DNA of 40,457 bases, taken from the NCBI GenBank assembly GCA_002457275.1, contig NTKD01000003.1:38289-78745 (forward strand), in the 5' to 3' direction. The position numbers and the translations under genes were made by a program. The DNA is from OM182 bacterium MED-G24. GTDB taxonomy: Bacteria > Pseudomonadota > Gammaproteobacteria > Pseudomonadales > Azotimanducaceae. Positions 1 to 40,457 of this stretch are shown in pieces. A model generated the notes under the pieces. It ran no database searches. It was given only the letters and a program-made list of their open reading frames with translations, and was not told the DNA's origin. Within the stretch, counting starts at the first letter, position 1. Each line of letters begins with the position of its first letter.

Positions 1-1
1 A

Positions 2-1063
2 GACCCGGACCGCGTCTTCAACAAAGGTGGGTTCGGGAGCAACGAACACGAGCGCGCTGTGCGACTGGGCGGAGCCACTAACTGGTATGCCCTGTTTGAG
101 AACGCCATTAGGTCTGCGAGAGGCGAAAGTATCGTGGCGCACCAGACGCGCATCAGCGAACTCTGGGCGGGTTTTAGCCGGGTTGCAGCCAATAATCCCG
201 ATGCATGGATTCAGAAGGAACACAGTGCGGAGGAAATTCGCACCATTGGACCAGGTAACCGTCCTGTCACGTTCCCGTACCCAAAGCTGATGAACGCCAA
301 CAATAGTGTGGATATGGCCGCGGCACTAGTGCTCTGCGATACCGAAACCGCCCGATCAATGGGAATCGACGAGTCCTTGTGGGTCTATCCCTGGACATCC
401 ACCCACGGTACCGACACCGCCGAGGTCTCACATCGGGACAACCTGTATTCGTCACCGGCTATCCGCGTCGCCGGGAATCGTTGTCTTCAACTGGCAAACC
501 TTGGACTGAGTGATATTGATCACCTGGATCTGTACAGCTGTTTCCCGAGTGCAGTCCAAGTTGCCGCGACCGAGCTCGGTATCGATCAATCCAGTAGAGG
601 CCTCACCATTACCGGGGGCCTGACGTTCGGTGGTGGCCCGCTCAACAACTATGTCATGCATGCGCTGGTTCGCATGGTCAAGCTACTCAGGAGCAATCCG
701 GACAACAAGGCCTTTGTGACGTCCAATGGGGGTCTCTTAACCAAACATGCTTTTGGTGTGTATGCCACAACGCCGCCCGACAAACCGTTCCAGTACGAGG
801 ACTGCCAGGAGGAGATTGACCTGATGCCAAAACGGGCAGTAACAGATCACGTCGGGACGGCAACCGTGGAAAGCTATGTCGTCATGTACCAGGGCGAGTC
901 ACCTGCCCATGCGGTCATCGCGGCGTTAACAGAAGACGGTACGCGAACCTGGGGAATGACTCAGAACGAGGAAGATATGCTCGACATGACGCGTTCCGAA
1001 CTGATCGGCAGAACCGTTCAGATCGATGCCGATCGCATGGCGACCTTTCCCGCCAGCGCCTGA
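2..1063 (+). CDS. Thiolase-like acetyl-CoA acetyltransferase (3' part)
   Basis: The reading frame is open to the left edge, so the gene starts outside the window; about 354 residues are visible. The protein resembles the C-terminal two thirds of SCP-x-type thiolases / acetyl-CoA acetyltransferases, which cleave or form 3-ketoacyl-CoA. Family-like segments are DLYSCFPSAVQ, the glycine-rich stretch GGLTFGGGPLNNY, and SNGG...KHAFG, whose His is the probable thiolase active-site His. The N-terminal part is not visible. In this family the acyl chain can come from lipids or sterols, which would fit the monooxygenases in the window, but the substrate cannot be read from the sequence. Confidence 0.85.
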   Translation, partial: DPDRVFNKGGFGSNEHERAVRLGGATNWYALFENAIRSARGESIVAHQTRISELWAGFSRVAANNPDAWIQKEHSAEEIRTIGPGNRPVTFPYPKLMNANNSVDMAAALVLCDTETARSMGIDESLWVYPWTSTHGTDTAEVSHRDNLYSSPAIRVAGNRCLQLANLGLSDIDHLDLYSCFPSAVQVAATELGIDQSSRGLTITGGLTFGGGPLNNYVMHALVRMVKLLRSNPDNKAFVTSNGGLLTKHAFGVYATTPPDKPFQYEDCQEEIDLMPKRAVTDHVGTATVESYVVMYQGESPAHAVIAALTEDGTRTWGMTQNEEDMLDMTRSELIGRTVQIDADRMATFPASA

Positions 1064-1099
1064 TTCAACCCGCAACAACGCGGGTATCGTATTCGACGG

Positions 1100-1415
1100 G
1101 GTCTGACAGGTAGAGCGCGGCAAAGTCACTCCAACCACCTCAATCAACTGGTCTGCCGGGACGGGCTTACTGAAAAAGTATCTCTGGACCAGGTCGCAAT
1201 CCTGCGCCTGCAATATCCTGATCTGATTGATCTCTTCCACACCCTCAGCAACGATTCTGAACTGCCGCCTGTAACGTCAGGCTCCCCTGCTCGATGGTCT
1301 GCTGACCCGTCTCTAAACCTTTGCGTTCGGAGATGTGCTGAAACACAAAAAGCCCGAATGTCGCCGGTAGGCACATAAAGGTCACAAAACACACCAGGAG
1401 TTTTGAGCGAAACAT
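1100..1415 (-). pseudogene. Remnant of a membrane-anchored EAL (c-di-GMP phosphodiesterase) gene, internal deletion
   Basis: An ATG at 1415 opens a 56-residue frame (MFRSKLLVCF... with a hydrophobic stretch at about residues 6-26, then a polar helix rich in Gln/Glu) that stops at 1245-1247. In another frame, beginning near 1270 and running toward 1100, the sequence reads FRIVAEGVEE ... ILQAQDCDLVQ ... YFFSKPVPAD. That is the last quarter of an EAL domain. So the N-terminal membrane anchor lies directly against the end of the EAL domain, with the several hundred codons normally between them missing and the frames out of register. The EAL frame has also lost its own stop and runs into the convergent thiolase gene. 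This is a dead gene formed by a large internal deletion. The break lies at about 1255-1270. Confidence 0.75.
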
Positions 1416-1545
1416 CAGCAAGGGGTTCCTCCACCTTTCTCCCCCGACCTAACGGTTCCTCGCGTGCTGACTTTAGGTCTGGATTACAGACCTCAGACAA
1501 TCGTTACATTTCTTTACACTCAGAGATGAGCCCCGCCTGAGGAAG

Positions 1546-2730
1546 CTATCCAATGCGAACGGTGTCGAAACTCGACCGTTCGATCTGGTCCCAGTCGTAG
1601 GAAACACCAAGCCCCGGCCCCGCCGGAACCGGCACAGTGCCATCGCCGTCAATACAGTCCAGATCATCGCTGTAGTCACAGGCGTATACCGGTAGATGCC
1701 ATGCGTTCTTCAGTCGCGGATGCAACAGATTGATTTCGTAGTAGTTGCTGTTCTGCATCGCTGCCATGACATGACGCATCGCGGGCCCACACGAATGCAC
1801 CTCGTAGTCCATACCCAACGTTTCAGCAGTCTGCGCCACCTTCATGGAACCCGTAATCCCACCGTCATAGTCCGGATCAACACGCGCGAAATCGGTCGCA
1901 CCGGCCACCATCATATCCACCGTGGCTTCGGCATTACGTACATGTTCGGAAATCAGAAGCGGTGTGTTGACGAGGCGCTTCAGGCGAAGATGTGCGTTTA
2001 TCGATACCCCGCCGTCCGCAAACGGATCCTCGTACCAGAGGAACTGGAGTTCGTCGCAGGCCTTCCCGACGCGCACCGCGTCTGCAAACGTCTTGAGATT
2101 ACTGGCAGCGTCGTACATCAGGTCCACATCATCCCCAACCTCCTCACGGACCGCGCGCAGCAAGGAAATCTCGTCTTTGGGGTTACCCTCGTGCCAACCA
2201 TGCAGTTTGTAGCCCGGATATCCCATGTCGACACATTGCCTGGCGAACTCAGCATAAGCCTGAGCGGAGGACAAACCATCAGGTTGTCGATCACCCGCCA
2301 GCGTGCTTGCGTAGGCAGGCAGTGACTTCCGGTGCCCCCCGAGCATCTGGTAGACAGGTAATCCCAGATGTTTCCCGGCAAGATCCCACAACGCAATATC
2401 CAGCGCACCGATCCCCACTTCTCCCACATGTTTGGTCGCACGCCGCATACGCTGGTAATGATGTTCGCGCGCCAGTGCAGGTTTCCCAATCAACCCGTAA
2501 GCCAGTGCGGTCGACGCAGGGACGATGACCGGCGCACGCGCCCTGTTCGGCACATACTCACCAACCACACCATCGTCGGTGTAGATGCGGACGGCAAACC
2601 GCTCCATGGGTTGGCCAGAACCCGGTGTATAGGCGATGCCCATCCCCGAGGGGTCAGATAACAGGTTTTCAAGCTGGATATGGAACCGTGTCAACTCGAC
2701 ACGCGTGATCACAGGTCCGTCTGATGCCAT
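1546..2730 (-). CDS. Mandelate racemase/muconate lactonizing enzyme family protein (enolase superfamily)
   Basis: This 394-residue protein has the enolase-superfamily plan: an N-terminal capping domain (1-130) followed by a TIM barrel. Visible catalytic-type residues are Lys175 in YKLHGW on the second strand, metal ligands Asp207 (MYDAAS), Glu234 (WYEDP) and Glu262 (ISEH), and His312 (EVHSCGP). The family uses these to abstract the alpha proton of a carboxylate, for dehydration, racemization or cycloisomerization; most likely an acid-sugar dehydratase, but the substrate is unknown. The position after Lys175 reads LH rather than the LysXLys of mandelate racemase. I chose the ATG at 2730 because AGAAGAGA precedes it by a normal distance; the alternative at 2781 would overlap the upstream amidase. 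It is the last gene of a minus-strand set with the amidase and SDR. Confidence 0.88.
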   Translation of the reverse strand: MASDGPVITRVELTRFHIQLENLLSDPSGMGIAYTPGSGQPMERFAVRIYTDDGVVGEYVPNRARAPVIVPASTALAYGLIGKPALAREHHYQRMRRATKHVGEVGIGALDIALWDLAGKHLGLPVYQMLGGHRKSLPAYASTLAGDRQPDGLSSAQAYAEFARQCVDMGYPGYKLHGWHEGNPKDEISLLRAVREEVGDDVDLMYDAASNLKTFADAVRVGKACDELQFLWYEDPFADGGVSINAHLRLKRLVNTPLLISEHVRNAEATVDMMVAGATDFARVDPDYDGGITGSMKVAQTAETLGMDYEVHSCGPAMRHVMAAMQNSNYYEINLLHPRLKNAWHLPVYACDYSDDLDCIDGDGTVPVPAGPGLGVSYDWDQIERSSFDTVRIG

Positions 2731-2746
2731 CGTAGAATCTCTTCTA

Positions 2747-4207
2747 TCAGTCGGCGTATGCAGGTGGCGCAATGAACCCACCCAGTTCTTGCGTGATCAG
2801 TTCCGCAAAGCGAATCGTCTTGTAGTCCTGGTACGCGTCTCCCACCGCCTGCACACCAATCGGCAGTCCCTCGCCTGATAGCCCCGTCGGGAATACGGTG
2901 CTGGGAAGTAGTGGCGATGTCACCACGCCAGCCCAGAAAATCTGTGTGAAATACGGTTGCTCCACGTTGTCTACCAGGGTCGTGCGCTGCATAAACGGCG
3001 AGTGATCATGCTTGAACGCCGTAGTCGCCATCTGAGGACAGATGAGAATGTCCCAGTCACGGAAGAATTCGCGCCACTGATAACGGGATCGTTGACGTCT
3101 CGCGTTGGCCCCAAGCCAACCTGCATGGCTCAGCACCATCGCGCGCGACAGGACTGCTCTGTCAGACAGGTCATTCGGGTCCAAGGATGCAGCACGGGCT
3201 TCGTTTCGCTTGCGTTGTTCGGGTGAGACACCGGCGGACATAATCGACTGCAACAGGTTCTGATAGGCTTCATGGCTCTTTCTAAAATCTATATCAGGCC
3301 GCGCGATATCCGAGACGATGGCACCACAGGATGCAAGCACCCTACCGACCTCATTGATACGGTCACTGATTTCTGCTGATACCGGGGCATTGTCATCCGT
3401 GGGCCAGATCGCGACCCTGAAATCAGAGAGCGATTCATACCGCCCCTCCGGAAGCTCAACACGCCACCCAGGTGCCTCCAGAGGCTCAGGCCCCAGCGTT
3501 ATATCCAGAAACAGCCGCAGGTCTTCCGCGGACCTCGCCATCGGCCCGCAGACCACCAGGTCCGCTTGCGGATTGGGCAACAACGTTGCTGTGTGTCCGT
3601 ATTGAGGCACGATTCCCCAGGTCGGCTTATGTCCATAGATTCCCGAATAATGTGCCGGGTTCCGAATGGACCCACCAATATCTGAACCAGCTTCAACTGC
3701 TGCAAATCCAGCCGCGAGGGACGCCGCCGACCCTCCTGACGAACCCCCTGGGGTGCGCTCAGGATCAAACGGGTTGTTGGTCGTGCCGTATACCGGGTTG
3801 TAGGTCTGGAAGTCGCCGCCATCGACCGGACTGTTTGTCTTACCCAGCAGTACCGCACCCGCTGCGCGATGTTTTGTTACTGCATCGGCATCCCAGTCGG
3901 GAACGTTCTCTTTGAGTTCCGGATGACCATAGGTCGTTTGCAACCCAGCAACGTGATAGAGCTCCTTGATGGTCATCGGCACACCGAGCAACGGTTTCCC
4001 GTCCCAAGACTTCGACTGCAACTGCCTGTCAGCTTCCCGCGCTGCTTCAAGACCACGCTCAAAGTCCCGCACCACCACGGCGTTGATATCACCGTCATAC
4101 TTCTCAATACGGCGGATCTGATGTTCCGCCAGCTCTACCGCACTGAATTCACCGGCTCGCAATCTGGCGGCAAGGCCAGTTGCGCTGTCGAAAGCGATCT
4201 CATCCAT
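2747..4207 (-). CDS. Amidase (amidase signature family)
   Basis: The protein has 486 residues, a usual length for amidase-signature hydrolases, which hydrolyse carboxylic amides to acid and ammonia or amine. The Ser-cisSer-Lys triad is visible: Lys81 (TIKELY), the cis-Ser in PGGSSGGSAAS at 156/157, and the nucleophile Ser180 in GSDIGGSIRNPA. No signal peptide is seen, so it should be cytoplasmic. The start at 4207 has a purine-rich GATAGAGAGAG just upstream. Its 3' end lies 16 bases before the enolase-superfamily gene, suggesting co-transcription and possible action on the same compound. The substrate is not predictable; the closest well-known relatives include fatty-acid, indoleacetamide and aryl amidases as well as GatA, but the gene stands apart from any gatB or gatC. 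Confidence 0.92.
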   Translation of the reverse strand: MDEIAFDSATGLAARLRAGEFSAVELAEHQIRRIEKYDGDINAVVVRDFERGLEAAREADRQLQSKSWDGKPLLGVPMTIKELYHVAGLQTTYGHPELKENVPDWDADAVTKHRAAGAVLLGKTNSPVDGGDFQTYNPVYGTTNNPFDPERTPGGSSGGSAASLAAGFAAVEAGSDIGGSIRNPAHYSGIYGHKPTWGIVPQYGHTATLLPNPQADLVVCGPMARSAEDLRLFLDITLGPEPLEAPGWRVELPEGRYESLSDFRVAIWPTDDNAPVSAEISDRINEVGRVLASCGAIVSDIARPDIDFRKSHEAYQNLLQSIMSAGVSPEQRKRNEARAASLDPNDLSDRAVLSRAMVLSHAGWLGANARRQRSRYQWREFFRDWDILICPQMATTAFKHDHSPFMQRTTLVDNVEQPYFTQIFWAGVVTSPLLPSTVFPTGLSGEGLPIGVQAVGDAYQDYKTIRFAELITQELGGFIAPPAYAD

Positions 4208-4277
4208 CTCTCTCTATCCCCTTTTGTCCTGCTTGTTTGAAAGACTGGGTCGTTTAAAGAGACCCTCAGCCGACCGC

Positions 4278-5075
4278 CTATTCAGCCATCGGCCACTCAT
4301 CATCACCAAATTGCGCCTGCAACCGCCGCATCCCCCGAAGCCATCGATCGTAGTCTGATGTCTTACGCCGCATGTAGGTCATCACCTCCGGATGCGGCAA
4401 CACCAAGAATGACTCGTTCGCAATAGCCTCAATGACATAATCGCACAGCTCTTCCGGCTCCATCTGGCCATCCAGACTCGCAACACCCGAGGCGCCACTG
4501 CCTTCAGCTTGCGCTGACATCCCAGTGCGGACCGCCTGCGGGCAAAGCACCGAAACCTTGAGTCCCCGGTCCCCGTAGGTCACGGCCAGCCACTCTGCAA
4601 ATCCAACCGCCGCGTGTTTGGTGACGGCATACGGTGCCGATCCAACCTGGGTCAGTAGGCCAGCCGCTGATGCCGTGTTCAGGATGTAACCCTCCCCACG
4701 GCGAATCATCCCAGGCAGTGCGGCTCGCGCCGCGTAGACATGAGCCATGACATTGATTATCCAGATGCGCTGCCAGTCATCGTTTTCGACCTCTGGCCCA
4801 CCTTTCACCATGATACCTGCGTTGTTGCACAGCAGGTCGATCTGCCCGTATTTGTCTTCCGCCGTGCGAATCAACGCCTTCACATCGGCCTCATCTGACA
4901 CGTCGGTGACCACCGCATCTGCACCGATGTTGTCCGCGACCGCCTGCAAAGCCTCTTCGGTGACATCTGCAACCACCACCTGCTTTGCCCCCAGGGCAGT
5001 GAATCGCTCTGCCATTGCGCGACCAATACCGCTCGCGGCACCAGTCACGACAGCCACCTTGCCTGTCACATCCAT
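4278..5075 (-). CDS. SDR family oxidoreductase (classical)
   Basis: This 265-residue classical short-chain dehydrogenase has the dinucleotide motif TGAASGIG (11-18), acidic Asp37 at the end of strand 2 (VVVADV, favouring NAD(H)), NNAG (84-87), Ser136, and Tyr149-x3-Lys153. The C-terminus (residues 205-265) carries an extra helical, basic segment found in SDRs annotated as acting on long-chain or steroid-like alcohols; that specificity is only inference. The start is supported by GGAGG seven bases before the ATG. It lies 45 bases after a small basic-protein gene and 70 bases before the amidase gene on the same strand. Confidence 0.92.
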   Translation of the reverse strand: MDVTGKVAVVTGAASGIGRAMAERFTALGAKQVVVADVTEEALQAVADNIGADAVVTDVSDEADVKALIRTAEDKYGQIDLLCNNAGIMVKGGPEVENDDWQRIWIINVMAHVYAARAALPGMIRRGEGYILNTASAAGLLTQVGSAPYAVTKHAAVGFAEWLAVTYGDRGLKVSVLCPQAVRTGMSAQAEGSGASGVASLDGQMEPEELCDYVIEAIANESFLVLPHPEVMTYMRRKTSDYDRWLRGMRRLQAQFGDDEWPMAE

Positions 5076-5120
5076 TGCTTAACCTCCAACCATTCTGCTT
5101 TGTTCAGGACTTCGACATCA

Positions 5121-5339
5121 CTATCGCGACCAGCCACCTTTACCACCACTGCCACCTTTTCTTTTACCCTTTTTTCCGCGCTTGCCCTTGCGCCCCGTGG
5201 CCAGTATCTGTTTCGTCGCCGATTTGAAGCGCCGTTTCATGGTCTCCATGCGACGCTCTTTTTTGGCATATTCGTGCGGCGATTTGGCCTTCTCAAAAGG
5301 CACAACATCGCCACCATTATCGCTTTTGTTTTCGGTCAC
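5121..5339 (-). CDS. Small Lys/Gly-rich basic protein
   Basis: This frame encodes 72 residues from a GTG start. The first half is mixed and charged (DNGGDVVPFEKAKSP, then a predicted basic helix around EYAKKERRMETMKRRF), and the last 25 residues are almost entirely Lys, Arg and Gly. I do not recognise a named family, but the organisation (short acidic head, VPFxKAK motif, basic helix, Lys-rich tail) suggests a nucleic-acid-binding or ribosome-associated protein. The GGAG before the GTG is only three bases away, which weakens the start call. The opposite strand has overlapping open frames, but they lack recognisable features. It could be the first gene of the minus-strand set that continues with the SDR. 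Confidence 0.5.
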   Translation of the reverse strand: MTENKSDNGGDVVPFEKAKSPHEYAKKERRMETMKRRFKSATKQILATGRKGKRGKKGKRKGGSGGKGGWSR

Positions 5340-5428
5340 GGGCTCCGAGCCTGCCTTACTTGAATGTCATCAGCCAATACCGCACGATGCCGGAACCTTA
5401 CGTGATCTGACAAGTACCAACACCAAGC

Positions 5429-5788
5429 ATGCCTATGAAGCTCTCCGCAATCCACCACGTCTCCATCAACGTGAATGATGTCCCTACCGCAGAAAAATTC
5501 TATGTCGACATACTGGGATGCGATGTCCTCGATCGTCCGGACCTCGGGTTCCCAGGTGCGTGGCTGCAGGTTGGCGAACAACAGATTCATCTGATGGGTA
5601 TGAACACGGGCAAACCTCTCCGTGAGCAGCACTTCGCGTTTCTGGTGGACAATCTGGAGGTCATTCGCGCTGAACTCGACACGTCTGGAATTTCCCTCTC
5701 GAAATCCCAGACCATTCCTGGCGTATGCATCCAGGCCTTTACCCATGACCCCAGCGGTAACATGCTGGAATTCAACCAACGACTTTAA
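5429..5788 (+). CDS. VOC (glyoxalase/bleomycin-resistance fold) family protein
   Basis: This single-module VOC protein of 119 residues has the beta-alpha-beta-beta-beta repeats: IHHVSINV at the start with a likely metal-binding His, a central QIHLMG, HFAFLVDN, and the terminal NMLEFNQ with the usual metal-ligand Glu. Members bind a divalent metal and carry out isomerization, dioxygenation or epoxide/thiol chemistry, or simply bind a ligand; the reaction here is unknown. Two nearby ATGs (5429, 5435) are possible starts and no strong ribosome-binding site distinguishes them. It opens a plus-strand set of five genes and faces away from the small basic-protein gene, so 5340-5428 should hold a divergent promoter. 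Confidence 0.85.
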   Translation: MPMKLSAIHHVSINVNDVPTAEKFYVDILGCDVLDRPDLGFPGAWLQVGEQQIHLMGMNTGKPLREQHFAFLVDNLEVIRAELDTSGISLSKSQTIPGVCIQAFTHDPSGNMLEFNQRL

Positions 5789-5858
5789 AATTCAGGGAGC
5801 CTTTGCTCAGGAAGCCCCTGCTCAGAAAACCTCAACAAAACTCAAAACAGGAACAGCC

Positions 5859-6488
5859 ATGCGTTTCAATTCCATTACCGTTGCTGATCACCCGGATGCC
5901 TGGCGAAGAGCCGGATTCACTGTCGTGGATGACAAAGTGGTTATCGGCAGAAGTCTCGTGTTCAATCTTACAGGTCCCGGCGATGATGGCACACGAAGTG
6001 TCTGCAGCTGGGAGCTCGGTATCGACGACGTCGAACCCGCCAGTTATGCCCCAGGGAACCTCAGTCTTCAGGCAGCCGCGCCGAGTACGCCTTCCGAGGG
6101 TCACCATCTCCATGACAATGGGGTGAGGAATTGTATGAAAGCGGTCATTCTGTGCAGCAACACCCGCGAATCCGTAGACCGCTTGATAGACACTGTCGAT
6201 GGGTTTGCCAAACCGGCGATGGACCAGCTGGATGACAAAGGTATCCACTTCGCCATCTGGATGATGGAAGGCTGCGAGGTCGGGCTTGAGATGGTCAGCC
6301 TAGATCCAAACCAGGGTGACGACGCCATGATGGCGATCTTTCTCGTGGTGGACGACTTGAAAGCGACCATCGAGTGCATCGGTGAAAATGATGTCACACC
6401 TATTGAAGTCTATGGCGGTCGAGAAATGGTCCGCATCAAACCCCGTATCGGCGTGACCCCCGGCATTTGTCTGATTGAGAAGGCCTGA
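5859..6488 (+). CDS. Glyoxalase-like domain protein
   Basis: The protein has 209 residues from the ATG at 5859, chosen because AGGA lies six bases upstream and because homologous-looking sequence begins with RFNSITVADHPDAW. The pattern of an N-terminal 'VADHPDAWRRAGF...VIG' strand and a C-terminal second half ending in 'VEVYGG..MVRI'-like strands suggests two degenerate VOC modules, as in the glyoxalase-like families that lack a clear metal site. The function is not known. It lies 70 bases after the smaller VOC gene and 40 bases before the GFA gene, so the three are probably one transcript and could act on the same reactive aldehyde or aromatic intermediate. Confidence 0.7.
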   Translation: MRFNSITVADHPDAWRRAGFTVVDDKVVIGRSLVFNLTGPGDDGTRSVCSWELGIDDVEPASYAPGNLSLQAAAPSTPSEGHHLHDNGVRNCMKAVILCSNTRESVDRLIDTVDGFAKPAMDQLDDKGIHFAIWMMEGCEVGLEMVSLDPNQGDDAMMAIFLVVDDLKATIECIGENDVTPIEVYGGREMVRIKPRIGVTPGICLIEKA

Positions 6489-6528
6489 TCTAGAAGGCTG
6501 CCTGATTCAAAAGGCGTCTTGACCCACT

Positions 6529-7371
6529 ATGAATGATCCGGTCACAGGGCACTGCCTCTGCGGCGGCGTGTCTTTCGTGGTCACGTTTTCAACCGAAAAT
6601 GGGATTAATCTTTGTCACTGCCAGATGTGCCGAAAGCAGACCGGCACGCTGTTCTCGTCGTGGGCCATCGCTGAACGGTCCGCTTTCAGCTGGCAATCGG
6701 GAGAGGATCAGATCCAGAGCTATCCGTCATCACCCGGCCACGAACGGACATTCTGTAGCGTCTGTGGCTCCCAGGTACCTATGACCGGAGGGAATCAGGT
6801 GGCGATACCCATGGGATTACTGAACGAAGATCCCGGCATCCGACCACAACGTCATCTTTTTGCGGCGTCTGCGTACGCGGGCTACCCGATCAGCGATGAA
6901 CTTCCCCAATTTGAAGCAGCGCCTCCGGAGTGGGGCCAGCGACCCGAGCGCAGTGACGCCGGTGATACCATTCCCGGCATGATCAACGGCGGCTGCCTCT
7001 GCGGTACGCTCCGTTTCCATATCACGGCACCACCTACCAAAATCATGCACTGCCATTGCAGCCGATGTCGGAAGTCGCGGGCAAGCGCCCACGTCTCGAA
7101 TCTGTACATTGACCCGGACACGTTCGTCTGGAATGCAGGCGAGGAGAACGTGACCCTGTATACACTGACCGACACGCAACACACGATTGGTTTCTGCAAA
7201 TCGTGTGGCGCTACAGCACCTCTGGTATTCCCCGGTCTTGCGATTGTGCCGGTCGGCAATCTCGATGACGTCGTGGACGTCAGCAACGCCCCTCATATTT
7301 TCTGTGGCAGCAAGGCGCCCTGGTTTACCGTCATGGGACACGTACCACAATTCGACACAACGCCCGGCTGA
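6529..7371 (+). CDS. Tandem GFA (glutathione-dependent formaldehyde-activating/CENP-V-like) protein
   Basis: Two GFA domains are fused in 280 residues. Domain 1 (about 5-115) has the zinc ligands Cys9, Cys11, Cys29, Cys31, Cys34, Cys76 and Cys79. Domain 2 (about 152-265) repeats the set with Cys156, Cys158, Cys175, Cys177, Cys180, Cys223 and Cys226, so both halves keep complete CxC, CHCxxC and CxxC motifs. GFA proteins normally have one domain of about 120-150 residues. The prototype was described as accelerating glutathione-formaldehyde adduct formation, but most members have no proven reaction. The gene lies within the VOC/GFA/esterase/PhyH set, consistent with handling of thiol-aldehyde adducts; that is inference. 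Confidence 0.88.
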   Translation: MNDPVTGHCLCGGVSFVVTFSTENGINLCHCQMCRKQTGTLFSSWAIAERSAFSWQSGEDQIQSYPSSPGHERTFCSVCGSQVPMTGGNQVAIPMGLLNEDPGIRPQRHLFAASAYAGYPISDELPQFEAAPPEWGQRPERSDAGDTIPGMINGGCLCGTLRFHITAPPTKIMHCHCSRCRKSRASAHVSNLYIDPDTFVWNAGEENVTLYTLTDTQHTIGFCKSCGATAPLVFPGLAIVPVGNLDDVVDVSNAPHIFCGSKAPWFTVMGHVPQFDTTPG

Positions 7372-7404
7372 ACGCCTTCCACGCACAAACATCAAAGGTC
7401 AAAT

Positions 7405-8616
7405 ATGAACAACATCTCTGATATTCCTTCTACACGTCCTGAAGATGTCGGCATGGGCAGTGATCGCCTACGCAACATCGGTGACCGAATGAACTGGCAT
7501 ATAGACCAGGGTAACATTCAGGGAGCCGTGACTGCGGTCGCGCGCCGCGGTCGTGTTGTTCACTTCGAGGCACACGGAGAACAGGACACAAGAGACAACA
7601 CTCCGATGCCAGAGGATGCGCTATTTCGGATGGCATCCTCGACCAAACCGGTACTTGGTGTCGCCGCCATGATGATGATCGAAGAGGGTCTGATTCGCCC
7701 TTCGAATCCGGTGTCGCGCTTTGTCCCGGAGTTCAAGGACATGCAGGTCGCCGTACTAAAGGACCCAGCCGACAAAGACATCAGTCCGAACTTCGTACAA
7801 CCCGGATCAGAGGTACCCGAACACCGTCTGGTTCCCGCGACGACAGAAATCACGATCCATCATCTGCTGACGCATACATCCGGTTTGATGAGCAGTGGCC
7901 TTGGCTCAGCATTGACTCAAAACACCAAGAACCGCCGGTCTCCGGATGCAACGCTGGCCTCCTATATCCCGACGCTTGGGGATGTTGCACTGGATTTTCA
8001 GCCAGGCAGTCGCTGGCGCTATAGCCCCGGGACCGGTCTTGACGTCGTCGCCAGGATCATCGAAATCGTCTCTGGTGTGGATTTTGATACCTTCATCCGA
8101 ACCCGCATCTTCGAACCACTACGCATGAACGACACCCACTTCAATGTCCCCGATGACAAGACAAACCGGCATGTTGCCATCAAGGACCGCGAAAAACTGC
8201 TCGAAGGTCGTGGGCCAACAAAGTATTTCTCCGCGTCTGGTGGCCTGACCAGTACCTGCCGGGATTTTCTGCATTTTGAACAGATGTTTGCTGGTGGAGG
8301 ATCGCTGTTTGGCGAACGACTGCTCAGCCCGCGCACCATTGCGATGATGACTGCCAACCAGACGGGCGACCTGTTCAAAGGGCTTTATGGCGCACAAAAC
8401 GGGATGGGATTCGGGTTCACCGTCTCCGTCGTACTCGACCCCGTGACCGCCGACAGCCGAAGAAGCAAAGGCGCCTTTGGATGGGGGGGTGCCTTTGGTA
8501 CCCAGTCCTGGACTGATCCCGGAGATGATCTGACGGCCGTGATCATGCTGCAGCAACCCCATCAGGGCGCGCAATACGACTTTGGGAATGCGGTTCAACA
8601 GGCGATCATCGGCTAG
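7405..8616 (+). CDS. Beta-lactamase-fold serine hydrolase (esterase-like)
   Basis: This 403-residue protein belongs to the class C beta-lactamase / penicillin-binding-like family (PF00144 type). The catalytic SxxK is Ser78-Ser-Thr-Lys81 (FRMASSTKPVLG). The second motif is YSPG rather than YxN, as is common in EstB-like esterases, and HHLLTHTSGL is the usual family segment before it. No signal peptide is present, which argues for a cytoplasmic esterase or lactone hydrolase rather than an antibiotic-degrading enzyme. Its start lies 33 bases after the GFA stop, preceded by AAAGGTCAAAT. It is followed at a short distance by a PhyH oxygenase gene. Confidence 0.9.
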   Translation: MNNISDIPSTRPEDVGMGSDRLRNIGDRMNWHIDQGNIQGAVTAVARRGRVVHFEAHGEQDTRDNTPMPEDALFRMASSTKPVLGVAAMMMIEEGLIRPSNPVSRFVPEFKDMQVAVLKDPADKDISPNFVQPGSEVPEHRLVPATTEITIHHLLTHTSGLMSSGLGSALTQNTKNRRSPDATLASYIPTLGDVALDFQPGSRWRYSPGTGLDVVARIIEIVSGVDFDTFIRTRIFEPLRMNDTHFNVPDDKTNRHVAIKDREKLLEGRGPTKYFSASGGLTSTCRDFLHFEQMFAGGGSLFGERLLSPRTIAMMTANQTGDLFKGLYGAQNGMGFGFTVSVVLDPVTADSRRSKGAFGWGGAFGTQSWTDPGDDLTAVIMLQQPHQGAQYDFGNAVQQAIIG

Positions 8617-8698
8617 ATCATCAAACATCGTCCAGCTTCTACAGGAATGGCCGCCTGCGGTAGGATATCCGGTGACCATCCGGAATCGACCACAGCCC

Positions 8699-9877
8699 AT
8701 GTCAGAATTCGAGAATTTCACCGTCTACAAGGACACCTCGGTCGGCTGGTGTGCGAACACCCCGGTCAACGAAACGATGGATACGGAGGGTAACCCGTCC
8801 ATCCAGATCACGGGGTTCCCCGCCAGCGATCCCCGGGCGCCGGCAGAAAGGGTTTATGACCACCCCGACGTGGAAAGATTGCGGGCCGAACTTAAGGCCA
8901 ACAACGGCATTCGAGGTGTTGACGTTTGTCTGCCCCACGAACTGGATCGCATCGAACATTGCTTTTTCCGTGACGGTTTTGTGGTCGTAACAGATCTGTT
9001 GGACCAGGACCCTCTGCAGAAATGGCGCGAAGGTTGCGCTCGTGTCCTCACCGACATCCTGAGTATACCCGGACCCGGCAATCGAAAATACATGACGGAA
9101 ACAGAACGTCTGCCTCATCGCTACAGTTACGGTACTTCATCCGCATCACGACAGATGCTGCACGATGAAGCATGGGCCTCGATGATAGACCTCCCAAACA
9201 CAACCCCAATTCTAACGAGGCTTTTTGGGGGCGAAAACTACTGCGTGAATGGTTCCGGCGGGGATCTTTGTCTGCCCGGGGCGGTCGAGTACCAGACACT
9301 GCATTCAGACCTTCGGGACAGCTACAAGATTCCAGAATCCCGGTTCGAACAGGCAGCGCGACAGAGCATCGATATTGAAGACCCGAACGACGATCGTGTT
9401 CGTGGACGCATCGTCGCAATGACACCTCCGTGTATCACGATCAATTTCCTGATGAGTGACCTGACCTGGGAGAACGGCCCGATCCGGCAGATACCGGGGA
9501 CTCACTGGTCCATCAACCCGCCACCATCACAGTCAGATGAACCCGCCTGGATGCGTTACTCGACACTGGTCGGTGCGCCTGCCGGTGCCGGTGTTTTTCG
9601 TGACAACCGCGCCTGGCATGGCGCAACGCCCAATCTCAGCAGGCAGGTTCGCGCACTGCCCAACGTCGAATACGGCGCGCCCTGGACCCGTGGACCACGT
9701 GCCAGAACCATGCCCTATGACATCTGGGAATCCCTGACGCCACATGCAAAGAGCGTATCGGAATGTGTTCGGGCTGAACCCGGAGAATGGCCCAATGGCG
9801 CGGGTGTCATGCACCCACTTGTTACCGGTAGACGTGCGGCCAACGAAAACAGTCCCGGCATCGGCCGCGCTAAGTAG
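8699..9877 (+). CDS. Phytanoyl-CoA dioxygenase (PhyH) family protein 1
   Basis: This Fe(II)/2-oxoglutarate oxygenase of about 392 residues has the facial triad His202-x-Asp204 (QTLHSDLRDSY) and distal His307 (NRAWHGATPN), with Arg315 or Arg318 placed to bind 2-oxoglutarate. Members hydroxylate lipids, quaternary amines or small metabolites. The start is uncertain: ATG at 8699 gives a natural N-terminus, while a GTG at 8672 has AGGA at a better distance. It is the last intact gene of the plus-strand set and is followed after three bases by the stop of a dead lipoprotein gene on the other strand. It is only distantly similar to the two other PhyH proteins in the window. Confidence 0.88.
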   Translation: MSEFENFTVYKDTSVGWCANTPVNETMDTEGNPSIQITGFPASDPRAPAERVYDHPDVERLRAELKANNGIRGVDVCLPHELDRIEHCFFRDGFVVVTDLLDQDPLQKWREGCARVLTDILSIPGPGNRKYMTETERLPHRYSYGTSSASRQMLHDEAWASMIDLPNTTPILTRLFGGENYCVNGSGGDLCLPGAVEYQTLHSDLRDSYKIPESRFEQAARQSIDIEDPNDDRVRGRIVAMTPPCITINFLMSDLTWENGPIRQIPGTHWSINPPPSQSDEPAWMRYSTLVGAPAGAGVFRDNRAWHGATPNLSRQVRALPNVEYGAPWTRGPRARTMPYDIWESLTPHAKSVSECVRAEPGEWPNGAGVMHPLVTGRRAANENSPGIGRAK

Positions 9878-9880
9878 CTG

Positions 9881-10450
9881 CTAGTTCTCCAGTGTATTCA
9901 CCGGGAAATCGAACACCGGGGTTGAGACAATATCCGTACGAACTCGCGCCAAAACCTGATCCGGCGCTTCGACGGTCCCGGTGCCGACCTCTGTGACATA
10001 AATCTTGCCTTCGGTAATCCCGTGGTACATGTCTACCGCCATCAGATCGACTGTCACCTACTGTGACACATCGAAGATATCCACGATGGGTATCGCGAAT
10101 CCGAACGTATCCTGGTCGGTACCCAGGAACATGAAGAACAGGTCGATGATGTAGTCCGGATCCTCATGGAAAAATGCAATCTCATATAGGCGCTACAGTT
10201 CTTTCAGTACCTAGTCGTGCGCATAGTGCAGAGAGAGATTGTCGCGAACAGCGTGGAATTAGAGTAGCACTTTTTTGCCTCTCATTGGCTCGAAAGGCTC
10301 ATCCGACAACATCCTCGCGAATTTGTGGATACTGTGAGTCACAAGCCTCTGGGCCGTCGCACCGGCGTACTCGGCGTGGGGCTGTCTGGTTGAGCACCCA
10401 GATAACGCCACCACCAAGGGTATGAGGCCCACCGGCCAGGATCTACTCAC
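9881..10450 (-). pseudogene. Dead lipoprotein gene with four in-frame stop codons (DUF6655-like)
   Basis: A single uninterrupted register of 190 codons runs from a GTG at 10450 to a TAG at 9881-9883. The GTG is preceded by AAGGAG at five bases, a strong ribosome-binding site. The first 17 residues form a lipoprotein signal with lipobox LSGC. Within the frame are TAA at 10259-10261 and TAG at 10211-10213, 10193-10195 and 10058-10060. Between them the sequence stays protein-like: MRGKKVLL, FHAVRDNLSLHY, DPDYIIDLFFMFLGTDQ, then a C-terminal part with MYHGITEGKIYV. No indel is needed anywhere. From memory, the RGKKV and DYxxxxxxxxLGTD pattern recalls DUF6655-type lipoproteins; a profile search would settle this. 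It is convergent with the preceding PhyH gene. Confidence 0.75.
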
Positions 10451-10657
10451 ATTCACTCCTTTCCCAGTCCCACCGAAGGTTCTGACGTTGCCTGGATTTC
10501 AGGCCACAGACTATATCGAATTCCACGGACCAGTTCTTCGTTCTCCCCGGCGCAACCGCTCGCGCTACCTCTCCCCACGACCAATTGTGTACACTGCCGC
10601 ATCCTCACTGAACGAACCTGATCGGAACGCGGTCTAAGCCAGTGGCGAGTCGACGTA
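10451..10657. other. Divergent upstream region without a gene
   Basis: This 207-base spacer separates the dead lipoprotein gene (minus) from the cyclophilin lipoprotein gene (plus), so it should hold both promoters. I see no convincing -35/-10 pair. The open frame on the plus strand through it shows no protein-like features. Confidence 0.4.
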
Positions 10658-12157
10658 ATGGAACAGAACTTGGTCAACATGAAATACCCAGGGCTAGCAA
10701 TCCTCACCATCTGGACACTCGTGTCCTGTAGCAGCGACAATCCGACGCCAACTGAGCCGTTCGTCTCAGATGGTGCAGCGAATGCGGGACCGGTCATCAG
10801 CATCGAAGCAGTCCGATACGTCATTGCCGGCGACGATGTAACCATCACAGCCACCGCGACCGACCCTGATGGTACTGTCACCTCGAGGATCTGGTCTCAG
10901 ATTGAAGGCGAATCAGTCGCACTCACAGACGACGGTACCGGTCTTGGGACCTTTGCAGCACCCGCGGTAACAACCATCAGTAACCTGGATTTCGCATTCT
11001 CGGCCACTGACGACGATGGACTCGAGGGTGGGCGAGTGATCACGGTTACTGTACTTCCTCAAGACCTTCTTCAGGCTCGCATGGGTGTACTCACAGGTGC
11101 AGATGTCGCGGCCGTCCGTACGACAAACCCCGGTGAAGTGATCGAGTCAACCACCACCAGCAAAGCATCAGACGTTACAACGGGCGGTACCTTTTCACTT
11201 CGCCTGAATGATATTGATGACGAAGAGTGGGTTCTGGTGTCTGTCTCAGGCGGCACCGATATCGACGTCGATAACGATGGCGTCGTCGACGCGGCACCCA
11301 CGGACAACAATGGCACCCTGCGAGCCCTCGCTAGAGCCGCAGATTGGCGGTCGCCGGGATTGACCGTCACACCGCTTAGCGAAATTAGCGTCCAGCATCT
11401 GCTGAGCGTCTCTGGCAGCATTGAGACAATTTCACCACAAAGCATGGAAATGCGCCTCAGCACCATTGTCTGGGAGCTACTGTCTGCTGATGTGAGTGAA
11501 GACGACACGTTCGACTACCTCGATATTACTTCCTACCAGCCGGAAGACAGCGGCATACTCAACAGCGAAACCCTGTCAGTCGCGGATCTCGAATCAATCG
11601 CAGCCGACCTTCGTAGCGCGGACGCCGCGTCCGCGGGAGCCGCCATCTCCGCGCTTCTCGCGTTTGACAGTTTCGCGATCGTCGAGACAAACCTGGGTAC
11701 GTTCAAAGTAGAACTGTTTCCAAATGTTGTTCCGGATACAGCAGGCAATTTCATGACACTCAGTCGTCGCGGCTACTACGACGATCTGATTTTCCATCGC
11801 ATCGTCGAGGGGTTTGTCATGCAGGGCGGCGATCCGTTTGCAAACGGCACAGGTGGCGCGAGCATGGTGGACGATCCCTTTGGCGACGAGTTCGATGCTT
11901 CCCTCAGCAACGTACAGTACTCTCTCGCTATGGCAAACTCTGGTCCGAACACGAATAAATCTCAGTTTTTCGTCAATCTTGCAGACAACACCAACCTGGA
12001 CTTTGATAAGTCTCCCCTCACATCCGCTCACTCTGTTTTTGGCCAGGTCGTTGAAGGGCAAAGCGTCATTGATGAGATCGGTTTGGTGGAAGTTGGCGCC
12101 AATAACCTTCCAGTGTCTTCGGTTCGTATGCAGTCCGTCACAATTACCCGCAAATAA
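10658..12157 (+). CDS. Lipoprotein with PKD-like domain and C-terminal cyclophilin-type peptidyl-prolyl isomerase
   Basis: The protein has 499 residues. The N-terminus carries a lipoprotein signal ending in LVSC; an ATG at 10679 (MKYPG...) would give a more typical signal than the ATG at 10658. Residues about 40-130 resemble an immunoglobulin/PKD-like beta domain (TATATDPDGTVTS, FSATDDDGL). The middle 200 residues are unassigned. Residues about 345-499 are a cyclophilin domain with the active-site pattern FHRIVEGFVMQGGD, then ANSGPNTNKSQFF and a HSVFGQVVEG end. It probably assists proline-limited folding of envelope proteins. The fused lipoprotein is unusual because periplasmic cyclophilins are typically about 170-190 residues. 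Confidence 0.88.
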   Translation: MEQNLVNMKYPGLAILTIWTLVSCSSDNPTPTEPFVSDGAANAGPVISIEAVRYVIAGDDVTITATATDPDGTVTSRIWSQIEGESVALTDDGTGLGTFAAPAVTTISNLDFAFSATDDDGLEGGRVITVTVLPQDLLQARMGVLTGADVAAVRTTNPGEVIESTTTSKASDVTTGGTFSLRLNDIDDEEWVLVSVSGGTDIDVDNDGVVDAAPTDNNGTLRALARAADWRSPGLTVTPLSEISVQHLLSVSGSIETISPQSMEMRLSTIVWELLSADVSEDDTFDYLDITSYQPEDSGILNSETLSVADLESIAADLRSADAASAGAAISALLAFDSFAIVETNLGTFKVELFPNVVPDTAGNFMTLSRRGYYDDLIFHRIVEGFVMQGGDPFANGTGGASMVDDPFGDEFDASLSNVQYSLAMANSGPNTNKSQFFVNLADNTNLDFDKSPLTSAHSVFGQVVEGQSVIDEIGLVEVGANNLPVSSVRMQSVTITRK

Positions 12158-12158
12158 C

Positions 12159-12860
12159 CGCGCACGATCTGTTGTCTCAGGTTACAGCGTACCGCTGTTC
12201 TGCGCAGGACTCGCAATCGCACAACGCGGCCTTGCTTACGAAGCCCAGTCTGACAGACACGCACTGATCATCGGCAACAGCGCCTACACACTGGCGCCTC
12301 TGGAAAATCCCACCAACGACGCATCCGACCTCGCCAGGAAGTTTCGAAAAATGAAGTACAACGTGACCGTTGTGCAGGACCAGGGTGGTGATGATCTGGC
12401 ACGCACCGTCGAGACATTCTACGAAAGCGTTACGGGGACTGACCCGATTACGGTTTTCTATTATGCCGGACATGCTGTCCAGGTAGACGGTGTGAACTAT
12501 CTACTCCCCGTCGACAAGGAGATCTACACCGTGGAGGCGCTGGTGCGAAATGGGTATTCGCTGAACAGGTTGCTCCTCGCCATGAAGGACGCAGTATCAG
12601 AACAGAATGTGATTATTCTTGATGCCTGTCGTAACAATCCACTGGAAGCAGAGATGCTCTCGAGCGATGGTCGCGGTGTACAAATCAGCGCGGGCAATGC
12701 AGCAACTCGGCAGATGGCACAACAGGTTCGTCAGGAACTTCGTGCCGGTCTGGCGCAGGTTAAAGCGCCGCCGGGGACGCTGGAGCATTCCTCACTGCTG
12801 GAACCCTTCTACTTCAGGCAGCCACGCAACCAGGGTATACCCGATATTGTCACCTTCTGA
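12159..12860 (+). pseudogene. Caspase-like (peptidase C14) protein, lacking a start and truncated
   Basis: The frame encodes a signal-peptide-like stretch (VPLFCAGLAIAQ...LAYEAQS) followed by the N-terminal half of a caspase-fold domain: RHALIIGNSAY, LENPTNDASDLA, the catalytic His in YYAGHAVQ, NYLLPVD, and the catalytic Cys in ILDACRNNP. No ATG, GTG or TTG occurs in this frame between the preceding gene's stop and the domain. After GLAQVKAPPGTL, where such proteins normally continue with a conserved strand and the rest of the protease fold, the sequence switches to about 25 unrelated-looking residues and stops. I read this as a gene that lost its start and an internal or 3' segment. A non-canonical start or a fusion with the preceding gene is possible but less likely. 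Confidence 0.6.
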
Positions 12861-12873
12861 GTTTGCCTCAGAA

Positions 12874-13638
12874 TCAGAAGACACCCAGCAATCCCACCGA
12901 CAATGACGTGTTGTCTTCCTGGATGCCAGAGAATGTCTCGCCCATGAACGTGACATCCTGGTCATAAACGTTGTGACGGAACCCGGCGCGAAACAGAAGG
13001 TCACCATTGATCGGCTGATTCCACGTTACGCTGAATGAGAAGCCGCTACTCTCACCTGAATTAGCGCCGGAGATGTCATCAAACTCCAGTTCTTCCGGTT
13101 CAATATCAACTTCCACATCTCCAAAAAAACGGTTGTCAGATGACAGGTCCGCCCAGGCGAGGGATATGTCGAGTTTCCCTTCACCCACTGTCACGCCCGT
13201 GCTCGCACCCAGATAGAAACCACTCTGGTCATATTCCTCATTGGCAGCTATCGGGTTGTCCTCATCGCGGCTCACCACCTCCAACTTGGTGGTCCCCTGT
13301 TTCAGCCCAACAAATACGTTGATGTTGTCCAGGATCTGGTAACCCGCTGTCACATCAATGTCGCGACGCGTTGCCTTTCTGGTGAAGTCATCCTCTGAAA
13401 CGTCGTCATCCGTGACCGAACCCGATAAGGTCCCCGCCAGCGTAAACCGCTCCCAGGCAATGCCACCGGTCAGGTTGGCCATGGGAAAGACCAGTTGCTG
13501 GTCAATCTTCTCTTCGAATGAAAAGGTGGACAGGCCTCCTTCCAACCCAATATACGTGTTCAGGTAAGGCGCACCGAATGTCTGGTTTGCGGTCATCAGT
13601 GCCAGCATCGTCAAACCTACTCGCATCGTGTTTCGCAT
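12874..13638 (-). CDS. Outer-membrane beta-barrel protein (probable)
   Basis: This 254-residue protein has a signal peptide (MRNTMRVGLTMLALMTANQTFGA) and then many short amphipathic strands alternating with acidic loops (DDDVSEDDF, VDIEPEELEFDD), ending in Phe after SLSVGLLGVF. A terminal aromatic residue after an alternating strand is the usual assembly signal of outer-membrane barrels. The ATG at 13638 is preceded by AAGGAG six bases upstream, which decides the start over an upstream GTG-type alternative. No named family is evident. It is convergent with the caspase-like pseudogene and divergent from the flavin monooxygenase, with about 100 bases between the two starts. Confidence 0.75.
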   Translation of the reverse strand: MRNTMRVGLTMLALMTANQTFGAPYLNTYIGLEGGLSTFSFEEKIDQQLVFPMANLTGGIAWERFTLAGTLSGSVTDDDVSEDDFTRKATRRDIDVTAGYQILDNINVFVGLKQGTTKLEVVSRDEDNPIAANEEYDQSGFYLGASTGVTVGEGKLDISLAWADLSSDNRFFGDVEVDIEPEELEFDDISGANSGESSGFSFSVTWNQPINGDLLFRAGFRHNVYDQDVTFMGETFSGIQEDNTSLSVGLLGVF

Positions 13639-13737
13639 TTCCACTCCTTTGACCCTGGCCCACAATCTGTAAGATCAAAAACCTTGCACGACACGAACCT
13701 GTCTCAATAGGGACTTGCCAGCACATTCTTTACCGAT

Positions 13738-15342
13738 ATGATGGCGCCTTCGCTAATGGCAGATGAACCTATGACAAACGAGCATTTTGATACTGTTGTG
13801 ATCGGTACCGGATTCTCCGGTTTGCTGTGCACAATCCACCTGAAGGACGCGGGTGTTGAGAACATCTGTGTCTTCGAGATGACCGGTTCCGTCGGTGGAG
13901 TATGGAGTTACGGCGGTGTTGGTGCCTATCCAGGCGCTGCCTGTGATGTACCTGCCTACACCTACCTGCCCTTTCTCGACCGCACAGCTTTTATTCCTTC
14001 AAAGAAATATGTCAGCCAGCCGGAAATCGCCGGCTATGCAGAAATGTTGACAGACCACGGTGGTATCCGTGAAAACATAAGATTTAACCGCAAAGTAGTC
14101 GAATTGCGCTGCCTGGATCCTGAAGACGGCGATACGCAGGTCTGGCAGGTCAGCACGATCGACAACGAATCTGGTGAAGCCGCAGACGTCGTGACCTGTC
14201 AGCACGTCATCACCGCCAACGGACCCCTGACCAGCCCTCGAATGCCGGAAATCCCTGGCATGGATGAGTTTAAAGGAGAGAGTTTTCATACGGCTCGCTG
14301 GGACCAGGCTGCGACGCTCGCCGGAAAGCGCGTTGGAGTAATCGGGACCGGTGCATCGGCGGCTCAGGTTATCACCAGCATTGTTGATGACGTGGAACAC
14401 CTCACGGTTTTCCAGCGAACTCCTACCTGGTGTGTGCCGCGTAATGATGAACCCACGCCACAGGACATCACCGACAAGTTCAAAGCCGGTGGCTACGGCG
14501 AGGAGCTGAGACATGTCGAATGGCGTGAAGAAGGGCCTTCGACAGAAGGCGCCGTGCCATTTGAGGCGTTGCACAATGAGGAACAGAACGCCGCCATCTG
14601 TGCCCAGATCGCGGCGGGTATCAAAATGGTGGTGAAGGATCCGGCACTCGCTGAAACGTTGACACCCGACTACCCCTTTTTCTGCAAACGTGCCCTGTTC
14701 ATCGACGACTACTACAGCACATTCAACAAACCCAATGTCACCCTGGTGGATGACCCGGGCGGCGTCGTTGCCGTGAACAAGACCGGTGTGGAGATAGCGC
14801 GTGGCGACACTTTCGATGTTGACGTCATCATCTACGCCACCGGATTCGACAGCAACTTCATTCCCTTCCCGATCATTGGTCGCAAAGGTGTCACACTTGC
14901 AGAGCGGTTCGGAGCCAACGAAGACAACAACTACCAGATGACACGCCCCCATTCACTGTGGGGCATGCATGTTCGTGACATGCCCAACTTCTACATGATG
15001 ATTGGTCCGCAGTCCCTGAACCCGGTGACCAACGTCACACTCCTTTGTGAAGAACAATCAAAATACATAACCGACCTGGTGACCCGTATGAAGGCCAACG
15101 GCCAGACGACGGTAGAACCCTTTGAGGTCGCCGTCGAGAAGTGGACCGAGCTCTGCAATACGACGTCGGAAGGTAAAGTGTGGTTACGCTGCAACAACTG
15201 GTACATGAAGACCACCAAAACGGACGCCGCTGCGGGCCGAGAACGTTCATCCGGGATGTGGATGGCGTCTTATGCGGAATACCTGCGACACATTCTCGGC
15301 TATGATGGCGGTACGCCAGAGGAACTGTTGGAATTCGCTTAG
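13738..15342 (+). CDS. Flavin-containing monooxygenase, BVMO-like (1)
   Basis: This class B flavoprotein monooxygenase of up to 534 residues has an FAD-binding GxGxxG (IGTGFSG, 22-28), GGVWSYGG...YPGAACD, the Baeyer-Villiger-type fingerprint FKGESFHTARWD (178-189), the NADPH-binding GTGASA (203-208), and the later IIYATGFD. It should oxidize a ketone to an ester/lactone or a heteroatom using NADPH and O2. Three in-frame ATGs (13738, 13756, 13771) are possible starts and no strong ribosome-binding site selects one. It lies 59 bases upstream of the GAPDH-ArsJ pair on the same strand. Confidence 0.9.
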   Translation: MMAPSLMADEPMTNEHFDTVVIGTGFSGLLCTIHLKDAGVENICVFEMTGSVGGVWSYGGVGAYPGAACDVPAYTYLPFLDRTAFIPSKKYVSQPEIAGYAEMLTDHGGIRENIRFNRKVVELRCLDPEDGDTQVWQVSTIDNESGEAADVVTCQHVITANGPLTSPRMPEIPGMDEFKGESFHTARWDQAATLAGKRVGVIGTGASAAQVITSIVDDVEHLTVFQRTPTWCVPRNDEPTPQDITDKFKAGGYGEELRHVEWREEGPSTEGAVPFEALHNEEQNAAICAQIAAGIKMVVKDPALAETLTPDYPFFCKRALFIDDYYSTFNKPNVTLVDDPGGVVAVNKTGVEIARGDTFDVDVIIYATGFDSNFIPFPIIGRKGVTLAERFGANEDNNYQMTRPHSLWGMHVRDMPNFYMMIGPQSLNPVTNVTLLCEEQSKYITDLVTRMKANGQTTVEPFEVAVEKWTELCNTTSEGKVWLRCNNWYMKTTKTDAAAGRERSSGMWMASYAEYLRHILGYDGGTPEELLEFA

Positions 15343-15401
15343 GCGAGCCTGCCACTAACACTGCGGTCACCTCCTGCGTTCAAATACTTGGAGTAACATG
15401 A

Positions 15402-16409
15402 ATGGCAACCCGCATTGCGATTAACGGATTTGGCCGAATGGGACGGCTGGCACTGCGCGCAGCCTGGGCCTGGCCGGAACTCGAAATTGCACATATCAAC
15501 GAGATCGCAGGGAATGCAGCGGGTGCCGCGCACCTGTTGCAGTTCGACTCCATTCACGGCACCTGGACTACACCTGTAGATTCCGACACCGATGCTGTCA
15601 TCGTCGACGGTCAGCGGATCTCATATTCATCGAACGAGCACCTTGAAGACACCCCCTGGGGTGACCTCGGCATCGACATTGCCGTTGAATGTACAGGAAA
15701 ATTCAAATCCAGCGACGCTCTATCACCCTACCTGGACAACAATGTCAGCAAGATCGTGGTTTCCGCGCCAGTCAAAGATGGCACTCTTAACATTGTTGTT
15801 GGCGTCAATGACAACCTCTACCAGCCGGAAGTCCATGACATCGTTACCGCTGCATCCTGCACTACGAATTGCATCGCACCGGTTATCAGCGTCATCCATG
15901 AGCAGTTTGGTATCCGACACGGATCCATCACAACCATCCACGACATCACCAATACCCAGAGCGTACTCGACGAATATCACAAAGACCTCCGACGCGCTCG
16001 CGCCAGCGGAATGTCGTTAATTCCCACTTCAACGGGGTCTGCGACGGCCATCGCAGAGATCTTCCCGGAGTTACGTGGAAAGATCGACGGCCTGGCGGTC
16101 AGGGTTCCCCTGGCAAACGCATCGGTGACCGATTGTGTATTCGAGGTGGAACAACCGACAACAGAAGCTGCCGTCAACCAGGCACTGAAGGACGCCGCAA
16201 CCGGCAGACTGACCGGTATTTTGGGATTCGAAGACCGCCCCCTAGTGTCAGCAGACTTCAGAGGGGATAAACGTTCGAGCATTGTCGACGCCGACTCCAC
16301 GATGGTCATCGACGACACCCAGGTCAAAATACTTGCGTGGTATGACAACGAGATCGGCTACGTCAATCGGATGATGGAACTGGTTCGCAAAGTCGCAGAA
16401 TCCCTCTGA
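15402..16409 (+). CDS. ArsJ-associated glyceraldehyde-3-phosphate dehydrogenase
   Basis: This 335-residue GAPDH has the Rossmann motif INGFGRMGR (7-15), catalytic Cys153 in SCTTNC, catalytic His180 (TTIHDITN) and the C-terminal [12 protein letters not shown] lies eight bases before the ATG. It ends two bases before arsJ; this adjacency is diagnostic of the arsenate pathway in which GAPDH uses arsenate instead of phosphate to form 1-arseno-3-phosphoglycerate, which ArsJ exports. The position after strand 2 reads NEI rather than the usual Asp of glycolytic NAD-specific enzymes, in keeping with a specialised paralogue; that reading is inference. No arsR-like regulator is present within several kb. 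Confidence 0.92.
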
Positions 16410-16411
16410 CC

Positions 16412-17620
16412 ATGCGCCAATATGCCATCATCACAGGGAGTTACTGGGCGTTCACGCTGACCGACGGCGCTCTCAGAATGCTGGTGGTGCTGTATTTCCA
16501 CCAACTGGGGTACAGTCCTCTCGACATTGCTTTGCTGTTTCTCTTCTACGAACTCTTCGGCGTTGTAACCAACCTGTTCGGCGGCTGGATTGCCGCGAGG
16601 GTAGGCCTTGCAGCGACCCTCATCGGTGGCCTGGTTCTTCAGGTTGGTGCGTTGTCGATGCTCCTGGTCGACGACACTTACTTGACGGTCGCCTACGTGA
16701 TGGTCGCTCAGGCACTGTCGGGCGTTGCCAAAGATCTCAACAAGATGAGTGCCAAGAGCAGCGTCAAGCTCATTGCAGGTGATAGTGAAGGCCGCCTGTA
16801 CCGATGGGTTGCAGCGCTCACGGGATCAAAAAATGCGCTTAAGGGAATAGGCTTTTTCCTGGGCGGTGCACTCCTCTCCACCGTCGGATTCGGCAATGCC
16901 GTTGGGGGTATGGCCATCATGCTGGGAGTCATCGCCGTCTCTACCTTTTTTCTATTGGACAGAGATCTCGGCAAGGCGACGTTCAAACCAAAGTTCAATG
17001 ACCTTGTGTCCAAAAGCCCCCGAATCAACTGCCTGTCAGCCGCCAGACTTTTCCTGTTCGGATCTCGCGACGTGTGGTTTGTCGTAGCTCTGCCTGTATT
17101 TCTGCAGTTGGAACTCGGGTGGTCAAGCGTCGCAGTGGGCACGCTACTGGCAGTCTGGGTGGTGGGTTATGGCGTCATCCAGGCCTTTTCACCGAGCATT
17201 ACGGGCTCGCACCACGGGCACCCCCCGGACGGTGGCACTGCCGTCAAATGGGGAACCGTGCTCACCGGCTTGCCTTTGCTGATTGCCGGATCGTTTTTGC
17301 TTGATGTGGACCCGGAATGGGCTGTTGTCGTGGGGCTGATCATTTTTGGCGCGGTCTTCGCCATCAATTCTTCCGTGCATTCTTATCTGATCATTTCGTA
17401 TGCAGAGTCAGACGGCGTGTCACTGGACGTGGGTTTCTACTACATGTCGAATGCCGCGGGACGGCTCGTTGGCACCATGTGTTCAGGTTGGGTTTACCAG
17501 GTATGGGGATTCCAGGCATGCCTTCTCGTGTCGGCCGGTTTCGTAGCGGCCGCAACCTTTATATCAATGGAGTTACCCAAAGGATCACAAGCGCTTGAAC
17601 CTGGCTCAGGCAACCGGTAG
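16412..17620 (+). CDS. arsJ: ArsJ organoarsenical efflux permease (MFS)
   Basis: This major-facilitator protein of 402 residues has about 11-12 hydrophobic helices. The segment QALSGVAKDLNKMSAKSSVK (about 109-128), followed by GSKNALKGIGFFLGG, is the signature I associate with ArsJ. ArsJ exports 1-arseno-3-phosphoglycerate made by the adjacent GAPDH; the compound then breaks down outside the cell to arsenate and 3-phosphoglycerate, giving arsenate resistance without arsenate reductase. The start is two bases after the GAPDH stop, so the two are translated from one mRNA. The 3' end is convergent with the second PhyH gene 34 bases away. Confidence 0.93.
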   Translation: MRQYAIITGSYWAFTLTDGALRMLVVLYFHQLGYSPLDIALLFLFYELFGVVTNLFGGWIAARVGLAATLIGGLVLQVGALSMLLVDDTYLTVAYVMVAQALSGVAKDLNKMSAKSSVKLIAGDSEGRLYRWVAALTGSKNALKGIGFFLGGALLSTVGFGNAVGGMAIMLGVIAVSTFFLLDRDLGKATFKPKFNDLVSKSPRINCLSAARLFLFGSRDVWFVVALPVFLQLELGWSSVAVGTLLAVWVVGYGVIQAFSPSITGSHHGHPPDGGTAVKWGTVLTGLPLLIAGSFLLDVDPEWAVVVGLIIFGAVFAINSSVHSYLIISYAESDGVSLDVGFYYMSNAAGRLVGTMCSGWVYQVWGFQACLLVSAGFVAAATFISMELPKGSQALEPGSGNR

Positions 17621-17654
17621 AACGATCACCTCTCAGCTCAGATCCCCTGATACG

Positions 17655-18746
17655 CTATAGAGTGATATCACGCTGCCAGTATTCATCACCAGACCTGGTG
17701 ATCTCAGCGCGCGCGTTCTCGTTCCAATCCGCACCGCCAAGCCATGTCCCCTGGTACTCGTACGGAACCTCGTCCGGAAAGTGTTGCCGCCGGGCATCTA
17801 TGGCCAACGGGATCATCTGCGCACGACGAAGCACGTATTCTTCGTCATAACGAATGTGTTTTTTCTTGTTGGGTATCGGGAACGCGTGCACGTTGACCGT
17901 TTCGGTCCCAATCGCTGAGTCACGGTTGTGAAAGCCCACAAGCAAAGTCACCCGACGATCCCTAGAAAGATTGGCATACGCGCCATGTAATGAGCTGCGA
18001 TTGACCATCCCGCAATCTCCCGGTTCCAGTAACACCGGCACCGCTTCCGGGATCCGTTTTCTGATTGGCGGGAACTCACCGCCATTGGCAAGACACCACT
18101 GTCGATGGCTTCCCGGCACCACCCACAGCGCATTCGCCGGAGTACATCGACAAAACGCCACCGACAGGTTATACCCGTGTCGTTTGCCTGTGCCATCCGG
18201 TTGTTCCAATGCACGACCTGTCTCGTCCCAGTGCGTACGACCATCCTGATGCCAGTTCGTGGGCGGTCCTTCCCCCGCGCCCTTGTGGAAGATGCTCTCG
18301 TGAAAAGGCACAAAATCATCGCCGTGAATACTTGCCGCGATCCGAAGCAGGTCCGGGTGGCCATAGAGCCGAAGTGCCGAGTCCATCAACATGAGCGGGT
18401 GTGATATCAGGCCCACGATGGAAGGTTCGCCACGCGCCTTCGCTTCATCGTCACCGGACAACGTGTAATACGGATACCTGACAGGCTCACCCTGTCGATC
18501 AATCTCTTCACCAATGTTGACCGGCGCGTTCTCAAGTACGCCTTCAAACTCCCCTATCAGCTCGGCAATTTCGGCCGTGTCGACCACACCGGTAAACACA
18601 TAGAATCCGTTCGCGTTGTAGGCGTCCAGAATGTCCTGGGCCAATCGTCCTTGGGCATCAAATTTCGCCGGACCACGATTACCCAACGAAAGCGCACGCT
18701 TCCGACCGTCTTCACAGTACTCTTCGAATGACTCGCCTGTGGTCAT
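17655..18746 (-). CDS. Phytanoyl-CoA dioxygenase (PhyH) family protein 2
   Basis: This Fe(II)/2-oxoglutarate oxygenase of 363 residues has the iron ligands His166 and Asp168 (TNWHQDGRTHW) and His254 (SSLHGAYANLS), and Arg264 or Arg265 in SRDRRVT for 2-oxoglutarate. It starts 12 bases after the stop of a Baeyer-Villiger-type monooxygenase gene on the same strand. The two probably share an mRNA and may hydroxylate and then oxygenate one lipid or terpenoid substrate; that pathway is inference. The start is an ATG with the upstream stretch GGGGGTAT as ribosome-binding sequence. Confidence 0.9.
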   Translation of the reverse strand: MTTGESFEEYCEDGRKRALSLGNRGPAKFDAQGRLAQDILDAYNANGFYVFTGVVDTAEIAELIGEFEGVLENAPVNIGEEIDRQGEPVRYPYYTLSGDDEAKARGEPSIVGLISHPLMLMDSALRLYGHPDLLRIAASIHGDDFVPFHESIFHKGAGEGPPTNWHQDGRTHWDETGRALEQPDGTGKRHGYNLSVAFCRCTPANALWVVPGSHRQWCLANGGEFPPIRKRIPEAVPVLLEPGDCGMVNRSSLHGAYANLSRDRRVTLLVGFHNRDSAIGTETVNVHAFPIPNKKKHIRYDEEYVLRRAQMIPLAIDARRQHFPDEVPYEYQGTWLGGADWNENARAEITRSGDEYWQRDITL

Positions 18747-18758
18747 ATACCCCCCGTT

Positions 18759-20612
18759 TCAGCTATCAAATTCGAAGACATTGAGTGTCGATTGTGCTTC
18801 CAGTCTGAACTTGTGCCACTGACCGCCACCATAGTAGGCAAGGCTCCCAGGCTCTGCGTCACCATGACCGTTGTAATAGGAAATGCAGTCACGCAATGGC
18901 TGGGACACGACGTCAGCCAGTCGGCAGTGCTCAGCATATTCCTCCTCCGGTTCCTTGCGAACATCGACCGTGGTCGAATCTCTCTCCCGCAAGGTCTTCA
19001 ACATCCATAGAACATAGTCACCGTGCGCCTCGATCGCATTGGTGAAATTGAAGCTCCCGCCGCCACCCTGTGGACCGGTAACGATAAAGAGATTCGGGAA
19101 ACCGTGACTATGCAACCCCAGGTAAGTCCTGGTGCCTTCTTTTTCCCACTTCTCCCGGAGGCTTTGTCCTCCCTTGCCACTGACCATGTTGAACGTTGAC
19201 GTCGCCATCCACTGGAATCCGGTGGCATAGATCAGGACATCCACCGGATAGGTTTTCCCATCATGGACAACACCTTGCTCGTTGAGCTGCTGCACGCCAC
19301 GTGGCGCTGTATCAACCAGATGTACATGGGGCAGATTGAAGGTCGGCAGGAACTCGTCGTGAAACGTCGGCCGCTTACATCCATAAGGGTAGTAGGGCTT
19401 CAGGGTCTCGGCAGTCACCGGGTCTTCGACGATCGCATCCACACGGGCACGGATCTGTTCCATGATACGGAAGTTGCTATCCAGCTGCTTCTGTACCATT
19501 TCTTCAGGAGACAGCTTGCGCGTATGCTGCTTGCGTTTCTTGAAGTCCGCTACCTTCCCGGACAGGTAATCATCATTGGCCTGCATGGCCGTCCTGCCCG
19601 CGGAGATCTTTGCAAATCGCTCCCGTCTGGCTCGCGCCCAACCTTTCTCGTTGGCCCAGTTCGCTCGCTCCTCGTCCGTTGTCTCACGCTGATCGCGGAC
19701 ATCAATAGAAGACGGCGTGCGTTGGAACACATACAGCTCACCAGCCACCTTGGCGAGTTCCGGGATCGCCTGTACCGCGGTGGCGCCGGTACCGATAATG
19801 CCGATGCGTTTACCCTCGAGGTCAACGTCATAGTTCCAACGCGAAGTGTGAAAGGACTCACCGCCAAACATCTCCATTCCATCGATACGTGCCAACTTCG
19901 GCGTCGTCAGGATCCCATTCGCGAGGATGACAAAACGCGCATACATGGCGTCGCTTCGGTCCGTTTCCACACGCCAGCGTTTCCGGGATTCATCCCAGCT
20001 CGTACTTTCTACCGTGGTATGAAACAGGCAGCGGTCATAGAAGCCGAACTTTTCTGCCATCGACTGACAGTATTCAAGAATTTCAAATCCCGAGGCGAAC
20101 TTCATGCTTGGGATGTAACCCATCTCCTCAAGCAATGGCAGATAGCTGTAGGATTCCACATCACAAGCAATTCCTGGATACCGGTTCCAGTACCAGGTAC
20201 CGCCTACATCCCCACCTTTTTCGCAGAAACGGGCATCGATGAAGCCTGCTTCCTGCAACTTGTACCAGAGGAGTAAACCGGCGAATCCGGCACCCACCAC
20301 GAGAATTTCGCATTCGTCTGTCAGCGGTTCACGTTCTACCGGTCCTTTTGAGTACACATCCTCAAGGTAGCGGCTGAACTCGCCCTCCATGCTGATGTAA
20401 TCTGCGGCCCCCGAACGAGCTTCCTTGAATTCACGGTAACGTGCCTGCTCCTGTGCGTTGAAAACAGCCCCTGGTGGGGGCGGTGGCAACGTGGTCAGCG
20501 CGTCGTTCTCAACCGGCGAGTACCCCTTGCCTTCAATACGATTGCTGGTTTTTGCTGCGCGTGTTTGAAAACGCTTGTGCCCGGTTTTCGGATCAATCTC
20601 TACAGCCGCCAC
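18759..20612 (-). CDS. Baeyer-Villiger monooxygenase (2), with N-terminal extension
   Basis: From the GTG at 20612 the protein has 617 residues. That start has AGGAG six bases upstream; a further GTG at 20639 is less well placed. The first 100 residues are a polar, proline-containing extension before the FAD-binding VVGAGFAG (about 105-112), as in a subgroup of BVMOs. Further motifs are GGTWYWNRYPGIACDVES, the fingerprint FGGESFHTSRWNY, the NADPH motif IGTGATAVQ and LIYATGFQW. Such enzymes convert cyclic or steroid ketones to lactones or esters with NADPH and O2. It is followed at 12 bases by PhyH 2. Confidence 0.92.
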   Translation of the reverse strand: MAAVEIDPKTGHKRFQTRAAKTSNRIEGKGYSPVENDALTTLPPPPPGAVFNAQEQARYREFKEARSGAADYISMEGEFSRYLEDVYSKGPVEREPLTDECEILVVGAGFAGLLLWYKLQEAGFIDARFCEKGGDVGGTWYWNRYPGIACDVESYSYLPLLEEMGYIPSMKFASGFEILEYCQSMAEKFGFYDRCLFHTTVESTSWDESRKRWRVETDRSDAMYARFVILANGILTTPKLARIDGMEMFGGESFHTSRWNYDVDLEGKRIGIIGTGATAVQAIPELAKVAGELYVFQRTPSSIDVRDQRETTDEERANWANEKGWARARRERFAKISAGRTAMQANDDYLSGKVADFKKRKQHTRKLSPEEMVQKQLDSNFRIMEQIRARVDAIVEDPVTAETLKPYYPYGCKRPTFHDEFLPTFNLPHVHLVDTAPRGVQQLNEQGVVHDGKTYPVDVLIYATGFQWMATSTFNMVSGKGGQSLREKWEKEGTRTYLGLHSHGFPNLFIVTGPQGGGGSFNFTNAIEAHGDYVLWMLKTLRERDSTTVDVRKEPEEEYAEHCRLADVVSQPLRDCISYYNGHGDAEPGSLAYYGGGQWHKFRLEAQSTLNVFEFDS

Positions 20613-20693
20613 TGCCTTCTCCTGCCGATGGATACCCACACATTAATTGCCAGTACAGTGCCATGCAAACCTGCAATCCAGGAACACCGGGCA

Positions 20694-20723
20694 TAAAAAA
20701 GCCGGCAAAAGCCGGCTCTTTTC
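20694..20723 (-). terminator. Intrinsic terminator after PhyH 3
   Basis: AGCCGGC at 20700-20706 pairs with GCCGGCT at 20711-20717 across an AAAA loop. On the minus strand the hairpin is followed by six T's, the form of a rho-independent terminator for the minus-strand PhyH 3 gene ending at 20737. On the plus strand a C and four T's follow, so weak bidirectional action is possible. Confidence 0.85.
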
Positions 20724-20736
20724 CAAGCAGTCGCAT

Positions 20737-21870
20737 TCAGTGCTGAACGTGACTGAAGTCGATTGGATCCAGGTTCGGGGTTTCACCCGCAACCACGTCC
20801 TGCATTCCCTCCCATTCATCCCACATATGCGTCAACGCATGTTTCGAACGTGCCCAAGGATCGTTCCCTTCCTCGTACTCGAGCCACTCGCCGAACGCAC
20901 CCCGATCCGGATGATCAGAAACACCCGTCACGACATGATTTGGCTGACGGCGCTTGTTACGAATGCGATAGATCATGTTCTTGCGCGACTCAGTGCCAAA
21001 CTGGTTACGCGTGCCTGTATGGGGCATCTGGAAAATGGTAATGGCTACGTCGCCGGGTTCCATCTTGATCGGCGTAGGACGCGGCCAGGGACGACCATCC
21101 GGCGTCGTTTCCGGCGTCTCGCTGTCCATCTCCATCAGTTTTTCCTGCACAGCGTCCGGCAGGTACACGTGCCCCGCACCGTTCTCCGCGTTGGTATCAA
21201 ACCGGGGCCACCCAGGGCCTTCAGGACCTACCTTGCCCGCCGTCTCAAACTGCCAGCGGTAAAACGCTTCAAGAACGCGGTGACCACCGGGAACTACCGC
21301 CGTCTGACCCACACCATCCGCCATCTGGTCATTAAGGGGAACAATCACAAAGGCCGAAAAGCTACCTACCGACAGGGTCATATCAGGGTCCTGGAACAAA
21401 GGATCGGTGTTGGACCCGATCACGTCCGCGGTACGACCAATATCGCCTTTCGGACCCGCTGCAATCATGCGCTGGTAGATCTCTTCGGGTGTTCCTTCCC
21501 ACCGTTCCTGGGGAGGGGTCATCGTGCAGAGACCTTCCGCATGCATTCCGTGACCAAAATACGGCAGGTCCTTTTCGCGATAACCCAGCGGTGTGAAGTA
21601 ATCAGCGGGCTGACTTTGTTTGGTCACACCGACATGCACCATGCTTGGAGGATCAAATGTGCCCATCGCTTCAGTCAGAATAGGCGTCACCGAGGATCGG
21701 TTCACCAGATCGGTGAGTTCCTCCGCAGGTGCCAGGCTCTCACCGCGCTTTGCTGCCTTGATTCTCGCTTGCGCGGTGCTGACCAGTTCATCTGATACGA
21801 CCCCTTTCAGGACGATATATCCGTCGTGAAACAGCTGTTTTTTCTGTTCCAGAGTGAGCTTTGTCACCAT
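20737..21870 (-). CDS. Phytanoyl-CoA dioxygenase (PhyH) family protein 3
   Basis: The protein has 377 residues, with the PhyH N-terminal pattern (FHDGYIVLKGVVSDEL). Candidate iron ligands are His110 and Glu112 in GHGMHAEG, an HxE form of the usual HxD, and the distal His in FQMPHTGTRN with a downstream Arg for 2-oxoglutarate. The assignment of the first pair is less certain than in the other two PhyH proteins. AGAGG lies nine bases before the ATG. It has its own terminator, so it is likely a separate transcription unit from the BVMO-PhyH 2 pair downstream. Confidence 0.82.
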   Translation of the reverse strand: MVTKLTLEQKKQLFHDGYIVLKGVVSDELVSTAQARIKAAKRGESLAPAEELTDLVNRSSVTPILTEAMGTFDPPSMVHVGVTKQSQPADYFTPLGYREKDLPYFGHGMHAEGLCTMTPPQERWEGTPEEIYQRMIAAGPKGDIGRTADVIGSNTDPLFQDPDMTLSVGSFSAFVIVPLNDQMADGVGQTAVVPGGHRVLEAFYRWQFETAGKVGPEGPGWPRFDTNAENGAGHVYLPDAVQEKLMEMDSETPETTPDGRPWPRPTPIKMEPGDVAITIFQMPHTGTRNQFGTESRKNMIYRIRNKRRQPNHVVTGVSDHPDRGAFGEWLEYEEGNDPWARSKHALTHMWDEWEGMQDVVAGETPNLDPIDFSHVQH

Positions 21871-22046
21871 CTGTAGATACCTCTTTCAGGCTCCAGCGCC
21901 TGTTCTTTTGAATCGTTTTCGTGCCCGGAAACCTACTCCAGCCCTGTTCCAGAGTAAAGACGGTGTTGACTCGCCACACACCTGCTTGTGAACCAGAGGC
22001 GCCTGAGGTATGCCTAACGGTCACGAGATATGCTCATGGAACCTTC

Positions 22047-22729
22047 ATGAAATCACAACAAAAGCTGCTATCGGTAGTGGTCGCCGGCCTCGGTCTGGTC
22101 ACATCCAACGCTATGCTGAGCGTCAGCAGCGGCGGCAGTATGGGTGGCGGTAGTATGCCGTGGGCGTCCGCACCTCAGGAAACACCGCGCGAAAAGGCCG
22201 TTGATAGCTACAACCAGGGCATACGGTATCGTGATAAGGCATGGTCGTTGGCAGAGGACCTTGGCAGTGCCTCTTCTGACAAGGCGCGAAGCCGTCTCGA
22301 ACGAGAAATCGCCAAACAGCACAAAACATCAGCCATCATTTCCAGCGCGCCATCTCTGAAGTATCCGAGTTCCCCGAAGCCCATGCAGGCCTGGGTTATG
22401 CAATGCGTCAAACTTGAGACCTGAGAGGCTCGCTTGCAGCCTACAACGAAGCCATTCGGTTAAGGCCCAACTGCCCTGAAGCGATCGAATATCGTGCAGA
22501 AACCTACCTCGCGATGGGACGGGTCGAGGACATGCGAGAAGCCTACAAGCGGCTGCTAACGCTGGACAAGGCAACCGCTGCCAAACTGATAGATGCCGTC
22601 CGCACGTTTATCGACAATCCTCCAGAGGATTATCCGTCAAAGACCCTGAAGAGGCCGGCCAACTCGGCCGAGGAACGATCAACCCTGGCAAAGGTCACGG
22701 GAGCCGAGGGTACTGACAACCGCTGGTAG
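22047..22729 (+). pseudogene. TPR-repeat protein, disrupted by a frameshift and a nonsense codon
   Basis: The gene starts at the ATG at 22047 with a signal peptide (MKSQQKLLSVVVAGLGLV), a Gly/Ser-rich stretch and a helical segment KAVDSYNQGIRYRDKAW. At about 22313-22335 the protein-like sequence moves to another frame, continuing FQRAISEVSEFPEAHAGLGYAMRQT, then a TGA at 22415-22417, then DLRGSLAAYNEAIRLRPNCPEAIEYRAETYLAMGRV up to the TAG at 22727-22729. The last part is a clear tetratricopeptide repeat (xAYNEAIRL, AIEYRAETYLAMGR). The TGA stands where family members usually have Gly (QTGD), so GGA to TGA is likely. Two independent lesions make this a pseudogene. Confidence 0.75.
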
Positions 22730-22775
22730 CTGGTCCGTTGGTCGACGTGTCCCAGGGCCCGACAGTATTCCAGCC

Positions 22776-23748
22776 TTGCAGGGCGTAGCCATCGGCACCC
22801 ACGTACGGGACATCTTCCTGTACACCGCACTATTACTGATCACGGCCCAGGATAGTCCGGCTTCCGATACCTAGACACTCGAGCGATTCGGACGCCACCT
22901 GTTCTACGATCGTGCGCTCTCCTACAATGAGCAGATCGCTTGTGCGGACTGTCATCAACAGTCATTCGGATTCGCCGATTCCCAGGCCTTCTCCAGGGGG
23001 GCCGATGGGAAGCCACTGTCGCGGCATACGATGGCGCTGATTAACCTTGAAAGCCGGAATCACTATGGATGGGCCGACAGCTCAAAAGGTACGTTGGCCG
23101 ATCAAATGCTACGGCCGTTGTTCAATGCCGGTCCGGTAGAGATGTGCTGGCTTGATTACGAGCAGGCGATCCTTTCACGACTGGATAACCGAAACCTCTA
23201 TCGTCACGCCAGAGAAACTCTGTTTCCCGATGTACAGGTATTGGCGCGATCACACGTCGTTGAGTCGATTGTCACCTTCGAAAACACACTCGTCTCGCGT
23301 CAGTCTGACTTTGACGAGTGGCTCGAGAACGACAAGCGTCCTGACGATGCGGTGATCCTGTGGTTTCGACTCTTCGCTTCTGAACGATTGGGATGCAGTC
23401 GTTGTCACAACGGCCCCGACCATGGGTGGCCATGGCTACGCCAATACCGGTCTCCGTGGCCAGGACATGCGGTTGGCAGTACATGCCGGTCTGGAACAGG
23501 ACCAGCGGCGATTTCTTGTGCCCACACTCAGAAATATTGCCGCGACAGCGCCCTACATGTATGAAGGTCGTTTTGACACACTTTTGAAGGTCATCGCGTT
23601 CTATGCGACGGGCCCCGCGCCCGATCGCGGGCTTCATGCATTTCATCTGACGCCCGAGGACACCGCCGCAATCATCGCCTTCTTCCACAGCCTCACCGAT
23701 ATCCGGCTCCTGACCAATCCCGAATTGGGTCCACCCGAAACCACGTGA
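22776..23748 (+). pseudogene. Di-haem cytochrome c peroxidase (MauG/MbnH-like), disrupted
   Basis: The sequence reads as a di-haem peroxidase in two frames. Frame one has a hydrophobic leader (FLYTALLLITAQ), an in-frame TAG at 22872-22874, then LERFGRHLFYDRALS, first haem site CADCH, FADSQAFSRGADG, LADQMLRPLF...PVEMC (usually PVEMG), and second haem site CSRCHNGPD. At about 23421 the frame shifts by one, continuing GHGYANTGLRG, RRFLVPTLRNIAATAPYMYEGRF and a C-terminal FHLTPEDTAAIIAFFHSLTD, ending with TGA at 23746-23748. The start is uncertain. Intact relatives are periplasmic enzymes that reduce peroxide or oxidize peptide Trp residues. A nonsense codon plus an indel indicate a pseudogene. 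Confidence 0.8.
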
Positions 23749-23804
23749 CTCACGGGCGGAAACTCGTGCAAACTCAGCCCAGAAAGCACGCTAAGGTAAA
23801 CAGC

Positions 23805-25013
23805 ATGAATGACGAAGAATGGCGTCAGCGGGCCAGCCAGGTCATTCCGGGTGGCATGTACGGCCACATGTCGACACGTGCCCTGCCAGAAGGCCATCCG
23901 CAGTTCTTCCGTTCCGCTTCCGGATGTCGTCTGACGGACGTCGACGGCAATGAGTATATCGACTTCATGTGCAGCTACGGTCCGATGATTGCCGGGTACG
24001 GCCACCCGGAGATCCGGGCCGCCGCCGATCAACAACGACGCGAGTACGATATCGGCAATGGACCATCGAAAGAGATTGTTGTACTCGCGGAAACGCTGAC
24101 CCGTCAGGTTAATCACGCCGATTGGGCCATCTTCGCCAAGAATGGCAATGACGCGACCACTGTCTGCAATATGATCGCGCGCGCCAAAACCGGTCGGCGC
24201 AAGATTCTGGTTGCCGGGGGCGCCTACCACGGCGCACAGCCCTGGGCCGCCCGGCGAACGAAGGGCACACCAGAAGAAGACTATGTGCACTTTCCAACCT
24301 ACGAGTTCAACAATATCGACAGTGTCATCGACGCCGCCGAGCAGGCTCGCGGAGATCTCGCGGGCATCATGGTCTCTGCGTTCAAGCACGACGCGGGACA
24401 ACCACAGGCGCTCACGGATCCAGCATTTGCTCAGGCCATCAGAAGGCTCTGTGACGAGCACGATGCCGCATTGATACTCGATGACGTTCGGGCAGGCATG
24501 CGTCTGTCGCTGGATGCAAGTTGGTCAGAACATGGTATCCAAGTCGACCTCTCGGCCTGGGGAAAATGTATCGCCAACGGGGAGCCTATTGCCGCCGTTC
24601 TGGGTAGTGATCCCTGGCGCGAAGCTGCCAGCCGGACGTTTGTTACCGGTTCCTTCTGGTATCAATCTGCGCCCATGGCCGCAACCCTCGCGACACTCAA
24701 GATCCTCAGTGAGCAAAACGCCCCAGTACATATTGAGAAAGTGGGTCAGCAGTTTCGGGACGGCCTGGCAGAAATTGCCCAACGGCATGGCCACGGTTTG
24801 TCCCAGTCAGGACCACCACAGATGCCCACGGTGATGTTCGACGACGATGCACGATTCGAAAAAGGTAATCGGTTCTGTCAGCTCGCCCTGGCAGAAGGCG
24901 TGTACCTGCATCCCTGGCACAACATGTTTCTGTCGCTGGCACATGATGAGCAGGTGATCAGCGAGTCGCTGGCTCGATTGGACAAGGCAATGGGGAAGTT
25001 GAGCGACGCGTAA
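23805..25013 (+). CDS. Class III aminotransferase (glutamate-1-semialdehyde aminomutase-like)
   Basis: From the ATG at 23805, with AAGG upstream, the protein has 402 residues. The PLP fold is recognisable: VIPGGMYGHMST at the start, LTDVDGNEYIDFMCSYGPMIAGYGHP, the phosphate-binding GNDATT, DD at 226-227 for the pyridine nitrogen (ILDDVRAGMR), and the Schiff-base Lys254 in SAWGKCIANGEPIAAVLG. GSA aminomutase itself is HemL; the divergence of these motifs suggests a paralogue acting on another amino or keto acid rather than the haem pathway enzyme. It follows the cytochrome peroxidase pseudogene by 56 bases. Confidence 0.88.
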   Translation: MNDEEWRQRASQVIPGGMYGHMSTRALPEGHPQFFRSASGCRLTDVDGNEYIDFMCSYGPMIAGYGHPEIRAAADQQRREYDIGNGPSKEIVVLAETLTRQVNHADWAIFAKNGNDATTVCNMIARAKTGRRKILVAGGAYHGAQPWAARRTKGTPEEDYVHFPTYEFNNIDSVIDAAEQARGDLAGIMVSAFKHDAGQPQALTDPAFAQAIRRLCDEHDAALILDDVRAGMRLSLDASWSEHGIQVDLSAWGKCIANGEPIAAVLGSDPWREAASRTFVTGSFWYQSAPMAATLATLKILSEQNAPVHIEKVGQQFRDGLAEIAQRHGHGLSQSGPPQMPTVMFDDDARFEKGNRFCQLALAEGVYLHPWHNMFLSLAHDEQVISESLARLDKAMGKLSDA

Positions 25014-25090
25014 CTGCTCTCAGGACGCAAGATCGCTTGTCGAAACACCGTCACTCAACACCGCAGCGGCACAGACTGCTGGCGCGCTCC

Positions 25091-25894
25091 TCAGAACGGC
25101 AAGGCGTCCAGGAATGCATCCACTGCCTGATTGAACGCACCTGCGGTTTCAAAGTAGGAAGAATGTCCTGCCCCCTGGAGTTCAATGAAGTCCGCGCCGG
25201 GCACCATTTCGCTCGCCAGTCGAATCATCTCTGGCGGGAAAATCACATCCTGCTCTGCCGTGACAAATAGCGTCGGTATTTTGTGACCCAAGAAGTCATC
25301 TGCAGACAACTGTATGGACTGCAGATCCAGCTTCGACAAGTCCAGTGATGTGTTGAAGGCGCTGATCTGGCTGTAGAGCAACGACATCTCAGGTGACTTT
25401 TCATGGTAGTCCGGCGCTACTGCCCAATGTGCAAACGGTGACTCAAGGGCAGATCGATTCCGCGCCGCCATCTGCTGAATTTCTCGAATCGTTTCAGAAG
25501 TCAGGCCGCCCGGCGTATGGCTCATGACAAGTGCCCGAACGCGATCAGGATAACCCAATGCTGTGGTCAATCCCGTCCACCCACCCATTGATTGGCAGAC
25601 CAGGATCGCCGAATCGATCTGCTCCGCGTCCATGATCGTGAGCAGATCATCCGAGAAGTGTTTCGCGCTGAATTGCGCCGGTGTACACGCGGACCGCGCA
25701 AAGCCCCTGTGGTCAATCGTCAGTATGGAATATCGATCCACGAAGTGCGGAACCTGTTGCCACCAGGATGCCGCATTACCACCGGCACCATGCACAAAGA
25801 TCATGGAAGCCGCATCAGACTCCGTGCGATTCGATGTGCTGTAAGTTTGATAGAAGAGCCTGACGCCATCTTCGCTGCTTTCTGTATAGGGCAC
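25091..25894 (-). CDS. Alpha/beta hydrolase
   Basis: From the GTG at 25894, with GGAG seven bases upstream, the protein has 267 residues. It has the oxyanion segment VHGAGGN, HRGFARS, the nucleophile elbow CQSMGG (Ser, with Cys replacing the usual first Gly), the acid in TAEQDVIFP and the base in GAGHSSYFE. It is a cytoplasmic esterase, lactonase or C-C hydrolase of unknown substrate. It is divergent from the lipoprotein serine hydrolase, with about 128 bases between the starts, and convergent with the aminotransferase. Confidence 0.9.
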   Translation of the reverse strand: MPYTESSEDGVRLFYQTYSTSNRTESDAASMIFVHGAGGNAASWWQQVPHFVDRYSILTIDHRGFARSACTPAQFSAKHFSDDLLTIMDAEQIDSAILVCQSMGGWTGLTTALGYPDRVRALVMSHTPGGLTSETIREIQQMAARNRSALESPFAHWAVAPDYHEKSPEMSLLYSQISAFNTSLDLSKLDLQSIQLSADDFLGHKIPTLFVTAEQDVIFPPEMIRLASEMVPGADFIELQGAGHSSYFETAGAFNQAVDAFLDALPF

Positions 25895-26022
25895 TTGGTT
25901 ACTCCGAAACCTAGTGTGGCACGTATCATAGACACCTGCCGGGATCAGAACCAATACGCATCCAGACAAACCGTTGTGTTCTGGACTACACTCGGGCATC
26001 CATCAAACAGGGGATTGTTCGT

Positions 26023-27333
26023 TTGCTGCTTCCTTCCAGACATTCATTCGCGCCATTGGTTGCGCTCACTGCCATTGTTACCTTGTCCGCATGTCTGCCA
26101 ACCAGTGTTGCGAGCAATCCACATCCTGGCGAGGCCATGTTCCCGAGGCCAAGTAGCGTGGCCGAAACACGTCTAATGATCGAAGGCTTACCTGACGATG
26201 ATGTGTGGTGGACGGCCAACGGTAAAGCCATGCGCTGGAACAACCTCAACCTGGCCCGTTTTCTGCCGATCGCCCCCGTCTATCGTAGTGGTCAGGTCAG
26301 TACCCTCCAGTACGCGACAAACCCTGACATCGCAAAGGCCGAAGTCACCGCGCGCGGCATCACCGCGTCGCTGCTGGATTTTCTGAACGACCCCACTGTG
26401 ACGACGACGGGCTTTGTTATCCTGCACAAGGGCAACATTGTCTTCGAACACTACCCCAGGCAGACGCCGCACCAGAAGCCCATCATGTGGTCGGTCACCA
26501 AGGTCCTAGTGTCTGCCGTTGTGGCGGTGCTGACCGATCAGGGAAAAATCGACCCGACCAGTAACATTGAGTATTACATTCCCGAGATGGCCGAATCCGC
26601 ATACGCGGGCATCACTGTTCGCAATCTACTTGACATGGCGACCGGTCTGAACTGTGCCGAAGACTACGACGATCAGAACTCCTGTTACTACCAGCTTGCC
26701 GTGACACTGGGTGATGGTTACTACACCGATGATCACCCTGACAATCCCTACGAGGTACTGCCACGTATGGACATCGAACGCGTGGCGCCCCAGGGCGAGC
26801 GGTTTCACTATGCGAGCGTTCACACCTTTGTACTCGGCTGGATTGTGGAAAAAGTTACGGGCATGCCTTTCCAGGATGCGCTCACCAAACATATCTGGTC
26901 GAAGATCGGTGCAGAACATGACGCCGGGATACTCGCACCACGATTCAGTGTTCCCATCACCTATGGCGGTCTCACCGCTGCGTTACGCGATACAGCGCGA
27001 TTCGGGCTCCTCTTTACGCCTAGTGCAACCGTGGTATCCGATGGCCATGTTTTACCTGACGGGTATGCTGATCGCATTCTTAAAGGCAGCAACCCCAAAC
27101 TCGCATCAGGTATTCCCGGTATCCGCCACAATACAGAACAGTGGGACGCTGTGTTCGACAACGATGACATGTTCAAAGGAGGCTGGGCTGGCCAGGGGTT
27201 ACTCGTCAATCCCCGCAAGGACATCGTGGCGGTGTGGGCCGGACACATGAACGACGGCGGTCGTTCAGTTGGGATGTTACCGATACTGAGGGATGTCCTG
27301 AATCGAGTCTATTCGGACACCGGAGCTGACTGA
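26023..27333 (+). CDS. Lipoprotein serine hydrolase of the beta-lactamase (class C) family
   Basis: The protein has 436 residues from a TTG start, with AGGGGA eight bases upstream. The signal peptide ends in the lipobox LSAC (Cys24), so the protein should be lipid-anchored. The catalytic SxxK is Ser157-Val-Thr-Lys160 (IMWSVTKVLVS); the second motif is FHYASVHTF, and LLDMATGL is the usual family segment. Members are esterases, D-aminopeptidases or 6-aminohexanoate-type amide hydrolases, and the function here is unknown. Its 3' end overlaps the convergent BCCT gene by 25 bases. Confidence 0.88.
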   Translation: MLLPSRHSFAPLVALTAIVTLSACLPTSVASNPHPGEAMFPRPSSVAETRLMIEGLPDDDVWWTANGKAMRWNNLNLARFLPIAPVYRSGQVSTLQYATNPDIAKAEVTARGITASLLDFLNDPTVTTTGFVILHKGNIVFEHYPRQTPHQKPIMWSVTKVLVSAVVAVLTDQGKIDPTSNIEYYIPEMAESAYAGITVRNLLDMATGLNCAEDYDDQNSCYYQLAVTLGDGYYTDDHPDNPYEVLPRMDIERVAPQGERFHYASVHTFVLGWIVEKVTGMPFQDALTKHIWSKIGAEHDAGILAPRFSVPITYGGLTAALRDTARFGLLFTPSATVVSDGHVLPDGYADRILKGSNPKLASGIPGIRHNTEQWDAVFDNDDMFKGGWAGQGLLVNPRKDIVAVWAGHMNDGGRSVGMLPILRDVLNRVYSDTGAD

Positions 27334-28892
27334 GCCCTAACGACCCTCACAATCGCTACGGCCATCACACCATAGATCACGATCAATGGCAGTGACGCTA
27401 CGATACTGGCCGTCTGAAGCACTCGCAGACCACCCAGGAAAAGCAGCGACATCGGCAACAGCCCCAGCATCAGGGCCCAGAAGACCCGCTGCCACATCAC
27501 GGGATGTTGTCCTTCAGACAGCGAGCGTGAGGCTCCCACCGCCAGGGTGTACGACGCAGAGTCGTAGGTCGTGGCCGTAAAAATGAGTCCGATGACTGCC
27601 AGATAGATCAACCAGAACGCGCCAAACGGCAGGCTCTCCATCATGGCTGCAATGGCGGTTGCTGGCCCATCCGACTTAACCACCTCGATCACGTCATAGA
27701 GTCCTGACAGCTCCAGGTGCATGGCGTACCCGCCCAGTACGCTGAAAAATACAACGCATCCAAGGGTTCCCCACCCCAGCATGCCAAAGATGACCTGTCG
27801 AATCGTTCGGCCAGATGAAATCCGGCACACAAACATGCCTACAAACGGACCCAGGGCAATCCACCATGCCCAGTAGAAAACCGTCCAGCCTTCTACAAAC
27901 TCTGCACGTTCCATGGGATCCGTCCACGTCGACATGTCCACGAAGTGCTGAAAAACCTGGCCTACAGACGTGACCGCCATCTCCAGGATAAACACCCAGG
28001 GTCCCGCCAGCAGCACGACCAGTACCAGTCCGATCGCCAATACCGCGTTCCAGATACTCAGAACTCGAATGCCACTGTCCATCCCCCGGAATACGCTATA
28101 CGCGACCATCAGCGTGACCACGCCGATGACGCCAAACTGCATCTGGATGTTGTCGGGCCAACCGGTGAGATTATGGATTGCCGCCGACACAACAGACGTG
28201 CCGAAACCGAGTCCCGTGGCCGCGGTCCCCAGCAACCCAACAACAAAAAAGAGATCAATCAATCGACCGAGCCAGCCTTCGGACCATTTTCCGATGACAC
28301 TTGAACAGGACGCACTGAGTCGTAGGCGCGGAATTTTCTGGATATAGAACGAACAGCCCAGCGCAATCGCAGGGAGGCAATAGAGCGCCCACCCGATGGG
28401 TCCCCAATGAAAGATGCCGTAACCCGCTGCCCAAACCAATGCCTGATCGCTGCGTGGCTCGATACCCATCGGCGGTTCTGTGAAATAGTAGACCCATTCA
28501 GCCGCACCCCAGTAGATCAGAGAAGCGCCGATACCGGCACAGAACAACATTGATGCCCAGGCAAACTCACCGTAAGCCGGTTTATCACTACCCAGCTGAA
28601 GGCGTCCGTATCGACTACAGGCCAGCCAGACCAGGAAGATAATCGTGCTGACCGCCGTGATCACATACAAGACGCCAAATCGAGTTGTCAGAAACTCATA
28701 GGTCAGGTTGATGACGTCCGTGCTCCATTCAGGCGCCACGACAATCGGAACCACAACCGAAAACAGAATCGTCGCGCCAAGGATAAAGATAAACCAGTCG
28801 ACCGCTGGCTCTGACGTCTCGGGGATGTGACTGCCTGCTTGAGTACTGATAGGGTGCCTCTCATTCTGCTGTGCTGTGACCAGTGGCGCCAT
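27309..28892 (-). CDS. BCCT-family transporter (betaine/carnitine/choline type)
   Basis: This 527-residue membrane protein has about 12 hydrophobic helices. The BCCT signatures are GIGASLIYWGAAEWVYYF in helix 3, a position used for substrate and ion binding, and the Trp-rich FYWAWWIALGPFVGMF in helix 8, which lines the aromatic box for quaternary ammonium groups. BCCT proteins import glycine betaine, choline, carnitine or DMSP, usually with sodium. The neighbouring BKACE and thioesterase genes suggest carnitine or a similar hydroxylated betaine. No strong ribosome-binding site precedes the ATG. It is divergent from the SDR gene, with 70 bases between the starts. Confidence 0.93.
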   Translation of the reverse strand: MAPLVTAQQNERHPISTQAGSHIPETSEPAVDWFIFILGATILFSVVVPIVVAPEWSTDVINLTYEFLTTRFGVLYVITAVSTIIFLVWLACSRYGRLQLGSDKPAYGEFAWASMLFCAGIGASLIYWGAAEWVYYFTEPPMGIEPRSDQALVWAAGYGIFHWGPIGWALYCLPAIALGCSFYIQKIPRLRLSASCSSVIGKWSEGWLGRLIDLFFVVGLLGTAATGLGFGTSVVSAAIHNLTGWPDNIQMQFGVIGVVTLMVAYSVFRGMDSGIRVLSIWNAVLAIGLVLVVLLAGPWVFILEMAVTSVGQVFQHFVDMSTWTDPMERAEFVEGWTVFYWAWWIALGPFVGMFVCRISSGRTIRQVIFGMLGWGTLGCVVFFSVLGGYAMHLELSGLYDVIEVVKSDGPATAIAAMMESLPFGAFWLIYLAVIGLIFTATTYDSASYTLAVGASRSLSEGQHPVMWQRVFWALMLGLLPMSLLFLGGLRVLQTASIVASLPLIVIYGVMAVAIVRVVRAQSAPVSE

Positions 28893-28903
28893 CCATAATC
28901 AAA

Positions 28904-28945
28904 TGACCGCGCGCCATTGAAACGTGGTCAGACGCAGATTACAAA
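28904..28945 (+). promoter_or_regulatory. Candidate promoter and operator between BCCT and SDR genes
   Basis: TTGAAA at 28917-28922 and TACAAA at 28940-28945 are separated by 17 bases, a sigma-70-like spacing for the SDR gene; the distance to its ribosome-binding site is tight. The same stretch holds the inverted repeat TGACC (28904-28908) and GGTCA (28926-28930), with centres 22 bases apart, about two turns of the helix. It could be the binding site of a dimeric regulator acting on both divergent genes. Confidence 0.35.
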
Positions 28946-28962
28946 TCATCAGAGGAGGTTTG

Positions 28963-29739
28963 ATGAACGAGCAGCGGGTTGCACTGGTCACTGCCGGCGC
29001 GGGCGGTATCGGTCGTTGTATTTCTGAGTCACTGGTGAGCCAGGGCTGGCGGGTCTTCATCTGTGATATCAGTGAAACCGCAGTTGCGGATATCTGCCGT
29101 CAGGACGGTATCGACGGCGCCATCACCGACGTATCCGATCCGGATCAGGTCACTGCCTTGTTTGATGCGTTCCAGGCAAAGCACAAACACCTCGACCTTC
29201 TGGTGAACAATGCCGGGATTGCCGGACCGACTGCAGCGGTAGAGGACATCGATCCCGACGACTGGCAAACCACGATCAGCACGGATCTTTCGGGCCCTTT
29301 CTACATCACCCGTTCCGCCGTCCCATTGCTCAAGGCTCAACAGTCGGGTGCGATCGTCAACATTGCGAGTACGGCGGCATTGTTCGGGTATCCGTTGCGA
29401 TCCCCCTATGCGGCGGCCAAATGGGCCATTGTGGGCCTGACCAAAACCTGGGCGATGGAATTGGGGCCACATAATATCCGCGTCAACGCGATCTGCCCCG
29501 GCAGCGTCAACGGCGAGCGCATCGAACGGGTCATGAACAATGACGCGATTGAACGGGGTGTTTCCGTAGACGAAATTCGATCAACCTATGTTAGCCAGGT
29601 CTCCATGGGCACCTTTGTGGATGCTGAGGAAATCGCAGACATGGTCTTATTCCTTGCCAACGACATGGGAAAACGAATCTCAGGTCAGATCATCGCAGTC
29701 GATGGGCATACAGAAGGTCTGAGCAACAACTTCGACTGA
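28963..29739 (+). CDS. SDR family oxidoreductase, candidate beta-hydroxy-quaternary-amine (carnitine-like) dehydrogenase
   Basis: This 258-residue classical SDR has TAGAGGIG (10-17), Asp35 at the end of strand 2, NNAG (82-85), Ser136, Tyr149 and Lys153. AGAGGAGG lies five bases before the ATG at 28963, a very strong ribosome-binding site. It is divergent from the BCCT transporter and ends four bases before the thioesterase stop. In the known bacterial carnitine pathway the 3-hydroxy group is oxidized by a dehydrogenase of the 3-hydroxyacyl-CoA dehydrogenase family; here the only oxidoreductase in the locus is this SDR, so it may do that step. Function is inferred from context, the family from sequence. 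Confidence 0.88.
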   Translation: MNEQRVALVTAGAGGIGRCISESLVSQGWRVFICDISETAVADICRQDGIDGAITDVSDPDQVTALFDAFQAKHKHLDLLVNNAGIAGPTAAVEDIDPDDWQTTISTDLSGPFYITRSAVPLLKAQQSGAIVNIASTAALFGYPLRSPYAAAKWAIVGLTKTWAMELGPHNIRVNAICPGSVNGERIERVMNNDAIERGVSVDEIRSTYVSQVSMGTFVDAEEIADMVLFLANDMGKRISGQIIAVDGHTEGLSNNFD

Positions 29740-29743
29740 TCTA

Positions 29744-30235
29744 TCAAACATCCGGAAGGAACGGTTCAGCCAAAGCTCTCATCTCATCGCCGATCGTGAC
29801 TGCTTTTCGTGCGTCCGTATCAAAAAGAACGCAGGTACTGGTCAGTGTTGCTGCCACGGAGGACTTGGACAGGTTATACATCTCATAACTGATCGTGACC
29901 GATTTTCCGCCGATACGTTGGAATGACGCGCGAACCTCCAGCAGATCGCCCGCAGGCACTTCATCGGCATAGTCCACCTCGTGACGAACGTCCGCCCAAC
30001 CCACATTGTCATTGCGGGCATCTGATCCGCTCCAACCAAAGACCCTGTAAAAAAACAAATAGGATGCATCATCAAAAATGGCTGTGTAGTGCCGCGTTGT
30101 CATATGACCCATGATGTCGCACAGCCAGGGGTGCGCGACCGCTGTATGAACAGGTACCATCTTGTGCGCTGACCCATCCATATTGTCATTGGATCGGTTG
30201 TCATTCTCTCCGTTGTCGTTAACGGAATCACTCAT
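29744..30235 (-). CDS. Hot-dog-fold acyl-CoA thioesterase (4HBT-like)
   Basis: The protein has 163 residues. The first 25 are polar and Asn/Asp-rich; the hot-dog core then shows MGHMTTRHYTAIFDDASY, with the His and Asp positions typical of 4-hydroxybenzoyl-CoA-type thioesterases, and later VDYADEVPAGDLLEVRA and ISYEMYN. Its start codon overlaps the BKACE stop in TAATG, so translation is coupled. In carnitine degradation a thioesterase of this type hydrolyses betainyl-CoA to glycine betaine; its coupling to BKACE makes that role the best guess. A broader acyl-CoA thioesterase is the alternative. Confidence 0.85.
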   Translation of the reverse strand: MSDSVNDNGENDNRSNDNMDGSAHKMVPVHTAVAHPWLCDIMGHMTTRHYTAIFDDASYLFFYRVFGWSGSDARNDNVGWADVRHEVDYADEVPAGDLLEVRASFQRIGGKSVTISYEMYNLSKSSVAATLTSTCVLFDTDARKAVTIGDEMRALAEPFLPDV

Positions 30236-31128
30236 TACACAACCTGCCTTTTCAGCTGCAGCGTCTGACGCGCCTGTTCAGGCGTTTGCACCTCAGCACC
30301 CATCAACTCGACAATCTGACGTGCTCGTTCAACAAGCTGTGCATTGCTGGCTTTGACCCCTCGCGACAGATAGATGTTGTCTTCGAGACCCACTCTTACA
30401 TGCCCCCCCAACAGCACTGCCTGTGCCACCATCGGCATCTCCATTGCGCCAATAGCAAAACCCGCCCAGTTCGCGCCGCTTGGCAGATTGTCCACCATGG
30501 TCTGGAAGTTTCGCGGTAGATCCTGCGCTCCCCAGCGAATCCCCAAACAGATCTGAAACAAAGGGGGCGCGTCCAGAAGTCCGTCTTCGAGCATTCCCTT
30601 CGCAAACCAGATATGCCCCAGGTCAAAGACCTCAAGTTCGGGCTTGACCCGTATCGCCTGGAGCCGCTTTGCGCCCAGCTCCAACATGTCCGGTGAGGAA
30701 ATGTAGACGTAGTTGCCGCCCGGGTAGTTGAACGAGCCACAGTCCATGGAACAGATTTCCGGAAGCAGTTTCTCAACGTGCGCCAAGCGCTCTACCTCGC
30801 CGACACAGTCTGTATCATCGGTTAAAGCAAGTGGGTTGTCGTCCGGACCCAGATACAGGTCGCCCCCCATCCCTGTTGTCAGATTGATCACGACATCAGT
30901 ATCGCTATCACGAATACGGTCAACCACCTCCTGGTACAGCTCTACCCGACGACTGGGCGCACCTGTATCTGGCTCACGCACATGAATGTGAACAATCGCC
31001 GCACCCGCCTTGGCCGCATCGATACTCGCGGTGGCGATTTCTGCTGGCGTGACCGGCACATGCTCCGATTTACTGGCTGAATCGCCGGAACCTGTCACTG
31101 CACAGGTAATGATCACGTCTCTGTTCAT
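30235..31128 (-). CDS. BKACE (DUF849) beta-keto acid cleavage enzyme
   Basis: The protein has 297 residues, a usual length for BKACE. The Zn-binding HxH is His47-Ile-His49 in VHIHVREPDTGAPS, and Glu249 in the GLEDNIYLSRG motif is a family hallmark. Other family segments are INLTTGMGG and MDCGSFN. BKACE enzymes condense a beta-keto acid with acetyl-CoA and release acetoacetate and a new acyl-CoA. Known substrates include 3-keto-5-aminohexanoate and dehydrocarnitine; the neighbouring BCCT transporter, SDR and thioesterase favour dehydrocarnitine or a similar quaternary-ammonium keto acid. It is first in a two-gene unit with the thioesterase. Confidence 0.92.
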   Translation of the reverse strand: MNRDVIITCAVTGSGDSASKSEHVPVTPAEIATASIDAAKAGAAIVHIHVREPDTGAPSRRVELYQEVVDRIRDSDTDVVINLTTGMGGDLYLGPDDNPLALTDDTDCVGEVERLAHVEKLLPEICSMDCGSFNYPGGNYVYISSPDMLELGAKRLQAIRVKPELEVFDLGHIWFAKGMLEDGLLDAPPLFQICLGIRWGAQDLPRNFQTMVDNLPSGANWAGFAIGAMEMPMVAQAVLLGGHVRVGLEDNIYLSRGVKASNAQLVERARQIVELMGAEVQTPEQARQTLQLKRQVV

Positions 31129-31188
31129 GGTACTCCCGACCTGGATAACTCAGTCGCAGTCTACTTGATCGTTTGATGCGCCGCATGA

Positions 31189-32420
31189 TCACGACGGCAT
31201 CTGCAGCTGCCGTCGAAGCATCTGGTGCGCGAAACCGGGCGATGTCCGCGCCACCTCCACATCATCGCAGCCATCAAACGCCGCATACTCCCGGATCGCT
31301 TTGACAAAATCCGCGAGAACGGGGTCGAAGGTCGTCGGGGTATTGAACACCGGTTCAAGATGAAGCGACTTGATCTCAAATAACCTCCTGCCACGATGGG
31401 ATTTACAGTCCATCCGGCCCATGAAGTTTTTGCCAACCACCACCGGTAAACAAAAATAGCCATACTGCCGTTTTTCCTCGGGGACGAAACACTCAATCTG
31501 GTAATCGAAACCAAAGACGCTTGCCAGACGCTCGCGTTCCGTCACCAGGTTGTCGAACGGCGAAAGGATGATCACATTGGATGATAGCCGCGGTAGACGT
31601 GCGTCAAAGAGTTCCGGCAATCCCCACATTTTCTCGCCCTGCTCATCTGTAAACAGCATCAAATCCCCGTCCGCAACCTGGCGTTCGAGTTCATTCAGCA
31701 GTGCTTTCCTGACCGCAACTCCCCGCGCGGGGTAGGTCAGCGTTCGATAGCTCGCAAACCCATGCGCCTGCAACACGGAAATGATGAGGTAGCTACGTAG
31801 TAACCCATATCGGGTTTGCTCGTATCAATATTCGAAGGCACCACCCGTTCCGTGAGATCGAAAGACTTTTCCATACCCTCACGGGCAGAGACCATCAGGT
31901 CCCCCTGGTAATACAACATCTCCAGCGCTCGTTTCGCCGGTTTCCACTGCCACCAGCCACCGCTCCTGTGTTCACCCACCTCGAAATCCCGCGACCGCAG
32001 CGGACCTTCGTCTCGAATCCTGCCCAGGACCCGGGCAATGAGTTCACGGTCCTTTTTCCCGGCACGAAACTGACGCTGATTCATCTCTCGCCGCCACGCC
32101 ATGTGGTGACTCGTGAAACGAAACTCGGGCATGGGCCGGTACGCCGCTACCGGAAATCGGTATTCAAAGATCTCCCTTTCTCTCAGCAGATGTTCCAGAT
32201 GGTCGAGATCACCGCCAGGTACTCGTCTACGGAGGATATGACGATGCGCACGAACCACAACAGAGATGGAATCCAGTTGTAGGTATCCCAATTGCTGAAT
32301 CATCCGTCTCACGCCACCACGGCCCCGGCCAAAATGAAACGCTTTCTGCAGTCCCTGTTGTGCGAGCGCAATACCTCGCAGTCTCTTCGCGTCCACAATG
32401 GGTAGCGGTAACCTTCCCAA
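31189..32420 (-). pseudogene. ycaQ: YcaQ-like winged-helix DNA glycosylase, single frameshift
   Basis: The two halves together give about 410 residues of a YcaQ-type protein (HTH_42 family; Escherichia coli YcaQ unhooks DNA interstrand crosslinks). The N-terminal part starts at the TTG at 32420, preceded by GGAG, and shows GYLQLDSISVVVRAH and FEYRFPVAAYRPMPEF. The C-terminal part shows YLIISVLQAHGFASYRTLTY, WGLPELFDARLPRL and IILSPFDN. The frame changes at about 31810-31820; restoring one base in the AAA run at 31815-31817 would give a continuous frame. With only one lesion in an A-run, a sequencing error is a real alternative to a pseudogene. Confidence 0.78.
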
Positions 32421-32550
32421 ATTTGGCTCCTCGTCAGGTTCCCAAGGCTGTCCGGTCTAAAGAATTCACCGAAATAGGACGATATCCGACAGGATTGTCA
32501 CCAAGGTCGCAACTTTCCTACCATTCGTCAGCTTCAACGCCCCATTACGG

Positions 32551-32578
32551 TGTTGGTAGCACGGATACACGGTACAAT
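32551..32578 (+). promoter_or_regulatory. Candidate sigma-70 promoter for the outer-membrane protein gene
   Basis: TGTTGG at 32551-32556 and TACAAT at 32573-32578 are 16 bases apart. The -10 element is good and the -35 element is weak. The predicted transcript start lies about 35-40 bases before the ATG at 32622, with AAGAAGAG in between. The spacing and the lack of any other candidate in this 200-base spacer support it modestly. Confidence 0.35.
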
Positions 32579-32621
32579 TAATGCGGCCAACGGGTCACGG
32601 GTAAAAGAAGAGATTTGACCA

Positions 32622-33311
32622 ATGAAATCAGGTTCTTTTCGATCAATTGTCATGGGTTCGCTGATCATAGCGGGTCTTTCATTCCCTGCGATGAGTATGG
32701 GTGCAGATAAAGAAGGAGCCGGACTCGGTATCGGGCTCAGATACAGCACGCTCGGCGGTGGTGTTGAGATTGGCAAGTCGCTGGGTAAACATTTCGGCGT
32801 TCGCCTTGGTCTGAACAGCTTTTCCGAGAACGCGACCGAGGAAATCGACGGCATTCAATACGACGCAGTGCTTGATCTTTCCTCTACGTCGCTGATGCTC
32901 GACTGGTACCCGTTTGCAGGTTCTATCCACTTCACCGCAGGCTATGTCAACAGCGACAATGAGCTGATTGGTCGGGCCACACCGACAGGGTCCGTGGACA
33001 TTGGCGGCGAGGTCGTGGTGCCAGTCACTGCAGGAGACCTTGTCCTCGACGGTAACATCCAGATCGGAAGCGGCCTGTTTTTTGGTCTTGGCTTTGGCAA
33101 TGTTCCGCGTAAAGGTTTCGGACTCGTTCTCGAAGCAGGTGTTATCCAATCCGGTGCTCCTGATATCACTCTCGCAGTTTCAGGCGACCCGGGACTCATC
33201 GCAGCCATCGATCAAGGTGATATCGACGCTGAAGTTGCGGCCATGCAGGATGATCTTGAAGAGTTTGACCTCTTCCCTGTCATCGCGCTGGGCTTCTCCT
33301 ACGGATTCTGA
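32622..33311 (+). CDS. Outer-membrane beta-barrel protein (probable)
   Basis: The protein has 229 residues, with a signal peptide (about 1-28, ending in PAMSMGA). The mature part has alternating strands such as LGIGLRYSTLGGGVEIGKSL and LMLDWYPFAGSIHFTAGYV, and it ends FPVIALGFSYGF with a terminal Phe, as expected for outer-membrane barrels. The pattern is like proteins sometimes annotated as outer-membrane beta-barrel domain proteins of about 200-240 residues; I do not assign a ligand. It stands alone between the ycaQ remnant and the APS-kinase fusion, with a stable hairpin just after its stop. Confidence 0.78.
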   Translation: MKSGSFRSIVMGSLIIAGLSFPAMSMGADKEGAGLGIGLRYSTLGGGVEIGKSLGKHFGVRLGLNSFSENATEEIDGIQYDAVLDLSSTSLMLDWYPFAGSIHFTAGYVNSDNELIGRATPTGSVDIGGEVVVPVTAGDLVLDGNIQIGSGLFFGLGFGNVPRKGFGLVLEAGVIQSGAPDITLAVSGDPGLIAAIDQGDIDAEVAAMQDDLEEFDLFPVIALGFSYGF

Positions 33312-33319
33312 ACGTCAAC

Positions 33320-33351
33320 GGAGCTTTGTGGTGATCCCACCGAAAAGCTCC
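33320..33351 (+). terminator. Terminator-like hairpin after the outer-membrane protein gene
   Basis: GGAGCTTT (33320-33327) pairs with AAAGCTCC (33344-33351), and the inner GGTG/CACC adds a second short stem. The structure begins eight bases after the stop codon. No long T-run follows, so it may act as a weak or rho-assisted terminator. Confidence 0.5.
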
Positions 33352-33452
33352 CATCTCGTCTATTAGGATTGTGGCAACGCTACGATCGCGATGTCTTTTT
33401 TTAGGAGGGAGATCGGTCTGCGGCATTCTCCATGTGAGATGCACTCACTGGC

Positions 33453-34943
33453 TCAGACAAACCTTCGTCCTGTGGCGATATCGTTCTCTGCCAGTAGATC
33501 GCAAACCGAACTCGCACACTCCGCCGGACTCAGCTCGTGGGTCAGTACCTCAAGCTCAGGTGAAATGGGCGCCTCGTAGTCACTGTCAATCCCTGTGAAA
33601 TTCGGTATCTCACCTGCACGTGCTTTCTTGTAAAGCCCCTTTGGGTCACGCGCTTCGGCAACCGATAGCGGCACGTTGACGTAGACTTCAAAAAACTCGC
33701 CTTCGCTGAACAACTGCCTTGCCAGATCCCGCTCTGAACGAAACGGTGAGATAAAAGACGTCAGCACCACGAGTCCTGCATCAACCATGAGCCGAGCTAC
33801 CTCCGCCACGCGACGGATATTCTCAACCCGATCGGCGTCAGTAAATCCAAGATCCTTGTTCAAGCCGTGGCGTACATTGTCCCCGTCGAGGACATATGTC
33901 CGTACTTCCTGACGATGCAGTTCCTGCTCTACAGTGTTGGCAACGGTCGATTTACCAGAGCCTGACAACCCCGTAAACCACACTACGGCACCTTTGTGGT
34001 CGTTCAGGCGTTCACGGTCAACACGGCCGATACTCAGTTCCTGACGGTGGACATTCTGCGCCCGTCGCAACGAGTGCGAGAGGACGCCCATCCCAACGAC
34101 ATCTCCAGAGTAGTGATCCATCAACGTGAACGTTGCGAGCGACCTTGTCGTCGACACGTCATCAAATGCGACCTCCTGTGTAAGCCCCAGGGTCACACTG
34201 ACACAGTCACCGGTGCCAATCTTCCGCACTGACAAATGCTGGTAGTTATGTGGGTCATAACGATGCTTCAATTCTGACACGGTCGCACGACGGATCTGTC
34301 CACCAATCACCACATCATATGGGCGCCCTTCAAAACCATCGTCCTCACCAAGCCAGATCAGATCAGCTTTGAACTGGTCAGATACCTCCGGTACCTCTCC
34401 CGAACGACAGAGGACAGCACCAGGCGTAATGGCAGAATGCAGGGACACCAGTGAAAGACTGACCACATCGCCGTCAATCTCATGGTTCCCGACTTCACAC
34501 TGACCGCTACTGCTTGTGGTCGCGGCCTGAATCGAAATCCCGTTCTCGGGTCCCCCGGATAGCCTTCTGCCTTGAACCCTGTCGCCATCGACCTCATCAA
34601 CCATCATCCGGAATGGATCGGTCCCAAGATCGACAGGGCCCACCATCGAGCCTGCGTCAAAACGATTCAAGGCGACGATATCAATATCAATACCCAGTCG
34701 TTCAGCGGCATCGGTCGCCACGCTCATTTCACTGCGATCGGCAACGACAACAATGCGGTCAGGAACCAGGCATCGACATGTCAGCAGGATCTTCTGAAGA
34801 TCCAAACCAGGCGCATAAACGACAATGGTATGTGCAGCCAATAGCGCCGGATCTGTGTCAGCAACAATTTCAGTCCCTTCCGGGCACTCGATGCGACCTT
34901 CCTCTCGAACCTCTTCAGAGGCGATGATGAACACGGGAATCAA
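33453..34943 (-). CDS. APS kinase fused to CysN domains II-III, lacking the GTPase domain
   Basis: The protein has 496 residues. Residues about 320-496 are a complete adenylylsulfate kinase with P-loop GLSGSGKS (325-332), [16 protein letters not shown] and DPKGLYKKA. Residues about 109-315 match the EF-Tu-like domains II and III of CysN/CysNC, seen in [38 protein letters not shown]. In CysNC these are preceded by a GTPase domain of about 220 residues. Here there are instead only about 105 residues with no P-loop, no DxxG and no NKxD; a VALNRFD segment is only a faint echo. No cysD neighbour is seen. The protein should make PAPS from APS but cannot be a normal sulfurylase GTPase subunit. Confidence 0.88.
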
Positions 34944-34957
34944 TCATTCAGCCCTGA

Positions 34958-35848
34958 TTAGGTACGACCCAGTCTGGCGTCATGTTTCTCCCACATGGAC
35001 ACCATCTGTTTTGCGGTGCCTTCATGATCACCCTTCACGGCCAGCATGCCGCCATCGACCACCAGATCAATGCCTGTGACCCACCGACCTTCATCGCTGC
35101 CAAGGTAGACGCACGCCATCGCAATATCCCACGCCTCACCACCAGGACCGGTCAGGGGCATGATGCCGCCGTTAACGGCGTCAACGAAACGGTCGAGTCG
35201 CGTCTGAGCTTCGTCTTTCGACAATTGTCTTCCGTTGGTGTGGCCACCCCAGAAGATGGGCGTCGCGATCGCTCCAGGGCTCACGGCGTTGACCCGGATA
35301 CCCATCGGCCCGAGCTGCATTGCAGCCGCTTTGGTGTAATTTGAAAGACCGGCTTTGGCTGCGGAGTAGAGCGGATCTGCTGCCACTTCTGCCTGGTGCG
35401 CACCTTTAGACGAATTATTGATGATCGACCCGGTCTTCTGTTTTCTCATGATCGGAGATGCGTGTTTTGTCGCCACCATGCACGACCCGAGGAGATACCA
35501 CTGTGAATATTTGAATGATTCCTCATCGATATCCTCGATGTTAAACGCATGGTGTTTACCGGGCATGCTCGAGGAACCACCGGCGTTGTTGAACAACACA
35601 TCCAGGCGTCCCCACTTCTCAACAGCGGTGTCGATGACGTTCTTGATCTGATCTTCGTAAAGTACATCGGCTTTCACGAAGACGGCTGCTCCGTCAGGCT
35701 GACGAGACTCGACCTCTGCGCCGAGTTCCTCGTTTCGGCCGCAGAAAACAACCTTTGCGCCTTCTCTACAGTACGCATCGACGGTTGCTTCCCCTATGCC
35801 GCTGGTCGCACCCGTGATGACTGCGACCTTGCCATCCAAACGTCCCAT
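34958..35848 (-). CDS. SDR family oxidoreductase
   Basis: This 296-residue classical SDR has TGATSGIG (12-19), NNAG (87-90), a Ser in INNSSKG (146-147), Tyr161 and Lys165 (LYSAAKAG). Arg38 after strand 2 (CGRN) favours NADPH. The segment between residues 91 and 112 is longer than usual and includes a second His pair. The start at 35848 has GGAGA six bases before; the alternative at 35893 lacks one. It lies 15 bases upstream of the APS-kinase fusion on the same strand, so the two are probably co-transcribed, although a shared pathway is not obvious. Confidence 0.9.
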   Translation of the reverse strand: MGRLDGKVAVITGATSGIGEATVDAYCREGAKVVFCGRNEELGAEVESRQPDGAAVFVKADVLYEDQIKNVIDTAVEKWGRLDVLFNNAGGSSSMPGKHHAFNIEDIDEESFKYSQWYLLGSCMVATKHASPIMRKQKTGSIINNSSKGAHQAEVAADPLYSAAKAGLSNYTKAAAMQLGPMGIRVNAVSPGAIATPIFWGGHTNGRQLSKDEAQTRLDRFVDAVNGGIMPLTGPGGEAWDIAMACVYLGSDEGRWVTGIDLVVDGGMLAVKGDHEGTAKQMVSMWEKHDARLGRT

Positions 35849-35946
35849 GAATCTCTCCGCATGTGCATCAGCGGCCATAGTAGGGGTTCGCACCTCAGCA
35901 GTGCAATACGTAAAACCACAGGGAGTGGTTCATCGTGAGGAGGATT

Positions 35947-35972
35947 CACGGACAGCCCTTCGGCTGCCCGTG
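35947..35972 (-). terminator. Hairpin after the EF-G gene
   Basis: On the minus strand CACGGGCAGCC pairs with GGCTGTCCGTG across a GAAG loop, with one G-U pair in an otherwise perfect 11-base stem. It starts about ten bases after the fusA stop. The bases after it are not a U-run, so it could be a stabilising hairpin or a weak terminator. Confidence 0.55.
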
Positions 35973-35982
35973 AGAGCCGGTA

Positions 35983-38067
35983 CTAGCTGGCTGCCTTGCG
36001 CTCCTTCACGTCCTTGATCACCTGCTCCGCGACATTGTTGGGCGTTGGAGCATAGTGGGAGAACTCCATGGAAAACTGGCCCCGACCAGAGGTCATGGTC
36101 CTGAGATCACCGATGTAGCCAAACATCTCTGCCAAGGGACAATCCGCTTTGACACGGACACCCGTTGTCGCCGCTTCCTGCGCTTTCACCATGCCACGCC
36201 GACGATTGAGGTCACCGATCACATCACCCACATTGTCATCCGGTGTAAACACGTCGACTTTCATGATCGGTTCGAGCAGTTGCGGTCCTGCTTTCGGAAT
36301 CGATTGACGGTAGGCCGCCTTCGCAGCAAGTTCATACGCGATAGCCGACGAATCCACAGCGTGGAATCCACCATCGGTGAGTGTCACCTTCACGTCGAGC
36401 AGCGGATATCCGGCCAACGTTCCTTCTTCCATCGACTGAGCAAAGGCCTTCTCGATAGCTGGCCAGAACTCGCGCGGCACATTGCCGCCACTGACTGTGG
36501 ACTCAAACTCATAACCGGCACCGACTTCGCTGGGCTCGATGATGTAGTCGATCTTCGCAAACTGACCGGAACCACCTGTCTGCTTTTTGTGCGTGTAGGT
36601 GTCATCGATACGCTGCGTGATGGTCTCGCGGTAAGCCACCTGAGGTTCACCAACCTCGACCTCAACCTCGTGGGTCCGTTTGAGAATGTCGACCTTGATG
36701 TCCAGGTGTAGTTCGCCCATACCCCTCATAATTGTCTCACCGGACTCCTCATCCGTTTCAACGTAGAAAGACGGGTCTTCCTGAACCATCTTGGACAGTG
36801 CAACACCCATCTTCTCGGCACCGGCCTTATCTTTTGGCGCAATGGCGATGGAGATCACCGGATCCGGGAACACCATCGGTTCCAGCGTGGCCGGCTTGTT
36901 GGCATCACACAATGTGTGGCCCGTCTGGGTGTTCTTCATGCCCAGCAAGGCAACAATGTCACCTGCCTGCGCCTTATCAAGCTCGTTACGAGAGTCCGCG
37001 TGCATCTCCACGATTCGGCCAATACGTTCAGTCTTGCCAGTGTAAGTATTCAGAACGTTGTCACCCTTCTTCAGGGTTCCGGAATAGACCCGGGTAAACG
37101 TCAGCGCCCCGTAGCGGTCATCCATGATCTTGAAAGCCAGCGCCCGCAAAGGAGCTTCCGGGTCAACAATCGCGTGTTCACCGGTTTCATTACCTTCAAG
37201 ATCCACTTCAGGCTGGGGATCAACCTCCGTTGGATTGGGCAGGTAATCCACCACGGCATTCAGCACGTTTTGCACGCCCTTGTTCTTGAATGCAGAACCG
37301 CACAGTGTCGGGAAGAAATCGAGCGCAATCGTGCCTTTGCGAATACATCGCTTCAGGTCATCTATCGAAGGTTCCTCACCTTCAAGGTACGCTTCCATGA
37401 GATCGTCGTCCTGTTCCAGGACGGTCTCAACCAACTGTTGACGGTATTCAGCGACCCTGTCAACCATGTCTTCCGGAACAGGCAGAACTTCATAGGCCTC
37501 AGGGTTGCCGGTGTCATCCCATACCCAGGCTTCCTGGGTCAGCAGGTCCACCACACCGACAAACTCATCCTCGATACCGATCGGTAACGTCATGACAAGC
37601 GGCACCGCGCCAAGGACATCCTTAATCTGCCCCACCACCCGGTAAAAATCCGCACCGAGGCGATCCAGTTTGTTTACAAAGATCAGGCGCGCAACTTCAG
37701 AGTCATTGGCATAACGCCAGTTTGTTTCTGACTGCGGCTCAACACCACCAGAGCCACAGAAGACGCCCACACCGCCGTCCAGCACCTTGAGGGAGCGATA
37801 AACTTCGATAGTAAAATCAACGTGTCCCGGCGTGTCGATGATGTTGAGGCGGTGGTCATTCCAGAAGCAGCTGGTCGCCGCAGACTGAATAGTGATTCCA
37901 CGTTCCTGTTCTTGGTCCATGAAGTCCGTCGTGGCGGCGCCATCGTGAACCTCACCAATCTTGTGGATCTTCCCGGTCAATTTCAGGATCCGCTCGGTTG
38001 TCGTGGTCTTGCCGGCATCCACGTGCGCAAAAATGCCGATGTTTCGATAGGTCGACAGATCTTTCAT
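35983..38067 (-). CDS. fusA: Elongation factor G, solitary copy
   Basis: The 694-residue product has all EF-G domains. GTPase motifs are [12 protein letters not shown] (14-25), the switch-[19 protein letters not shown] and GSAFKNKG. The C-terminal domains IV and V end in [13 protein letters not shown]. It catalyses ribosomal translocation. The canonical copy lies in the str operon with rpsL, rpsG and tuf, none of which is here, so this is probably a second EF-G gene, as in many gammaproteobacteria. Start: ATG at 38067; the ribosome-binding sequence is weak (CCCGAGAAAATC). The upstream region is unusually AT-rich. Confidence 0.93.
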
Positions 38068-38280
38068 GATTTTCTCGGGAAAGTGATCGTTTGAGATTGG
38101 TTTAAATAAGTTAAACCGTTGATATATATGTACTTTTTTATCAGCGGTTATTCACGAGCGCGAACCTTAACACTAAAAGTCAGAAATTCACATGTGCTAG
38201 CGGTGAATCTCCGACGCAGACTCGATCTTGAGTCCATTCACTGGGATTCAAGTGAATCGAACCGCACGCGTATCCGCGTA
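38068..38280. other. Intergenic region upstream of fusA with ATTCAC/GTGAAT repeats
   Basis: No gene is seen in these 213 bases. The first 80 are AT-rich and should hold the minus-strand fusA promoter, though no clear -35/-10 pair stands out. ATTCAC occurs at 38150, 38186 and 38236 and its complement GTGAAT at 38203 and 38252, giving two near-palindromic pairs. It could be a regulator-binding array, or the ends of weak hairpins. Confidence 0.35.
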
Positions 38281-38994
38281 TCAGACGATTTCGATACCTT
38301 TTTCCCTGTGCAATTCATCGACTGCGCGAGCCTTGCCCACAACGAGGGAACGCCTTTGGTATCTCCGGAGAAAACGGCGGAACGCAAGATCCTCATAGCG
38401 TGGTAAGCCCTTGATCGCGCTGGACAGCCATCCCCACATCATTGCCGCAGCACCAAACACATAGGGCTTGTCATTCATATGAAAAACAGCACTGGCGAAC
38501 ATATACAGGAAACCGGTACCCATGAAGTACTGCCCAAACCCGTGCCGCATGCGACCCAGCATTCTGCACCGGTGGCAATCGATGCCATCCCACATAACCT
38601 CTCGCACGAAACCGCCGGTTTCCTCGAAACAGGCCACCCGGTAGAACTTCGTCATGCCCAGAGACGTCTCGTCACCTTTCCTTTCCGAGACCAGTCGGCC
38701 ACCTTCTTCTACATAGCTCTTGCCACTAGACGTACCCATACGCGGGTTCTTCTCCATGCGTTCAATCAGTATCTCGAAATACCGTTCAGGCAGACGGAGA
38801 TCCAGATCCAACTTGCACAGGTAGTCGAAATCACCAGGAGAGATCGTTTCGTATCCCGCGTAGAACGCATCGATCACGCCAGGTCCCACGGCGCGATGAC
38901 CCCGGTCTGCACGCGTCACGATTTCAATCCAGTCGTGTGCACCCGCATACTCCGCAAGGATCTTTGGCGTTTCATCGGTTGAACCATCTGATGA
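38281..38994 (-). pseudogene. Family 2 glycosyltransferase, 5' end deleted
   Basis: About 235 codons remain. The protein begins mid-domain at SSDGSTDETPKILAEY, the usual second strand and Asp of GT-A enzymes (normally VVDDGSTD), then VTRADRGHRAVG, the DLDLRLPERYF region (normally the DxD-like metal site) and a C-terminal helical part. The first strand with the start (about 25-35 residues in family members) is absent, and the frame is closed by a TAG at about 39022. A GTG at 38919 could start a shorter product, but it would lack the nucleotide-sugar site. It meets the damaged creA gene head to head at about 38990. Intact relatives add sugars to exopolysaccharide or lipopolysaccharide. Confidence 0.75.
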
Positions 38995-39293
38995 TCCGAG
39001 CGTGTCGGGTGCAACCTGCTATCTGCAGCCGGGCAGTAACAGGTGGAATCTCGGGTGCCATCGGTGTCGCTGAGGATACCTCGGACGCTAGTATCGCGTG
39101 TCGTCAGACATGCCCAATCGATGCCGGCAAGGTGGCCTCACTCAAACCCGGTGATCAGGTGTTCAAGCAAAGTACCTCGCTCCTGTTCAAGAGCATGCAG
39201 GTGGTCCGGCACTATGACAAACAACGAGAGTTCGTAACCTACTTGGTCTATTCTGACAAGCTAATCGCCGTTTCACCAAAGTCCTCGATCTAG
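38990..39293 (+). pseudogene. creA: CreA family protein, 5' end deleted and frameshifted
   Basis: The sequence reads DDPSVSGATCYL from 38990, then, after one extra C at about 39026, SRAVTGGISGAIGVAEDTSDAS, IACRQTCPID, FKQSTSLLFKSMQVVR and YLVYSDKLIAVSPKSSI to the stop at 39291-39293. This matches the C-terminal two thirds of CreA (about 150-160 residues, periplasmic, function unknown). The N-terminal signal peptide and about 50 residues are missing. The loss begins exactly where the divergent glycosyltransferase remnant begins. The insertion after CYL adds a frameshift. Confidence 0.75.
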
Positions 39294-39368
39294 GTGATTC
39301 CGATTCGAGACTTCAAGTAGTATTGCCATCATCAGACGCACCACACGCAAACCACAACAGGAATGCAG

Positions 39369-40409
39369 ATGAACGAAGCCGCACATCATGAAGTACCCGA
39401 CGATCTTCTTGCGGCGATAGACTACTGCTATGAACAGGGCTGGACAGATGGCCTGCCCGTGGTCCCACCGGAATGCAGCCGTGTCGAAGCCATGATGATG
39501 ATGGAAGGTCGCCCGCCGGAAACAGTACTCGCCAACCACCCCGCCACCGGCCTTGAGCTCACAGTTCAGGCGGCAGCCGTCAACGCGGTCATGGCAGGCT
39601 GTCTGCCTGAATACTTCCCTGTCGTTGTCGCAGCGTTTGAGGCGATGAACAAGGAGCCCTTCAACTTTCACGGAAGCACCGCTTCAACGGGTGGCTCCGC
39701 GCCGCTTCTGATTGTCAGCGGCGATGTTGTTGACGACATCGCAATGAATGCAGGCGTCAATCTGTTCGGACCCGGCAATCGAGCGAATGCCACGATCGGA
39801 CGCGCAGTGCGACTGATCCTGCTGAACGTGTTCAGGATGACACCGGGCGTCTCTGACAAGTCCACGCAGGGGAACCCTGGAAAATTCAGTTTCTGTATCG
39901 CCGAACGAGCCGACCGATCGCCCTGGCCGAGGTTATGCGAAGCGCAGAAATACCCTGAAGGCATCAGTTCTGTCACGGTATTTGCTGGCGCGGGGTTCTG
40001 TAACGTTGAAAACCACGGCGGAAATCAGCCTGAACAGCTCCTGATGACCATGGCAGACGCCATGGCCAACTACGGTTGTATCAGCCTGGGCCAGAGTGTT
40101 GTCGTATTTTCACCCGAGCATGCCCGCATCCTAGGGAACGCTGGCTGGAGCCGCCAACAGGTGCAATCTTTCCTGTTTGAACATGCCAAACAGACCCCGG
40201 ACGACATGAAAGCCATCGGCAAATTCGTCCCCGGTGAATACAAGCGCCAGGGTCAGTCGGACTATCATCGGGGCCTCGATGCGGACGACATCCTCACCAC
40301 TGTCGGCGGTGGTGATGCAGGCGGTCACTCGGCATTCATTCCATCCTGGAGTCGATCCCGCGGTTCCATCATGCAGCACCAAGCCATCGGGGTGTGTATT
40401 GACTGCTGA
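39369..40409 (+). CDS. Conserved protein of unknown function (YxxGWTDGLPVVPP family)
   Basis: The protein has 346 residues from the ATG at 39369, with AGGA six bases upstream. It lacks a signal peptide. Notable segments are YEQGWTDGLPVVPPE near the start, NAVMAGCLPEYFPVVVAA, GPGNRANATIGRAVRLILLNV, GNPGKFSFCIAE and a cysteine pair CIDC at the very C-terminus. I recognise the pattern from a widespread family without a firmly assigned reaction; it is sometimes found near UGSC-type redox proteins, but this is from memory. A TGA follows CIDC directly, and the frame stays open for the 48 bases to the window edge. An ATG at 40449 may start a further gene. Confidence 0.8.
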   Translation: MNEAAHHEVPDDLLAAIDYCYEQGWTDGLPVVPPECSRVEAMMMMEGRPPETVLANHPATGLELTVQAAAVNAVMAGCLPEYFPVVVAAFEAMNKEPFNFHGSTASTGGSAPLLIVSGDVVDDIAMNAGVNLFGPGNRANATIGRAVRLILLNVFRMTPGVSDKSTQGNPGKFSFCIAERADRSPWPRLCEAQKYPEGISSVTVFAGAGFCNVENHGGNQPEQLLMTMADAMANYGCISLGQSVVVFSPEHARILGNAGWSRQQVQSFLFEHAKQTPDDMKAIGKFVPGEYKRQGQSDYHRGLDADDILTTVGGGDAGGHSAFIPSWSRSRGSIMQHQAIGVCIDC

Positions 40410-40457
40410 CCAGTTGACGATCGTGGTCACATTCACCAAAGTAGCGGCATGAAACTT

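Follow-up and report, generated by a model that had tools for sequence, protein, structure and literature searches.

A lipoprotein gene that stays in one reading frame from start to end, and yet is crossed by four in-frame stop codons, raises the question of whether it has been inactivated by point mutations alone or whether its stop codons are read as amino acids. The gene lies in the 40,457-nucleotide stretch of DNA analyzed here (hereafter, the window), which belongs to an assembly of 86 contigs, 2.09 Mb, and 85% completeness. A single match to the gene was obtained in this assembly, with no second copy.

Results

The interrupted frame and its start signals

The frame runs on the minus strand from position 10450 down to 9881 and comprises 189 codons and a stop. 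A plus-strand reading of 9881-10450 was tried and rejected because it contains six stops. The gene, its signals, and its two neighbors are as follows.

9881..10450, minus strand: decayed lipoprotein gene with a GTG start, supported by the frame as read and by sequence and profile matches to relatives
10456..10462, minus strand: Shine-Dalgarno-like AAAGGAG, 5 bases ahead of the GTG, read directly from the sequence
10394..10450, minus strand: signal peptide with the terminal lipobox LSGC (Cys19), read from the sequence
10259..10261, minus strand: premature TAA, codon 64, read from the sequence
10211..10213, minus strand: premature TAG, codon 80, read from the sequence at a place that is arginine in most aligned intact relatives
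10193..10195, minus strand: premature TAG, codon 86, read from the sequence
10058..10060, minus strand: premature TAG, codon 131, read from the sequence
9881..9883, minus strand: terminal TAG, codon 190, read from the sequence
8582..9877, plus strand: PhyH-type dioxygenase gene, adjoining the lipoprotein gene here and in the congener
10658..12157, plus strand: cyclophilin-type isomerase gene with a weak PKD-like match, adjoining the lipoprotein gene here and in the congener

The sequence-only reading had described four in-frame stops (one TAA and three TAG) without a frameshift between 9881 and 10450, together with an intact ribosome-binding site and signal peptide; it did not name the strand, and each of these statements was borne out. 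The start GTG, the Shine-Dalgarno-like site, and the lipobox are all intact, and the frame ends at the same place as in intact relatives (NTLEN* in the window copy versus NTMD* and NTLD*). When compared with six intact relatives and with the core of the congener copy, the window copy has no private gap in the body of the protein, and the two-residue gap that it shows in the alignment with the six intact relatives is also present in the congener.

Two other regions of the window drew attention in their own right. The C-terminal part of a caspase-domain (Peptidase_C14) gene at 12150-12860 on the plus strand looks cut short, with the ORF at 11814-12860 matching positions 2 to 137 of the 233 in the Peptidase_C14 profile. 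At 21921-23760, also on the plus strand, a TPR-like gene and a MauG-like gene (di-haem peroxidase match), both decayed, adjoin each other.

Relatives of the lipoprotein

Relatives were sought with a read-through query, namely the window protein with X at each stop. Among 38 related genomes, three matched: the window's own, one congener (54% identity, E 3.3e-52), and one from another family of the same order (39% identity, E 5.3e-37). A profile built with this last copy recovered five further copies (E 4e-37 to 1e-56). Judged by these sequence matches, the frame is a real gene, because its read-through product matches the copy from the other family and the profile finds five more. The profile search covered 390 genomes of the order and found seven copies, comprising the window's own and six stop-free copies in five other families, with the congener absent from the matches listed. 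Among 369 genomes searched at the level of the class, two copies turned up, one of them the window's own and the other free of stops. Within the host's taxonomic family, only two of 206 genomes gave a match, and these represent two species of one genus. Plasmid and phage records contained no match to the gene, and a pattern search of genome contigs with the window protein alone returned 41 stretches, none of which was a relative.

A broader scan at one genome per species (84,980 species), which detects only copies keeping the conserved motif and which badly decayed copies may escape, yielded 46 loci; judged by the record titles, these belong mostly to Gammaproteobacteria and Desulfobacterota relatives. 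Among the 46, 44 are full-length with no internal stop, the remaining two being truncated (L085) or only partly shown (L086), and three apparent stops proved to lie upstream of the start codon. Set against these 44 stop-free relatives, the window frame is disrupted by its four premature stops. Three alignments were used: A3, with seven rows (six intact relatives and the window read-through); A4, with 43 of the 46 loci, leaving out L073 (start choice failed) as well as L085 and L086; and A5, with 34 rows of A4 plus the window protein after near-duplicates were removed by hand. Twelve residues are invariant across the 43 aligned members of this family (L041 to L084), the lipobox cysteine included.

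The family was not recognized by the domain libraries. Pfam and NCBIfam identified no family in the read-through protein, Pfam identified none in the seven rows of A3, and for the 43 rows of A4 Pfam gave no convincing model, weak matches of one to three members being set aside. No conserved neighborhood that could serve as a clue to function emerged from the 405 ORFs around the 46 loci: aside from the gene itself, the commonest neighbor cluster occurs at nine loci without a fixed place, and gene order is common mainly to Catenovulum and one Alteromonadaceae MAG, and also to a few pairs of loci.

The copy in the congener

In the congener, the lipoprotein gene is flanked by the dioxygenase and isomerase genes, as it is in the window. 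It carries gaps of 1, 8, and 1 bases within the gene, one of these frameshifting gaps falling in the signal-peptide region; an insertion of 2 bases is placed at the start codon by an alignment that is uncertain there. The TGA listed for this copy is out of phase and results from its first gap. At the window's four stop places the congener has sense codons (cysteine at codon 80 and glutamine at the other three), and the two copies have no lesion in common.

Divergence between the two copies in the core is.238,.171, and.551 at first, second, and third codon positions. Because the differences favor third positions, the gene seems to have remained under constraint over most of the period in which the two species diverged. 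The ratio of first-and-second to third positions is.37 in the core, which falls within the range of 19 neighboring genes (.08 to.39); as these neighbors are open, the ratio does not by itself show relaxed constraint. Differences at second positions cluster in codons 64 to 110 (15 of 47, versus 9 of 87 in the rest of the core), a segment that also holds three of the four stops. A C-to-T bias had been proposed as a check; no overall bias was seen in the unpolarized comparison of the two copies (27 C-to-T versus 26 T-to-C differences), and an overall C-to-T burst was rejected on this count, although glutamine stands in the congener at three of the four stops.

Apart from the lipoprotein gene, the congener's otherwise collinear contig gave no tblastn match (E 1e-8) to two plus-strand segments of the window, a GAPDH-like gene and the MFS gene that follows it at 15402-17620, and a GFA-family gene at 6529-7371.

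Conserved positions and types of lesion

The read-through protein is better preserved than four nonsense lesions would predict. At the 90% conservation level, 2 of 25 columns are changed in the window copy, as compared with 0 to 4 in the intact members. At the 80% level, 8 of 34 columns are changed, the codon-80 stop and the GTG start being counted among them, as compared with 0 to 7 in the 34 intact members. Counted on six relatives, the window copy keeps 35 of 52 columns; for the core the figure is 22 of 35, exactly as many as in the broken congener.

Decay of this kind, by point mutation only, had been called notable in the sequence-only reading. Indels are indeed absent here, but the word proved too strong when four other decayed genes of the genome were considered. 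These carry five nonsense and five frameshift lesions in total, with both kinds in each gene: one of each in the TPR-like gene, one of each in the MauG-like gene, two of each in the ABC copy on contig C26, and one of each in the ABC copy on C44. The lesions were tallied by hand from the frames, with no intact orthologues alongside, and the four genes had been noticed for their stops or broken frames and are not a fair sample; on this footing, the contrast with the four nonsense and zero frameshift lesions of the lipoprotein gene gives a one-sided Fisher P of 0.13. When the congener was added as zero nonsense and three frameshift lesions, its 2-base insertion at the start codon left out, P was 0.053. 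Under a simple neutral model with assumed rates of 0.05 to 0.2 indels per substitution, a gene with four stops would have escaped every indel with a probability no higher than 0.016, the lowest value being printed as 0.0. The same model, which does not count the four stop codons as targets, puts the probability of at most 2 changes in the 25 conserved columns at 0.006 to 0.03. Since the gene was chosen for its odd looks, the surprise expressed by these figures is inflated. Decay by stops alone is mildly unusual, and we interpret the locus as a young pseudogene in which the combination of lesions owes something to luck.

Predicted fold

An AlphaFold2 model of one intact relative, L041, was obtained with a mean pLDDT of 89.1. 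Its best structural match is the C-terminal domain of LpoB (Z 9.9, rmsd 2.6, 101 of 135 residues), a match to be regarded as moderate given that, according to the tool's own note, best Z values of 7 to 8 are common. Foldseek aligned L041 with LpoB at E 9.9e-4, with TM-scores of only 0.33 and 0.46. Structural matches at lower Z were a THUMP domain (7.6), PelC, TraT, CsgG, and LptE. The family profile found nothing among the PDB sequences at E up to 1.

LpoB is an outer-membrane lipoprotein that activates PBP1B. The family resembles it in being a lipoprotein and in the predicted fold of L041, but differs in its sequence, which is 13% identical between LpoB and L041 and finds no PDB match, and in the low TM-scores. 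An intact family member is predicted to have a fold that somewhat resembles that of LpoB. Because an LpoB-like predicted fold is combined with a lipobox, the lost product may tentatively be pictured as a membrane-anchored adaptor that probably faced the periplasm, as LpoB does.

Discussion

We regard the locus, with a probability of roughly 0.92, as a pseudogene, inactivated fairly recently and separately in each of the two species, whose lipoprotein family is uncatalogued and has a predicted fold resembling that of LpoB. Its occurrence at the same place in both species of the genus suggests that their common ancestor already had the gene, and the excess of third-position differences is consistent with purifying selection during most of the time after the split. 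Function would then have been lost separately, through nonsense mutations in the window species and frameshifting gaps in the congener, the lesions seen in each copy being its own. Translation in the window species would end at codon 64 and give a truncated lipoprotein of at most 63 residues, and the absence of indels may be put down to chance in a young pseudogene. In its premature stops, in the damage at some conserved sites, and in having a broken orthologue in the congener, the gene resembles bacterial pseudogenes of the kind that PGAP or Pseudofinder reports. It differs in carrying nonsense lesions only, with no frameshift, whereas both types of lesion occur in each of the four other decayed genes of this genome.

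Errors of sequencing or assembly, or a mixture of strains, might have introduced the stops into an intact gene. The fragmented and incomplete assembly leaves some room for this explanation, and one paper (PMC11017572) states that pseudogenes can be sequencing or assembly artefacts and that their number varies with the assembler. However, four stop-making errors in 570 bases next to open genes would be extreme, and missense changes at conserved sites are also present. Because the congener lost the gene independently, we consider an artefact quite improbable.

The reading of UAG and UAA as an amino acid, perhaps glutamine, with the full lipoprotein being made, would account for a frame that is open over 189 codons apart from its stops, for highly conserved residues that are mostly retained (23 of 25 columns), and for the glutamines of the congener. 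The genome nevertheless argues against it. TAG terminates 9 of the 26 main ORFs of the window, and the genome has two open release-factor genes: the first, immediately following a hemA-like gene, encodes 361 residues with a PET motif, and the second encodes 351 residues with an SPF motif. By these motifs, we take the former to be RF1 and the latter RF2. None of the 27 tRNAs found in this 85% complete assembly has a stop anticodon. Internal stops were absent from 30 SDR and 9 AMP-binding matches and from the best 34 of 44 ABC ATPase matches; among the 44, one has two TAG and one a TGA, and both of these copies are also frameshifted. They are the decayed ABC transporter ATPase genes of the tally above (L092 on contig C26 and L093 on C44).

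The relatives point the same way. At the place of codon 80, 28 of 34 relatives have arginine, and the congener's copy is broken too. Stops at the same places in homologues would have spoken for recoding, and none were found: all four places are sense codons in the congener and in the 34 intact relatives that were aligned. The earlier preference for point-mutation decay without recoding is upheld by these codons and by the indel-broken state of the congener copy. In this genome, TAG seems to function as a stop, in agreement with the earlier statement that it is a real stop and that reassignment is unsupported. Given RF1 and RF2, the nine TAG-terminated ORFs, and the lack of a stop reader among the 27 tRNAs found in the incomplete assembly, recoding is unsupported, and we give it hardly any credence.

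Equally little can be said for the idea that the first 63 residues still act as a short lipoprotein and the remainder is a dead remnant: the start, ribosome-binding site, signal peptide, and lipobox that it would require are intact, but the congener has a frameshifting gap in the signal-peptide region, and no such short form occurs among the 44 full-length relatives. It is just as hard to believe that low-level suppression of UAG and UAA yields some full-length lipoprotein, with selection acting against indels and against most changes at conserved positions.

The inactivated lipoprotein gene thus looks like an ordinary pseudogene rather than a case of stop codons being read in a novel manner. 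Its importance as such is slight; it illustrates how two species of the same genus have lost one lipoprotein gene in parallel. The analysis also reveals a lipoprotein family for which Pfam and NCBIfam, in the versions searched, contain no convincing model and whose predicted fold is LpoB-like.
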